NCBI GenBank assembly: GCA_036365455.1
Contig: JAWQUS010000009.1
Coordinates: 4,432,001 to 4,496,000, forward strand
Direction: 5' to 3'
Source: Macrosoma leucophasiata
Lineage: Eukaryota > Arthropoda > Insecta > Lepidoptera > Hedylidae
Length of the DNA: 64,000 nt
Shown: piece after piece, positions 1-64,000 of the stretch
Layout of the letters: each line of letters opens with the position of its first letter
Position numbering within the stretch: position 1 is the first letter of the stretch
Program-made: the position numbers and the translations under genes
Notes under the pieces: model-generated
Told to the model about the DNA's origin: nothing
The model's input: the letters and a program-made list of their open reading frames with translations, nothing else
Database searches by the model: none

Positions 1-104
1 TTGCTAATCTCTCCTTTGTCTTCTTCTATCCTGCACATTTGACAATGCAACTGACAAAGACAAAGCATTCTATTGCTAAAACGTACGTTTATGAATAAGG
101 GGGT
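1..104. mobile_element. MITE, right part (cut by window start)
   Basis: This is the same element as the complete copy at 47043-47190. The two share the internal stretch around 30-80 and the terminal block TTTATGAATAAGGGGGT. The left end lies outside the window. It is a short non-coding DNA transposon with no open frame. Confidence 0.75.
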
Positions 105-341
105 AAATGTTTAAATGTGTGCGTGAAATTGTTTCTGTATTTTGTTAAAGTCAATGTGTGAGTTTCGTAGTAATAGATGATTTTTGAAGTGTGCGTGTGT
201 GTCGCACGCATTTCCCCCTGCAAAAAATGACAGACTGTTTTGCATCGGTAATAAACGCTATGGCTACTCCCCTCCAGTCCGCTGCGGCCGGTGGCCCGTG
301 TTGTTCTATGCTAGTAGTAGTTCTCAGGCGAGAACCGAATA

Positions 342-509
342 AGGGCCCTAACTCACTAGGATGTCATGACCACGTTGCCAAGCAAGTAGTACTGAAATAC
401 ATGATACCTAACTCATCTGTCCACCGTGTGGCGACGTCTCCACACCATACTAACTGCTTGGCTACGTAGCCGGCAACGTGGTCATGGCATCCTAGTGAGT
501 AAGGACCCT
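342..509. mobile_element. MITE with about 37-bp terminal inverted repeats
   Basis: The left end (AGGGCCCTAACTCACTAGGA..., from 342) and the right end (ending 509) are inverted copies over about 37 bp, with only a few mismatches, reaching to the GACCACGTTGCC motif. The element is about 168 bp and has no coding capacity. An AT-rich flank (ATA/ATTA) suggests a TA-type target, but the duplication is not clean. The reading frame through 191-469 crosses the element and is not a gene. Confidence 0.7.
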
Positions 510-1262
510 ATTACTTTATCTATGGAACTGTTTACAGCTGGCTCTACAATAGTCTAAAACAGTGATTCCCAAAGTGTAAAAGGAGTTTATCGATCCCTGG
601 GGGTCTATGACAACCTAAAAGGGGTCTACGTCAGCGAAAAAAGAATTAGGGGGTCTATGAAATGAAAATGGGGGTCCACGATAATGGATCTCAACACGTA
701 CACTCATAGTACCTATTTACTTACATCATACTATCTTATAATATCAAAACATAAACATTATTTATAAAAGTACCTATGAAGTAAAACAAATATTATATAT
801 GTTTATAAAATTGTGTAAGTTGTAGGATGTTGGTATTCGCTTTGTGGTCGCAATACTTTATGAACTTATAAAAACTTGAGAGTCGCAGTCTCAGAGCTGC
901 GCTACCTTGCACTGACTTGTTCAATTCGTCACTCTATAAATACGAATGTGGGACAAATACGTTTATACGTTTCCTGAATCTTGAAAAGGAAAGTGCTAAG
1001 AAAATATTTTAAAAGATATGAACAGATAGTATATCACACAAATTATAGTGAGTCAGTGTTATTTTGTTTGCGAGTGCTGGAGAAAAGTTAGTACATTATT
1101 TTTTATTAAATTTTAGTTTTGTACTCGTAGTTAGCAAAGATAGATACATTACGCCAATCATGACTTTGGTTATTAGTAGTTTAATATTCAATCATGCGAA
1201 ATTACACGAGTACTCCTTAATAGTTCAATTTTAAAAGTTTTAATTACAGTATTTTTTATTTT

Positions 1263-1304
1263 ATTGCACTGTAATTATAATCGGTATTATAATTACAGTG
1301 CAAT
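1263..1304. repeat. Perfect 19-bp inverted repeat inside the hAT element
   Basis: ATTGCACTGTAATTATAAT (1263-1281) is exactly inverted at 1286-1304, with a 4-nt spacer. It sits at the 5' edge of the surviving transposase frame, where the internal deletion junction would be. Confidence 0.9.
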
Positions 1305-1319
1305 CTCCGTAATTCGAGC

Positions 1320-1803
1320 TAATTGTTGCAAAAAGATGTTGAAATTATGGAATGTTTTCGGAAAAATAAAAAAAAATATTTTTAATGATAAAACAGAGAA
1401 AGATTTGAAATACTTTCAAACACTCAAAGATGAATTTCAGAAGAGATCTACACTGGACAGAATGTTCACTTCGACGTCACAAAGAAATATACCCGTTATT
1501 TATCCCGTATTATGGAATATAGCGAGGAAATTTTTAATTTCCTTTGCATCGTCATACCTAGTGGAAAGAGGGTTCAGCGCTGTTACCAATCTTCTAACGA
1601 AAAAAAGAAACATACTGGACATCATTAGCCGAGGAGATTTAAGATTAACCCTTACAAAATTGACGCCAAATGTTGATAATTTATTATTAGCATCAGGTTC
1701 ATCCTTCTCACTAAAAATATTGACTTATTGCTTATGTTATTTTATTTATAGTTTATTTAATGTTACGTATATTTTACATAACAGATACAAAATTTCATTT
1801 TGA
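1320..1803 (+). pseudogene. hAT transposase C-terminal fragment
   Basis: The open frame running to the stop at 1803 encodes FASSYLVERGFSAVTNLLTK followed by KRNILDI...GDLRLTLTKL. This matches the C-terminal dimerisation domain of hAT transposases, most like the ZBED5-type host proteins. The RNase H-like DDE core and the BED zinc finger are missing. The frame can be read upstream to 1264 only from a non-ATG codon, and it passes through a perfect hairpin (1263-1304), so that part is not ancestral coding sequence. It is not expected to make an active transposase. Confidence 0.75.
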
Positions 1804-2277
1804 GTATTTTTAATAAATATCATAAATCAAAAAAGTATAAATTAACATGTGTTTTTACTTTAAGTTTTTAACACTAAACTTCACTACAGTTAGAAATTTA
1901 CAAGAAATCAATATCAGGTAAGTAGGGGGTCTACCCAACAAGGAAAAACATGGCAAGGGGTCTATGACACAAAAAAGTTTGGGGAACTCTGGTCTAAAAC
2001 TACCTAGCTATTCTTCTGTATTGTCTTACTACTTGCATTTTAAATAATTTGTTGATAAGGATAATTAATACTGTCTTTGAGTTATAGTCCTAGTAATAAT
2101 TAATATTGTAAATTATTGTAATAATAAACAGTATAGGTAATTCCAATTACAATTTTTGGAACCTACAAGGTGGTTTGAGTTCCTATGTAACACACGTAGT
2201 ATTATTACATATTCTCTGGTAACATATAACCAATATTGTTGGTAATTCTCGACGTTTTAATGTGGTGTGTGGTGTTA

Positions 2278-2561
2278 CTGGTGGTAGAGCTCCAGTGACG
2301 GAGCTCGCGGGCGTAGGCATCACCGCATTACCTAATATACTTGCCGCTAAATGGTAGTGTTTAGCACTATCGTGTTCCGGTCAGGTGGTAAAGTACGGCC
2401 CTGTAATTTCCGGCACAAATGCATAACAACTTAGGACTCAGAAAGTGGTAACGCATCTGCATTTTGACCTTGGTCTTTGTGTGGGTGTCTATAGGCTGCA
2501 GTCATCACTTAACATCAATGTGAACTGCATGCTTGTTTGCCACTTCCATTACATAAAAAAA
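2278..2561 (+). mobile_element. SINE-like repeat family A, full copy
   Basis: About 284 bp. It begins GGTGGTAGAGCTCCAGTGAC, has a second block TAGTGTTTAGCACTATCGTG, and ends TGCTTGTTTGCCACTTCC plus ATTACATAAAAAA. Other copies are at 6355-6633, 21540-21823 and 55545-55769, with fragments elsewhere. The head is palindromic (AGCTCC...GGAGCT inside GGTGGT...ACCACC). There is no coding capacity and no clear tRNA head. The 3' A-rich tail suggests retroposition, perhaps using a LINE with the same 3' end. Confidence 0.75.
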
Positions 2562-2837
2562 TGTACCTATTATGTTAAATGTTAAAACGAGATACCTTTT
2601 CAATTCAAAATATTGCAAAAGTGGTGTATGCTAAAGATTCATATGAATCTGTCTACAAAATGTGTCAGTCTCATCCCGTAGGGAAATATGTCATTCCGAA
2701 TAATCTCAAAGCATGCCCAGGTGCAGTCGGGACGACGACGGAGCATGTAACAATGGCTGCTCAAGATAAAGATCTGTAAATTGTTTAGAGAATAAAGTAA
2801 ATTTTGTAAGTAGGTACCTCGTAAATTTTGTAGGTAA

Positions 2838-2965
2838 GACTCGAACTCGCGACCTAACCAGTAGGTCGCGAGTTCGAGTCTCGCCTGAAGTCAAATTTTT
2901 CTTTCCATTTTTCTATAAAAATAAAATATATTTCACAAGCATGTGTTAATGCGAAATAATATAAA
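2838..2965 (+). mobile_element. tRNA-like repeat family C, fold-back 3' part
   Basis: The tail from 2862 (TAGGTCGCGAGTTCGAGTC then GAAGTCAAATTTTTCTTTCC) matches the 3' half of the complete copy at 3020-3240 and, inverted, the copy at 60757-61010. The T-arm is preceded by its own exact inverse: arms 2838-2856 and 2862-2880 with a 5-nt loop. The head of the element is missing. Confidence 0.75.
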
Positions 2966-3019
2966 ACAATTACTAAGGGTAAAAGCGACTTCTTTACGAT
3001 ATTCATTAAACTGAAAAGT

Positions 3020-3240
3020 CTATTATATCGGTTGCCTAACTAGCATAGTTGGTAATAGATGGCGCTGCTGCTACCATAAAGCAATGCAATAGATGTGAAG
3101 GAAAGATTTGACAAATCGGGCAGGGCTTCGGTAGCTCAATTGGAAGAGCGGCTGGACTAGATTCCCAGTAGGTCGCGAGTTCGAGTCTCGCCTGAAGTCA
3201 AATTTTTCTTTCCATTTTTCTTTAAAAATAAAATAAGTAG
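3020..3240 (+). mobile_element. tRNA-like repeat family C, complete copy
   Basis: A central 3125-3200 block folds like a tRNA. It has a 7-bp acceptor with two wobbles, a D-arm GCTC/GAGC with box A TAGCTCAATTGG, and a T-arm GCGAG-TTCGAGT-CTCGC (box B). The anticodon loop is 9 nt rather than 7. The fold is flanked by a leader (ACTAGCATAGTTGGTAATAG...) and a T/A-rich tail. The same about 220-bp unit is inverted at 60757-61010, so this is a dispersed tRNA-derived SINE-like element and not a functional tRNA gene. Confidence 0.75.
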
Positions 3241-4130
3241 GTACCTACTTAGTACCTACTTACTCACTAACTAAAGATGTATCAGCAAACACAGCAAAGT
3301 AATTGTAATCGTAAAACAGTGACGTGACGTGAGCCTAAAAATTCTTTCTCGGCTTAGACAGTTTATTCCTCTGGTTGTTAAACTAGTCACGCATGATATA
3401 GTTTGAGCAAAGCAAACAATGTTTCTGTCTTAGGTGTTTAGCTGACCTTCAGGTGAATTAGCGCGAAAAACAAACTGCAGTTTAACGTTCCAACACAATG
3501 CGTTCGCACAAGGTGAATAGATACTTCAGGTTTTTGTGTATTATATTGTTACTGGTTTGAAACATCCAATTATAAATGTGAACTTCCAATAGTTGTCCAT
3601 CAATGTGGGCTTAAAATCGCCAGTGGGTAAGTACCGACTGTCGGTAGAGTCGATTTTTTAATATCTTCGAAACTCATACATTTAACATGATTGTGCCGAG
3701 ATAAAAACTCATCACAAACATATAATTATTAGTCAATAATATTATATTTATTAATTAGGCTGAATCTTCTGCAACATTGTTTATGAGTTGGGTTTCCTGT
3801 AGATTCCAGAGAATATTGATATTACCAAGCCAGGACGACATATTTTTTGCAATATCACCAAAGAAATAACTATCGAACTGTATTCTTAAAATTCTATTAT
3901 CTAGGTAACTCTTGATCGATATAGTTAGTACTTACAGGGCGTGGCAAGCGCACCACAACTATGCCTGAACACACACAGTTCGGCCGAACCATTCGTTCGC
4001 CGCTCGTAGTGTCGTGTAGACAGCTTAGAACAACACATCTCTGGGTAAAAATGCCGTTTTGTGTTATTTTAACTGTGTATAGTTACATATGTAGATTTTT
4101 TTAAATATGACAGTGGTGGATGAACATAGC
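3241..4130. other. No gene recognised
   Basis: AT-rich sequence. A GC-richer block at 3938-4075 contains a short open start (MPFCVILTV) that faintly recalls the beginning of THAP-domain proteins, but it ends after a few codons and cannot be supported. Confidence 0.5.
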
Positions 4131-4179
4131 ATCTGAAACACTAAACTATAATTTACCTGCTGCTAAGTGGTAACGTACG

Positions 4180-4212
4180 GTGGTAGAGCTTCAATGGTAG
4201 AGCTCGAAGGCA
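4180..4212 (+). repeat. Family A head fragment
   Basis: Short diverged copy of the family A head (GGTGGTAGAGCTTCAATGG). Confidence 0.4.
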
Positions 4213-4224
4213 CACAATTATCAT

Positions 4225-5300
4225 GTGAGTAATATGGGTATGGGATGTCAGTTAACCTATAATGATGGGTGTCAATTTTGTGGTTTCTTGGGGTGCTGAT
4301 TACGAAAGAGGCAACCGTTTTCGGATCCAAGATGGTGGACAGACTTTATTTATCATAATGTGATATGGGTATCAATTTCGAGGTTTCTTGGGGTGCTGAT
4401 TACGAAAATAGCATCCGTTTTCAGATCCAAGATGGCGGACAGACTTTCTTTTTATAATATTGATACCCATATCACATTTTGAAGAAAAAAGTCTATTTGC
4501 CATCTTGGATCTGAAAACGGACCTTTATTCCCATCGGCCCCCTCTGAGACCGCCACCGGGGTGGCCGTTGGGACTAAATAGTGCCAACGGCCACCCCGTT
4601 TCATTTGCCCCCTTCGTAGTAATACTGCAATGGTTTATTCGCATTTCGCATCGGACGTTAGGTACCAATAGTAAAAAATTGACTTAGGTGACCATTTTTC
4701 AATTTGACAATTGGTGTCAAAATGTAAATCCAAGATGGCGGCTGCATGGAGTTGACATCTTTTTCGTCATGGGTGTCGTTTTATGGTTCATGAGGGTGTT
4801 GAATTCGATATTGGTGTTAAAGTGTAAATCCAAGAAGGCGGCTGCATGGAGTCGACATCTTTTTCATACCCATATCATATTTCAAAAGAAAAAATCTGTC
4901 CGCCATCTTGGATCTGAAAACGGATGCCATTTTCGTAATTAGCACCCCAAGAAACCTCGAAAGTGATACCCATATCACATTTTGTAAAAAAAAAGTTCTT
5001 TGCGGGGGACAATTATCATAAACTAGAGAAATAACACTACAAAGCAATACGGGCTCGGTCTAATAATAAAATACTCATCATCAACATCAACATTTCAGCC
5101 GATTTCCATAGGTTTACAATATCTTGGATTCGAAAACAGACCTTCAAATTGACACCCATATCACATTTAGGTTTCCGCCATCTTGTATCTGAAAATAGAA
5201 GTCATTTTCGTAATCAGCACCCCAAAAAACCTCGAAATTGACTCCTCTAATACATTTTCAAAAAATAATTATGTCTGCCATCTTGGATTCGAAAAAAGAT
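4225..5300. repeat. Array of forward and inverted units with AAGATGGCGG
   Basis: Units of about 90-130 bp share GGTTTCTTGGGGTGCTGATT, CCGTTTTCAGATCCAAGATG and GATATGGGTATCAATTTC. Forward units lie at 4225-4357 and 4358-4460, a pair of shorter forward units at 4725-4860, and inverted units at 4460-4520, 4870-4985 and 5140-5300. Nearly every unit carries AAGATGG(C/T)GG or its complement, giving about eight sites in 1.1 kb. Short open frames through the array (for example 4460-4687, 4688-4942) are chance products of the repeats. Confidence 0.8.
4557..4598. repeat. Perfect 15-bp GC-rich inverted repeat
   Basis: CGGGGTGGCCGTTGG (4557-4571) is exactly inverted at 4584-4598, with a 12-nt AT-rich loop. 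It lies in the only GC-rich island of the 4.2-5.3 kb array. Confidence 0.85.
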
Positions 5301-5588
5301 GTCATATTCACCATTAACTAAAAACACCTGTGAATGTGCGACCACCTTCGACAATATTAGCTTCTGAGCACGGTTTTCACTAAACATCTAAATAGAGGTC
5401 ACATTCAATACTCTTAAATAAAATAAAAATAATTCATTAAAAATATTGTTTAACAAAAACACCAATTTCGATAATAAGATAAAAGTCGATAAAATATAAA
5501 GAACATCTCTTAAGCTGGGATACCAGTAAATATTTTTTTCCACGAAATAATTTGTGAAAAATTAGTATCAATATTGGATGTTTTTTAT

Positions 5589-5626
5589 ATATATGTATGT
5601 ATCTTCACGCCAGGTCCCTAACGGGG
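5589..5626 (-). mobile_element. 3' tip of the LINE found at 7858-8787
   Basis: GTATGTATCTTCACGCCAGG followed by TCCCTAACGGGGTAGGCA is the extreme 3' end of the LINE at 7.9 kb and 25.4 kb, preceded by TATATATATG. It is a very short 5'-truncated insertion. Confidence 0.65.
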
Positions 5627-5835
5627 TAGGCACGATAGTAACTATTAGAAATTAATTTAATCGAACGTTAAAAGTATGCCACACATATATTATCATTATG
5701 TCAATGGATTGATGTGCATTTTTGGCATTTTTAAATGTTATCTATGGTTCAGTAATTGCACGATCATTGTGGAAATGTTATAAACTGATAATACAGTTTG
5801 TGGAAATTATGACATTCGAATATTTCGAATCAAAA

Positions 5836-5982
5836 CGTGCCCGGAGATGTCAACAGGCTCGCCCATGTTCCACGGGCCAAAACGTAATCGGCGAATCGTG
5901 GGTGTACCTATATACTACATGCTTGAATGCATGCATTTATCTCTGCCTACGCCTTCAGCGATTACAGACGTGAAGTTACGTA
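5836..5982 (+). mobile_element. SINE family B, 3' fragment
   Basis: Contains CCGGAGATG(T)CAACAGG, a variant of GGGCCAAAACGTAACCGG, ATGCATGCATTTATCTCTGC and GCGATTACAGACGTGAAGTTACGTA. It matches the 3' half of the complete copy at 40325-40624. Confidence 0.65.
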
Positions 5983-6354
5983 TAACATAAAAATATGTTT
6001 TCATTAGAAACTAATTTAAAATTTGAAAGAATTGACATTACCTACCGCAAGCTAGTGAATAAATATAATAATGTTTTGATTTCATCCGCCTCTCGACATT
6101 GATTCGGAAAATAACCAAGTACCCTAACAATAGCTCGGTCGGTGCCTAGATCAACGCGCGGCGTCTGCCAAACTCGCTGATGTCTTGTTTTATTGCTTCC
6201 CTCGATCCCATTATCACGCGTCATCTAATGGTGTTTGTCCAAACCGGTGCGGTTGTATTTCTGCGAGTAAAAATAATTTAACAAGAGTTCTCGTAGCTCT
6301 ATTGCGCCGTTTGCCAGCTACTCCGCAATTTCTAGTATAATTTTGTTAAATTTG

Positions 6355-6633
6355 TGGTGGTAGAGCTCCAGTGACGGAGCTCGCGGGCGTAGGCACCACT
6401 GCTTACCTAATATACTTGCCGCTAAGTGGTAGTGTTCAGCACTATCGTGTTCCGGTCAGGTGGTAATGTACGGCCCTGTAATTTCCGGCACAGAGGTATA
6501 ACACCTCAGGCCTCAGGAGTGGTAATGCATCTGCATTTTGACCTTGGTCTTTTTGTCAGTGTCTATATGCTGCAGTCATCACTCAATATCAATGTGAACT
6601 GCATGCTTGTTTGCCACTTCCATAACATAAAAA
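6355..6633 (+). mobile_element. SINE-like repeat family A, full copy
   Basis: Same layout as 2278-2561, including the palindromic head (GGTGGTAGAGCTCCAGTGAC) and the tail TTGTTTGCCACTTCC plus ATAACATAAAAATG. The 74-codon open frame inside it is incidental. Confidence 0.75.
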
Positions 6634-6659
6634 TGATCCAAACGAATTAAGAAGCTCCA

Positions 6660-6690
6660 CCTTTTTTTGAAGTCGGTTAAAAAAAATTGA
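6660..6690 (+). repeat. LINE 3'-end motif
   Basis: TTTTTTTGAAGTCGGTTAAAAAA is a short 3'-end motif scattered in lepidopteran genomes; related pieces lie at 12425-12445 and 20397-20412. Confidence 0.4.
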
Positions 6691-6699
6691 ACTTCAACT

Positions 6700-7845
6700 C
6701 AATTAAATTGTAAATGTCATCCGGGTATGCGATAAAGACTAACAAAAGTCAACTTGAATTTGTATTTTAGACATTTTAATTTCTTTGACGATATTGTAAA
6801 AACAAAGGCTCAGTCGTCTCTATTTGGTTGGAAACAGATGTTTTTATTTGGTTTTTCAACGAAGAATATTCTTTTTCGGGGTTTACTTTTATTCAAAATT
6901 AGCCATGGTTTCCAGCGCATGCACACCCATGCATTCACTAAACTAGTCAAGATCTCAAAAGACAGATATTTGAGTTTTTATCGTTCTATTCCTGTCCCTT
7001 ACGTTCTTCTGCCAATTTACATCTCAAAACTCCAAAAAGTACATTTATTCTAATTTTTACAACAAATCTTTTGCGGATGAGGTAGTTCAATTATGGAACT
7101 AACTACCACTTCAAATCAAGCAGATTCCTTCTTGACTTGTTTAAAATTATTGTCAACATAAATATTCTGTCAATTTATTTACTGTCCTAGAATCCTAAAA
7201 TATGTTGCCTGAATCTCGTTCTAGCTAAGAGATCGTTCTCTTAGCGATAAGGCCGCCAATTGTACAATTTTTGTTTTTAATTGTTTTTTTTATATTAGTG
7301 TACAATAAAGAATATTGTTGTTGTTGTGAAGCAAATAGTACATTTTTTATTTTCATCATAAAATATTTTGATATAATGGAGACGTGCAAACAGTAAACAC
7401 CGTCCGTTTACTGGTTACAATGAAGGCGTTGGCCGGTATGTCTCTCTCCGTGAAGATTTATAAGTGACCTCGCATCGTTTCTAGAGAGATTTAATAATCA
7501 TAATTATAGGATACACCACTACTTCATGATTGTATGAACCTGCATTATCATCACCTCCATCACCTTGAGTTGTAGGTCATATTCTTGGCTTTTTATGCTG
7601 CTGGTGGGTGTTTATCTGCTCTATTTTAGTCCATAATATATCGAAAAGATTTTGTGCCGATTTAAAATATGAATGAAAACTAAGTTGTTTTGCAGATCAA
7701 ATAACAACTTAAACACTAAACGTGCCAATATCAATCTAAGTAAGCCTCACTGGATTGAAGCAATCTGATTACCAGGTAATCTTGTTAGTTACGAAGTGAG
7801 TAGAGGAGACATTTTACAGAAAATTTTATATTAGATTAGGTACTT
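6700..7845. other. No gene; one LINE 3' end at 7205-7330
   Basis: A 99-codon open frame at 6754-7053 has no recognisable domain or nearby splice sites. At 7205-7330 the sequence GCGATAAGGCCGCCAATTGT ... GTACAATAAAGAATATTG with a short (GTT)n tail is a typical lepidopteran LINE 3' end. Nothing else is recognised. Confidence 0.5.
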
Positions 7846-7857
7846 ACCTACTAGTAT

Positions 7858-8787
7858 GTATGTATGTATGTATCTTCACGCCAGGTCCCTAACGGGGTAG
7901 GCAGAGAGTGTAGAGCGCCAGACATCCCGGTTCTGACAAACCTCTCGTGCCTCGTCTACCTTCATCATTCTCTTCATACATGCACGCCGATTCCTAAGAC
8001 TTTTGACCCCACCATCAGACAGAACTCGACCTATTTGGTCATGGTAGGTCAGCCTTGGTCTTCCTGGGCCTCTGCAACCATCCACATTCGCATTGTATAT
8101 CTGTTTAGTCATTCGCTCATTCGACATTCTTTCTATATGCCCGAACCATCGGAGCATGCCTTTTTTCATTTTTACACCGATACTATCATTCACACAAAGT
8201 CTCTTTCTTACATCTTCATTACGAACGCGATCGGTGAGTGATACACCGCAGATCTTGCGCAAAGATCTCATCTCGACCGCGTTCAACTTACTTTCATGCT
8301 CTTTCCTGCATACCCAGCTCTCGCTTCCATATAAAAGCGTTGGAGTAAGTACAGCATTATGTACGGCTAGTCGAGCCCGCTGGCTGAGATGTTTAGATTC
8401 TAGCAGCTTACCCAACGCTCCATTCACGCAATTCCCAGCAAGCACTCTTCTTTCTATGTCAGTGGTGTACCTACCATCCTTGCTAAAAGCACATCCAAGA
8501 TATACAATTTCATCAACCTGTTCTAACACTGCATCATCTACTACTACCCTTGCATTTGTTCTCTGTTCATCTTTTTCAAATACTAATACTTTAGTTTTAT
8601 CCACATTCAATTGTAAGCCTTTCTCCATACAATCCTCTTTCATGACTGTGACTAGTGCTTGTAGCCCAGATGGTGTAGAGCTAACAATTACCGCATCATC
8701 TGCGTAAAGCAGACAGTTCACCACTAAGTCACCCATACGCACTCCCACATCCATCAACTTCACCCTCTGGAGGCATTTGTACCTACC
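7858..8787 (-). mobile_element. 5'-truncated LINE with 13-bp target duplication
   Basis: The insertion is flanked by an exact 13-bp duplication, TACCTACTAGTAT, at 7845-7857 and 8788-8800. The 3' end (low coordinates) has a (TGTA)n tail next to CTTCACGCCAGGTCCCTAAC. The 5' end stops at about 8780, inside the reverse transcriptase gene. The internal reading frame at 7876-8763 is intact. It is nearly identical to the inverted copy at 24.4-25.4 kb, so both are recent. Confidence 0.85.
7876..8779 (-). pseudogene. LINE ORF2 C-terminal part (reverse transcriptase, truncated)
   Basis: The frame encodes the YADD active-site box (NCLLYADDAVIVSSTPSGLQ) and then the thumb and C-terminal region: LNVDKTKVLVFE, VYLGCAFSKDG, LLYGSESW, LRWFGHIERM and GRPRLTYHD. 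This layout is typical of apurinic-endonuclease LINE ORF2 proteins of the RTE-like type; the clade call is tentative. The endonuclease and the N-terminal palm of the reverse transcriptase are absent because of 5' truncation. There are no stops or frameshifts in 295 codons, which also indicates a young insertion. The opposite-strand frame at 8093-8707 is a shadow. Confidence 0.8.
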
Positions 8788-8800
8788 TACCTACTAGTAT

Positions 8801-10200
8801 ATTGCAAAATAGGTATTCGAAGGAAAGCAGCAGCGTATTGATTTTCTGTTAATGTTCGTTTGCATATCTGCTAGTAGGTACTTTCTTATAACAACACAGA
8901 AAATAAATCTGCCAATATAAATATAGATAAATACTGTCATGGGTTGTTGTGTGATATAGAAATGTGCTTATTATTATCCGGCACATTAGACAAAGGCGTC
9001 TCTTTGGCACACAATTACGGGGTTGAAATCCAGCGAGGCTCGAGACCAAAGAATCCACTGGATTATTAATCCATCAGTTGCTAAATTGTTATATTTCCGG
9101 TAAGACGGTCTTAAATTAACGGTCCCGTCCCCGCTTCTGTCAGACATTTTTACCCAAAGATATTAAATATCTTTGTTTTTACCTTATGTAGCATAGCACC
9201 TGCCATGATCTTATGTAGTCCAATCATCATAAGTATCTACAATGTGTTCTTTAGTTTACTTATATATGTATGTATATCTTTTTAGTTATAGCATTCACTA
9301 TGCATCAAGGTCTGATTGTTTGCCTCAAGTTTTTAAAAATAACAATTTCTATACACCTAAAAGTGTAGGTACCTTTACATATTTCCTCTCAATAGTGAGT
9401 GGAACGTAATGCGACATCAGACAGGTTTAATGGATGGCCAGATGATGCGGTGCCGTCGGAAGCTGCGTGTGTCCGGTCTGATTCACGCTCGTAATACGCT
9501 TTATATTCCAACTGCGGTTACGAGTCTGCATTCCAGTCTTTGAGATAATGACTTCGGTTATATCTGAATGTCTTTTGCGAATCTCAAGATTTGTAAAGAA
9601 TGTATGCTCTCTTAGCGGGTTCTTTCTAATTGCGTCTTGTTGTTTTGCCGTTGTATCCAATATTAAAAACACATATATTATTGGTGTTTTTTATTGCTTA
9701 CCTTTTCATTAATTATAAAGTTAACGATAGTGAAATTTCTCACGTGGTTATTGTCTGAATATTCATGTCACTAGCAAAGAAAACACTTCATAAATTTAGG
9801 TACCTGTAAATTAATGAATCATGGCAAGTTTCAAACATTGTTTTGTACAGATAAAATTAGAAAAGGTAGGTACAATTTAAAACAGTTCTAAATATCTAGA
9901 AATTTTAAAGAACATTTCCTGGTATTGAAAATATTGTTGCCTCATCGTGATAAAGATTATTTTTCCTACTAACAGTAGAAGCCTAAAAAGTTCCAAACTG
10001 AACTTTAATTTATTTTTTTATTTATTCCGGCAGTTAAGTTCTCAGAATAAGATTTCTAATTTTTACATGACTTAGTTATAAGCGCGAATTTTCATTGTCG
10101 CGTCATCAGTCTTCTAAGTGACAAAGTACGAGTAGGTATATTGATTCAAGTTACAATCCCTCAGCGGGATCTGTAGCAAATTCTTAGAAATTTGATCACT
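8801..10200. other. No gene recognised
   Basis: AT-rich sequence with scattered short frames (8849-9058 and 9427-9672 on the minus strand) that lack domains, splice context or codon bias. Confidence 0.5.
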
Positions 10201-10617
10201 ATACCCGAATTTTTAATTCGATTCCGCGTTTGACATTAGCTACTGTCACTTTGTAAAATAATGATACCACATTTAACCTAATAGTGATGGATCCAATAAT
10301 CGATAAAGAATCACGATTTTGTGTTTATGTAATTATAATATTGGTGTACCAATTTTAACAATAAACGATCGATTTTCTTCAAATACACAATTATTCACTT
10401 TAATCATTTATTAATTAGTGACTATTGCATTATTTATTTAAAGTGTATGTTTTCTTTGAATTATTTTAAAAACAAAACTCTAATAAAAGAGCCTGTACTT
10501 GGAATTTTGATTCGATTCTACATTTGACATTAGCTACTGTCACTTCGAAAAATAATGTTAACACCTATAATCCTAATAGCGATGAACACAACAATCGATT
10601 TGTTATTCTGTTGAGTT

Positions 10618-10705
10618 TTTGTTAAAGTTTTGTTACGTTGTGTTTGTTGTTACGTTTTATTTTGTTAAGTTTTGTTACGTTGTGTTTGTTATTACGTTTT
10701 TTGTG
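10618..10705 (+). repeat. Direct repeat of about 33 bp upstream of the transposase start
   Basis: TTTTGTTACGTTGTGTTTGT-TGTTACGTTTT occurs twice, at about 10628 and 10670. It lies just upstream of the transposase ATG in the element's leader and could be transposase-binding repeats. Confidence 0.6.
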
Positions 10706-10744
10706 AAACTTGAGAGTATTTATTTGTTTTGGTTTGCCACCAAA

Positions 10745-11389
10745 ATGAATTCTCAGCCAAGTACATCACAAAAAGACGTGGGAACATTGTCCCCAAAAAA
10801 AAAACGTCCACGAAAAGCTTTTACTGTTACTGAAAAGGTAATGATCCGCAACGCTTACAAGTACGTGAAAAACGAAACTTCTGCGCAATTGGAGGACTTC
10901 GACCAACCACTCCCGAAAATTGAAAATGACACCGAAAATGAGCTGGAAAAAAGTTGCCATTCAAGACTGGCTTTCAAATAAGAATATCAATTACGAATTA
11001 GGCATGGTTACAGCTACTCTTTTAGAACGAATTCCACATAACGAGTCTTTTAATAAGTACGCTGTAGACGAAATGGCAGCTCAACATGGGATCACAGTTT
11101 TAAGACTGCCCCCTTACCACTGCGAGCTGAACCCCATCGAATTAATATGGGCGCAGGTAAAGGGGAGAGTGTAGCCCAAAATAATAAAACCTTTAAATTA
11201 ACAGATGTGAGAAATTTGTTTGAGGAAGGCATTCAAAAAATTACGGCTACCGAATGGTCTAAATGCGTATCCCATGTTGTAAAAGAAGAGGAAAAAATGA
11301 GTAGGCTAGATATATTAATTGACAACATAACAGACACATTAATAATCAATGTAACAGACAGTGATAGCGAGAGCGATGACGATTTATAA
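10745..11389 (+). pseudogene. DDE_3-type transposase, internally deleted and frameshifted
   Basis: The N-terminal part begins at the ATG at 10745 (MNSQPSTSQKDVGTLSPKKK), with a basic, Ser/Lys-rich start. A large internal deletion then leads, in another frame, to the C-terminal end of the catalytic domain (LPPYHCELNPIELIWAQVKG, about 11105-11163), which contains the last catalytic Glu of a DD..E transposase. A second frameshift in the run at 11160-11168 moves the reading to the acidic C-terminus (ending SDSESDDDL at 11389). The first two catalytic Asp residues are gone. It resembles insect Tc1/IS630-like transposases and is inactive. Confidence 0.65.
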
Positions 11390-11699
11390 AATAAAACATA
11401 TCATGATACACCTACTTGTTTAGTTTTTCATGTTCCTTCATCATCAGATTATTTTAATGTCACACACAATTAGTAAAGAAATCTCTCAGATCCATAATAA
11501 ACAGTAATATAAATTATTCAGAAGATATCTATCGATCTATCCATTCAGAAATATAAAATTTTATAAACGAATTGAATCGATTCCGAAATATTTCATTTCC
11601 GTATCGATTAATTTCGCAACGTCACTATTTAGCAGTTGTCATTACGTTGCAACACTGAAAATGTCAAGTTGTGAATCGAATTAAAATTCCGACCATAGT

Positions 11700-12125
11700 A
11701 AGAATCGTAGTAAAATGGAACATTGTACGTTATTGACCATAAATATATTATTCTGTGATACATCACAACCGCATCAGTGTCGTGTTTACGCGGTTGCATA
11801 CGGTGGTCATATTTCACCATTTGTATCTTTATACTGTGCCATCGTTGCCGTTTGCCGTCAGTTTCATGATTCGCATGGCGTACGCCGCGCACCGCTCGTC
11901 GCTAACTCGGGCATTGGACAGTATGCGTCACAGCCATAGAGCAATGTCATAGCACTCATTACCATAACGCTAAATTAGTCATTGTTATGTCGGCGTCAAT
12001 GGAAGTTTTTAATGAGCTGCTGTTGTCTATCAGAAAATGTTTGTTGGGATTTGTGTATATTTTTCGCTCTCTGTTTAGCCGTTCAATCTGGCATTTTCTA
12101 AAATACTTACTAGACGAACTAGATT
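11700..12125. other. No gene; GC-richer segment 11755-11945
   Basis: Overlapping open frames on both strands of 11629-11952 show no recognisable domain. The sequence may be an old repeat. Confidence 0.4.
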
Positions 12126-12405
12126 TGGCACGCGATTTCGTCCACGCGGAATGCGTAACGAAAATGAATACACCCTACCCTTTAACTTTAGGGGTTGATT
12201 TTCTAAAAAAGTATGTCCTTTGCAGGGTCTCGAAATGTCTCCATTCCAAATTTAATTATAATCGGTTCCTTCGTTTTGATGTGAACGCAGAACAAACAGA
12301 CTTTACAGACAGACAGACAAATATACCTACACATTTGAGCATTTATATTAAATGGGATCCGTATAGAAGATTTGAAAAAATGCTGAAGAAACAGATATTA
12401 CTTAC
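12125..12405 (+). repeat. Interspersed repeat fragment
   Basis: Contains GATTTCGTCCACGCGGAATG, GGGTCTCGAAATGTCTCCAT and ACAGACAGACAGACAAATAT, words typical of the common lepidopteran repeats that begin with a 'cggcttcg/ttcgtccgcg' block. The 140-codon open frame at 11987-12409 runs into it and is not supported as a gene. Confidence 0.45.
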
Positions 12406-12977
12406 TTAGTAGTCTCTTCCAAACACATTTTTTTAAAAGTCGGTTAGTCGAAATTGAAGATCAACAATGGTTACTTAATTAAGGACGTAAGTTATTTTAC
12501 TGATGTTATGTTAGTATTACTCAAATAAAGTAGGTAAAATAAAATAATGATACAAAAATGTAAGGTCAAGATTGAAGAAGCACACAAACTTGTCACGAAT
12601 TAATAAATGTAATGGCCTACCCATTATATTTATTAATTTTGATGGCAGTACATTCCGTTGTTTGCAAGCGAATTAACCAATTCAATTCAATTAGAGTCCT
12701 TAAAGAGTCGTAGGTCATCACCGGCTCGTATTTTTTGCGAACATGCTTGATTGAACTGAAGTTTGCGTGATATTTTATTTGTAACGTGATGAGGTCGAAT
12801 TTGAACTGTTCTGTTGGTTTTATTCATTTTGTTCATCAAAAGCAGGATTGAAACAAGAACTGGATTTTGATTTAAACGTTTTAAGTAGGGTTATATCGGG
12901 TCGTAGTGATGGGCGTCCAAGGCTATGTTAAAAAGCACAGAGACAAAATATTTTTTATTATAATAATTATCATAATA

Positions 12978-13112
12978 ACAGGGACAAAACAACTTAGGCC
13001 TCAAGGGTGGCGATGCATCTGCATTTTGACCTCCCTTTTTAGTGTAGTGCCGTGTTCACATGCCGTGAACTACATGCTTCTTTTCCACCATAATAACACA
13101 ACAAAAAAAAAA
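12978..13112 (+). mobile_element. Family A, diverged 3' half
   Basis: ACAACTTAGGCCTCAAGGGT, ATGCATCTGCATTTTGACCT and ACATGCTTC-TTTTCCACCAT followed by an A-rich tail match the 3' half of family A with many differences. Confidence 0.55.
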
Positions 13113-13259
13113 TGATCTAACTATAAAATGTTTAATGTACAGTATTCGCTTACCATCAATTATGAACTGTCTACTTATTTTCCATTGACATGTCACACCT
13201 TAAAACTACACCACTGGTATTTAAATAATTTTGAAGCATAATGAAATATCGCAGTATAT

Positions 13260-13435
13260 ACCTACTGATTTTCCACGGCAACAAAGCAATGGGTACTGCA
13301 AAGGTCACGGTGATGCTGGTTGGAGCCGAAGGCCAGCCGTGGGAATTGGGCAGGCGGCGTGACGCCGCGCGGGCCGTGCCCGCTGGATCGTCAGAATCGT
13401 CACGCGTAATGATTGATGCCAATCCGTCTTTTTAG
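13260..13435. other. CpG-rich open segment, function unknown
   Basis: This block is far richer in GC and CpG than its surroundings. It is open on both strands (plus 13241-13435, minus 13171-13422) and contains the palindrome GCGGCGTGACGCCGC. It could be an exon or a promoter-proximal island. I recognise no protein and no convincing splice pair. Confidence 0.25.
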
Positions 13436-14456
13436 GGTCCCGTAGCTAAATCCATATATAAATAAAAAATAACTATTTTAAAAAAAATCAAATATAACTT
13501 CGTATTTTTTTATGTAGTTGTTTTGTATCGCAGGCGATGTATTCGTGCGCGCTCGCAGATATTTTCGATGCGACGCGAATTCGCAGTTAGGTAGGTATAT
13601 GTGGGAGCCCTATATGACAAATTACATAATGATTGCGGTTTTAATAGAAAATGATCGTGGTGAGCATTCAGGCCATTCAGTCAAACATAAATTGCTACTA
13701 CGGAATCCCTCAGAGCCGAGTCTCACTCGCTCTTGGCCACTTATTTTTTTTTAATGTACGTATGTAGGCGGCTTTTCCCGAGGCGGCACTATTCTATCAT
13801 CACCGGGCAATTGGCGAGTGCAAAGGGCTCTCTGGGCCACTCGGTATTCGGTTTGTGAATATCTGTTATTCAGGTGGGAATTTCAGCAGCTGTAACACGA
13901 CTTCAGTACAATATGAATTGCATTTTCAGCGTGTGATTACAATGTTTCTTTTCCTTGAAAATAACATAACTGGTGTCCTCACATAATGACAATCTATATG
14001 TTAATATTCTCTCATGTTAAAAATCTAGTTAATACGTAGATTGGTGAATGCAACTACCTACGAAATAAATATTGTAATAATAAAAATCTAATTATTTAAA
14101 TTAATTTAAATACTTAGACCACCACTGTCGATGTTTGAAAACCAGGGTTCCATTCGATTTCTAGGTAGTTTTAGATATTTTCAAAGAGGTTTCCGGTAAT
14201 TCAAAAACATTGCAAATTGGAATTTACTCCCATACAATTCCATTTTTCCTATTATGTAAATAGGACACTAAATGTTTGGAATAATGTTCGATAAAATGTT
14301 AGTAGGTTCTCTTCGTTTTACGCGGAAAATGGAAACCAATAGGTTGGGAACAGAGGGAATTGGGAACACTGGGAACTGTTGATGTTTAAAATCAATTAAT
14401 GAAGGTAAGAGAGAGAGAGAGCTCCAGCGACAGAGCTCGCGAGAGTAGACGCACTG
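13436..14456. other. No gene; short repeat traces
   Basis: TTTTTAGGGTCCCGTAGCTA at 13431-13450 is a scrap of the family seen at 22915-23530. At 14413-14450 a diverged family A head (GAGCTCCAGCGACAGAGCTC) directly abuts a SINE family B copy. Nothing else is recognised. Confidence 0.45.
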
Positions 14457-14800
14457 TACGTAACTTCACGCCTGTAATCCCCGAATGGGGTAGGCAGAGA
14501 TAAATGCATGCATTCAATCATACATGCAAACACCCACGACTCGCCGGTTACGTTTTGGCCCATGTAACAGGTGGCGAACCTGTTGCCATCTCCGGGCACA
14601 TTACCAAACTCCGGGGTGCTGGGAAACTTCCAGAAAATGGAAAAATCCCAATAGAAGCAGAGATAAAGGCTTTTAAACCGTTATCCCTGATAGTCCCCGA
14701 CCCGGGAATCGAACCCAGGACCTCCAGCGCAATAGTAGTGGCCTGCTACCACTACGCTACTGAGGTGCGCTGTAATTTCTGGCACACCCACCCCTGATAC
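14457..14800 (-). mobile_element. SINE family B (tRNA-derived), near-complete
   Basis: On the minus strand it begins with a tRNA-like head: box A TAGCGTAGTGGTAGCA and box B GGTTCGATTCCCGGG. The body has TCTGCTTCTATTGGGATTTT and GGGCCAAAACGTAACCGGCG, and the 3' end is GGCGTGAAGTTACGTA. Other copies are at 40325-40624 and 43640-43946. The tRNA-like pol III boxes, the unit length of about 300-340 bp and the shared 3' end support a SINE. The 97-codon plus-strand frame is incidental. Confidence 0.75.
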
Positions 14801-17800
14801 CTAAGTGGTTGTCTCTGCAATAGTTATGACTTGGCCTTACAATTTGTGTTGTGAAGTCTGTAATTGGAGCAATGTGACCAATGCCTGTGAGAACGTATCA
14901 CTTGCCTTCAATTACTATAACGTACGATGTACCAATTCAATTGTTATTTATGGTGGTCCTTGACATTATCAATCGAGCCTTTCTCTGACGTACATGTCAC
15001 TAGAGATTTTAATGTCTCTTCATTGCTTTCCTATTTTATTCCGGATCGGGGTTAACTTCGTTCCAAATTATCTAAACAGAAATTTCTAGTAATCAAGAAA
15101 CTCCTATTTTTTTTCTCCATCACCTGAACCTACCGATTTTTTTTGTGGTTTTTTATTTTCTGGCTGGGCAGCTGCCGTCTGCTTTAAAAGTTAATAGTCT
15201 CAGCTGGAAAGATTAATATGTGTAATGCAAAAGCAAAGTATACAAGCAGGATTCGATTCTTCCTCATTCTCTGAAGTCATCATCCCCAGTGCTTTTAGAA
15301 TGACCACTGAATAACGATAGTCTTCGAAAATTATTCCGGGTAGTCGGCATTTCTGTTAGCGATCTTTCTCTGTATCTATTCGCAATTCATGTTTTTTCTT
15401 TGCCATAGTTTTGTATGTAGATATATACCAGGGCCACTCGTCGATTATTGTCTTTATCCAGTATTTCATTAATTCAAGGCATATACTTTCGCTGTCCGCT
15501 TACTGGGTATTACAATATTCATTATTAAATTTAATGTAATATACCGTATATTGATTGATCCTTTCAGATTTACATTTACTATCTGCCACAGTAAAGGGAT
15601 ATTGATTGGTTTGTTGTGTTCGTGCGTGACAACTGGTCATAATTGTTAAACTAGGACTCAAAGTTAGTTATGGTAGGTAGTTTCGTGAGCAATGAATATT
15701 GGTCAGACTGATCGATAGACTACTAATTTGTATGGATATACATGCTGTGAGATTTCATGTATGTATAGGTAACTTTGTAGCAAATTTGGTGTTTTTAACT
15801 TCCACATATTTTGTAGGTTCAGTCAGGGAGCTATTTGCTTATCTAAAATCAATCAAATATAGTTTTAATTACCATTGCATAGTCAGTTCCTTAGCAGTAG
15901 GTACATAGGAATATTCAGATTTAAAATGTAACTATTCCAAATGAAGAAACTTTCTCGACGTGGATTGATTCCAGTCAGTTTGAAAATCATCGGTACCTAA
16001 GATTACCTACATATCTGAGACTTTTAGTTTTGTACGAACCTATTTCATCTTTAAACGAAGCAAGACAGTGGTGGCGGTGCATAGCAACCGGCAGTGAAAT
16101 GTGGCTCGATATATCTCGCGAGCTATTTACGTGCGCCGCGGGAGCCGTGCGTTCATTTTGCATTACTGGACTTGCAACAGGGTTGGCTGCGGGAGAAAGT
16201 TTTATTTTCTCTGTTAATTTTAATTTTACAGCAAATTTTTAGCTACAATTTATGCAGCTCTATTGGTAGGACAATAGATAATGGTAGCTGTGATATCTCG
16301 AGTTTGCATAGGATCTGTTTAATCTAATGGGAAGATTGATTGAGATTCTCTATGATACTCAGGCTTTCAAACTCAATTTCCAGATTGGTGAAGCTCACCA
16401 ATCATGTTCTTAGTTCCATTTATGGGTTTGAAAATATATCTGGTAATGGACACTTCTACACTAATCCACGTGTAGAATTGTGAATATAATATATGCATGT
16501 TCTTAGGTACACACTTCAAGTAATAAAGGTAGATATTTATAATATATGTACCGTCGTAGGACTTGTAGCTAAGAAAATTTTATGATCCCAAAACTAAAGG
16601 GAAATGTTTGAAAAATGTTATATTAATAAAATGATTCATTATATTTCATGAATATTATCGACCTACCTACTTATGACTCATTTTAAAACTTTTCATTTAT
16701 TTCAAAAAGTTGAATCAATCCAATTACGTAAATTTGATCAGACATGAGACAGGTCGATTCTTTCTACCGGCGTAAGATAGAAAACATTTTAAAATTTAAA
16801 AGTTGAAAAAGAATAAAACAAATAAGGTAGGTTCATGACAAAAATAGCAATTAACATCATATTAACATACACTTCGAAAACTATTTTTTGATGTTGATAA
16901 CACGGACATCTGAAAAATCAACCAAATGCTAATTTTCAGTACCTATGCTACACATGACTGTACTGCCGGTTAAAAAAACTCAATTATATATTTGTCTTAA
17001 AACGAGGCACTTGTCTATTTTTCTGGAGCCTTAATGATGCTAACTGTCAACCCTGATGCTAGCTATTCCGAGCCAGATATCCCTCGACGTCACCATAAAT
17101 GGTCATACTCGATATAGACTCTGTCCCCACGATGTCTTCAAGCGATTATTTTTTATTTGATACGCGTATAGCTACAACAAGTTATTATATATAGTACATT
17201 TTAACATATTTCGGAAATTAACATTCACTTTTCCAAGAATTAATTAAATAAGTTTTATGAAAAATGCAGATTAAATCGTTTGTGCGAAATTTTGTTTCTA
17301 TTTTAACATTTTTTTTAATTAATCTCTAAATTTTTGTTCCGCTATGAACATGAACCTACTGATGCAAATACCTATCTGCAGTGGCGGATGTAGAATTTTT
17401 ATTTGCACAAGCTTGACCTTTAGTTTTAGTTTAATAGCGGCTTGACTCAGCTAAGGGCAGAATGATTTGCAAAAACAGAACTGCTATTGGATTTCTAGAG
17501 GGCTTTTGAGACCCTAAGCCTCCTCCTAGTTTTAATGGATCAATATGATTGACGTCCGCTTCGCTTGCTATTACACAGATACCTTCGTAACAAAAGCTGA
17601 TTGAATTCCGCAATTACGATTTTCTCTGGTGTCAAAAGACCACCCTGCCGAATTTATCTGATGTCAAAAGACCTGTATCCACTACTTATATGAACACATA
17701 ATTATATGTGTGACAGATAGATAATCTGTCTTTCGCTAGATTTAGTACCCTAAAATTAGCCTTCGTGGCTGATAAATCTACATTCGCTTATTCTGGATTT

Positions 17801-18600
17801 CTGACTAAGAGCCATTTTCCAACACGAGGTTCAGTTAAAAATTATTTTTCATTTCTGGTCTTGTTATAAGTAGATTTGGGTATATATTCGAACTTGAGAG
17901 CATTTTACTAGATACGCACAAATAGATTTATTATTTTTAGATGATATTTAACGTATAATTTGTCTACCGCTGTCATAAATACAAGTCAAACTGTCTTCCC
18001 AGTGACAAGTAGCACTTCCCGTTGAAGGTAACTAGTGCGTAAATTATCACGTGCAGATGAAAAAAAAATTGTGAACTATGCCAACACACATCTTGGCAAA
18101 TAACTTTATAGTTTAAATTGCCCTTGTACTTCGGACCTCAGGGACCACTGATTAACGCACTTTTGGCTGGTGTGACCCGTCATCCTAATGACATAAATTA
18201 CGTTGACATAAATTACGTCCTTAATCTCATGTAGTCAAGGTATCAAGGAGGTGTGTTTTTTAGTCTTGCGCAGAGTAAATTAAGTAATTATAGTTGCACA
18301 ATTAGACATCGTTTAACGTAAAAGTGGAGTTTGAAATTTTAACTATTAAACTGCCTGTAAATTAGGTATCTACGTAACGTTCTTCATTTATGTTGTTGAC
18401 GCGTTTGTCAAATCGAATCAATAATATTTATCATCTCTCTGAAACACTATCCCATTCATAAAGTTACTTTTAATTAAGGTAAAATTTTATGCTTTTATTA
18501 CATTATCTCGCGGATTGCTGAAATGCTACATTATGCAAGTTTCATTTAGTTAAATTAAGTTGTAAGTCGATATACTTACTTTAAACTTTAGAAGTATCAT
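14801..18600. other. Long AT-rich stretch without recognised genes
   Basis: Only short frames are present. A GC-richer patch at 16065-16180 is open (16030-16242, 70 codons) but matches nothing I know. No splice-supported exon, RNA gene or clear transposon boundary was found. Confidence 0.5.
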
Positions 18601-18634
18601 AATTTTCTGCAGTAACCATGCCACGTTACGTACA

Positions 18635-18770
18635 TGAATCAATTGATCAGTCTGCGCGGCCGGAGCGTAGAACCGACGTACGCGTCACATCCCGTAACGT
18701 AATGCGCCGCGTGGGCCACAGTGGGCCGCGCCCGTCATCGCGAGACTAATGTTTCCGTTTCGTTGTGTTG
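18635..18770. other. CpG-rich patch
   Basis: CGCGGCCGGAGCG ... CCGCGTGGGCCACAG ... GGGCCGCGCCCGTCATCGCG stands out from AT-rich surroundings. It could be a remnant of a GC-rich repeat or a promoter-proximal element. No open frame or splice signal is associated with it. Confidence 0.25.
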
Positions 18771-18841
18771 ACCCCAGACTCTTGTGGGGACACTTGTGGG
18801 GACCTAAGTTATTGACTTATGAAAATTTTTGTTCCTAACCT

Positions 18842-19470
18842 ATGTCCTATGAAAACTCTATCATTAGATTTTGTAACAAAGTCAAAAGCTTGGGGTTGAA
18901 TATAGATGCCTGTTTGAAATGGAAGGTACAAGTACTGACCATAACTCAAAACACTATGGCCTCACTGCGGAATTTGTATAGATTTAAAATCTTTTTACCT
19001 TCTCGCACAAAAATCAATTGGTACAATCTCTTGTTGTCCGTCGTATTGATTATTTTGATGCTTGTTGTTCAGATACCTATGTCAGAAGAACTTAGTTCTG
19101 AACAAAACTGGATTTTGTTCAACGATTGTATTCGATACTTTTATAATTTCAATTTACGCAAAATTTACCACATCTCCCACTATCATTCTAAGCTTATATG
19201 GCTTCCCATCTGACAAAGAAGAAACGTAACGGTTCTGTTAACTTTTTTCCGTTAAAAACGATATTTGTTCTCCCATATAGGTATATCGATATTGTCTTTT
19301 TGAACATAATACATTTAGGTGCAACAATGATTTACATACCAATAATGTATTCACTGATAAAAATTCTGCATTACAACTCTGTATCTGTACATAATATTAG
19401 TAGGTATAGCTTTATCTACACCAGATGGACTAGAATATTATTAAAATCTAGATCCCAGAAATTAATTTAA
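18842..19470 (+). pseudogene. LINE reverse transcriptase C-terminal remnant (jockey/CR1-like)
   Basis: The frame 18842-19213 encodes NIDACLKWKVQVLTITQNTM, ASLRNLYRFKIFLPSRTKIN and HISHYHSKLIWLPI. These follow the order seen after the catalytic box in jockey/CR1-type ORF2 proteins (...LGV.LD..L.W..., ...LRSLYRFK..LP...K..., ...SKL.WLPI). The reading shifts frame near 19200 and continues poorly to 19470. There is no YADD box. It is an old 5'-truncated, mutated copy unrelated to the young LINE pair. Confidence 0.55.
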
Positions 19471-20880
19471 ATAGTGCTCCAAGTCTAAAGATTTAATTAA
19501 TTTAGACAAAATTATCTTTGACTTAGTAGTAAGTACATAAAGTAATTAGGTATCGTTTCCTGTTCAGCGCAGAGATTACCTACTTCGGTTTAACGTATTA
19601 ACTTTATATTATATTTATTTAATATGATTTTTTCATTTATCCTTTGATTTATTTAGCATTTATTTAGGGCATATGTAGGTACCTACTTGTTTAGATGAAA
19701 GGCGATTACGTTTTAGGCTCGTCGTGGATGGAGAGTGAGTATTCACTTAGCTCAGAATAAGCTTCATCGCTATCTGACTTTCCAATTAAAGCTCCGTTGC
19801 TGGGGGCGTGGGTGGGGAGCGGGAGGAAGTGCATTACGTCACGGGCGGGATCTGCAATATATTGCTTTTTGATACAAGACGCTTTTGTTTCCTTTCATAC
19901 TAGTTATTTATTGTGCCTTCATTGTAATACTTGAAACAATTTCAAAATGACTCTACATTTCGCTCGCTTTTCAGCAGACCTGAAGACAGTGCCGTCATGC
20001 CGTCAAAGATGTCAGAAGGACTTCAATACCTAGTGATCTTGAATAAAAAAAACTTTGTACAAAATAATTAAATTCATCAAAACCAAATAATCACATCAAC
20101 ACTTGTAGTGAAAAACAGAAAATCGTACGAAGTTTTTTTTTAATTGCTCAATTTTTAGTGAGATTATTAATTAAAACTTATGAAAATTTATTACATTATT
20201 TAGGTAAACTTGAAAATGACATCGTTCAATTAACAAAAATGCTCATGAAATGAAAAACTTCTCGATCGAATTTAAATTTTTATAGGACTAAATGACAGAT
20301 TTTGTCTTAGATCATCAGAATCGTCAGAAATAACACCCATCTCGGCGTAATCGGTGTACATACATTAAAATAAAACACTGAACTGAGAACCTCTCTCTTT
20401 TTGAAGTCGGTTAGCAACAATATTATTAAAAATTAGGCCATTATCCGCATCCACCCCACAGTTCACAATAAGGATTCCATGGGCTGCCTCTCTTGACTTA
20501 GGTACCTGCCTAATGATTGTATACCACTATGACAATAATTAATTTATAATTTACTGGAGTAATCACAAATAATCGACAGTATGCCTGAGAAACATTGAGT
20601 TTGTCCAACGGCGAATTGTTAGTGAGTCAACTAATGACTTCGTCTTGACATGAGGTCGTTTGTGCTCAAATTATCCACTTATGAGGAACAGGGGTGACTT
20701 GAGTCATGCTCGAAATTGCGAGTCATTATTCGTTATTCAATAGAAGTGTCAGTTCAGTCTCCGGTTCGATACCCGCGGTCGAAGCATCTTATCTTTTCTA
20801 TTTTATGGAACTAGCAAACAAGCATGCAGTTTCCATGTACAGTGTGTTTGTAGATGTGATTATAAGCACAAAAGCCAGAA
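19471..20880. other. No gene recognised
   Basis: AT-rich apart from 19796-19850 (listed separately). The 61-codon frame at 20706-20891 has no features. TTTTTGAAGTCGGTTAGCAA at 20398-20417 is a LINE 3'-end motif. Confidence 0.45.
19796..19852. promoter_or_regulatory. GC-box/CRE-like cluster (tentative)
   Basis: GCTGGGGGCGTGGGTGGGGA is followed closely by GTGCATTACGTCACGGGCGG. The latter contains a full ATF/CREB-type octamer TTACGTCA next to a GC box, in an otherwise AT-rich region. No transcript start can be seen, so regulatory function is only a suggestion. Confidence 0.25.
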
Positions 20881-20884
20881 CTTC

Positions 20885-21072
20885 CCTCTGAGGTGTTCCC
20901 TCGGTGCTACAATATGGGGTTCTTCAAAAATGGCGTCAAAAGAGTCCTTCAGGGCTGGCAGCGCGTTGGCAACTCCCCTGGTGTTGCAAATGTCCATAGG
21001 CGACGGTGACCACTTACCATCAGGTGGCCCGTCTGCTTGTCTGTCAACTTAATGTCATAAAAAAAAAAAAGC
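20885..21072 (+). mobile_element. LINE 3' end (CR1-like, lepidopteran type)
   Basis: GGCAGCGCGTTGGCAACTCC, GGTGACCACTTACCATCAGG, TGGCCCGTCTGCTTGTCTGT and a poly(A) tail form the familiar 3' end of a lepidopteran LINE group. A more diverged copy lies at 35345-35460. Confidence 0.6.
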
Positions 21073-21309
21073 CAGAGATATCAAGTAGTAGTAGGTAGCT
21101 GTAGATGACGTGTTGCCATACTTACCATATAGGTACTATCCCCGAGGTCTTAGTATATTCCTTATTTAATAGTGTAGCAGTACTCACTACTAATGATGCG
21201 TTGTGGTACTGGCTTCGATTCTCACTTCGAGAGGTAAGTGTTATTGGCATAGAGCACCGCGACCGGTGGCTCCGCGTTTTTTATGTTTGCCAGTGCCACC
21301 CTCGGAGTT

Positions 21310-21442
21310 TGGTAACGTGTCCGGAGATGGCAATAGGCACTACATGAGATAACCGGAAACTGGAAAATCGTAGGTGTTTGTAGGCTCTAGCCAGAGAATG
21401 TATAGAACACATTCATCTCTGCGTGATATGTGGTGACTTACC
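21310..21442 (+). repeat. SINE family B, strongly diverged (tentative)
   Basis: CCGGAGATGGCAATAGGCAC, ATAACCGG, GTAGGTGTTTG and CATTCATCTCTGCG follow the order of the family B 3' half, with low similarity. Confidence 0.35.
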
Positions 21443-21539
21443 CACACAGTTTTATTAAGGTAACTTCAATCAATTGTTTCAAATAGGTCTACCTACCTAT
21501 TCAATGTAGGTACCCAGCGATATTAAACTTATTGTAACT

Positions 21540-21823
21540 GGTGGTAGAGCTCCAGTGATGGAGCTCGCGGGCGGAGGTACCACCGGATTATCTAATATAC
21601 TTGCCGCTAAATGGTAGTGTTCAGCACTATCGTGTTCCGGTCAGGTGGTAATGTACGGCTCTGTAATTTCCGGCACAGAGGCATAACACCTAATGCCTCA
21701 GGAGTGGCAACGCATCTGCATTTTGACCTCTGGTCATTGTGTGGGTATCTATAGGCTGCAGTCATCACTTTACATCAATGTGAACTGCACGCTTGTTTGC
21801 CACTTTTATTACATAAAAAAAAA
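21540..21823 (+). mobile_element. SINE-like repeat family A, full copy
   Basis: Complete copy with head GGTGGTAGAGCTCCAGTGAT, middle GTGTTCCGGTCAGGTGGTAA and tail GCTTGTTTGCCACTTTTATT followed by ACATAAAAAAAAA. Confidence 0.75.
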
Positions 21824-22199
21824 TCTTGCCCGTAAATAGGTATACTTACTAACTGAATCCACCTATAATTTGTTTAAAAACACTCAGTTATCAAATTCAC
21901 AATGATACAACTTGCCAAAACAATAGGTACAACAGAAAATGTTATTCACCTTGTTCCAAGGATCATTGCACACAGTGCTTGAACAGCCATTATCAACACT
22001 TCGTGCCTGTTATTAGCGTCTAGGCTAGACGTTTAGATAATACCGAAGAGGAATCAAAGTGTTCTTGTATATCCTATACATAATGTAGGCGGGAATGTCT
22101 CTTTAAAAAATTAAAATAAAACTGATTGCGATCGTTTATAATCGTTTATATATATGCAATTCAAAATTTGAATTTCAAATACATACATAAATAATAATA

Positions 22200-22555
22200 A
22201 TAGAAGCGCGCATGGCCACGCGGCTGTAAGCGATCGACTAGGTTAAGCACTACGGGCGCGGTCGGGTAGTGCGATGGGTGACCGCTAGTGACAAATTAAT
22301 ATGCGCATTTCCGTGCTTCGGAGGGCACGTTAAGCCGCCGGTCCCGCTATCGATGGATGCTATCGATAGATAGCAGCCGTTAAACCCTGTCGGAGGCCTT
22401 AGGGCGGTTTGAAAACATCCGACAGCGGGTTGGTCACTAACCCGTATCTTCACCTATCCGCATTGGAGCAGCGTGGTGGAGTAAGCTCCAGGCCTTCCCC
22501 CAAAAAAGGGGAGAGACTCGTGCCCAGCAAATACATTATTCGGCTGGATATCGAA
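22200..22555 (+). mobile_element. 5S rRNA-derived SINE
   Basis: The segment 22228-22286 follows the 5S rRNA internal promoter and 3' part in order: GCGATCGACTAGGTTAAGCA, CTACGGGCGCGGTC, then GATGGGTGACCGC. The body continues with GTGCTTCGGAGGGCACGTTA and AGCCGCCGGTCCCG. It ends with CATTGGAGCAGCGTGGTGGA, GTAAGCTCCAGGCCTTCCCC and GTGCCCAGCA, a 3' module common in lepidopteran repeats. A 5S-type head plus a shared 3' tail is the layout of SINE3-type elements. A paired block TATCGATGGATG/CTATCGATAGATAG lies in the middle. Confidence 0.7.
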
Positions 22556-22909
22556 ATAGATACATATAGTTCCGTTGAATAGAGTAAGGACTATTTGCAA
22601 ACTTTAAACATTATACATATAACGTTGAATTTTTAACTAAATAGGTACCAATATGTACAGTGCTCAATAATAAATACTGTATATCGAGCCTACGATACAG
22701 ACAATCAGCTAGTTTCGACTTCGTAGAGCGTTATCTTTGCTTTACACTGCGTACGTAAGCTTATGCTTGCACTGATAGTCCGGTATTGCTCAAAACTTGA
22801 TCGAAATGGTCGACAAATGTCACATAAATAAGGTGCGAATCTGTAAAAAGTTCAACATATCACTGTCTGTTAAGTCTTAAACATATGCACTGATACGAGA
22901 GTAAGTTTT

Positions 22910-23533
22910 ATATCCCTTTTTAGGGTTCCGTAGTAAACAAGGAACCCTTATAGTTTCGCCATGTCCGTCTGTCTGTCAGTCCGCGGTTTAACGCAACAAC
23001 TATTGGTACTAGAGACTTGAAATTTGGCACAAGTATACACCTTAATCACGCCGACAAAGTAGTAGAATAAAAACGTGAAAAAAAAAAAATATTTAGGGTA
23101 ACCTCCTCGACATGTAACGCGCAAATATTTTTTTTAATTTTCGATTTCCATAATAATATAGTGTTAGGTATCGTTGGATAGGTCTTTCAAAATATAATGG
23201 ATGTCTGAACATCATTTTTCGATTTAGTTGAGCTCATTAAGCCTTAAAGTGCATAATTTAGAGTCAAGTGTCTCCCCCCCACCAACTAAACGGTTGTTGT
23301 TAGAAATCTAAACGTTACGGCAATAGTAGCTATATACATGTAATGAAATTAAAAGGAAAACTATCACATTTAAGTTGGCCTGACAAGTTTGGGAGTAATT
23401 ACTAGTCGATCAAATGAATTTTACTCCAAAATTTCGAACAACTCCATAAATATTTTTTTTAATATCTCTTCCTCTGTAACTATGGAACCCTACACTGCGC
23501 GTGGCCCGACACGCACTTGGCCGGTTTTTTATT
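22910..23533. repeat. Interspersed repeat with TAGGGTTCCGTAG ends
   Basis: Starts TTTTTAGGGTTCCGTAGTAA with CGCCATGTCCGTCTGTCTGT, and ends ATGGAACCCTACACTGCGCG, CCCGACACGCACTTGGCCGG, TTTTTT. This is a widespread lepidopteran repeat of about 600 bp. Its ends are partly inverted (AGGGTTCCGTAGT versus ACTATGGAACCCT), suggesting a non-autonomous DNA element. It has no coding capacity. Confidence 0.6.
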
Positions 23534-24400
23534 TATCTGGCTTATGTTATACCAACTCATAATATCAGCCAATACTGCGGGGAACTCGTAGTAACGCATG
23601 ATGAGACAGTCTGGCTAGAAACAGACATATTTGGTGAAGAGGTTGATGACTCTCGTTCCGTGTCGGAAATATCGTCGCTTGCGCACGTAAATAGATTATG
23701 GATGAGTTTCCAAGTTATTACGTGCACCAGTTGTAGGTAGGCGCGACTTCGGCCGCATAGAAAATATTTTCCAGTATTTGCAAATATTTTCTACTCCTAT
23801 AAGCCTGATGATGTAAATGTTTTTAAGAATATGAAGCCTTCCTTGATAAATGGACTATCCAACACAAAAATAACTTTTCAAATCGAATCAGTAGATAGTT
23901 CCTGAGCTTAGCGCGTACAACCAAACACACTATTCAGCTTAAGACTTACTTAAAATTATATTATGTTTAGAGATACTTAGATATGTCTAGGAGATTGTAT
24001 TCATGGAATAATGAAATATTCGCTTGACACGTGACTGTTAAAAATTTGTCCATCGCTTAAGTAGTATGGCAAATACGATTACTTTAACAAATATCACAAA
24101 ACAAAAAAAAACTTTGAAACGAAGGAATAGTTTGGACAGAAATAGGGTACAGAAAAGCCAAGTTCGAAACTGGCGACCAGCCAAGATAAAAGGGCGGATA
24201 CGATGTTGGATTTCAAACGGTTGTCATCTGCCTCGAGCTAGAAAATAGAAAGCCTACAGAGTTAACTTCGGTCTGAATATTTATGCGCATATACACAATC
24301 TGAGTACCTAAATTTTAATGTTTACTCAAGTTTTACTATTTTGTATAATTCGTTCTAGGTTCGATTTATGAATTGCAATAAAATTAATTTCAATTTTATA
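23534..24400. other. No gene recognised
   Basis: Short open frames at 23501-23740 and 24066-24248 have no recognisable domain. The first begins inside the preceding repeat. Confidence 0.45.
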
Positions 24401-24404
24401 AATG

Positions 24405-25422
24405 TGGAAGTTTGGGAGAGTGGATGGATGGATTTTTACCATGCATTCGGTGTCAAACAGGGTTGCGTGCTTTCGTCTAGGCTGTTTATTATATATCTGG
24501 ACAAATGCCTCCAGAGGGTGAAGTTGATGGATGTGGGAGTGCGTATGGGTGACTTAGTGGTGAACTGTCTGCTTTACGCAGATGATGCGGTAATTGTTAG
24601 CTCTACACCATCTGGGCTACAAGCACTAGTCACAGTCATGAAAGAGGATTGTATGGAGAAAGGCTTACAATTGAATGTGGATAAAACTAAAGTATTAGTA
24701 TTTGAAAGAGATGAACAGAGAACAAATGCAAGGGTAGTAGTAGATGATGCAGTGTTAGAACAGGTTGATGAAATTGTATATCTTGGATGTGCTTTTAGCA
24801 AGGATGGTAGGTACACCACTGACATAGAGAGAAGAGTGCTTGCTGGGAATTGCGTGAATGGAGCGTTGGGTAAGCTGCTAGAATCTAAACACCTCAGCCA
24901 GCGGGCTCGACTAGCCGTACATAATGCTGTACTTACTCCAACGCTTTTATATGGAAGCGAGAGCTGGGTATGCAGGAAAGAGCATGAAAGTAAGTTGAAC
25001 GCGGTCGAGATGAGATCTTTGCGCAAGATCTGCGGTGTATCACTCACCGATCGCGTTCGTAATGAAGATGTAAGAAAGAGACTTTGTGTGAATGATAGTA
25101 TCGGTGTAAAAATGAAAAAAGGCATGCTCCGATGGTTCGGGCATATAGAAAGAATGTCGAATGAGCGAATGACTAAACAGATATACAATGCGAATGTGGA
25201 TGGTTGCAGAGGCCCAGGAAGACCAAGGCTGACCTACCATGACCAAATAGGTCGAGTTCTGTCTGATGGTGGGGTCAAAAGTCTTAGGAATCGGCGTGCA
25301 TGTATGAAGAGAATGATGAAGGTAGACGAGGCACGAGAGGTTTGTCAGAACCGGGATGTCTGGCGCTCTACACTCTCTGCCTACCCCGTTAGGGACCTGG
25401 CGTGAAGATACATACATTCATA
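24405..25422 (+). mobile_element. 5'-truncated LINE, second young copy
   Basis: Near-identical, in inverted orientation, to the copy at 7858-8787, but about 100 bp longer at the 5' end. The 3' end reads GGGACCTGGCGTGAAGATAC followed by ATACATTCATAAAAAAA. The 5' junction is near 24405. I did not find a clear target duplication. Confidence 0.8.
24437..25405 (+). pseudogene. LINE ORF2 reverse transcriptase, truncated but open
   Basis: This copy keeps the motif upstream of the catalytic box (FGVKQGCVLSSRLFIIYLDK), then LLYADDAVIVSS, LNVDKTKVLVFE, LLYGSESWVC, LRWFGHIERM and GRPRLTYHDQIG, to a stop at 25405. Compared with the minus-strand copy at 7.9-8.8 kb, the shared 295 residues differ by one conservative change (VFEK versus VFER). 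The frame can be read up to an ATG at 24368, but that start lies in flanking DNA. The endonuclease domain and most of the fingers/palm are missing, so it is a dead-on-arrival insertion. RTE-like affiliation is tentative. Confidence 0.8.
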
Positions 25423-26470
25423 AAAAAACTTTTCGATGATATAGGTAACTTTAACTAACTTATCTCTCATTGAGTTAGGCTATTAACTTTTAATCCCAAA
25501 AAATCACAATGGAAGTAGAGCTGCAAAGTTGTCAAGTTCTTGTCTCGGTCGTTAAAAAAACTTCTCTACATTTTTTGACAGTCACGGATTATGACTCTAC
25601 ACGCTCTATGTTTGAAAATATGAAAAGACATTCAGATGATTTCGAAACAGTATAGGAAAAAGAAAGTTAAACAGCTCAAAACCACGAGAGATTTTTGAGG
25701 TAATGAGATATTTGATATATATACCCATCAAATTGCTGCCTAAAATCTCGAGAGTGGCAACAAGCAACCCATCGAGTCAAACATCCAGGCAAACAATCGA
25801 GTTCTTTGGATTATCTGAATTTATTAATAACCATGCGCTGCACCATTTGCTAATGTTGCTTTCCATCTGAAAGAATCGTGTCTTTGTTTTGATATCAAAT
25901 TAATTGTTGTTTTCAATACAACTAGAATTAACTCCTTGAATTATAATAAAATACCTACTTAATAAGTTTTGTTACGGATATCCTGCGTCGATGCGCATAG
26001 CTACCTATAGGTGGGTGTTTATTTATTTATTATTTTAACATTTGATTCGACGTTCACCTATTTAAATTGAAATAGAATTGCTTGCTTTCGATTTTTGGCT
26101 TCTAACACTAATTGTGTTACAACTGGCATTACAAAATATTATTACTCTTTGCTACATGATCAAGAAAAGACTCTTGTGTTCAATTTCAATGCTAGCACTG
26201 TTTGCATACGCTGCGCCGTGCCAAGATATTGGCCAATGAAACTAATTGAATCGCTAAACATTTTTGATGATAGGCATAAGTCATTCTGCTTACATTAAAC
26301 ACGATCTAATAACATTTTTCTTTTTACGCATGTCGTATTTCAATATCTTCTCATAAAACTTTCAACATAAACCTGAAAATAATGTAACATTACCTAACTA
26401 TATGACGGTTAATATTTTTTTTAAATTCTAATATTATTAGATGCTTATCCTACGAGTATAATGGTTATCT
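25423..26470. other. No gene recognised
   Basis: AT-rich, with only short frames. I see nothing to annotate. Confidence 0.45.
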
Positions 26471-26719
26471 ATATCATCTTTTTTCCAAACGAGAATGGAC
26501 CATTTCTGCAATTCCAGCCCCCGACGTAGGCGGTGGCAACCATTATTCTAGACAAGCGACATAGTATATCTAGGATAGCGAGTCTAGATGCTGGTTTGAA
26601 CCGGTGCGACCGCGTTCTTAGCCCACACAGTCCCAGGCAGGAAGCAAAGATTATGGATCTAAATCTATGCATAGGTTTGAGATATTTAACGGGCTCATAG
26701 CGAAGAGCCTCGATCAACA

Positions 26720-26880
26720 TCTCAAGACGCTCTCGCTAGGTGGATGGATCAAGGGTATACAGAAAGCGGTACTCCTCGGCACGGCAAGCATAGGAGGAGG
26801 TTCCTGTCCATGTGCTGTGTGACTAACCTCCGGCTGCTTGGACACTGCCCTTGTTGTCGGCGGCACACTATTTTTATTTT
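26720..26880 (+). pseudogene. Possible R1-like LINE C-terminus, decayed
   Basis: GGWIKGIQKAVLLGTASI can be read from about 26738 to 26792 and, one frame over, RRRFLSMCCV to a stop near 26820. Together they resemble the last residues of R1-group ORF2 proteins (..QKAVLL.TA.IVRRFLS..). The upstream part at 26470-26720 may belong to the same element but is not recognisable. Confidence 0.3.
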
Positions 26881-27690
26881 TTGTTTATTATATATGTCGG
26901 AGAAAGAACGTTAATCTCGACATCATCATTCGTGGTCATGTGTTTAGTGGGCGTCCTGAGGGTTAAATGCTAGCACAAAACAATAAGTCACTATTATCGG
27001 TCAGATTTAATCACTTTAACAGAATATCACTGCTTAATTTTACACTCGAAACTCTTTGATATAATTACACTTTTAAACTTTGAAGTACAACGAGCAGCGG
27101 GTTCGCGACACCGATCTTACTTCGCCAATCAAATAGTACTCCACTGTCCAGCCAAAGAATGTTCCACCTCGATCAACAACGACACATTTTATAACCTCCG
27201 TTAACGGCGATCTGTCAGATGGCGCCTCGACCCCGCTCGAGGCCTACCCTCAACTCTGTAATGTAATTTTATAATACAATTACTCTTTAAATGAAATAAT
27301 GATTTTAAACGATAACAAAATCTAACAAATCACATTAACTTAAAATAATATTTTTAGCAAGGTATTTCTATAGCCTAGTACTTTACAGAACCAACAATAA
27401 ACTTCTTGCTCCGACACGGCCGTCCTGACGTTTCACACGTCCTCGTGTGATGTTGAAGGACCAGCATCATCATTATCTGTAAGGATAGAAATAACATTTT
27501 GTACGACATAGCTCGGCTACTCCTGACAAAGTAAATTCTCCTCTTACGTTGTTACTTTAAACATGTTTTGTGTAACCCTTTTGTTACATCCTAAGTCAAA
27601 CAGGAAGTACAGTCATTCAACATCATCATCCATAATAATCTTAACTGCCAACTCATATTAACTAGACATCCACCTCACCATCTATCAACC
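26881..27690. other. No gene recognised; possibly LTR-derived
   Basis: GC-richer pieces at 27090-27250 (for example CGTTAACGGCGATCTGTCAG) lie downstream of the gypsy integrase remnants in the element's reading direction and may be a decayed LTR. No LTR pair could be matched by eye. Confidence 0.3.
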
Positions 27691-27711
27691 TATATGAAAC
27701 TTGTCTGAAAG

Positions 27712-28010
27712 GCCAACTCGCCACCAAGCAATCAACATCACCACTGTCTGATTGGCCACCTCGCCATTTAGCAATGCTGTCAGATTGGCCACCTCGCCAT
27801 TTAGTAATGCTGTCACATTGGCCACCTCGCCATTTAGCAATGCTGTCTGATTGGCCACCTCGCCATTTAGCAATGCTGTCAGATTGGCCACCTCGCCATT
27901 TAGCAATGCTGTCACATTGGCCACCTCGCCATTTAGCAATGCTGTCTGATTGGCCACCTCGCCACTTAGTAATGCTGTCCCAGAGGCCAACTCGCCTTTC
28001 AGACCATCTT
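27712..28010 (-). repeat. 33-bp tandem repeat, eight to nine units, open in several frames
   Basis: Units start at 27754, 27787, 27820, 27853, 27886, 27919, 27952 and 27985, with a further diverged unit at 27712. The unit on the plus strand is GGCCACCTCGCCATTTAGCA then ATGCTGTC-AGATT. The last six bases alternate CAGATT/CACATT/CTGATT, giving a 99-bp higher-order period repeated twice. On the minus strand one frame (27685-27990) encodes 11-residue units ALLNGEVANxT with x = L, V or Q, so each full unit holds an N-x-T sequon and a hydrophobic spacing suited to a coiled coil. A second frame gives KWRGGQSDSIA units. Which frame, if any, was translated is unknown. Confidence 0.8.
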
Positions 28011-28189
28011 AAAGCGGACACCTCGCCTTGGATATCTTACACACAATTGTTCTACTCAACAACACAATACGCTAAAGTACCTACAAAATTCGTATATAGC
28101 CACCACGCCAGGACTATTTTGAATGTCTTACCATCATTATCGTCAGATGGACATGGATCCAGCTCAGTACCTAGGTATATTAGACTGAG

Positions 28190-28470
28190 GGAGTGAACAT
28201 CAACCATCGAGTTTAAGATGATAGCTACCTATCTAGCCAATGTTTCAATGACCTCATAAGGACCTTTATACTTAAGTGCCAATTTGGTTTAATTCCGATC
28301 ATGATTTGCTAATAAAAAGAAATCTCCTAAGAGTAAATGAAGTCACCTTAGCCTTGTTTTTCGTTTTCAACATTTACTTCAACTTCGTGATCGTCTACAG
28401 TTAATAAATTTAAATGTCTAGCTACTCTACCTATTAAAAAACTCCATAGGACTCACTTGAAATTTTTAAT
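28190..28470 (-). pseudogene. Ty3/gypsy integrase C-terminal remnant
   Basis: On the minus strand, GDFFLLANHDRN and TKLALKYKGPYEVIETLAR (interrupted by stops) match the C-terminal DNA-binding part of gypsy integrases. Upstream, VARHLNLLTVDDHEVEVNVE can be read in another frame. It continues the integrase core at 28690-28900 across an inserted SINE. It is non-functional because of several stops and frame changes. Confidence 0.55.
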
Positions 28471-28499
28471 TTAAATACTTTAAATCCGCTTATACTTCT

Positions 28500-28682
28500 A
28501 CCCAAATGTCGTGGGTGCCGTTACACACACACAACACTCACACAAACACCCAAACCCGGAATCAGCACCCGTAGGCCACACAAACATTTGCAGCGGTACG
28601 GGGATCGAACCCCTGAGCCTCGATTGAAACTGTCAACACACACCGCTGAACCAACTGGCTGGTCATGTGGTTGTCTTGAGAG
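28500..28682 (-). mobile_element. tRNA-type SINE inserted in the gypsy integrase
   Basis: On the minus strand: AGTTGGTTCAGCGGTG (box A region) and GGGGTTCGATCCCCGTACCG (box B region), followed by TGTGTGGCCTACGGGTGCTG and a GTGT-rich tail to ACGGCACCCACGAC. The tRNA-like head and the short length support a pol III SINE. It separates the integrase core (28690-28900) from the integrase C-terminus (28190-28470). Confidence 0.6.
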
Positions 28683-28689
28683 CGTTAAT

Positions 28690-28960
28690 TGCTCTCCCAG
28701 TATTAATTCTTAAGGAGTGCCTGAGTATCACATATTTAGAGAACTCATCTATAAAAACGAAAACATTCTTTAAGATCACTACTGCCATTGAGCTTTCCTG
28801 TAACATCTATGTGAATTGTTACAAAAGTCGGTATATCAATTAAAATTGCGGAGTAGAAAAAACTTAAACATGGCCCATAAACTTCTCACAAGTCCCGACA
28901 AAACCCCGTTTGTTATCTCCGAGTCTCACGGACTTTACGGTCTCTTGAAGAATCTAACTT
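28690..28960 (-). pseudogene. Ty3/gypsy integrase core remnant
   Basis: On the minus strand, GFVGTCEKFMGHV (part of the zinc-binding region), then TIHIDVTGKLNGS with the first catalytic Asp context, then VFVFIDEFSKYVIL with the second Asp context and RAINALK, in order but in shifting frames. The spacing fits the catalytic core of a gypsy integrase. The copy is interrupted and inactive. Confidence 0.55.
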
Positions 28961-29640
28961 CAACCGGCGCCTACCATATGTAGCGTCACATTATCAAGCA
29001 TTATAATATAACCATCCGGACGGCGCCGCAAGCTTAGCGTAGCATTGCGTCGTCAGTTGTCCCTACACCTACACCTTAGTGCCGCGCACACGCAACTCAA
29101 CCCGCCTAAAGTAACCGCAAATATGTAACTGTGTAAATTCCGCATTATTTGGTGATCACCAACTTGGACTTCTCATTATCCATCCCCTACAACCAGAACA
29201 CGCAATAACCTTCTATATTGGCACACATACAATACACCGCCAAACATATTACCGCGCGTCCATGGATTTCCTAAAGCAGACACCAAATTGTTGAGCCAAA
29301 CTCCCAATGTACTACGGCTCGTACCTACAAGGCATCCCCGTGCCATCTGCGCACCGTTCACTAATGGCTACTGTTTCGGTTCTGACCAGCTAAACGAAAA
29401 TTCACCACCCTCATCATCATTACCTGATTGAAACTGTCTTATCTCAAGAAGTATTTAGGTTCTCGGCAACTACCTATAATGTCACCTCAGCCGCACCATT
29501 TTCAAGTTCACTAAATTATTTCATCAGTTTTAACAAATTATTTAATATCTCGGTAAATAACACAACACTTTCTAATATCAAGTATCATTGGCAGACTTCA
29601 TCTTAATAAAATCTCATCTGAGCATACCAAATTCTAGAAA
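28961..29640. other. No gene; probable remnants of the gypsy element
   Basis: A GC-rich block (28970-29110) may be LTR or gag-derived sequence. The 61-codon minus-strand frame at 29176-29361 is not recognisable. Confidence 0.3.
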
Positions 29641-29642
29641 AT

Positions 29643-29735
29643 TTCTCTCTGGGCAGGAATCGAACCTGCGACCTCAGGATAACTAGTTCAGCCGCTTTTA
29701 CCACTAAGTTACCGAAGTCCCCGAGCGTCGAATCT
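29643..29735 (-). mobile_element. tRNA-like repeat family C, variant
   Basis: On the minus strand: GGGGACTTCGGTAACTTAGT, GGTAAAAGCGGCTGAACTAG, TTATCCTGAGGTCGCAGGTT, CGATTCCTGCCCAGAGA. It has box A and box B like sequences and a T-arm (GCAGG/CCTGC). It is part of the dispersed tRNA-like family (3020, 39045, 60385, 60820), not a tRNA gene. Confidence 0.6.
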
Positions 29736-30500
29736 TTCCTTCCCATTTTGATTTCAACTGATTTAGGTTCGGTGAACGACATCCATCGAAAACTTATTAA
29801 TAGCTATACAACCGACATGATAGACTTTACAGTTTATACACCCAGTGAACCAAGAACCTGTATACATGTGCGTACCTACATGTACACATAGTATGCTTAC
29901 TCAATAATACAAAATTCACTACATCATGTTAATTGGTACTGGAGTCTCAGATATCCATCTCATACGATCATGTCGCACTATCCTCCTATGTAGGCTATAT
30001 ATAGGAACAATTACCTACAGGAATAAAAAAAAAACTTGTCAGTCCGAAATCATTTGCAACTTTGCCAACCTCATTTATATTAGCAAGGGAAAGCGACTTA
30101 TAGAAGATTTTATGCCAACTAATAGGTACCTACTTCTACTTCAGTAACCAGCAGCAAGCAATAGCAAATTATCGTGTATCGTAAATATATAAGACACATA
30201 GACATTACATAGAGGAGAATACTCCAAAAATTTGAAGCTCACTAGAACTATTCGAGTTTTGGCCGTTATCCAACTATAAGCGTCCCCATCAGCTGATAGG
30301 TTGTTGCTAGGCTGCTCATCGTTTTATTGCATTCCTACTGCCAACATTGACGACATTTGGCAAAACATTATACACTCCTTTTTACACAGTAAACAAGATA
30401 TTTTTATAATCCCATAGGTTTTTTAAAAAAAAACTCTGTTTTCATCTTTGATTATGTTTTTGGTATGTTTTATGTTTTTTTTTTGCTTTCTTGCATTAAA
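29736..30500. other. No gene recognised
   Basis: AT-rich with short frames only. Poly-T/TTTTTGC tracts near 30420-30500 precede the candidate exon at 30565. Confidence 0.4.
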
Positions 30501-30564
30501 CACAATAATATATGGTCGTGATGGTATTAATTTCATCAACTTTTGTCACTGTTATATGTTGCAG

Positions 30565-30826
30565 CGAATGTTGTAAGAAAGAAGATAAAGAAACTGAAAC
30601 ATCGAAAGACAGAGTCAAAAAAGCTTCAAGTGAAGAACAACAACAACAATTTCAAGAAAAACCTTTAGGTGAACCTCAAGAAATAGCGTTGAATGAAAAT
30701 AAAACTGAATCTAAGCAGCAAGAAGAAGAAGGTGCAAAGGAATTAGAAACTATTATTGCTGCAGACATGAGAAGTGAAGTAGCTTCAGAAATGGAGTTCA
30801 TGCAAGAAGAAATGGAAGAGAATTAA
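30565..30826 (+). CDS. Candidate terminal exon, Glu/Lys/Gln-rich
   Basis: A good acceptor (GTCACTGTTATATGTTGCAG, AG at 30563-30564) opens an 87-codon segment: ECCKKEDKETETSKDRVKKA, then a QQQQ-containing, Glu-rich low-complexity stretch, ending MEFMQEEMEEN and TAA at 30824-30826. An AATAAA lies near 30902. The first base completes a split codon (two bases needed from the exon before). Read without splicing from the ATG at 30512, it would instead be a 104-residue protein with a hydrophobic start (MVVMVLISSTFVTVICC). No domain is recognised. It shares acceptor phase with three downstream segments (32121, 32534, 34741). It could be one of several alternative last exons or an isolated small gene. 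Confidence 0.4.
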
Positions 30827-30919
30827 ACCATATTATAGCTTAACATAACAGACAATTTTTTAGAAGATTATATGTTTTGACTTTATTTATTATTGATAAA
30901 AAAATAAATCTATTCTCAT

Positions 30920-31745
30920 GATTATGCTTATTTCATTCTTTATTTAAATGTTCATGTTTGTCTAAAAAGGTAGATTAGAAAAGGAAGCGGACTTAATGCT
31001 AAAAACATTCTCTACCTAAAATTGACATAACAACCCTTGCATTGTGTAGAAAATTGTAAAGCTAGATTATACATGGATTGCTGTAAATTTTGTAAGGGTT
31101 AGGCATACTTGCATACATACTAATGTTTTTCTTCGTAATCTTGAAGGTACTAAATTTATTGTAAGTAACTTATCTACAAAACCACCATTCGGCTTAAACA
31201 TCTGCACTAAATATTTAAGCCGAATGGTTAAATAATATTCGTGTTGTTCCAATGAGAAGAATTCTAGTTGGTATTCTTTTCAAAGTTTTCAATTCTCGTT
31301 ACATTGCATCGCTTGTATTGAACAAACACTGAAATGTTTTCAAAGTGCACAACTGCATATCTTCAGTTACTATATTGTGAAAGTTTCCATCGTTAACTAC
31401 ATTCACTGACATTAGACATTGTGTCTTCTGACTCAGAGTCTAGAGACTATTTAATGTTTGATGTTCTTGGATATAGAACATTTGCTAGCTAAACATCACT
31501 GAGCCATTGATTTTCAACGGTATTAGGATTTTCAACTTCACTATAAGGACATTAGATTGTATTTTGTTTGACACTGCAACCTTTGTTTGTATGGTTCGCA
31601 GTTTCACAATTAGCACATATTCGCCCGTATGCTCGTTTAGAGGTCTCAAGGTTCCTCGTAGGTGATAATTCACTTACATCTCAACCATGAGTTGTGAACT
31701 GAAATTATGTCATGAAATCAAGTTCAATGACGGAATATGGGTTAT
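30920..31745. other. No gene recognised
   Basis: AT-rich. GGTAGATTA-type words only. Confidence 0.4.
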
Positions 31746-31749
31746 TTTT

Positions 31750-31955
31750 ATACGCAACTAGCTTTTACCCGCGGCTTCGCTCTCAATTTTTATCTTTCGT
31801 ATTTTTTTTTTATTTTACTAAAAAGCATCCTACGGTACTTTTAATACCTCTAATAACAATTTGTACAAAGTTTCATGGTGATTGGTTAAGTTGTTTTCGC
31901 GTGAATATGTAACAAACAAACTTCTATTCGCATTTATAAAATTAACTAGGGATAG
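31750..31955 (+). repeat. Interspersed repeat (CTAGCTTTTACCCGCGGCTTCGC type)
   Basis: Begins ACTAGCTTTTACCCGCGGCT and ends GTAACAAACAAACTTC, TTCGCATTTATAAAATTAAC, TAGGGA. This is a common lepidopteran repeat with a partly inverted CTAG/TAGGG frame. Relatives are at 12125, 40255 and 61960. Confidence 0.5.
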
Positions 31956-32120
31956 ATTTTTTAAACTATTTTAGATCATTAGCTAAACAAAATAATGGAA
32001 GGTTTTAAATTTAAAGAATATTCTTCTTAAATAAAATAGGTACCACTCGACGTAACCTTGTTTTTCGAAGTGTTTATTATTATTTAGTCAGTTTTTTTAC
32101 TTTTTTTTCTCTTGCTGCAG

Positions 32121-32220
32121 TGGAAATTTGCCCATGACACAGCAAGCCCAGACTTCCGCGGCGACACCGGCCAATGAAAAGACTTTACCACCATCACCAC
32201 CAGCATCAGGTAATAATTAG
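32121..32220 (+). CDS. Candidate exon, Pro/Ala/Thr-rich tail
   Basis: Strong acceptor (TTTTTCTCTTGCTGCAG, AG at 32119-32120) followed by a GC-richer open segment in AT-rich surroundings. It reads GNLPMTQQAQTSAATPANEK then TLPPSPPASGNN and a TAG at 32218-32220. Only one of the three frames is open. Its first base again completes a split codon, the same phase as 30565, 32534 and 34741. A consensus donor (CAG/GTAATA at 32209/32210) is also present; if used, the exon would be 89 nt and leave one base. No known family is recognised. Confidence 0.4.
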
Positions 32221-32533
32221 GTTGGTAATATAATACACTTTACCTCTCTGCCTACTTCGTATAGGACTCGGAAATACATACATATCGCCAATTTTTGACT
32301 GACCAATGGACTGGTATGTGACTGGAATTGTTGAATAACTTATATAATAGTCTTAAGAGAATCCTAATTTATATTAACAAAAAAAATCTGGACTGGAATT
32401 TGTAGTTGATTGTGTAATATGTTAGATATAAAAGAGAAGTGTATCCTAATACAAACTAATATTTTTGAATTGATTGCTGATATATATTTTCCAAAAAAAA
32501 AAGATACTTAAGTTAATTATTTTTCTTTTTTAG

Positions 32534-32606
32534 TGTGAAAAATAAGAAACCAGAAAGCAATGGAAAAGCTGACGTAGTCTACTGGTGCGACGGAATCATG
32601 ATATAA
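32534..32606 (+). CDS. Candidate terminal exon, 23 residues
   Basis: A polypyrimidine tract and acceptor (TTATTTTTCTTTTTTAG, AG at 32532-32533) precede VKNKKPESNGKADVVYWCDG plus IMI and TAA at 32604-32606. The other two frames close within a few codons. The phase is the same as for the neighbouring candidates. It cannot be joined in frame to the 32121-32209 exon through its CAG/GT donor (an immediate TGA results), so the two would be alternatives. No family is recognised; the short length makes chance possible. Confidence 0.3.
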
Positions 32607-32777
32607 ACGCAAAATCCCAGCGAAATAATATGTTTACTGAAAGTAGGTATTTCGATTATAAAGAAAAGATTCACGCTCACTTTTGCGTTTTACTTTTTTA
32701 TCATTTTCTTTTTTGCTTTGATTAGAGTTGCCGACTTAGTACTTCAACATATTTATTGGAATTGAGTCAATATTCAC

Positions 32778-32935
32778 TGGTGGTAGTGCTCCAGTGACGG
32801 ACCTCGCAAGGGGTAGGCACTACTATATTTCCTAATCTTGCCGCTAAATGGTAGTGTTCAGCACTATCGTGAGTATCGTATTCTAGCCAGGTGGTAATCT
32901 ACGGCCCTGTAATTTCCGGCATATAGACATAAATG
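32778..32935 (+). mobile_element. Family A, 5' part
   Basis: Starts CTGGTGGTAGTGCTCCAGTG and runs to ACGGCCCTGTAATTTCCGGC, where similarity stops. Confidence 0.6.
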
Positions 32936-33650
32936 ACATAATACTGCTGCCGTCCAACATAGCTGTACACACAGCTCGCAAGACCACAAATTGTGGTCTC
33001 TCGTTTCTGGAGACTGACCGCAAAAACACATAGCATCTTCCACTAGCTTCATCATCACTTCAGCCGAAAAACGTCCACGGCTGAAAGAAAGTCTTCCTTA
33101 AAGACGTTCACAACTGGTTGTGTTCATCTTTGGAAAAGCGAATGTGGCCATAATGCCCACGCTTGGCATGCGCATTGCAATCAAAGTGGCGGTACTTTAT
33201 TCGACAGAGTAAAAATTGCACTGTGGGATTTTCCCATTGTTCTCAAAATAAAATTATTATTTAGTCCACAACAACAATGATCATTATGAAAAACCAATTT
33301 GTCATTCGACCAATGACAAATTGTAGTACTACTGTCAAATTTTAGTACCGACTGATAAATTATACACAAAATCTACCTACGTAGGTATAGGTAGTGCGCC
33401 TGTCGATGGCTGACGCACGGCGCGCCTCCAAATAAACATTCGCTATGATTTATTGAGAATTTTCCTCTCAGAATACTCCAGATATTGTGTAAGTATCTGT
33501 ACTGAACTCGGACGTGATTCGTTTTCATACGTTATAAGATGTACCTAGTCATTGAACAACTCATTTACCAGTCTCTCAATGAGAGTATGTACCTACCTCT
33601 ATCTTGATTTAATTTCGATGAATTCATTACAAAACGTCGTGCTTTAACAC
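32936..33650. other. No gene recognised
   Basis: Short frames only. Nothing recognisable. Confidence 0.4.
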
Positions 33651-33654
33651 GCAG

Positions 33655-33899
33655 TGCCGTAGGCACCACCGCATTACCTAATCTACATGCCGCTAAAAGG
33701 TAGTTTTCTGCGCTATCGTGTGCTAGCCAGGTGGTAATGTATGGCCCTGTAATTTCCGGCAGAGGCATAATACCTTAGGCCTCAGGAGTAATAACGAATC
33801 TACATTGAAATCTCTGGTTTCATGTAGATGTTCAGATAAAGGCTACAGTATTACTACATCAATGTAAACTGTACCTAAGTATGCTTGTTTGCCACATAA
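33655..33899 (+). mobile_element. Family A, 5'-truncated copy
   Basis: From GCCGTAGGCACCACCGCATT to GTATGCTTGTTTGCCACATA, diverged in the 3' half. It is followed by a (TA)n tract at 33907-33930. Confidence 0.6.
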
Positions 33900-33906
33900 T
33901 GATAAA

Positions 33907-33930
33907 AATATATATATATATATATATATG
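33907..33930. repeat. (TA)n microsatellite
   Basis: Uninterrupted alternating T and A, then a TTATTATT-rich stretch to about 33965. Confidence 0.8.
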
Positions 33931-34740
33931 TAACGGATTATTATTATTATTTATTATTATTCATGCTTACCACACGTATTATTATATTGTTATTGTATTT
34001 TTTTTACTAAAACAGCTGTTGTTTTTAGTGATTTATATGTTTTATTACATATTTGAGCTTTCATACGAACCATCATCTGGTATCTTCTTTGGAAGTGGAC
34101 ATAGGGCAGTTTGTTATTCGCTTATTATCAGATGCTAATGTGTGGGAAGACTTATCAGAGAAAGCATCAAGAAAATGCAAAAAAATCTTCAAATTATTTA
34201 CCTTAGACTTTTTGACTTTCACAAACAAGTGATCCAGTTTTCAGACACGAGTCGAACGCCACGATGTTTTTTTGCCGTCATTTCTTTTAGCGAAAGTAAA
34301 ACGACAATCGTTTTACAATGCAATTAATATTAGACGTCTGAATATGCAGATATTTTGCCAAATAGTTATTTGAACTTTTGAGATACAAAACATGTTCTTT
34401 CTTAAGTCTTGGAGTAGAGTTTAGGTCACTAAGTTCTTCTCGTTCAGATATAATAGATATTACCTTAATTATGTCTCGCTTTAGGCATTAAATAAAAATC
34501 GCTTGTAAAAATCGTAGGAGTATTTTCTATGGCTCATTTGGCATAGAAATTCCTGTTAGATGGCAGTCTATCTTAGTAGCTATGTTAATTTTTAAACAGA
34601 GGCCTTTGGCTTCGAAACGAGAAAGACATGAGTATTGACACTTCTATTTTTTGCGTTGATAAGTATGCAGATACTAGTAAAGCACCATCAACGGGAATGA
34701 GATGTGGGTTTAAAAAAACTAATAATAATCTCTTTTGCAG

Positions 34741-34888
34741 CATGAGCATGAAGGCGGCTGCCATATTTGTCTCAGGGGCGTGTTGTGCTGTCCATATTGA
34801 ATCGCAGCGGCCTGCGGTCGTTGACCACAAGGTCCACAAGGCAAATGAGTCAGAGAGTGAGCGCCCGAATCCTTACGGCAAAGTATAA
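34741..34888 (+). CDS. Candidate terminal exon, 48 residues
   Basis: An acceptor (AATAATAATCTCTTTTGCAG, AG at 34739-34740) precedes MSMKAAAIFVSGACCAVHIE, then SQRPAVVDHKVHKANESESE and RPNPYGKV, with TAA at 34886-34888. GC content is higher than in the flanks. The acceptor phase matches 30565, 32121 and 32534. The opposite strand is also open (34719-34928), so strand is not certain. If it were a first exon, the start would resemble a signal peptide. No family is recognised. Confidence 0.35.
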
Positions 34889-36020
34889 CTAAATGGGTAG
34901 GTACATTACGTAGCACAGACGATTCCATGATGTTTTAGTGTGATTCCACGGCATTCTACGTTTTACAAATGTATTGTTATTAGCGAATTACATAGGTGCT
35001 AAATAGCTAAAAACATAACTTTAGATCTATTTTTCCGCAAGGAACTGGGCATAGGTGTAATGTGAACATATTATGTATTTTTGTGTCATTAATTACATTG
35101 TCATGTTGCGATGTGACCATCCAACCCAAACATGGTAGCATTGAATAATACCATTTTAGCAACAGGTACATAGATGTAAGTGAGTTATTAACTAACGAAC
35201 TCAAGCTTCTCCAACGTCATTCAGGCTCAGTCCATCGAAGACTAACTTACGTTGTATCTTATTATTTACCTTCATTTGATCAAACAATGTGATGAATGTG
35301 TCTGATGAAAGGAGGTGTGTAACAGTAGATAAATTAACTGGCGTGTGTCCTTCGAGGTTGGCAGCACGTTGTTGTTATAAATAATACAAATGTCCAAAAA
35401 CGACAGTGATCACTTTGCATCAGGTGGCCAGTCCTTTGTCTATCAATTTTTAAATTGCTTGCTTTAGCTCAGGAGTAGCAAGCAACGCTACAACTTCCAG
35501 TGTTTGGATGTCTATATGCTGCAGTATGCACTACTTTACTATTCGTGACATTCATTCATACATTTTCGTTCTTTAACAAAGTACGACCATTATAAATAGG
35601 CAGTTACTGCTTGCATAATAGTATTTTGGCTGAAAACCAACATCGTACTATGGCACGGCCTTCGAACATTTTTGGCGTTATCAATATTATATACGTATTA
35701 CTGAACGGCCTTGAAGAACGAAAGTTGAAAAAATTCCGAGAAAATGAAATGGAAAATGTTATGTTGTAAACTAACAACAATTGACATGTTGTTTTCAATT
35801 CAAATATATTAAGTATTCAGTTTTGCACGCATCCACAGATGAAGGCTTAGAGAAAAGTGAGAAAGAATTATGTAGTAGTACCTATATACAAAATACTTTT
35901 GATCTTTCTTGAAGGGTTATTATCTTAAAATAATTAACCATCTTAGAAATTCCTTTCTTACTCTTTTTTAGAGGAACTTTAGGGTAATATATAAATTCTC
36001 AACAGGCTTTACCTACCTAC
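34889..36020. other. No gene; diverged LINE 3' end at 35345-35460
   Basis: GGTTGGCAGCACGTTG, CACTTTGCATCAGGTGGCCA and GTCCTTTGTCTATCAATTTT match the LINE 3' end at 20885-21072 with many changes. The rest is unrecognised. Confidence 0.45.
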
Positions 36021-36024
36021 CTAA

Positions 36025-36130
36025 CATTTAGCAGTTGACAATAGTCGGTGTGCTACAAGGGTCTGTTCTATTTCCAACGCTCTTCATTTATTACGGTATT
36101 TTAATAAAATCTCATCTTCAGCCTTTAATG
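36025..36130 (+). pseudogene. LINE reverse transcriptase scrap
   Basis: TIVGVLQGSVLFPTLFIYYG can be read near 36040-36100 and matches the GVPQGSVLSPTLF motif of LINE reverse transcriptases. The flanks are not recognisable. Confidence 0.4.
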
Positions 36131-36271
36131 CTATGATAGTAGCGTAGCAATACCTTCCAGTAAGTTTACCTTCACCAATATTTGCAGTCTACCTCTCCTA
36201 CGACATGGAACCCAGACGTGGGCTCTACCGACGATTGTTCCATAAATTCAAAATTGCGTACCTATCAATCT

Positions 36272-37004
36272 TTTTTTTTTACGCATGGAAACCCTCATGC
36301 ACCTCCGCCGTCTAGGGGAAAAGACGGCGGGTAGTGTGAGACTCGTACTCACTAAAACCCCGCGGTGTTCCGCCTCTTCTGCCATCAGGGGCGGGGTCAC
36401 GGGAACGCTTACGCACACATCCGCGACCCCACCGGCGGCTGCTCGTCTCCGAGCCCTCCGCAGGTTGAGCTCTTTGCCTCCAACCAACACTAGTGGCGTG
36501 CGGAACACGTGCACGCCATCCAGCTTGGAACCTACCTCCATTTGGGCGACGTACATCCCCTAGTCCGACACCCAAAGGTCCCTGCCCCGACCACTCACAA
36601 CGCCAGGCGTCCCAAGACGCCCGGGTGGAGGGGTCCAGGGGCACACAGTCCAACCCCGGGGGAGCGGGAGTGACAGGGATGAACTGACCTTCAACCGCTC
36701 CCCCGCGGCCCCACCACATCCCTATCGAGCGGCGGGACCACCGGGACCCAGCCGTCTTCCCACCACGTCCCCATCTGACGGCGGGACCACCGTTAGGCGG
36801 CTGGAGATAGTGTGCAGGGCCAACGAAATACCCGTACACATCCTTCCCAGCCGTCTCCTCTCCACAGCAGCGAGTGGCGGGCAGAGCCACGCCAAACGCC
36901 GCCCCCTCTCTGGGTTCCTCTTGGCTTCGCCGGTGTGGGGACAACCACCGGGTACTGAGCCCCCCCCGCCACGACAAGGCGGAAACCCTCGGGGGGGGGG
37001 GGGT
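36272..37004 (-). mobile_element. GC-rich retroposed segment with target duplications
   Basis: A 13-bp direct repeat flanks it: TACCTATCAATCT (36259-36271) and TACCTATTAATCT (37005-37017), one mismatch. A T-tract at the low end (poly(A) on the minus strand) and a G13 run at the high end indicate a reverse-transcribed insertion on the minus strand. The roughly 730 bp are far more GC-rich than the window. A 222-codon minus-strand frame (36312-36977) is open, but its Arg/Gly/Pro-rich product shows no domain and overlapping frames are open too. It looks like the 3' end of an unidentified GC-rich LINE, or a SINE-like derivative. Confidence 0.65.
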
Positions 37005-37019
37005 TACCTATTAATCTAA

Positions 37020-37630
37020 GCTAAGTTTCATTAACATTCATAATCTAAGTCGTCCTTATTCCTAACCACCCACGCTGCAATTGGAATAAGTCATGATCCA
37101 TTCACATTTGAAATTAGCCGGAAATGTGCATTCAGCCTAATCCAAATAGGATATTGAAATCTATGCATGAGCTCGATTCTTCATACAGAATTTGTTTCAT
37201 GGGTACTTCAATCGATTCGCTTTGAAGTGGGGAATCGCTTTTTCATTACAGATTTTATTTATCCAGGCTATGCGAGATAGTAAGAAGTAGGTATACAATT
37301 GGAGATCATTCAACTCGTAAAAGTATCTAATCAATGTATCTAATAAACAAAGTAATATGTTTGTAAAAAAATTAAATGAAATAGAATCGCGACATATCTA
37401 CTTATTACCTATAACTAGAAGAGAGGCATTGGCTCATGATTTGATAGAAATCATGATCAATGCCGGCGACTAGCGACTGCAAGGTCCGAAGGAGACCAAA
37501 TAAATAATCTTGACTAAATAGATAAGATTATCGCACCTATCTTATATTACGGAAATAGAAGTACCTACTTGAAATAGGCATGATAGGCATCCATTTATGA
37601 AAATGATACTGATCGTTTGTGAAAATAAAA
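37020..37630. other. No gene recognised
   Basis: AT-rich. Nothing recognisable. Confidence 0.4.
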
Positions 37631-37631
37631 C

Positions 37632-38030
37632 AGGGCAAGTTGGGCCCTGCGCAATGTAGGGTTCCGTTTTCCAAGGACATTTTATAAGTAGATTTATTAT
37701 AGACCTGCTACTCGTTTTGCAAAATATCGTAATTTAAAGCTTAATATTTCACAAACTTTTTCCTTTATCGCGAAAGTGTTCGACATATTTTTTGATGACC
37801 TTTTCAACGACACCTTACAATATAGGGTGCGCGAAGGAAAAAAAAACTTTTAGGGGTACCCTAAAAAATATATTTCTGGACTTTATCACAATTATTGTCC
37901 GACTTTACCGATCACCTATTCGTGTCAATTTACAGCTTTCTAATTGTCTACAAGCATAGCCGCAAACAAACCGACGGACGGACGGACATGACGGGTCCTT
38001 GTAGGCCACCCTAAAAAGGATTTGTAAGTA
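37632..38030. repeat. Interspersed repeat (GGGCCCTGCGCAATGTAGGG type)
   Basis: Contains CAAGTTGGGCCCTGCGCAAT, GTAGGGTTCCGTTTTCC, CGGACGGACGGACATGACGG and CCACCCTAAAAAGG. It is a common repeat related by its AGGGTTCCGT end to the element at 22910-23533, with partly inverted ends. Confidence 0.5.
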
Positions 38031-38543
38031 TAGAGAGAGAAAGTTGATATCCGTGCATTTTATAACCACCTCTAAGAACCCTAAGGGAACAAAATAATTC
38101 CATATTTGTATTTGACGTATAGATTGCATGTAATCATTAAAAGCCTTCACAAAATATACAATCGAGTGAAAACTAGGTCCACTTTCACCAAATTTCAATC
38201 GAAGCTCAATTTATTGGGGAAAAGCGAACAATGTTCCATTGTCGTTTTTTGTAATTTTTTGTTAAACGGCGGCGAAGAACCGAATGAATTTTTCATTCAT
38301 TCATACATTTGATACCTACTTTTTTAAATTCTGTACTACGATCATTGTAACAGGCACGAAATAGATAAATTTATTTATTCTGTGGTAATAGGTATAAGCA
38401 AAACACAAAAGTACCTAATGTTTTTGTAATTTTAGTATTTATTAAGTCACTGGTAACGGAATAAGAATTCACATTCACAAAAACAGGTAACTGATGATAA
38501 CGGTACGAGCTCACATGACGTACCTATAGCTACTCAGTACATC

Positions 38544-38960
38544 AAAGGCGGCCAACTTTCTGAAAATAGCATGCGGGACTTTTTGTGGATATGGGAATGC
38601 GAAATATGAAATTTTGTCAGTATACGTACCAAAATTACATAAAAACACAAAACTTACATTTATTTTTAAAATAGTATACAAATCACTAGAGTGACACTTT
38701 TTGAAATAATTCAAAATCAAAATGGAACAAAGTGATCACATACACACAACAATTTCTGTTGTTTGCATGTGTATGTTTTATGTATGTGTGGTTATGTAGT
38801 AGCTTGAAAAAAAATAGGCATGGTACTTCAATGCTTCGAATGCGGGACATGCGGGACGCATCCGACGTTTTGCGGGACTATTATGTTAATTCTTACAAAG
38901 CGGGATTACATCCAGCATTACGGGACGGTCCCGCAGAATCCGGGACGGTTGGCCGCCTTA
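38544..38960. mobile_element. hAT-type MITE with 8-bp target duplication
   Basis: An exact 8-bp duplication AGTACATC (38536-38543 and 38961-38968) flanks inverted ends AAAGGCGGCCAAC / TAAGGCGGCCAACC. Subterminal GCGGGAC or CGGGAC motifs occur once on the left and about six times on the right (38840-38950). It is 417 bp and non-coding. The target length and subterminal repeats point to hAT-driven mobilisation. Confidence 0.8.
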
Positions 38961-39044
38961 AGTACATCGGTTGGTAAAAAACTATTTCACAGTAGTAAAG
39001 GTATAGGTAATAAAAAAGCCAAAAAGAAATACTTCAGACAGAAC

Positions 39045-39165
39045 TTGAACTCGTGACCACTAGTCCAGTCGGTCCCCCAACCGAAGTAGCCCAGTAGGAA
39101 AGGTAGCCCAGGCTACTTCATTAGCGATAATGAGTCGCGGTTTGAAGTCCCGCCTAAGTCACATT
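39045..39165 (+). mobile_element. tRNA-like family C, fold-back copy
   Basis: The left half (GAACTTGAACTCGTGACCAC) is an inverted, diverged version of the right half (GAGTCGCGGTTTGAAGTCCC then GCCTAAGTCACATTTTAC). The right half with its TTGCCATTTTTT tail follows the 3' part of family C. It is a second case of head-to-head T-arm duplication (compare 2838-2880). Confidence 0.5.
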
Positions 39166-40254
39166 TTACTTGCCATTTTTTCTTCAATGTTAAAACTTCT
39201 TGCATTAATTACTTACCATCAATAGTTATTAGGTACCAATCAGGTTCACAATAGTACCTCTAATATGTAGGTATGCACCTACTATATTACCAATCATGGT
39301 CTTAATAGGAACGTTAACAATCTAGGCCTAGACCGGCCTAGGCGATAGCTCGGTTGCAAAGTTACATTCAAGACCAAGAAAATTCAATACATTCATAAGG
39401 AAATGTTCTAGACCACCGATTTCGTATCGAGCTATTTGAACCTAGGTAGTTACAGATCTAGACAATAGCGTAACGTCCTGGGTACGGCAACTGAATGCAC
39501 ACCGGATATTGGTCATATGTGCAAATTGTTGCCCCTCCTACTACAACGATACTTATTGTTGTCGCCATTACAATTTGTACACTCTTGTATGCATGCACCC
39601 ATGTATAATGAGGTATTATTATGTTTATTTTATTGGTTAGGGTTGATTCAACATCAGCATCTACATTTAATTTGAAGAACTGAAATCTCTGCTACAAATG
39701 CATAGCACTCACAGCTATAGTTAAAGTTTAAGGTAGTAGTACCTGCTACATGCTACTGTTCTTTCGTATTAACAGTATGGAATATTTCATGCTTTGTATC
39801 CCCAACTGAGAGAAGCCACTAACCAAATATTGCATACTGTTCTCTTGATTGTAGTTTTGGACGCAGCTACATACTGCGATGTCTTCTACGCCTACGCTTG
39901 CGTAACATTAGTAAAAGAAACAGTGTTTCTTCGTCGAAATCCATCTTGTAAATGAACTGGCGTCAGTATTAACTGCTCCAAGCTGTCGTAGTCAACTGCA
40001 ACACTACTGCATTATGCGGTTGTGTTGCAGTCGTGTACGAATTCAACGCGACAGCTCTAGAGCAGTCGGTGCTGCAAGATGCGGTCCACCTCTGGCCGGC
40101 CTAAGAGTATTTTTGCTGACTTCGTGTGGGTATTTTGGTTGTCCTGTTCATATTTTTTTGATCTCTTTTTTTCTGTCTCCTAAAAAAATTGCAGGAACCA
40201 GGACCGTCAACAAAAAGGACTTAAGAAGAAGCGATCGCAATGTTCCATTCATTA
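39166..40254. other. No gene recognised
   Basis: Moderately GC-rich patches (39860-40110) without domain or splice support. Confidence 0.4.
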
Positions 40255-40715
40255 GATAAAATACTACTAGCGACTCGCCCCGGCTTCGCACAGAAGCAGC
40301 TTTCTAATGGTGAAAGCATTTTTGACCACTACTATTACGCTGGAGGTCCTGGGTTCGATTCCCGGGTCGGGGGATATTAGAGATAACGGTTTAAAATCCT
40401 TTATCTCTGCTTCTATTGGGATTTTTCCATTTTCTGGAAGTTTCCAAGTACCCCGGTTTACAAGAGATATAGTTGTAGAGTTATAGTGGTAATGTGCCCC
40501 GAGATGGCAACAGGTTCGCCACCTGTTACATGGGCCAAAACGTAACCGGTGAGTCGTGGGTGTTTGCATGTATGATTGAATGCATGCATTTACCTCTTCG
40601 GGGATTACAGGCGTGAAGTTACGTAAAGCTATTTTGAAATCGGTCCACTGTTTTTGTGTTACAAACATACATATAGAAACACAAAATTTCCTCTTTACAA
40701 TATTAATTAGTATAG
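40255..40715 (+). repeat. Interspersed repeat interrupted by a SINE
   Basis: The left part (CTACTAGCGACTCGCCCCGG, CTTCGCACAGAAGCAGCTTT, to 40324) and right part (AAATCGGTCCACTGTTTTTG to 40715) are one older repeat. The uninterrupted order is preserved at 61960-62135. Confidence 0.75.
40325..40624 (+). mobile_element. SINE family B inserted into an older repeat
   Basis: 300 bp from ACCACTACTATTACGCTGGA to GGCGTGAAGTTACGT. It is flanked by imperfect 12-bp duplications AAAGCATTTTTG (40313-40324) and AAAGCTATTTTG (40625-40636). Box B (GGTTCGATTCCCGGG) is present, while box A is truncated relative to the copy at 14457-14800. The minus-strand 133-codon frame is incidental. Confidence 0.8.
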
Positions 40716-43097
40716 ATAATTAAAGATTATTTTCTATTTCCGATGTTATGCTATGCTAGAAGTCACATAGCATCGGAAATAGATAACAAAAATGTTAAAC
40801 TTCATGAAGTAGATCAGAAGTTAATATATTGATAATATAACAGTACGAACTGCAAAAATATGAACACCTACCTAAGCACCTACCTCCTTTCGTCGTATCT
40901 ATAGAAGTAATAGTTTAGTACAGTAACATAAATCAGGAGTTCAGGTGAAGAACCGATTGCAAAAATGTTTGCCAAGGTGTGAATATGTGAAGACAAATAG
41001 ATAATACAACTGATTATCTCGGCACGGTACGTCTGACTATATTTTAAATCTTATCCAGACATGATAGTGACCATTATCATTTGAATTAGTGATCCTCTGT
41101 CGATAAATATTTAAGACATTTTTTTTATACTGTATCGATAAAAAACATTATCTGCGCCGCGCTGGTTTCCTTACTTTCCTTAATGAAGAGATAATCGTTA
41201 CAAACTGTATACTCTCCCTCATGAATTTAACAGAAAGTCGACAATTCCTAGTCTAGTAGAACTTTTTAACCATTACAGAGTTACAAACTCTATTTGATTT
41301 GACGACTTGACTAATTGCACAACTAAGCACTTATGTATTTTCCTTATTATCTTATTAAACTTCGCGTTGGTGAGTTTTAAGCACTTTTCCCTATTGTTGC
41401 AGTGTCCTTAAGATCAATAAGGTCATACGTATTGAAGCATCTTGAATTAAATTAATAATATCCTTCAATTAATCACATAGGCAAAATAATTTACAACTGA
41501 CTAAAAAATGGAATCAACTTGTGCAACATTATTTCCCTTATCGTATATTGTAGAAAATACGTCAATTTCACGTTGGATCGTTTAATCTACGACCGTTTTA
41601 CTATCAATGATATTTATCAGGTAAAGTTTGTCCAAGTGTACCAGAATATTCGATCACCATGATAGTGTCAAGAACCACTTTGAAGTGCTTCATTCGCTTT
41701 TATTTTGCAATAACATTGTTTTATTTGATATTGTTGCTTACAACGTCAAGCAGTGATAGGTGAGTCATTTGATATCTGTTACCCACTGAATACAGTACAT
41801 TTGCCATACACGCGTGATAGAATGACATATTTGACCGTTATTCCAATCGCTTATCTGCAAATATCTCAGAAAATCATGATTGAATATGGTAAGCTGGTGC
41901 GGTGTTATCTTACTGGGAATTTGAAGAAAGGAAGCAAAGAACGAGCTACCTACCTAAAATGAGACCAACACATTTGTGTTCAAGGCAATGGTTTTCATAA
42001 GAGGACTAAATTTAATTTTCGTTTTAAGGAGGGAGGGAGAAAAGTAACTAATTAGTTGCAGCCGTACTTTTAGACGATTTTATAGTTTTTTTGGGGTTTA
42101 GATACGTACCTACGTACACACGTAGTTATTTATCAAAAAAAACCAAACGCATTTACAGGTATTCGTAAAGAATAAATACTATCTAGAAGCAAAAGTAGTT
42201 AGATAATTACCTACACCCGCGTTTTCTCAATGTGTCATAAAAAAACCAACCAAAAAAGTGACAAAATTTTATATACTTATTTGAACATAAATTTCCCAAC
42301 AAATGCAAAATTTAACCGGAAAAGGCTTTAGAAATCGGAAAATTATTCCAAAATTCAACGAATTCGATTCGAATCGAAACTCACTTCGAACACGCAAAGG
42401 TTATCCGCTCAACAATTTCACTGTTGTCGAATTATTATAGGATAGGTAACATGAAATAACATCGCGTGTGATCTTGCCCTATTTCTGTGTCGACCAATGT
42501 CAGTGACGAACAATTTTTTATTAGGTTTGTTTTTTTTAAATATGCACTCTAATATCCTCGTCTCCGAGTCCCCGTGCGACGAGGACACGGCGTAAGGCGA
42601 CAACGGGAATAAACCTATTCAGAAGACCCTCCTGAATTATGTCATTTTTTTCTCTCTTCTCAGGTTTGTATACACTCAGATCACAAAGCAGAAAAATTTA
42701 ACGGACAGTAAATATAACAGGTGGCCTTACCACTGCAAGCCATTTCTTCTATGAAACCTGTAAATACATTAAAGAAATTTACCCCTTTTACCCCCTGTCG
42801 TTCACGATGACCAAGGATCCGCATAAGCTTAGTAGCCCTGGTCTACTATACCTAACCCGCCATAACGACAGTGTAGCTGCTCTTAGATAATAGTTGGATC
42901 CTCATTCAATGTCCGTCATTGATCTTATGTCTATGTATTATCTTATTTGAATACATTAAATAATCTAGATAAGTAAGATTCCAATGAAAATTGCAAGCGA
43001 AATTTGAAATTCATTCATGAATTATTTACCTTCCCATTTAAAATTTAAATTTGATGGTTTGTATTTCGTGATTGTTGCAATTTGTTTGGTATACCTA
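40716..43097. other. No gene recognised
   Basis: Long AT-rich stretch. The small frames (41753-41962, 42418-42603) show nothing. Confidence 0.45.
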
Positions 43098-43357
43098 CAG
43101 CAATACCCCGACTTATACCTACTATACCGTTTTACGCGAACGCCGAGATACGCGAATTTTTTTATCTTCATGCGCGCATCTGTTTTCCCACTCCGCTGTG
43201 TCAGTGTTTGGCTTACGAGAGATTAACATATAATTATGTCATAGTAAAGACCAAAAAATTTGTAATTTGAACCTAGTATTGAGGTATATGACGAATTACG
43301 CGAATTCGACTTACGCTGCTATCGCTTAGTCCCGCCTATCGCGTAAGTCCGAGGTAT
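43098..43357. mobile_element. Possible pogo/Tigger-like MITE
   Basis: The left end CAGCAATACCCCGACTTATA and the right end read on the minus strand (AATACCTCGGACTTACGCGA) are similar inverted ends of the CAG..ATACCTCGACTTACGCGA type seen in pogo-group elements. The interior has further CGCGAA/TTCGCG words. The TA target is present on the left (43096-43097) and likely at 43358-43359. Confidence 0.5.
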
Positions 43358-43370
43358 TAGAGAGGAAAGT

Positions 43371-43560
43371 TTACCTAATCTATCTATATCCGCCAAATGG
43401 AAGTTTTCAGCAGTATTGTGTTCCGGTTATATAATAATATATTTTCTCCCCGTAATAACTAAAACAGAGATATAACAACTGAGGTCTCAGGGGGCAACAC
43501 CTGTACATTTTGAGTGCTGGTTTTTGTGTAGATGTCTACAGGTTGCAATCATTGGAGTTA
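43371..43560 (+). mobile_element. Family A, strongly diverged copy
   Basis: TACCTAATCTATCTATATCC, CAGCAGTATTGTGTTCCGGT, AACAACTGAGGTCTCAGG and TAGATGTCTACAGGTTGCAA follow the family A order. Confidence 0.5.
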
Positions 43561-43639
43561 CAGAAATACAAATGGTCCTTCGCCTACTTTTAAGATTTCA
43601 TTATTCTAAGTGCTTAAATGCCTTAAATGAAGCTAACAA

Positions 43640-43946
43640 GATCATTCCAGTGCAGCAATAGCCATTACTGTTTCGCTGGGGTCCTGGGTTCGATTTCCGG
43701 GTCAGAGGCTACCAGAGATAAAGATGTAAAATCCTTGATCTCTGGTTCTATTGGAATTTTCTATTTTATGGAAGTTTCCTAGTTCCTCGAAGATTGAGTT
43801 GACGCAACACCTCAGCGCAACACGCTCTCCTCCTGTTACACGGACCCAATGGACCAATAATAGAACCGGCAAATCGTCTATGTTTGCATGTACGTATGCT
43901 TGAATGCATTTACCTCTGCCTTCGGGAATTTTACGGGAAGTTACGT
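43640..43946 (+). mobile_element. SINE family B, diverged copy
   Basis: GGGTCCTGGGTTCGATTTCC, ATCTCTGGTTCTATTGGAAT, TTATGGAAGTTTCC, TGAATGCATTTACCTCTGCC and GGGAAGTTACGT follow the family B order. Confidence 0.65.
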
Positions 43947-43949
43947 TAG

Positions 43950-45060
43950 CATTATTCCTTATTATTCTCGATCGAACTCAAGGTACACAAATAAAGTACA
44001 AATTCACAAGCAATAGTCGCCCACACGACTAAAGGTAACTATAATAGCTGATCCATTCTAAATTTCAAATAGAACGTTGCTTACAATTAAAAAACTGAAG
44101 AGTAGTTGATTGAAACCTTATATATTTATATTCATAATTAACTTATTTTGTAAAACGAATTTAATAGAAGAAAAAAGAAAAGAAACAGTTTGAAACATGC
44201 TTTTACTTTTTACACTAATATTATCGTTCATGTAAAATGGCCCGCTGTAGAAATCATTAGTTGGCAACTACCTACCTAACTATGTATTACGAATTTTGTC
44301 TCGCAGAAAAAAACGCTCGGGTCTCGAATTTAATTTCGCGTCCAGTAAAATACCGTTAAGCAAGGCCGTGACTCTCTGTCATTGCCAAGGTCTTCGCGAA
44401 ACTTCCTACGTGTTTCGTCCGTATTTACGTCCTCGCTAATGATGATGACGGACGTTAATATCTATGAATGGATTACATGCTGAGCAAACTAATTTTTGTC
44501 CAAGACTTCGTCTTTAGATTTAGGATTAAATCAGATCAGAGAAATCAAACGTCATTATTAGACTTTTCGGTCCGCAGATACAGCAAATGACACTATACAA
44601 AACTTAGGATCGAATTCGATGAAGACAGATGTCATTTTTTTTGTAGGTAGTCACGCTCTATCTTCAGTGCGCTTAGTCTTTAAGTCACGCACATTTTTTA
44701 TGTTATGAAGGTGGCAAAACAAGAACCCACTTTATAGATATTCAGTTAAAACGAGGTTACTATGGCGCCGCTGGCCGGATTGCTCTCTATGACTACTAGT
44801 TAATAGTAATTATTCCAATGACTTTTCGTTTTGGTCTATATGAATCACAAAATTTCATTGGTCTGTGTAATAATATGAATCAATGGAATTCTTTCCTTAT
44901 ACAGTCTTAGTCATCTCACTGTACGGTGAGATATTAATATTAAATCTCACGTTATTCACATTTTTTGCATTTTGTAGTATCTTACATTACTTACCCCTGA
45001 AATTTAAGCACTAGGTAAGTTGAGACTGTTGAGAGGAGAGTTTTTAATGTGCGTTATCTC
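43950..45060. other. No gene recognised
   Basis: AT-rich; a GC-richer part at 44280-44460 shows no frame or repeat I know. Confidence 0.4.
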
Positions 45061-45062
45061 TA

Positions 45063-45102
45063 ACTGCCTACCCCTTCAGGGATGACGGGCGTGAAGTTAC
45101 GT
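45063..45102 (+). mobile_element. SINE family B 3' tip
   Basis: ACTGCCTACCCCTTCAGGGA, TGACGGGCGTGAAGTTACGT. Confidence 0.5.
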
Positions 45103-45104
45103 TC

Positions 45105-47040
45105 TTTTTCTTTGTTTAGTCCTTCGTTTTATGACTACCCTTAGAGCCATTTCAGGTAGCTGATTATTTTTTTATCATGAAAACGTTTGATGCGACTTAT
45201 AATTTTCTAAACTTCCGCACCCTGAAGCTTTTTTTTATTTACAAATATAAAAGTCAAACTTAGAGGATCTTAACAAACATTATCAAACATTACTTTTGGA
45301 GGCACTTATCTTACGAGACCTGAATCCTGAATAGGCGGTGAATGCGTTCTATGAAGCCTTTAAAAATAAGGAAGACTTGTCCAAGTGCTTTGTACAGTAC
45401 AAAGCACTTGCACCAATTTTAGTTCAACGAATGCATTAGGTACTTAATTGCGAGGAAATATATCTTGAAAAACATAAAATAAATATTTCTTTCAGGTAGG
45501 TATGTCCTAAGAAGGTACTTCAAAACGCGTAACAGTTAAATGCCTCTGTGTGAAGTTGCCTCCGTAAACTTTGCCCTAGTTTTTTAACTTGCGACGACCA
45601 CACAAATGAGAAATAGTAAGTTTCAATGTTGGCCTGATGAAATCCAACTACTATCACCATTGATATACAAAAAACCCATACACTTTCCTCTTAGGGTGCA
45701 CTTTCTAAACTATAAAATTCCCTTTTTCGCAATGACTTGTATTTAACTTCACGAAAGCATTTTAGTTTTGCGCAAAGTGTAACGAACAGTAAGGGTCAAC
45801 AGGTTTAATGCTTAATATCTATAACCAATGTATTTTTGAATTTTTATTTATTGTCTTACAGGTTTAATATTCTATTTCAATAGTGCTAATCGCTCAGCAC
45901 ACTGTGTAAACACACACTTAAGGAACAAACCCCTCAGAATATGCCTATAGGTAGTATTATATAGGTGGTAGTTCAAAAGTACTTATATAAAATATTGGGC
46001 AGGTCACAAAATGCAACAACTTGTCCAGAATAAATAAATTTTCAACATTCTGTAATGCCTATAGGTAGGTATAAAAGTATTTACAAAGGAGTGTTAAAAT
46101 GGACAGACTGGAAGTTGAACCATGGAAAGAAGTCTTATAATTTAAAATACCACAGAAAATACTCATTTTTTTAAATATAACATAATTGTACCCATAACGT
46201 CTTTATTTCTACACAACACTTTAACAAAGACAAAATTAATAAGTCGTCCTTAAACCGTAACTCGAATCATCATTAATGAGCGCTATGCTATAGTAATTAG
46301 TTGGATTCATTTATAATTACGATTAAAAAATAAGTACCGTTTATTCAATATAACCGATAAACCTAAATGTGCCCTGCACTAGTGTTGTTAAGCGCAGTTC
46401 ATTTAAAATTAGAATATTGCCGGTTTTTTTGGGTCTGGATCAGCTCCAAGAGTCGCGGCCGCGGCCCTGTGTTGGTCAGTTTCGACCGATGCCAATGTCA
46501 AGTTTATTATTTTTCACTTTCATTGCATAACTTTATTATTAAAATCACAATGAAGTTCTTTAATTGGAGGCCTTTGAAAATTCTTTGACTTTAGTAGGAA
46601 GCTTAATCTTTATTGCCAAATAAGTACGCTAAATAAAGATATTGTGTATTTGGAATGGCTTTTCGTTGAAAGCTCCAAAACTTTTGATTACTAATCAATT
46701 ATAAAAAACACTTGTAGCTTTCCAAAAAACAATGTCTGTCCTTGAAATTATACAATGAAGAGTCAAGTGGCTATGACCGAGAGTCCTTGACCTTTGTTGG
46801 CATTGCGTGATACCTACTTATTTCGTTCACTAGGTCTTACAAGGAAGCCATAAAGTTACCCTGTCGAAGTTACGTACCTACATGAAACGTTGACGATGAT
46901 TACGAAATACTTAAATTGGTATTATATCTCTCCAATGCTCCGTCAATCATTTTTTTAGGAATACAATATTTTGGCAGTTTTTATTAACGAAAAATTGAAT
47001 AAATATGATCTATTTTATACACAATAATGACGTAAAAGAA
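45105..47040. other. No gene recognised
   Basis: Contains the palindrome at 45382-45410. The 73-codon frame at 46367-46588 has no features. Confidence 0.45.
45382..45410. repeat. Perfect 14-bp palindrome, 1-nt centre
   Basis: CAAGTGCTTTGTAC at 45382-45395 is exactly inverted at 45397-45410. Confidence 0.9.
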
Positions 47041-47042
47041 TA

Positions 47043-47190
47043 ACCCCCTTATTCATAAACATATTGTAGCTAAAGTGTTGCTAATGTCTTCTTTGTCCTT
47101 TTCTATCCTGCACATTTGACAATGCAACTGACAAAGACAAAGCATTCTATAGCTAAAACGTATCTAATGTATGTTTATGAATAAGGGGGT
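47043..47190. mobile_element. Complete 148-bp MITE with 20-bp perfect terminal repeats
   Basis: Ends ACCCCCTTATTCATAAACAT and ATGTTTATGAATAAGGGGGT, flanked by TA at 47041-47042 and 47191-47192. TA targets indicate a Tc1/mariner-superfamily driver. A truncated sister copy opens the window (1-104). Confidence 0.85.
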
Positions 47191-47342
47191 TAATTTTTAC
47201 AGCCAAACACTTCTTAACGTTAACAAAAGTTATGAAGTTTTTGACAATTTATTTCAAAATGATCTATTAGGTAAATAAGAATTTTGGTAATCGATAAACG
47301 TTGAAACCGGTTTTTCATGAATACTTATTGAATAATATAATA

Positions 47343-48621
47343 GGTTGGGGAAAAAGTCTTTTCGCATTATAGTATGTATGAACTTGTAATAAAATCTCTT
47401 TGGCTGTAGTATTTGTACCTGGCTGGTTTTGGTATCATTGAAAGTTAAAATTTTAAAGAACATGCTTCCAAATTCAAATTAGGCAAATGTGTGATTTTCA
47501 TTTGTTTTTCGTACTGTCAAGATGAGTGAATCTAATGAAGAAATTCGATACATTTTAAAATTTTACTACAAAAAAGGTAAAAATACAACGCAAGCCGCGA
47601 AAAAAATTTGCGATGTTAATGGACCTAGTGCAGTGTCTGTGAGAGTAGCACAAATTTGGTTTAAGCGTTTTCAATCCGGAAATTTTGATGTCAAAGATGC
47701 ACCTCGCTCTGGTCGCCCTATTACGGATAAAATGGATGCCATTTTTGAAAAAGTGGAGCAAGATCGACATATCAGTAGTTACGACGTAGCTGAAGAACTG
47801 AGAATTGATCACAAAACAGTTTTGGCGCATTTGAAAAAAGCTGGGTACAAAAAAAAGCTCGATATTTGGGTACCTCACGAGCTCACTGAAAGAAACCTAA
47901 TGAACCGTGTACTCATTTGTGATTCTTTATTACGACGTAATGAAACCGAATCATTTTTGAAGAAGCTGATAACTGGTGATGAAAAGTGGATCACGTACGA
48001 CAAGAACGTGCGAAAAAGGTCGTGGTCAAAGGCCGGTCAGGCTTCACAGACTGTGGCGAAACCCGGGTTAACTCGCAATAAGGTGATGTTGTGTGTGTGG
48101 TGGGATTGGAAGGGCATTATTCATTATGAGCTATTACCACCAGGCAGGACTATCGATTCTGAACTCTACTGCGAACAACTGATGAGATTAAAGCAAGAAG
48201 TTGAGAGAAAGCGGCCGGAATTGATCAACAGAAGGGGTGTGGTGTTTCATCATGATAACGCTAGACCTCACACATCTATAGCCACTCAGCAAAAATTAAG
48301 AGAGTTTGGCTGGGAGGTGTTAATGCATCCGCCGTATAGTCCTGACCTTGCACCTTCAGATTTCCACCTGTTTCGGTCTCTTCAGAATTCTTTATGCAAT
48401 GTTAGGTTAAACATCACGAGAGGACTGCCAAATCCAGTTGTCGCGGTATTTTGACGAGAAGTCCCAAAATTTTTATAGCAATGGGATCATGTCCCTTCCT
48501 ACAGGATGGCAAAAGGTTATCGAACAAAATGGTACATACATACTTTAGTTAAATTTAAATATCTATATTAAAAAATGTTTTGAATTATCTTAAAAAATGC
48601 GAAAAAACTTTTTCTCCAACC
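47343..48621 (+). mobile_element. mariner element (cecropia-like), C-terminal frameshift
   Basis: Terminal repeats GGTTGGGGAAAAAGTCTTTT (47343 on) and, from the right end on the minus strand, GGTTGGAGAAAAAGTTTTTT. TA sits at 47341-47342 and near 48623-48624. It is about 1.28 kb, normal for mariner. It contains one transposase gene with a late frameshift and lies about 500 bp upstream of the arginine kinase leader exon. Confidence 0.88.
47522..48454 (+). CDS. mariner transposase (frameshifted near the C-terminus)
   Basis: This is a cut-and-paste transposase of the Tc1/mariner superfamily that acts at the terminal repeats and joins to TA targets. It has an N-terminal helix-turn-helix DNA-binding region (about residues 5-110, including WFKRFQSGNFDVKDAPRSGR) and the linker WVPHEL (116-121). 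The catalytic triad is Asp153 (ITGDEKW), Asp245 (HHDNARPH) and Asp280 (YSPDLAPSD), a complete DD34D signature. The ATG at 47522 is the natural start. Around 48420 the frame slips: the open frame ends in an aberrant tail at 48454, while the normal C-terminus (SRYFDEKSQNFYSNGIM..., stop near 48549) continues one frame over. The catalytic residues are intact, but a family-typical C-terminal segment is lost, so activity is doubtful. Confidence 0.85.
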   Translation: MSESNEEIRYILKFYYKKGKNTTQAAKKICDVNGPSAVSVRVAQIWFKRFQSGNFDVKDAPRSGRPITDKMDAIFEKVEQDRHISSYDVAEELRIDHKTVLAHLKKAGYKKKLDIWVPHELTERNLMNRVLICDSLLRRNETESFLKKLITGDEKWITYDKNVRKRSWSKAGQASQTVAKPGLTRNKVMLCVWWDWKGIIHYELLPPGRTIDSELYCEQLMRLKQEVERKRPELINRRGVVFHHDNARPHTSIATQQKLREFGWEVLMHPPYSPDLAPSDFHLFRSLQNSLCNVRLNITRGLPNPVVAVF

Positions 48622-48624
48622 TTA

Positions 48625-48970
48625 TATTTTATTTCGTTGTTCAGAACATCACTAGCAAGACTTTTAAAAAATTTCAACAATTGAACAATTTAATAATCGC
48701 GGTACCTTTAAAAGCACCTATCGAAAATGCAAAACTCGAAGCTCATAAAATTGTTGAAGAATCTCCCATTACCCAATGCCAATGTGACACGTGACACACC
48801 AGTGAAGTGGCGTTGAATCAAGGCGGAATATTAATAGGTATTAGCAAGCAATAATTATATTTTTTTGTTGAAATAGGCAATTCGGTTTACTCATTACAAA
48901 GTTCGCCAGGTAATAAATCTTAAAAAATGGGACCGCAATTATCCTAGGATCGTTATGATAAGTCATCGAT
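48625..48970. other. No gene recognised
   Basis: Spacer between the mariner and the arginine kinase leader exon. Short AT-rich frames only. Confidence 0.4.
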
Positions 48971-48989
48971 ATGTATGAAACGAACTGGC

Positions 48990-49159
48990 GAATGGTATGG
49001 CAGCAGCAAGCGGAGAGCATCCCAGCAAGGCCAAGGTTGCCGGTAGGGCTGCGGTGCGGGCGCGGGGCGGCACCGGCTAGCGGCTTAACGTTCCGCGCGC
49101 TGCCGCACCGACCATTCGACACCTCGCAGTCGACTCTGACGGTTGTTCTAGTGCCCAAG
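48990..49159 (+). other. AK: Probable 5' untranslated leader exon of arginine kinase
   Basis: A GC-rich block ends at a consensus donor (CCCAAG/GTAAGC, junction 49159/49160). Spliced to the acceptor at 51675, it would place an in-frame TAG four codons before the joined KAAA-Met, so translation would begin at the ATG at 51688 and give the 355-residue cytosolic enzyme. The exon's 5' end cannot be fixed from sequence; the listed start is approximate. The GC-rich tract around 49010-49110 is a plausible promoter-proximal region. The role is inferred from position, donor strength and phase logic only. Confidence 0.5.
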
Positions 49160-49640
49160 GTAAGCGGCTACAAATTATACTTGACCGACTCGCCTCGACC
49201 GCCACCCTCGATGCCGCACCATCAAACGTTCCGATATCTTTTGCTGAGTGACAATATAAACCGTTTTCGAGATGTGCAACGATAACTTCGAGTGCGTTCG
49301 CGATAAGGCTCCGCGGCGCGGGAAGGTTGTGCTGCATTCGAAGTTTACTCGCGAAGGTAACTGCGCGCTAGGTAGGTTGGGGTAGGTTTCCCTCCGAAAA
49401 GTTTTGAAGCGGTTCCTGAAGGGCGGGAAGCGAGAACCGCGTGCGTGCTGCGTGCCGCGCATCGATCGACCCCTCGCCTCGTCGCTCCCGGCCCTGCTCC
49501 CGGCTCCCGGATAGCTCGCATTTCAACAAAATATCATTCCATCATTGCATTTAGTATTCTCCGTTCATTTTATTTATTTGCTGTAGTTTTTTCTGTGATT
49601 TAGTGCATGTTTTAGCGGCTAGTTTTTGTAATAAGTGAAA

Positions 49641-49699
49641 ATGGGTGGTTGTGCGACAAAAGAGAACAAGGAACAAAAACCGGCTGACGAGACCGACGG
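49641..49699 (+). CDS. AK: Arginine kinase alternative first exon 1a (acylation-type N-terminus)
   Basis: ATG at 49641 in good insect context (GTGAAAATGG) starts MGGCATKENKEQKPADETD, leaving two bases (GG) before a donor GTGCGT at 49700. The acceptor at 51675 supplies A, making Gly and continuing [11 protein letters not shown] in frame with arginine kinase. Gly2 with Thr6 and Lys7 fits the N-myristoylation consensus, and Cys4 is suited to palmitoylation. Dual acylation of this kind targets flagellar arginine kinases of trypanosomatids to membranes. The resulting enzyme would be 24 residues longer than the cytosolic form. A CpG-rich region (49290-49520) lies upstream and could be a separate promoter. 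The splice is inferred, but phase, donor, start context and motif all agree. Confidence 0.7.
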
Positions 49700-50824
49700 G
49701 TGCGTATACAGCCGGCATTTATCTCGATGCCCGCTGATTCTATCTAACGCTATCATATGATATTGATCGGATTGCTATCAGCAAGTTTTCATTAGAGGAA
49801 TAGAAGTGCATGTTGTTGCATTTTAGGGACCCACTTCTTTAATCCAGCTCTTGTGATAATATGTTAAAACATATTTTGTGTTTGAAGTGTAGGCATTGAG
49901 TAGTCGACATATCGTCGAAATAAAGTAAAATAAATGTAAAAAATATCATCACACCTGTCAAGTATAAGAGACTTGTCTTAAGTTTTGGATTCTATGTGAT
50001 CAATATGAAAATTTCCATTGTTATTTAACTGTGTCCTTTCAAGAATAATAGGACTACCGTTTTGTTAATTACATTAAATACTTGTTTGTGTTTAAGTACA
50101 TTTTCTTAAAATTTATGTTTTAGAATTAGGTACATAGATACTAATAATTTAATTAATACATTCAGAACACTAGTAAATAACATATGTAGCACTCTAATAA
50201 TGATTTTAAGTGTGGGTGTCAAATTAATGTATATACCTACAACTATGTAGTTTTAACACTTCCATAAATCGAAAGAAAATTAAATTAACAGTAAACAAAA
50301 TAAACTTCAATGTTACCTAATCATTATGAAGAATAAACCAGTAATATGGGTTTTCGTTTGTGTGAAATTCGGGGTGAATTTTATTCCTGCATTTCTATTA
50401 GAGCGCTTTTTAAAATTCATACCTTTAGGTAACATTACCTCATATCAATGCTTAATGACATATGCGTGTTATCGTAATCGTTATAATTCTGAGAACGATA
50501 AGTCGAGTAGTGTAATCCGACAACGCATTGTTGAGCTACCTTCTCGAATGGAAAATGTATGCAATTAGGTAACAAGAAACGCGATAACACGTTCATGTGC
50601 TGGACTTGAGTGGGAGGTACCGGCTGCGCGGCGCGGTACAGCACTGGTGCGCAGTGAGGTGACACATCCGCCCGACTTGCGCGCGGCCAAGGCGACCTCT
50701 ACCTAAATTACGTAATTCCAAATTCAAGTGAACTCCAGGGTGTGTTCAAAACCTATCCCGACGTTTCCCGTGACATTTCGCTCCCTAGTTGCTAGATCCT
50801 CTAAAATAGTGGCTTAGTATAACC

Positions 50825-50901
50825 ATGAATTACAAACTAAAAGTCACGATTCCAGTTGTGGTTTGCGGCGGTGCTGTTCTTGCGTATTACCTCATCAGGC
50901 G
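50825..50901 (+). CDS. AK: Arginine kinase alternative first exon 1b (membrane signal anchor)
   Basis: ATG at 50825 (context ATAACCATGA) starts MNYKLK, then an 18-residue hydrophobic run VTIPVVVCGGAVLAYYLI, then Arg, leaving CG before the donor GTTCGT at 50902. Joined to the acceptor at 51675 (A) it makes Arg and then [11 protein letters not shown] in frame. Joined to the microexon at 51086 (G) it also makes Arg. A moderately hydrophobic segment with basic residues on both sides resembles N-terminal signal anchors of mitochondrial outer-membrane proteins, though ER or plasma-membrane insertion is possible. The donor is weaker than consensus. A GC-rich patch at 50610-50700 may be its promoter region. 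Confidence 0.65.
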
Positions 50902-51085
50902 GTTCGTAGAATTTTTATAAATAACTGTATAACTTTAGTTTATTCATGACGGTTAATACATTAAGCGTAAATACATACAAAACTTAAGTGTTAGTTATTA
51001 AATTCAAATTACAAAATAACTTTTTTTACCGGTTTTGTATTATTATATATTAGATTTTTTAAAATATTGATTTATTTCGCATCAG

Positions 51086-51121
51086 GTTTTCTCTTCCACA
51101 ACCACCCGAAACCGGAAGCGG
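51086..51121 (+). CDS. AK: Arginine kinase 36-nt in-phase microexon
   Basis: Acceptor TTTATTTCGCATCAG (AG at 51084-51085) and near-perfect donor GTACGT at 51122 bound exactly 36 nt. Entered from exon 1b it completes Arg and encodes FSLPQPPETGS with GG left for the next exon's A. It thus inserts 12 residues (FSLPQPPETGSG) between the membrane anchor and the kinase without changing phase. The Pro/Gly-rich composition suits a flexible linker. It could be constitutive or optional in the anchored isoform. It is inferred purely from splice sites and phase. Confidence 0.6.
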
Positions 51122-51674
51122 GTACGTTCCTATTTTAAGTTCTTTCAATTCAATGTCAAATTGACAATTCAACAGCGTTGCCAGAAAGTAACTTTTGTAA
51201 CATTTTGCGTTACTTTTCACTCTCTCATTTTTTTTTTTTTACTTAATTATTCCAATATTTTCCAACAGAAAATCAGAACGCATACGAAAAAGTTTTCATT
51301 CGTAGTCTAATAAATTCACCAGATATAAAGTGATAATAGATTACTATCGATAAACATTTTTGGGGTGCCAAATGTTCACGGCATGACATGACAGGATATT
51401 GCGAAAAAATCTGACATCTGACACTGGCAACACTGCAATTCGACCTGCTTGAATGCATTTCCGCTTTCCAGTTTCCCCGACATTTAAATTTTGAATTGAC
51501 GGATACTTTAAAATTGAGTAAAGAAATATCTAAATAAAATAATTTATAATGTGTACGAGAGCTACTTGTGCGGCGTTGAAGGCGTTAGAAAGTGTTTTCA
51601 TTCAATTATAATTAATTAATGTACCGAAAATCATGTTACTTACGTGTGATTAAATGGTTGCCGTTTTTGTGCAG

Positions 51675-51853
51675 AAAAGCCGCAGCTATGGTGGACGCCG
51701 CAACCCTCGAGAAGTTGGAGGCTGGTTTCAGCAAGCTCTCGGGCTCCGACTCCAAGTCGCTGCTGAAGAAGTACCTCACAAGGGAGGTGTTCGACGCCCT
51801 TAAGAACAAGAAGACCTCCTTCGGCTCCACCCTCTTGGATTGCATCCAGTCTG
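51675..51853 (+). CDS. AK: Arginine kinase common exon 2
   Basis: Acceptor GTTGCCGTTTTTGTGCAG, AG at 51673-51674. The exon reads A|AAA GCC GCA GCT ATG, so it accepts two bases from any upstream exon. It carries the cytosolic start ATG (51688, context CGCAGCTATGG) and residues 1-55, ending at a strong donor GTAAGT. Without splicing at this acceptor, the reading frame stays open upstream to an ATG at 51619 (see findings). Confidence 0.9.
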
Positions 51854-54122
51854 GTAAGTTTCGCCTTATTTTCTAATTAGATTTTCCTACACTACCTATA
51901 CTACCCTACCACTATTAATAGAATAAAAATAAACTTGTGAAACTTTATGAAAAACAAAAATCTTTTCATGTTATGTATATAAACTAGAAGAGCTAGTATT
52001 TTTCTATAAGTATCATGAAGAGAATGTCAAATATATACTATACAATCTTCTTTACATACAGATGGTAAATGAATAGATAAGTACTGCAATCTATAGACAT
52101 TCATAGAAAATTCGAGATAGGTAAGTCCCAGTGTTGCTGTTACTTATATTTTACCTCTGTGCAAGAAATTGCAAGCCCAGTTACTGGAAAGCTTTTAATG
52201 GAGATTAGATAGTGATTTATAAGGGTGACTCTTCAGTGTATTTACTTGGAATACACAATGCAGTGGTAGCCATTAAAGCTGATTAAAGCTGGCACTTGAG
52301 CTCAACCATCAGTATATAGCTGGAAAAAACTTTAATAATAGGTATTTATATAAATATACATAAAAAAATATATATTATCATTATTCTTCTATTCCATTTG
52401 TTAGTTTTAATTTGAACTGTATGGACATTATTCACAAATGTGATATCTGGCACAATATACTACCAAGATAATATTTATCTGATTGGAAATAATTGATAAC
52501 ATTGTGATACATCTAGATCATATCAATATTTGCTGAAAATTAAAATAAATATGTATGTACTAGTAGTCATTGATAACTAAATACCTACTAGTTTATGGAA
52601 ATTGCATAAACTAGTAGGTATGTTGTGTTTTGTTTTAAATGAATAGTGGCAATATGATGTTAGTTTTACATGTAGTTCAAAAATACTATTGTTTTTAACG
52701 AGAGCTAAGAGAAAATTTCTCTAAACAAAGATATTCATACCACATATTCTAAATACCTACTTTCCAGCAGAAGGTACCCATATCCTAAGTTATTTTTTTC
52801 TATTAAAGCTATGGTTTATAATATTAAAATCGTTTTTAAATATTGTGTTCAATTTTCCTTCTTTAGCTGCCTGAAGCTCAATAGGTGGAGCTTCAGCAAC
52901 AAAGCTTGATGACATAACTACCTACAACATTATCTAATGTGACTGAAGGACTACATGTAGTAATGTATATTATAAAATACTTATGGGATTTCACTTTTTT
53001 ACACTACTGCATGTCATGATGATATACAGTTCTATAATATAAAGACATTATAGTTAAAAGGCCAAGAAAAATAAACACTGGGCAGATCATTCTAAGGGGC
53101 CTTTGAACCTGCCCTTCTGAACATATATTTTTTATTTTAGAGCCCTAGAGACGTTTAAATAACCACCTCTGTAGAAAGTAACATATGATAAAAAACTTAT
53201 CATATTTTTATTTATTCCAGGTATTGAGAACTTGGATTCTGGTGTTGGTATCTATGCTCCCGATGCTGAGTCATACACAGTGTTTGCTGACCTGTTCGAC
53301 CCCATCATCGAGGACTACCACAACGGCTTCAAGAAGACTGACAAGCACCCCGCCAAGAACTGGGGTGATGTTGAGACCCTCGGAAACCTGGACCCCAACA
53401 ATGAGTTCATTGTTTCCACCCGCGTCCGCTGCGGTCGCTCCATGGAGGGCTACCCCTTCAACCCCTGCCTAACTGAGGCCCAGTACAAAGAGATGGAAGA
53501 AAAAGTTTCGACCACCCTTTCCGGCCTGGAAGGCGAACTCAAGGGCACATTCTACCCTCTCACCGGCATGTCCAAGGAGACCCAGCAGCAGCTGATCGAC
53601 GACCACTTCCTGTTCAAAGAGGGCGACCGCTTCTTGCAGGCCGCCAACGCGTGCCGCTTCTGGCCCAGCGGCCGCGGTATCTACCACAACTCGAACAAAA
53701 CCTTCCTGGTGTGGTGCAACGAGGAGGACCACCTCCGCCTTATCTCCATGCAGATGGGTGGTGACCTGAAGCAGGTGTACAAGAGGCTGGTGACGGCCGT
53801 CAACGACATCGAGAAGAGGATCCCGTTCTCGCACAACGACCGCCTCGGCTTCCTCACCTTTTGCCCCACCAACCTGGGCACCACGGTGCGCGCGTCCGTG
53901 CACATCAAGGTGCCCAAGCTGGCCGCGGACAAGGCCAAGCTGGAGGAGGTGGCCGGCAAGTACCACCTGCAGGTGCGCGGCACCCGCGGCGAGCACACCG
54001 AGGCCGAGGGCGGCGTCTACGACATCTCCAACAAGAGGCGCATGGGCCTCACCGAGTACGACGCCGTCAAGGAGATGTACGATGGCATCGCTGAACTGAT
54101 CAAAATCGAGAAATCCCTGTAA
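51688..54122 (+). CDS. AK: Arginine kinase (two coding exons, 355 residues)
   Basis: Joined exons 51688-51853 and 53221-54122 encode a full-length arginine kinase (ATP:L-arginine phosphotransferase), which reversibly makes phosphoarginine as an energy buffer in muscle, nerve and sperm. The N-terminal helical domain spans about residues 1-95, including the guanidino-specificity loop [13 protein letters not shown] (62-74). The catalytic domain follows with the nucleotide-binding [17 protein letters not shown] (Arg123, Arg125), [16 protein letters not shown] (catalytic Glu near 224), [14 protein letters not shown] (reactive Cys270, Arg279) and [11 protein letters not shown] (Arg308, Glu313). Length equals the usual insect enzyme (355), and all key residues are present. 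Splice junctions are TCTG/GTAAGT (51853) and TTTATTCCAG/GTATTGAG (53221), phase 1. The second exon is GC-rich with strong codon bias, as expected for an abundant muscle protein. Confidence 0.97.
52581..52621. repeat. Perfect 17-bp hairpin in the arginine kinase intron
   Basis: ATACCTACTAGTTTATG (52581-52597) and its exact inverse (52605-52621), 7-nt loop. Confidence 0.9.
52884..52945 (+). repeat. Family A head, diverged
   Basis: GGTGGAGCTTCAGCAACAAA, GCTTG and CATTATCTAATGT follow the order of the family A 5' end. Confidence 0.4.
53221..54122 (+). CDS. AK: Arginine kinase exon 3 (catalytic domain)
   Basis: 902 coding nt finishing residues 56-355 and the TAA stop (54120-54122). It is markedly GC-rich at third positions. 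Opposite-strand and other-frame open readings (for example minus 53469-53996) are shadows of this bias. Confidence 0.95.
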
Positions 54123-54330
54123 GACGTTCCCGATCTCGCGCTATCAGTATTTTTTTTATTATTTATCGTTTTCAACGTAAGTATTGGATGTTGAATGGGT
54201 TGCCGGGCGACTACTAGTCAGCGACGCTCCGCCCACGTCGGGGCGTCCGGGCACGCGGGCGGCCCACTATACTGTTTTTCGTAAAAGTATTTTCTATAAG
54301 GAAATGGAAAATAAAGACATCTAGCGTTAA
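54123..54330 (+). other. AK: Arginine kinase 3' UTR and poly(A) signal
   Basis: The stop is followed by about 200 nt with an AATAAA at 54310-54315. Cleavage is expected 10-30 nt later. Confidence 0.75.
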
Positions 54331-55543
54331 GACCAAAACTGTCTATTTATTTCGTTCCTTGCTTCTTCATCTCATCGACACATTTAGGGGAAACACTGCG
54401 TCGACAAGTAAATGTAGGTTGTATATTTATATAAAATGTTACCAAGCTGGTTGTCGCTCAACACTATCTGCCTAACACGTAAGGGTCTCGGTCGGAAAAT
54501 ATACATACAAATCATGTTATACCTACCTTCGTGCACCTACACATATGAAAAAAGAAGACACATCAAAGTAGGTAGATAAAAATGAAATGAGTGGCTCTGG
54601 GAATAGCTAAAACCATAGATGTATTATCTACATGGCTAAAACCATAAGAACAATTTATTGCGTCGTACGACATTTAGTCTTATCATCAACTCTATAAATG
54701 TCTGAATATCCTTGAGAACTTATTAGATGCTTGAGATAATATTAACAAATAGCATCATAAGACTACCATAGCTCATCCTATAAAAATTAAATGCGTGTCT
54801 GCTGCATATTTTATGTAATCGCGCAATTCATAAGACTGATGTGCCTATGTATGGACTAAAGGCAAAACTCAAGAACGCGAATAAGAGTTTTTTTATATTT
54901 GTTTGGCACTGATGTAAATTATTACTAGCTTTTGCAATAAAAGTGGCAAGTTCATACTGATGACCAGTGAATAATATACTTAATAGATTGTACCTGGTCT
55001 TTGGTAGTTGCTGTCTAATGTCTTTGCTGCTGCACCTGTAGACGTCTTTACAAAAACAAAGAACATCTATGATATATAGGTAGATTACCTTACCACTCCT
55101 GAATTCTTATCTGATTTGCCTCAGCCAAAAATTATGGCCCCGGTAGTTAGCAACTAACCACAACACAACAATGCAGTGATGGCTGATAGATTGGGTAACT
55201 CCTACGATCACGAACTCCGTCACTGAAACAACCACCAGTAAAATGAAGACCGAGCATGTGTCTAGAGAATTTGTCTATGGGACGAACAGCACTATCTATA
55301 GCAATAACGGCTTTATTTATTTGTTAGTAAAAATTCGGGAGTAGGCCCCACACTACTCAAGGGTGGGCACGGCCCAATCCGTTCCCTCTTCCTACACCCA
55401 TGCATAGAAGATTTACCATTACCAACTCAGGAAAATTCTTTCCTCTCGTCATCACTACCTTACTTCCAGTGCAGTCGTCGATAATTTCAAAAATATTCTT
55501 CTTGATTTCACGTGAGTAATTTTTCGATAGCTTTTTTATGTAA
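54331..55543. other. No gene recognised
   Basis: AT-rich spacer after arginine kinase. Nothing identifiable. Confidence 0.45.
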
Positions 55544-55544
55544 T

Positions 55545-55769
55545 GGTAGTGTTCAGCACTATCGTGTTCCGGTCAGGTGGTAATGTACGGCCCTGTAATT
55601 TCCAGCACAGAGGCATAAAACCTTAAGCCTCAGAAGTGGTAACTCATCTGCATTTTGACCTCTACTCTTTGAGTGGGTGTCTATAGGCTGCCGGCATCAC
55701 TTATCATGAATGTGAACTGATGCTGCTTGCTGAATGCTTGTTTGCCACTTTCATTACATAAAAAAAAAG
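55545..55769 (+). mobile_element. Family A, 5'-truncated copy
   Basis: From TAATGGTAGTGTTCAGCACT to AATGCTTGTTTGCCACTTTC and ATTACATAAAAAAAA. It lacks the palindromic head. Confidence 0.7.
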
Positions 55770-56448
55770 TTTAGTGAATACTACATATTATCTACTTAGT
55801 TGACCCAGACCGCCATTTAAATTTAGCAGAAATGACGTGTAGTGAATAGAAGTAATACCAGAAACGCCTGAAACTCGACGGCTAGTTCTCTTTAGCCTTA
55901 ATAACAATATCATAGTACCTACTTAGTAGTTGAATATAAGATCTACCTACTTCTTTCAACAAAGGGTAGTATTCTGCTGTTGATATTCTGTTATCAACGT
56001 TTAAAAGCATCCGAAATCCATCCATTTTATTCAGAAGTAATATTAAAAAGTTCAGTTAACTTCTAACAAACTTAAAAAATTGCAAAATTGCCTTATTGCC
56101 TTAATCCTTCAAGGATCGTACGGCCACCGGCGGCGAGACACAATTGAATTTCAATTGTCATATTTTTCTCGTGTCTGGAGAGATTAAATAGATGAATGAT
56201 TAATGGTACTATGACTAGGCCACTACCTACTCCTCGTGGGACTTTTTTGTAACTTGACACCTACTTTATGCGAAGAACCAGAACATTTAAATTACATTAG
56301 CACAGTAAATAGATTGTAAATACATAATAGATACAGTACATAATTTGTATCTATTTACTGTGACATTAGTGAGGAATATGCAACTCTATACCTTATCTAA
56401 GGAGGAACTAGTTCTAGTGCTGCCTCTAGCGGACTTCTTTGTACTTAA
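55770..56448. other. No gene recognised
   Basis: AT-rich. A short inverted pair around ATACATAATAGATACAGTAC/ATCTATTTACTG at 56320-56360 is noted without interpretation. Confidence 0.4.
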
Positions 56449-56598
56449 CCTGGGTTGCACGCAAACAAAAACCCCACAATATTTGTTAAAGTTATTGTAA
56501 CATTTCACATCCTTCTCCAACTTAAAGAAATCTGTTAAAGTTAGAGAAGGATGTAAAATGTTACAATAACTTTAACAAATATCGTGGTTCAACCTAGG
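56449..56598. mobile_element. Fold-back MITE, about 150 bp
   Basis: The left arm (CCTGGGTTGCACGC ... AATATTTGTTAAAGTTATTG, TAACATTTCACATCCTTCTC) and the right arm, ending CCTAGG at 56598, are inverted. They are nearly identical over about 44 bp, and the outer ends also pair (CCTGGGTTG/CAACCTAGG). The loop is about 12-20 nt. It is the lepidopteran TGGGTTGCAC-ended fold-back type. Confidence 0.75.
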
Positions 56599-56599
56599 C

Positions 56600-57185
56600 A
56601 CTACAAAGGAAAACCGCTCATTAGGCATTGTGCAATATTTTGGTCCTTGCTAAATTGATAACTTTCTTTGATTCTATCATTTCTTAATACTAAAGCAATA
56701 GTAGATAATTGCAGATCGCCGTGATCGCAGATGAAACCATGTTGATTCCCTTTTAAGCTTCGGTCTGGGTCACATCCGCACACCACACGGGGAGATTCGT
56801 ACCATTCGTACCTCTTAATAAAGCGATGGATATTGATCTGATTATGTGCATGTTTCATCATGGATAAGCGAATCAATATTTTTAACGCAGTTAAGGATGT
56901 ATCGAATCCAGAAATCTATTACGTTACGACTTATTCTTGAGTGATGAGCTTTATTTTTTATAAACTGAATAAATTTTATTCCTTCGTACCATTTTGTGGT
57001 CTTATTTGTTTCTTACCAAGTAGCCAACATCTTTTCTATTAGGGAGTAGATTAATGAATCAATCTCTCTTGGGCAGGCAAGACTGGGACCGTGGGCGCCC
57101 CCGACTTAGCCAGGTTAGGTTGAAGGGTGCGGCTAGTATTTATTATACTCCTTGGGTGCGGCGGGCGAGCTCGTGCTTAAATAAG
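56600..57185. other. No gene recognised
   Basis: Short frames (56601-56876 minus, 57054-57287 plus) without recognisable features. Confidence 0.4.
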
Positions 57186-57189
57186 AATA

Positions 57190-57545
57190 TAATGGCATCG
57201 CTGTTGCGCATATTGCCAGTGTCAAGTAAAACGATATTTCGTATTCATCATAAGCAGCGTAAAAGTAAGAGTCAGTCGGTGAAATGAATATCAGTCAGTC
57301 AGTCAGAGTAAAGCGATGGCTACTTTACCAGAACATATTTAATGAAGTTTTGGAGGCAACCTGAAAAGCCGTGATTTCGCACTGTTATTTTATTTCACTA
57401 TACACGGGCACAGTAATTATATAATAATTTTATTAAATATAACTCCAGAATACACCAAGAAAATGAAATAAAATGAGAGCACTACACACCTCTTTCAAGG
57501 TTCCCGCCAAAGAAAATATAGTTCCCGCCAAAACCCCCTGATTTT
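57190..57545 (+). mobile_element. Repeat family D, copy 1
   Basis: AATGGCATCGCTGTTGCGCA, TATTGCCAGTGTCAAGTAAA, ACGATATTTCG, a GTCA-rich tract, GCGATGGCTACTTTACCAGA, TGAAGTTTTGGAGGCAACCT, TTCGCACTGTTATT and TTCCCGCCAAA. It shares this order with 61425-61740 and, inverted, 62585-63045. It is a non-autonomous element of unknown class. Confidence 0.65.
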
Positions 57546-57551
57546 TTTATT

Positions 57552-57615
57552 TTTTATTTTAATGGCATCGCTTGTTATGCATATTGCCAGTGTCAAGTAA
57601 AACGATATTTCGCTT
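57552..57615 (+). repeat. Repeat family D, second head
   Basis: Repeats the first about 60 bp of family D (ATGGCATCGCTTGTTATGCA, TATTGCCAGTGTCAAGTAAA) immediately after copy 1. Confidence 0.6.
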
Positions 57616-57859
57616 AGATTAAGTACCTATAGATGTAGCCAGCGCGTGGCCGCTCATGAGACAGCAATATAAAATCATGAGTGTTGCTAGTAAATAAAGT
57701 TTCTCAATTTTCTTCCTAATCATTTACTATATCTGGGCAAGTTTTTATGTTAAACATTCCTAAGCATTTTACTTTTATTCAAATTAGTTGAATTGTAACG
57801 AATTGATTGAATGATGAATTAAAACATGTGCATCTATATCATCGAAAATAATAATTTAC

Positions 57860-59125
57860 TACCTACGCTCCAATCGGGATTTTGCAAAAGGCGCGGCACC
57901 ACCGGCTCCTAGGGACGTTACTGATAATATTTTGACAGCGCAGGATAAGGGCATGTGCACAATATTAGTGCTTCTTGATTTCTCCCGCGCTTTTGATGCC
58001 ATAAACGCAGCATTACTGTTATCTAAGTTAGCATTCCACGGTTTCGACTATAAAACGATTCTTTGGTTTCAAAGCTATCTAAAGTGTAGAAAGCAATATG
58101 TGGAATTGAACTTAAATAACGGGTCCTCAGTTATGTCGAGCCTTTCTGCGATTACCAGAGGAGTTCCCCAGGGTTCAAATTTAAGTCCGACGTTATATGC
58201 GCTGTATTGTGCAGACATAATTAACTGCATTAAAAACTGCAAATATCATATTTATGCTGACGACGTCCAAATATATATATCTTTTGACCCTGGTGACTAT
58301 GACCAAGCCATAAAAAGACTTAACGAAGACCTAAGTCGTCTTGTCACATGGTCAGAAAAAAACTGCTTACTATTAAATCCCAATAAAACGAAGTTTATGG
58401 TATTTGGAAATAAAAATAAATTACAAAAATTACCTGAAATTATAAATATAACCCTTTTAGGAAAGCCTATAGAGCAAGTCACCATGGCCCGTAATTTGGG
58501 ACTCAATATGGACGTAGCCTTAAGATTTGAAAAACATGTCACTGACACGGTACGTAACTGATTTTACAGGCTGAAAATTCTTTATAGGATACGTCCATAT
58601 CTTTCTCAAACATTGCGAGTGCAACTAGTTGAGGCCCTAATTTTGTCCAAATTTAACTATGTAGACACGGTTTATGGGCCCAGGCTATTAACAAAAACGG
58701 AAAGGCTTATTCAGAGAGTGCAAAATGCTTGTGCGCGTTTCTGTTTTGCAATACCACCGAGAAGTCATGTAACAACTTTTTTAAACAAGTACTCAATGCT
58801 TAAGATGAAATCAAGACGTAAACTTCGTTACATGGAGTTATGAAATTTAAAAACCCTTAAATCTGTACGATAAACTGACTTGGATGTACAGATCACGGGA
58901 GTGTAAAAGCAGGCAATGTACACACCTATCCTTTCTATTCAAACTCACAAATCGGTATCATTTAGAGGCACGTTTCGCTACGCAGCATCCAAAATATGGA
59001 ACAACCTACCTCCACCAATACGTCAAATTAATTCTATTTACACATTTAAAATAAAACTAGGTCAATTTCTTTTGGATGCACAACGCGAGTATGCTGATAT
59101 TAACATAAATATATCAATAATTTGA
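57860..59125 (+). pseudogene. LINE reverse transcriptase, several breaks
   Basis: LQSGF-type start (about 57868), then after a frameshift DKGMCTILVLLDFSRAFDAI, WFQSYLKCRKQYVEL, ITRGVPQGSNLSPTLYALYC, HIYADDVQIYISF (catalytic YADD) and LLLNPNKTKFMVFG, with a stop at 58559-58561. The reading resumes with RLKILYRIRPYLSQTLRVQL, FNYVDTVYGPRL, RVQNACARFCF (stop 58841-58843). The C-terminus AASKIWNNLPPPIRQINSIY ends at 59125. The order of motifs is complete for the palm, thumb and C-terminal part, but stops and frameshifts make it inactive. The endonuclease is missing. Confidence 0.75.
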
Positions 59126-59333
59126 GATCAAGCCGAAACAACTCTTACCTGACTTAAGCTTTACTTTTTACTTTGGAGAATAATAATAATTATTATAATT
59201 TGCTAACTATCATTACTTTCTGTCTAATGTTTAATTTATAAAAATAATATGAATTTTACATATCATACGTACATACATAAATTAGATTTAAAAACTTCTT
59301 GCTTGTAATTTGGGCATGAAATCCGTGAGTCAA

Positions 59334-59401
59334 CAAATAGGTTCCAGTTGAAAATCAGCGTCAGGTTCAACCTGACACATCGCTGAACTGGAATCTATTT
59401 G
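59334..59401 (+). other. Stem-loop in the LINE 3' UTR
   Basis: CAAATAG(G)TTCCAGTT pairs with AACTGGAA(T)CTATTTG, CAGCG with CGCTG, and TCAGGTT with AACCTGA at the tip. This makes a 68-nt branched hairpin about 250 nt before the element's end. LINE 3' UTR stem-loops often serve in template recognition. Confidence 0.65.
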
Positions 59402-59650
59402 ATGCAGCCGTGAGACACTGGGTATTATCGTAGAAGGTAATTAAAAATACTAATTATTTTTTAATTTTACTTTTGTTATTATTTTTTTTTCCTTTTACTC
59501 ATTTTTTTTTACTTTTTGTGGTAAGTACCTATGTTACATTTTTTTATTACTGTGTACTTTTTGATTTGTTTTTTCTAAGTTGTATGTTTTTATTTTTCTA
59601 TGTACACCTTTTGTCTTGGGACTGTACCAATAAAGACATTTTCATTTCAT

Positions 59651-60240
59651 ATCATTTCATCTACTTACTATTCAATTAATTCTATACATTTTGCTGAAAG
59701 ATCAAGAACATATCGAGAAAATGTACATAATTTGAAGTAGGTAACCATGAATTAGCATTTATTATGCTGCGATCTAGAACCTAGATTATTCACAGCTCAC
59801 ACTCTAGAACATCATCTACAGGGTATTATTTCTTTGGCCGCGATCTTATAGATAGTTTATCAGAACGATTGCTGTATCGGGTAAGGCATTCAATATTTGC
59901 GTGTAAGTAATAGTTAAATAAAACCAAGAGTTTCAGTGTGATTATCGCTTTATTATTCAAATTATAAATATCAAAACATAAATCATTATACAATTATAAT
60001 GTTAGTGTCCTGTCATGAAATGTCAGAATTTGGGAATGTTATTACTTCCGTGGAATTCAAAAAGTTCAGAAGGGTCTCGACCATTTTTAATGCTAGCCCT
60101 TAAAACATTAAAAGCAAGCAACATATACCGGCAAACAATGATCAACAAGGTCACTTCGATAAGTGGGTACCGAGTAAATGAAAACTGCAGCCTATAGATA
60201 ACTTTTTAAACATTGAGATCTCGATTTAAATGCAGATGTG
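59651..60240. other. No gene recognised
   Basis: AT-rich. Nothing identifiable. Confidence 0.4.
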
Positions 60241-60242
60241 TG

Positions 60243-60328
60243 TGTATCTTCACGCCAGGTCCCTAACGGGGTGGGCAGAGAGTGTAGAGCGCCAGATATC
60301 CCGGTCCTGACAAACCTCGTCGTTCACC
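60243..60328 (-). mobile_element. 3' tip of the young LINE family
   Basis: TATCTTCACGCCAGGTCCCT, AACGGGGTGGGCAGAGAGTG, TAGAGCGCCAGATATCCCGG and TCCTGACAAACCTCGTCG match the 3' end of 7858-8787 with a few changes. Confidence 0.75.
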
Positions 60329-60384
60329 CACCCTCAGTCGGTTAAAAATAAAAAAAGGGAAGGCAAAGTTTGACGCATTGGTGT

Positions 60385-60475
60385 GGGACCTCTGTAGCTT
60401 AGAGGTAAAGCGGCTGAGATTGCAGGTTCGGTTCCTGCCCGAAGTCAAATTTTTCATTCCAATTTTTTTCTATAA
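60385..60475 (+). mobile_element. tRNA-like family C, shortened copy
   Basis: GGGACCTCTGTAGCTTAGAG, GTAAAGCGGCTGAGATTGCA, GGTTCGGTTCCTGCCCGAAG, TCAAATTTTTCATTCC. The anticodon arm is largely deleted while box A and box B remain. Confidence 0.6.
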
Positions 60476-60756
60476 TAACAATATTCTTTATTGTACACCA
60501 TCTTGGAAAGAATTACCAAAGCCACTTAATATTTTGTTATGGCATATTGTCAATTCAAACACTGTTAGAACAAAAACTTATATGTCTATGAAATTAGGGA
60601 GAAATAAAAGTAAATTTATAGCAACACACCAAAATAAGTATGTGGGATTTCGTTGAATGAAAATCAAGAATTTCATGAGAAATGCGCTTTATTTTGAATT
60701 GATAATCAAGAGTTATATGCTTCAACGTGTATTTTGTTCAATAGACATACATAATT
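60476..60756. other. No gene recognised
   Basis: AT-rich spacer; the frame at 60378-60656 starts inside the tRNA-like repeat and is not a gene. Confidence 0.4.
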
Positions 60757-61010
60757 TGTTTTTATATTATTTCGCATTAACACATGCTTGTGAAATATAT
60801 TTTATTTTTAAAGAAAAATAGAAAGAAAAAATTGACTTCAGGCGAGGCTCGAACTCGCGACCTACTGGGAATCTAGTCCAGCCGCTCTTCCAATTGAGCT
60901 ACTGAAGCCCTGCCCGATTTGTCAAATCTTTCCTTCACATCTATTGCATTGCTTTATGGTAGCAGTAGCGCCATCTATTACCAACTATGCTAGTTAGGCA
61001 CTAATATCTG
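60757..61010 (-). mobile_element. tRNA-like repeat family C, complete inverted copy
   Basis: On the minus strand: ATTGGAAGAGCGGCTGGACT, AGATTCCCAGTAGGTCGCGA, GTTCGAGCCTCGCCTGAAGT, then the tail to ACACAAGCATGTGTTAATGC-like sequence. It is nearly identical to 3020-3240 and includes the extended tail seen at 2885-2965. Confidence 0.75.
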
Positions 61011-61424
61011 TTCACTTACGAATGAAAAGTGATGTCGTTTAAAGGCCTCGTTTCTGTACGGTTTATACAGGCTAAAAGACTGCAACCTCCTATTTTACTG
61101 CACACCTTATACACTAATCACTTAACTAATTGAGTCTTTTTCTCATAAATACCCAAAAACTTATTAATAATCGCCGATATACGTCGAAAACAATAAATAA
61201 ATGCGTATATAGGTAATCTATTACAGCAATTGCGATGACAGATATTTGTTTGGCTAACTTTTGCTGTCACTTACGAAGTTCGCCAAGCAAAAACCGGCAC
61301 GCCGTAAGGGACAAAAGATACGATGCTCTATTTCAACTTTCTTATGTTCTTTGTGTATAACTGTCTCACTTCCACAAAGCATATGGCGAACATGGCTACG
61401 TCTATAGGTACTTAGTCTAAGATA
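61011..61424. other. No gene recognised
   Basis: Short frames only. Confidence 0.4.
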
Positions 61425-61740
61425 TTTCGTATTCGTATTAAGCAAAGTAAAAGTCAGAGTCAGTCAGTCAATTTATCAGTCCGTCAGTCAGAGTCACAGT
61501 AATTCGAGTAAAGCGATGGCTACTTTACCAGAACATTTACAATGAAGTTTTGGAGGCAACCCGAAAGAACGTGATTTCGCACTGTTATTCTATTTCACTT
61601 TACACGAGCACTGTAATAAGCCTATATCAAACAAAATGCCATCAACTTTATTTAATATAACTCAAAAATACACCCCGAAAATAAAATAAAATAAGAGCAC
61701 CACACGCATCATTCAAGCTTCCCGCCAAAACCCCCCTAAA
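61425..61740 (+). mobile_element. Repeat family D, copy 2
   Basis: Lacks the first about 60 bp. Contains the GTCA-rich tract, GCGATGGCTACTTTACCAGA, AAGTTTTGGAGGCAACCCGA, TTCGCACTGTTATTC and CTTCCCGCCAAAACCCCCC. Confidence 0.65.
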
Positions 61741-61959
61741 TAAGTTAGGTACTCTATGATCTTGACTTGGCTATGTTCCGAAATACACTACCATCACAGG
61801 CTGCCATCACCTGCAATGTCATTGTTACATTACACAAATCCATGCATTACACTCATTACACTGCGCTGCGGCACTGCGGCCACCACAGACCAATAAGCAT
61901 AACCAAGCGGCCACTGCAAGGTGCAAGATGCACTGCAAAGCCATTCCTTTATATTTGCC

Positions 61960-62135
61960 TTGCTCGCCCCGGCTTCGCACGGGTGCAATTAATATAATAT
62001 AGCCTATGTCATTCAGTGAAGATGCAGCTTTCTACTGGTGAAAAAATTTTTGAAATCGATGAAATAGTTTTTGTGTGAAAACGTTACGAAGATACATACT
62101 AAAACATAAATGTTTCCTCTTAATAATATTACTTA
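61960..62135 (+). repeat. Interspersed repeat (CGCCCCGGCTTCGCACGGGT type), uninterrupted copy
   Basis: CTCGCCCCGGCTTCGCACGG, GCAGCTTTCTACTGGTGAAA, TTTTTGAAATCGATGAAATA, GTTTTTGTGTG. It is the empty counterpart of the SINE-interrupted copy at 40255-40715. Confidence 0.7.
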
Positions 62136-62580
62136 GTACTGAATATACTGGTTACTGTTTAAAACGAATCGCTGTGCAGTATGCTGGATGGATGCACGAT
62201 TATAGATTTCTTAAATTACTTTCGTTGCACATTATAACTTCGTTTCACGCAGCAAAAGTGTGTGTATCAGCTCCGACGTGCGATCGGAGTTTACTCGGTG
62301 TACGTAAGGAGATCGCTAGTGTGCGGACAAATGAAACCCGTCCGTTTGGTTGCAGCGTTCTCGGGGGAATGTCGTAATGCCTAAACTGTTGTGTTACACT
62401 TTTGTGTGATTTTACTCCTTATATTTTTTTTTACATCGGGCCTTATATCTCAAAATAAGGTGTACACTCCAAAAACCTCAGTTTATTTGAATTTGTCATT
62501 TCCTATATCTATGAACTTTCCTAGATCTCCCTAGTAAAGTATTGTCGCAGACGTCGCAATGGTCTCAGTACAAATCGTAA
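62136..62580. other. No gene recognised
   Basis: A GC-richer part (62250-62380) shows a 100-codon frame without recognisable domain. Confidence 0.35.
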
Positions 62581-62584
62581 CAGC

Positions 62585-63045
62585 CACCTAACCATACCCT
62601 GATGAGTATTGCTTGCCGAAAAATTGCGTTTTGGCGGGAACCTTGAAAGTGGCGTGTGGTGCTCTTATTATAATTCGTTTTATTGATGTATTTTTGAGTT
62701 ATATTAAATACAGTTGGTGGGATTTTGTTTGTTATAGGTTTATTACAATACCCGTGTATAGTGCAATAGAATAACAGTGCGAAAACACGGTCTTTTAGGT
62801 TGCCTCCAAAACTCCATTTTATATGTTCTGATAAAGTAGCCATCGCTTTACTCGATTTACTGACTGTGTCTCACACACAGATTTATTATACTACTTCGGT
62901 CTCACTTCACTGACATAGTATATGGTTGACTGACTGACTAATTCTAAAAAAACTTTTACGCTGCTTTCATAAACAATACGAAATATCTTTTTACTTGACA
63001 CTGGCAATAAGCGGATATATATGCAAATTATGCAATGCCGTTTTA
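62585..63045 (-). mobile_element. Repeat family D, copy 3 (longest)
   Basis: On the minus strand: AACGGCATTGCATAATTTGC, TTATTGCCAGTGTCAAGTAA, the GTCA tract, GCGATGGCTACTTTATCAGA, TGGAGTTTTGGAGGCAACCT, AAAGACCGTG and TTCCCGCCAAAACGC. From the ATG at 62841-62843 a 92-codon frame is open (MATLSEHIKWSFGGNLKDRV...). The other copies have an early stop there, so coding is doubtful. Confidence 0.65.
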
Positions 63046-63124
63046 AATTAAATAAAAAAAATTGCGTGAGCATCGATCGATAAGGCATCTTTACACTCAT
63101 GCGACCTTCTCGTTCGCATTCTCG

Positions 63125-64000
63125 ACCAGAATCAGAATCAGAATCAGAAACTCATTTATTCATTTAGGATGACAGACACCTCTTATGCCACGTCAAAAAC
63201 AAACAAAATAAATTAAAGTGAACAACAATTGATATACATGTCAAACAAGATAAAAAATATATGTAAAGTCAAGAATATCACTAAGATAAAACTAAATGTA
63301 ATAAACTAATGTAAAAAGTATATCAGTAGAATGTCTCATTTCCCCTTTACAAACTGATAACAAAGAGTAAAAAGAGAAGAGTCATTCTTTTTCTTTTCTT
63401 TTTCACTGGCAAAGTTCCAAAGGCCAATATGATCTGAGAAAAACGGCCGGAAAAAACTCAGTCGGCTCTTTTAAAAATATCTCTTAAGCATATTTTTACA
63501 ATTTTCCTTAATTTAAACAAATTTAAAATTAACAATATAATATCAACATTACATTTTAATTATTACATTTAACACCCTTGTGGAGCTAGATCAGCATTTA
63601 GCCAAACATTTCTATCCTTGAGATAGTCCTCGAGTTTATAGTAAGCCTTTTTGCGTTTAATTAATGCTTTGAATTTACTATCGGTGAGTTCAGCAATCCC
63701 GGATGGGATCTTGTTATAAAATTCTACACTATATTTTAGGAAAGATGTATTAGTTTTCGTCAGTCGAAAACTTGGCAGAGACAGCTTGTTCTTATTCCTG
63801 GTATTATAACTATGCCTATCGGAGATTTTATCAAACAGATGTAAATTTTTCCTCGCGAAAAGTATATTTTCATAGATGTTATGGCAAGGGACTGTCATTA
63901 TATTTATTTCTTTAAATAGTTCTTTCAAAGAATCACGACTACGTAAGTTAAACATCGCTCTAATGGCTCTCTTCTGTAATACGAAAATTGATTGTACGTC
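63125..64000 (-). mobile_element. LINE, 3' part, running off the window
   Basis: The 3' end (63125-63150) carries a short tandem tail, TTCTGA repeated three times on the minus strand, after AATAAATGAG. The coding 3' part is at 63569-64000. The element continues beyond 64000. Confidence 0.75.
63569..64000 (-). pseudogene. LINE reverse transcriptase C-terminus (partial)
   Basis: On the minus strand the frame is open from the window edge: VQSIFVLQKRAIRAMFNLRS, LFKEINIMTVPCHNIYENIL, RHSYNTRNKNKLSLPSFRLT and FYNKIPSGIAELTDSKFKAL, stop at 63569-63571. This is the conserved tail of jockey/CR1-group ORF2 proteins (LQKRAIR.., LF...IL.., ..YNTR.., ..FYN.LP..). The catalytic part would lie past the edge, so intactness cannot be judged; within view there is no break. 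Confidence 0.75.

Follow-up and report, generated by a model that had tools for sequence, protein, structure and literature searches.

Alternative first exons of an arginine kinase gene in the hedylid moth Macrosoma leucophasiata and their possible role in addressing one enzyme within the cell

An arginine kinase gene preceded by several short coding exons raises the question whether one gene can address one enzyme to several places in the cell. Such a locus was analysed in a 64-kb stretch of the Macrosoma leucophasiata genome (64,000 nucleotides; contig JAWQUS010000009.1, positions 4,432,001 to 4,496,000 of the forward strand), hereafter the window; positions are counted from its first letter. 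A reading made earlier from the letters only (the sequence-only reading) had proposed that three alternative N-termini, cytosolic, acylated and membrane-anchored, arise here. The explanation favoured below, which we hold to be probable as a whole, is that the moth has one canonical arginine kinase gene (ArgK1), contained in the window, in which no fewer than four alternative first exons are spliced to a shared acceptor at 51675 and address one enzyme to several places in the cell. The features concerned are listed in Table 1.

Table 1. Exons of the arginine kinase locus, in window coordinates.
Feature	Position	Strand	Description
Leader exon, non-coding for the kinase	48985-49159 (5′ end approximate)	+	Donor AAG/GTAAGC, strong
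First exon A, coding part (59 nt)	49641-49699	+	MGGCATKENKEQKPADETD plus two bases GG; myristoylation/palmitoylation-type
First exon B, coding part (77 nt)	50825-50901	+	MNYKLK, 18 hydrophobic residues, R plus two bases CG; signal-anchor type
Possible optional 36-nt exon (sequence-only reading)	51086-51121	+	Phase fits; unsupported
First exon C, coding part	51549-51583	+	MCTRATCAALK plus two bases GC; 12/12 against Bombyx P0006
Common exon	51675-51853	+	KAAA plus start of the 355-residue kinase, ATG at 51688
Last coding exon, catalytic part, stop included	53221-54122	+	PF00217 match C9:4485490-4486116

Gene structure and copy number

The arginine kinase gene was complete in the window, its 355-residue coding sequence running from the ATG at 51688 through the common and last coding exons. 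Compared with the retrieved kinases, this core was 93.8% identical to that of Pieris rapae (P0001) and 92.7% identical to that of Bombyx mori (P0002). In a profile search of the moth's own genome (616 Mb, 61 contigs), PF00217 was over its cut-off at the window gene (E 2.1e-77), and in the relatives P0001 and P0002 both PF02807 and PF00217 were over cut-off. The window translation contained CPTNLGTT, with the reactive cysteine, as well as NEEDH; the CPTN cysteine and the NEEDH residues are presumably catalytic.

The same search returned a single further PF00217 match, located on contig 17 (E 9.5e-32). Its alignment with the Bombyx kinase spanned 390 columns at 27% identity, and the protein carried SSRPT in place of FCPTN and NIHDH in place of NEEDH. 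Judged from its sequence, this divergent paralogue is likely a pseudo-enzyme. It was seen as an uninterrupted 466-codon frame (L002, 835-2235) without the CPTN cysteine or the NEEDH glutamates. By the PF00217 search, the window gene was the only intact arginine kinase gene in the genome. Because the sole other phosphagen-kinase match was divergent and lacked the CPTN cysteine, the window locus probably has to serve all compartments.

Elsewhere in the window, a long open frame (47495-48454), which precedes the kinase leader by about 0.5 kb, was noted by eye, and we take it to resemble a mariner transposase. Two nearly identical open frames in opposite orientation, 7876-8790 on the minus strand and 24359-25405 on the plus strand, were likewise found by eye and presumably represent the end of a reverse transcriptase. 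At 27662-28196, inspection by eye showed a short tandem repeat, with SDWPPRHLAML and SIAKWRGGQ units, that is covered by open frames on both strands.

First exons and their counterparts in other insects

The acceptor at 51675 reads A-AAA-GCC-GCA-GCT-ATG, so that an upstream exon ending with two spare bases is read through as KAAAM. Exons A, B and C all had this phase, each with in-frame stops 5′ of its own ATG. For exons A and B, the position, phase, translation and fit to the acceptor were as the sequence-only reading had claimed, while its count of three N-termini had to be raised to at least four by the addition of exon C.

Conservation was judged from 123 retrieved proteins, ranked by likeness to the forms of the window gene and taken from a database clustered at 90%. 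These were largely computed gene models, and some relatives were known solely from a source labelled lgn, taken to consist of assembled read contigs. By class, the set comprised 25 proteins with the MG pattern (the partial P0018 included), 38 with an MFxLWY start, 28 with other extensions, 30 plain forms and two with an internal MGGC, counts that are not to be equated with natural frequencies.

Joined to the common and last coding exons, exon A encoded 379 residues starting with MGGCATKENKEQKPADETDG-KAAAM. Its donor scored 5.1, a value reached by 0.6% of the GT sites in the window. The frame was conserved in Bombyx isoform X4 (15/20 residues of the exon peptide identical) and in Maniola isoform X2 (16/20). 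When the exon A form was used as a protein query, 175 matches were obtained, and among the best 120 of these, MG[GV]C starts were found in Tribolium, Ceutorhynchus, Anopheles, Ochlerotatus, Bactrocera, Haematobia, Sitodiplosis, Trichogramma, Xylocopa, Tetragonisca, Vespula, Bacillus and Anabrus; the groups with such starts among the matches listed were beetles, flies, bees and wasps, a stick insect and a katydid.

An SH4-type motif consists of a Met-Gly start, a small or polar residue at position 6, Lys7 and a Cys near the start. The exon A start, MGGCATK, agrees with it in Gly2, Cys4, Thr6 and Lys7. An MG set was formed from the 24 of the 123 retrieved proteins that had an MG start and more than 356 residues, the partial P0018 being left out. 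Cys4 was present in 21/24, Ser or Thr at position 6 in 21/24 and Lys7 in 22/24, and the residues beyond the acylation positions drifted. Two barnacle proteins (P0094 and P0109) had the MG start without Cys4, and one member of the set, P0119 (MGVLVNSH), looks spurious. Exon A encodes a putative acyl-type N-terminus, a candidate for myristate at Gly2 and palmitate at Cys4.

Exon B was laid out as MNYKLK, then VTIPVVVCGGAVLAYYLI, then RRK. With the common exons it encoded 385 residues starting with MNYKLKVTIPVVVCGGAVLAYYLIRR-KAAAM, or 397 when 51086-51121 was inserted; its donor, gttcgt, was weak, 11% of the window GT sites scoring as well. The exon B form, used as a protein query with the 36-nt exon included, retrieved a single protein, Pieris rapae isoform X2, whose opening residues are MNYKIKVTIPIVVCGGAVLAYYLIRRKAAAM. 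The frame of exon B was conserved in this isoform, with 24/26 residues identical and two conservative changes (L to I and V to I). The Pieris anchor peptide, searched against the 616-Mb moth genome, gave one match at E ≤ 10, namely exon B (E 4.6e-10).

In Pieris rapae X2 the anchor was joined directly to the common exon (KAAAM). The 36-nt exon that had been placed between 50901 and 51675 was thus unsupported: the search including it returned only this Pieris form, which lacks it, from a database whose 90% clustering may hide members carrying the exon.

Exon C encoded MCTRATCAALKA, a fourth N-terminus that was absent from the sequence-only reading. It was identical, at 12/12 residues and with the same junction, to the Bombyx arginine kinase record P0006 (UniRef A0A8R2HPS2_BOMMO). 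The donor, gttaga, was weak, 40% of the window GT sites scoring as well. No recognisable targeting signal was found in exon C, and its hydrophobic moment was no better than that of shuffles. A mitochondrial presequence was rejected for this exon, 59% of 1000 shuffles reaching its moment (10 peptides, uncorrected).

Other positively charged N-terminal extensions were seen in sand fly, midge, stingless bee and wasp kinases (P0058, P0069, P0103, P0106 and P0118). For the sand fly P0058 and the stingless bee P0103, hydrophobic moments of 0.62 and 0.63 were obtained, which about 5% of shuffles reach, uncorrected for the 10 peptides; the midge and wasp extensions were no better than shuffles.

The leader donor scored 7.1, matched by 0.11% of the window GT sites. 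An in-frame TAG lay at 49149-49151, so that from the leader only the ATG at 51688 is open and the 355-residue form results, which bears out the earlier claim that a leader ending at 49159 yields only the standard enzyme. Across 63 columns, the translation of 48985-49158 was 57% identical to the upstream, N-terminal portion of a gene prediction from Tuta absoluta (P0010). P0010 runs on into KAAAM, whereas its window counterpart has a stop; in the Tuta and Parnassius predictions the reading frame continues from the leader into the kinase, which it does not do here. The stretch is either a conserved leader or, in other moths, a fifth N-terminus. A 27-codon upstream ORF was also observed within the leader (48997-49080, MAAASGEHPSKAKVAGRAAVRARGGTG).

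Predicted destinations and competing readings

In the proposed mechanism, at least four first exons would join the acceptor at 51675, probably from separate start sites with promoters of their own. From the leader, the plain 355-residue cytosolic enzyme would be made. The SH4-type N-terminus of exon A would attach the kinase to the plasma membrane, or to related membranes, from the cytosolic side, and exon C would supply a short N-terminus with no assigned purpose.

The destination of exon B was assessed by hydrophobicity. Over its 18-residue segment the mean Wimley-White octanol value was approximately 0.27, against 0.30 in Pieris (octanol scale assumed), and in both proteins RRK followed directly. 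According to PMC4010795, mitochondrial and chloroplast signal anchors combine a Wimley-White value below 0.4 with at least three basic residues C-terminal of the segment, ER signal anchors being mostly above 0.4; the rule was derived from Arabidopsis proteins and, according to the same source, also applies to most of those in mammals and yeast. Exon B has both sequence features of mitochondrial outer-membrane signal anchors, a value of 0.27 (below 0.4) and RRK, and by this rule it is therefore a predicted mitochondrial outer-membrane anchor. This moderately hydrophobic segment with its RRK would most likely hold the kinase at the mitochondrial outer membrane, facing the cytosol. The anchor type proposed before was retained, its destination being narrowed by the rule from a membrane in general to this one. 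With the 36-nt exon included, only RR would lie close to the segment. In an AlphaFold model of the Pieris protein, predicted from an alignment of 28/123 retrieved proteins, pLDDT was below 50 for residues 1-29, and the model thus says nothing about the anchor.

Exon B might instead be a real anchor directed to the ER or the plasma membrane, so that one kind of membrane would be supplied by the acyl form in some tissues and by the anchor form in others. An 18-residue hydrophobic core flanked by basic residues is compatible with any short signal anchor, and in the relative P0019, which has a fly-like core, the N-terminal segment is more hydrophobic, with a value of 0.61 on the same scale, and would be assigned to the ER by the rule. 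Against this stand the value of exon B itself together with its RRK, which follow the mitochondrial pattern, and the occurrence of mitochondrial ArgK1 isoforms in Drosophila (PMC13215054); we consider the ER or plasma membrane an unlikely destination, though one with some weight.

It was also considered that the first exons are alternative promoters or UTRs for tissue control, the N-terminal additions being tolerated and without targeting function. This would suit exon C, which is conserved at 12/12 residues yet has no recognisable signal, and the internal ATG at 51688, which is contained in all forms. It would leave unexplained that the acylation residues were kept across insect orders in 21/24 MG forms while the rest drifted, and that the hydrophobic and basic pattern of exon B was kept relative to Pieris with only the two changes given above. 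Control by promoters or UTRs alone is accordingly judged improbable.

The exon anatomy alone is suggestive only. Between 49000 and 51674, five ATG-to-donor candidates of 11 to 46 codons had the right phase and a donor at least as good as the weaker of the A and B donors, a threshold below which exon C falls. In 200 first-order shuffles of the same region, the mean number of such candidates was 2.05; of these shuffles, 5% contained a candidate with the myristoyl pattern, 1% a hydrophobic one and 0/200 both together. It is the residue-level identity to annotated isoforms at exact junctions that makes exons A, B and C more than chance frames. Frames of this sort are common (five reach the donor threshold), and the donors of B and C are weak. 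Even so, functionless chance runs from an ATG to a GT are hardly credible and were rejected for exons A, B and C on the strength of that identity and of the single genome-wide match reported for the anchor peptide.

Under the favoured explanation of alternative first exons with different addresses, the physiological role of the arrangement would be that one gene sends one enzyme both to ATP sources and to ATP consumers. The idea that one gene serves several compartments was thus kept as regards conserved alternative acyl and anchor exons, and revised in the number of N-termini and in the target of the anchor.

Known systems and the origin of the address exons

One gene with several addresses is a principle partly known from Drosophila ArgK1, which is alternatively spliced, has seven annotated transcripts and contains a first exon, MFALWYLTFAVDEIRK, reported to be sufficient to bring a reporter to mitochondria (PMC13215054). 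As in the moth, the Drosophila RA/RE forms place alternative N-terminal exons on one common catalytic exon (PMC13215054). In its sequence and in the arrangement of its charges, the Drosophila mitochondrial exon looks different from exon B of the moth. In the main text of PMC13215054, "myristoyl" occurs for a reporter only, and "palmitoyl" and "acylat" are absent. Searches of open-licence literature gave no description of an acylated insect arginine kinase or of a moth-type anchor. The new parts would be the acyl form and the moth-type anchor, the latter predicting an outer-membrane mitochondrial placement.

Sea urchin flagellar creatine kinase and the myristoylated arginine kinase of Tetrahymena are attached by N-myristate; these are products of dedicated genes for cilia or flagella, in contrast to the one gene of the moth. 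Vertebrate mitochondrial creatine kinases carry cleaved presequences and lie in the intermembrane space, coupled to ATP export. The moth exon B form would resemble them in bringing a phosphagen kinase to mitochondria and differ from them in that its anchor is predicted to stay uncleaved and to leave the kinase in the cytosol. The vertebrate enzymes are encoded by separate genes (PMC7603314). In Trypanosoma brucei, the flagellar arginine kinase AK3 has an N-terminal piece likened to the myristoylated and palmitoylated calflagins (PMC4517888). AK3 is like the predicted exon A form in that an N-terminal piece relocates an arginine kinase, but it is a separate, duplicated gene with a flagellar product and not an alternative first exon (PMC4517888).

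The MFxLWY start was present in 38/123 retrieved proteins, and those named by source among the matches listed came from flies, beetles and one leafhopper. The motif MF.LW[YF] was found in none of the six frames of the 64-kb window. A mosquito-type MFxLWY peptide had no match in the moth genome, a search that had no control of its own and that a short divergent exon could escape; a like search did recover the much closer Pieris anchor peptide. On these two negative results, and with the same reservation about a short divergent exon, the presence of a Drosophila-type exon in the moth was rejected. The moth anchor may stand in for the fly mitochondrial exon.

For Tribolium, TcAK1 was found in the cytoplasm including mitochondria (PMC7603314). 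The same paper, of 2020, calls true mitochondrial arginine kinases in arthropods controversial, citing activity associated with midgut mitochondria in another moth, Manduca, as well as a report of Drosophila arginine kinases in the cytoplasm only (PMC7603314).

Tentatively, and as a possibility to which we give less than even weight, the address exons of an ancestral insect ArgK1 may have been plain, acyl (MG[GV]C) and mitochondrial (MFxLWY), the MFxLWY exon having been lost in moths and butterflies and replaced by an unrelated, uncleaved outer-membrane anchor that holds the kinase on the cytosolic face of mitochondria. If so, the topology would differ from that of vertebrate mitochondrial creatine kinase, and the replacement would account for the mitochondria-associated arginine kinase activity reported for Manduca midgut. 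Each candidate address is encoded by one short exon of the same gene and can thus be removed singly or attached to a reporter. If the acyl form proves true, being common to several insect orders, it would mean phosphagen buffering at membranes in many insects.
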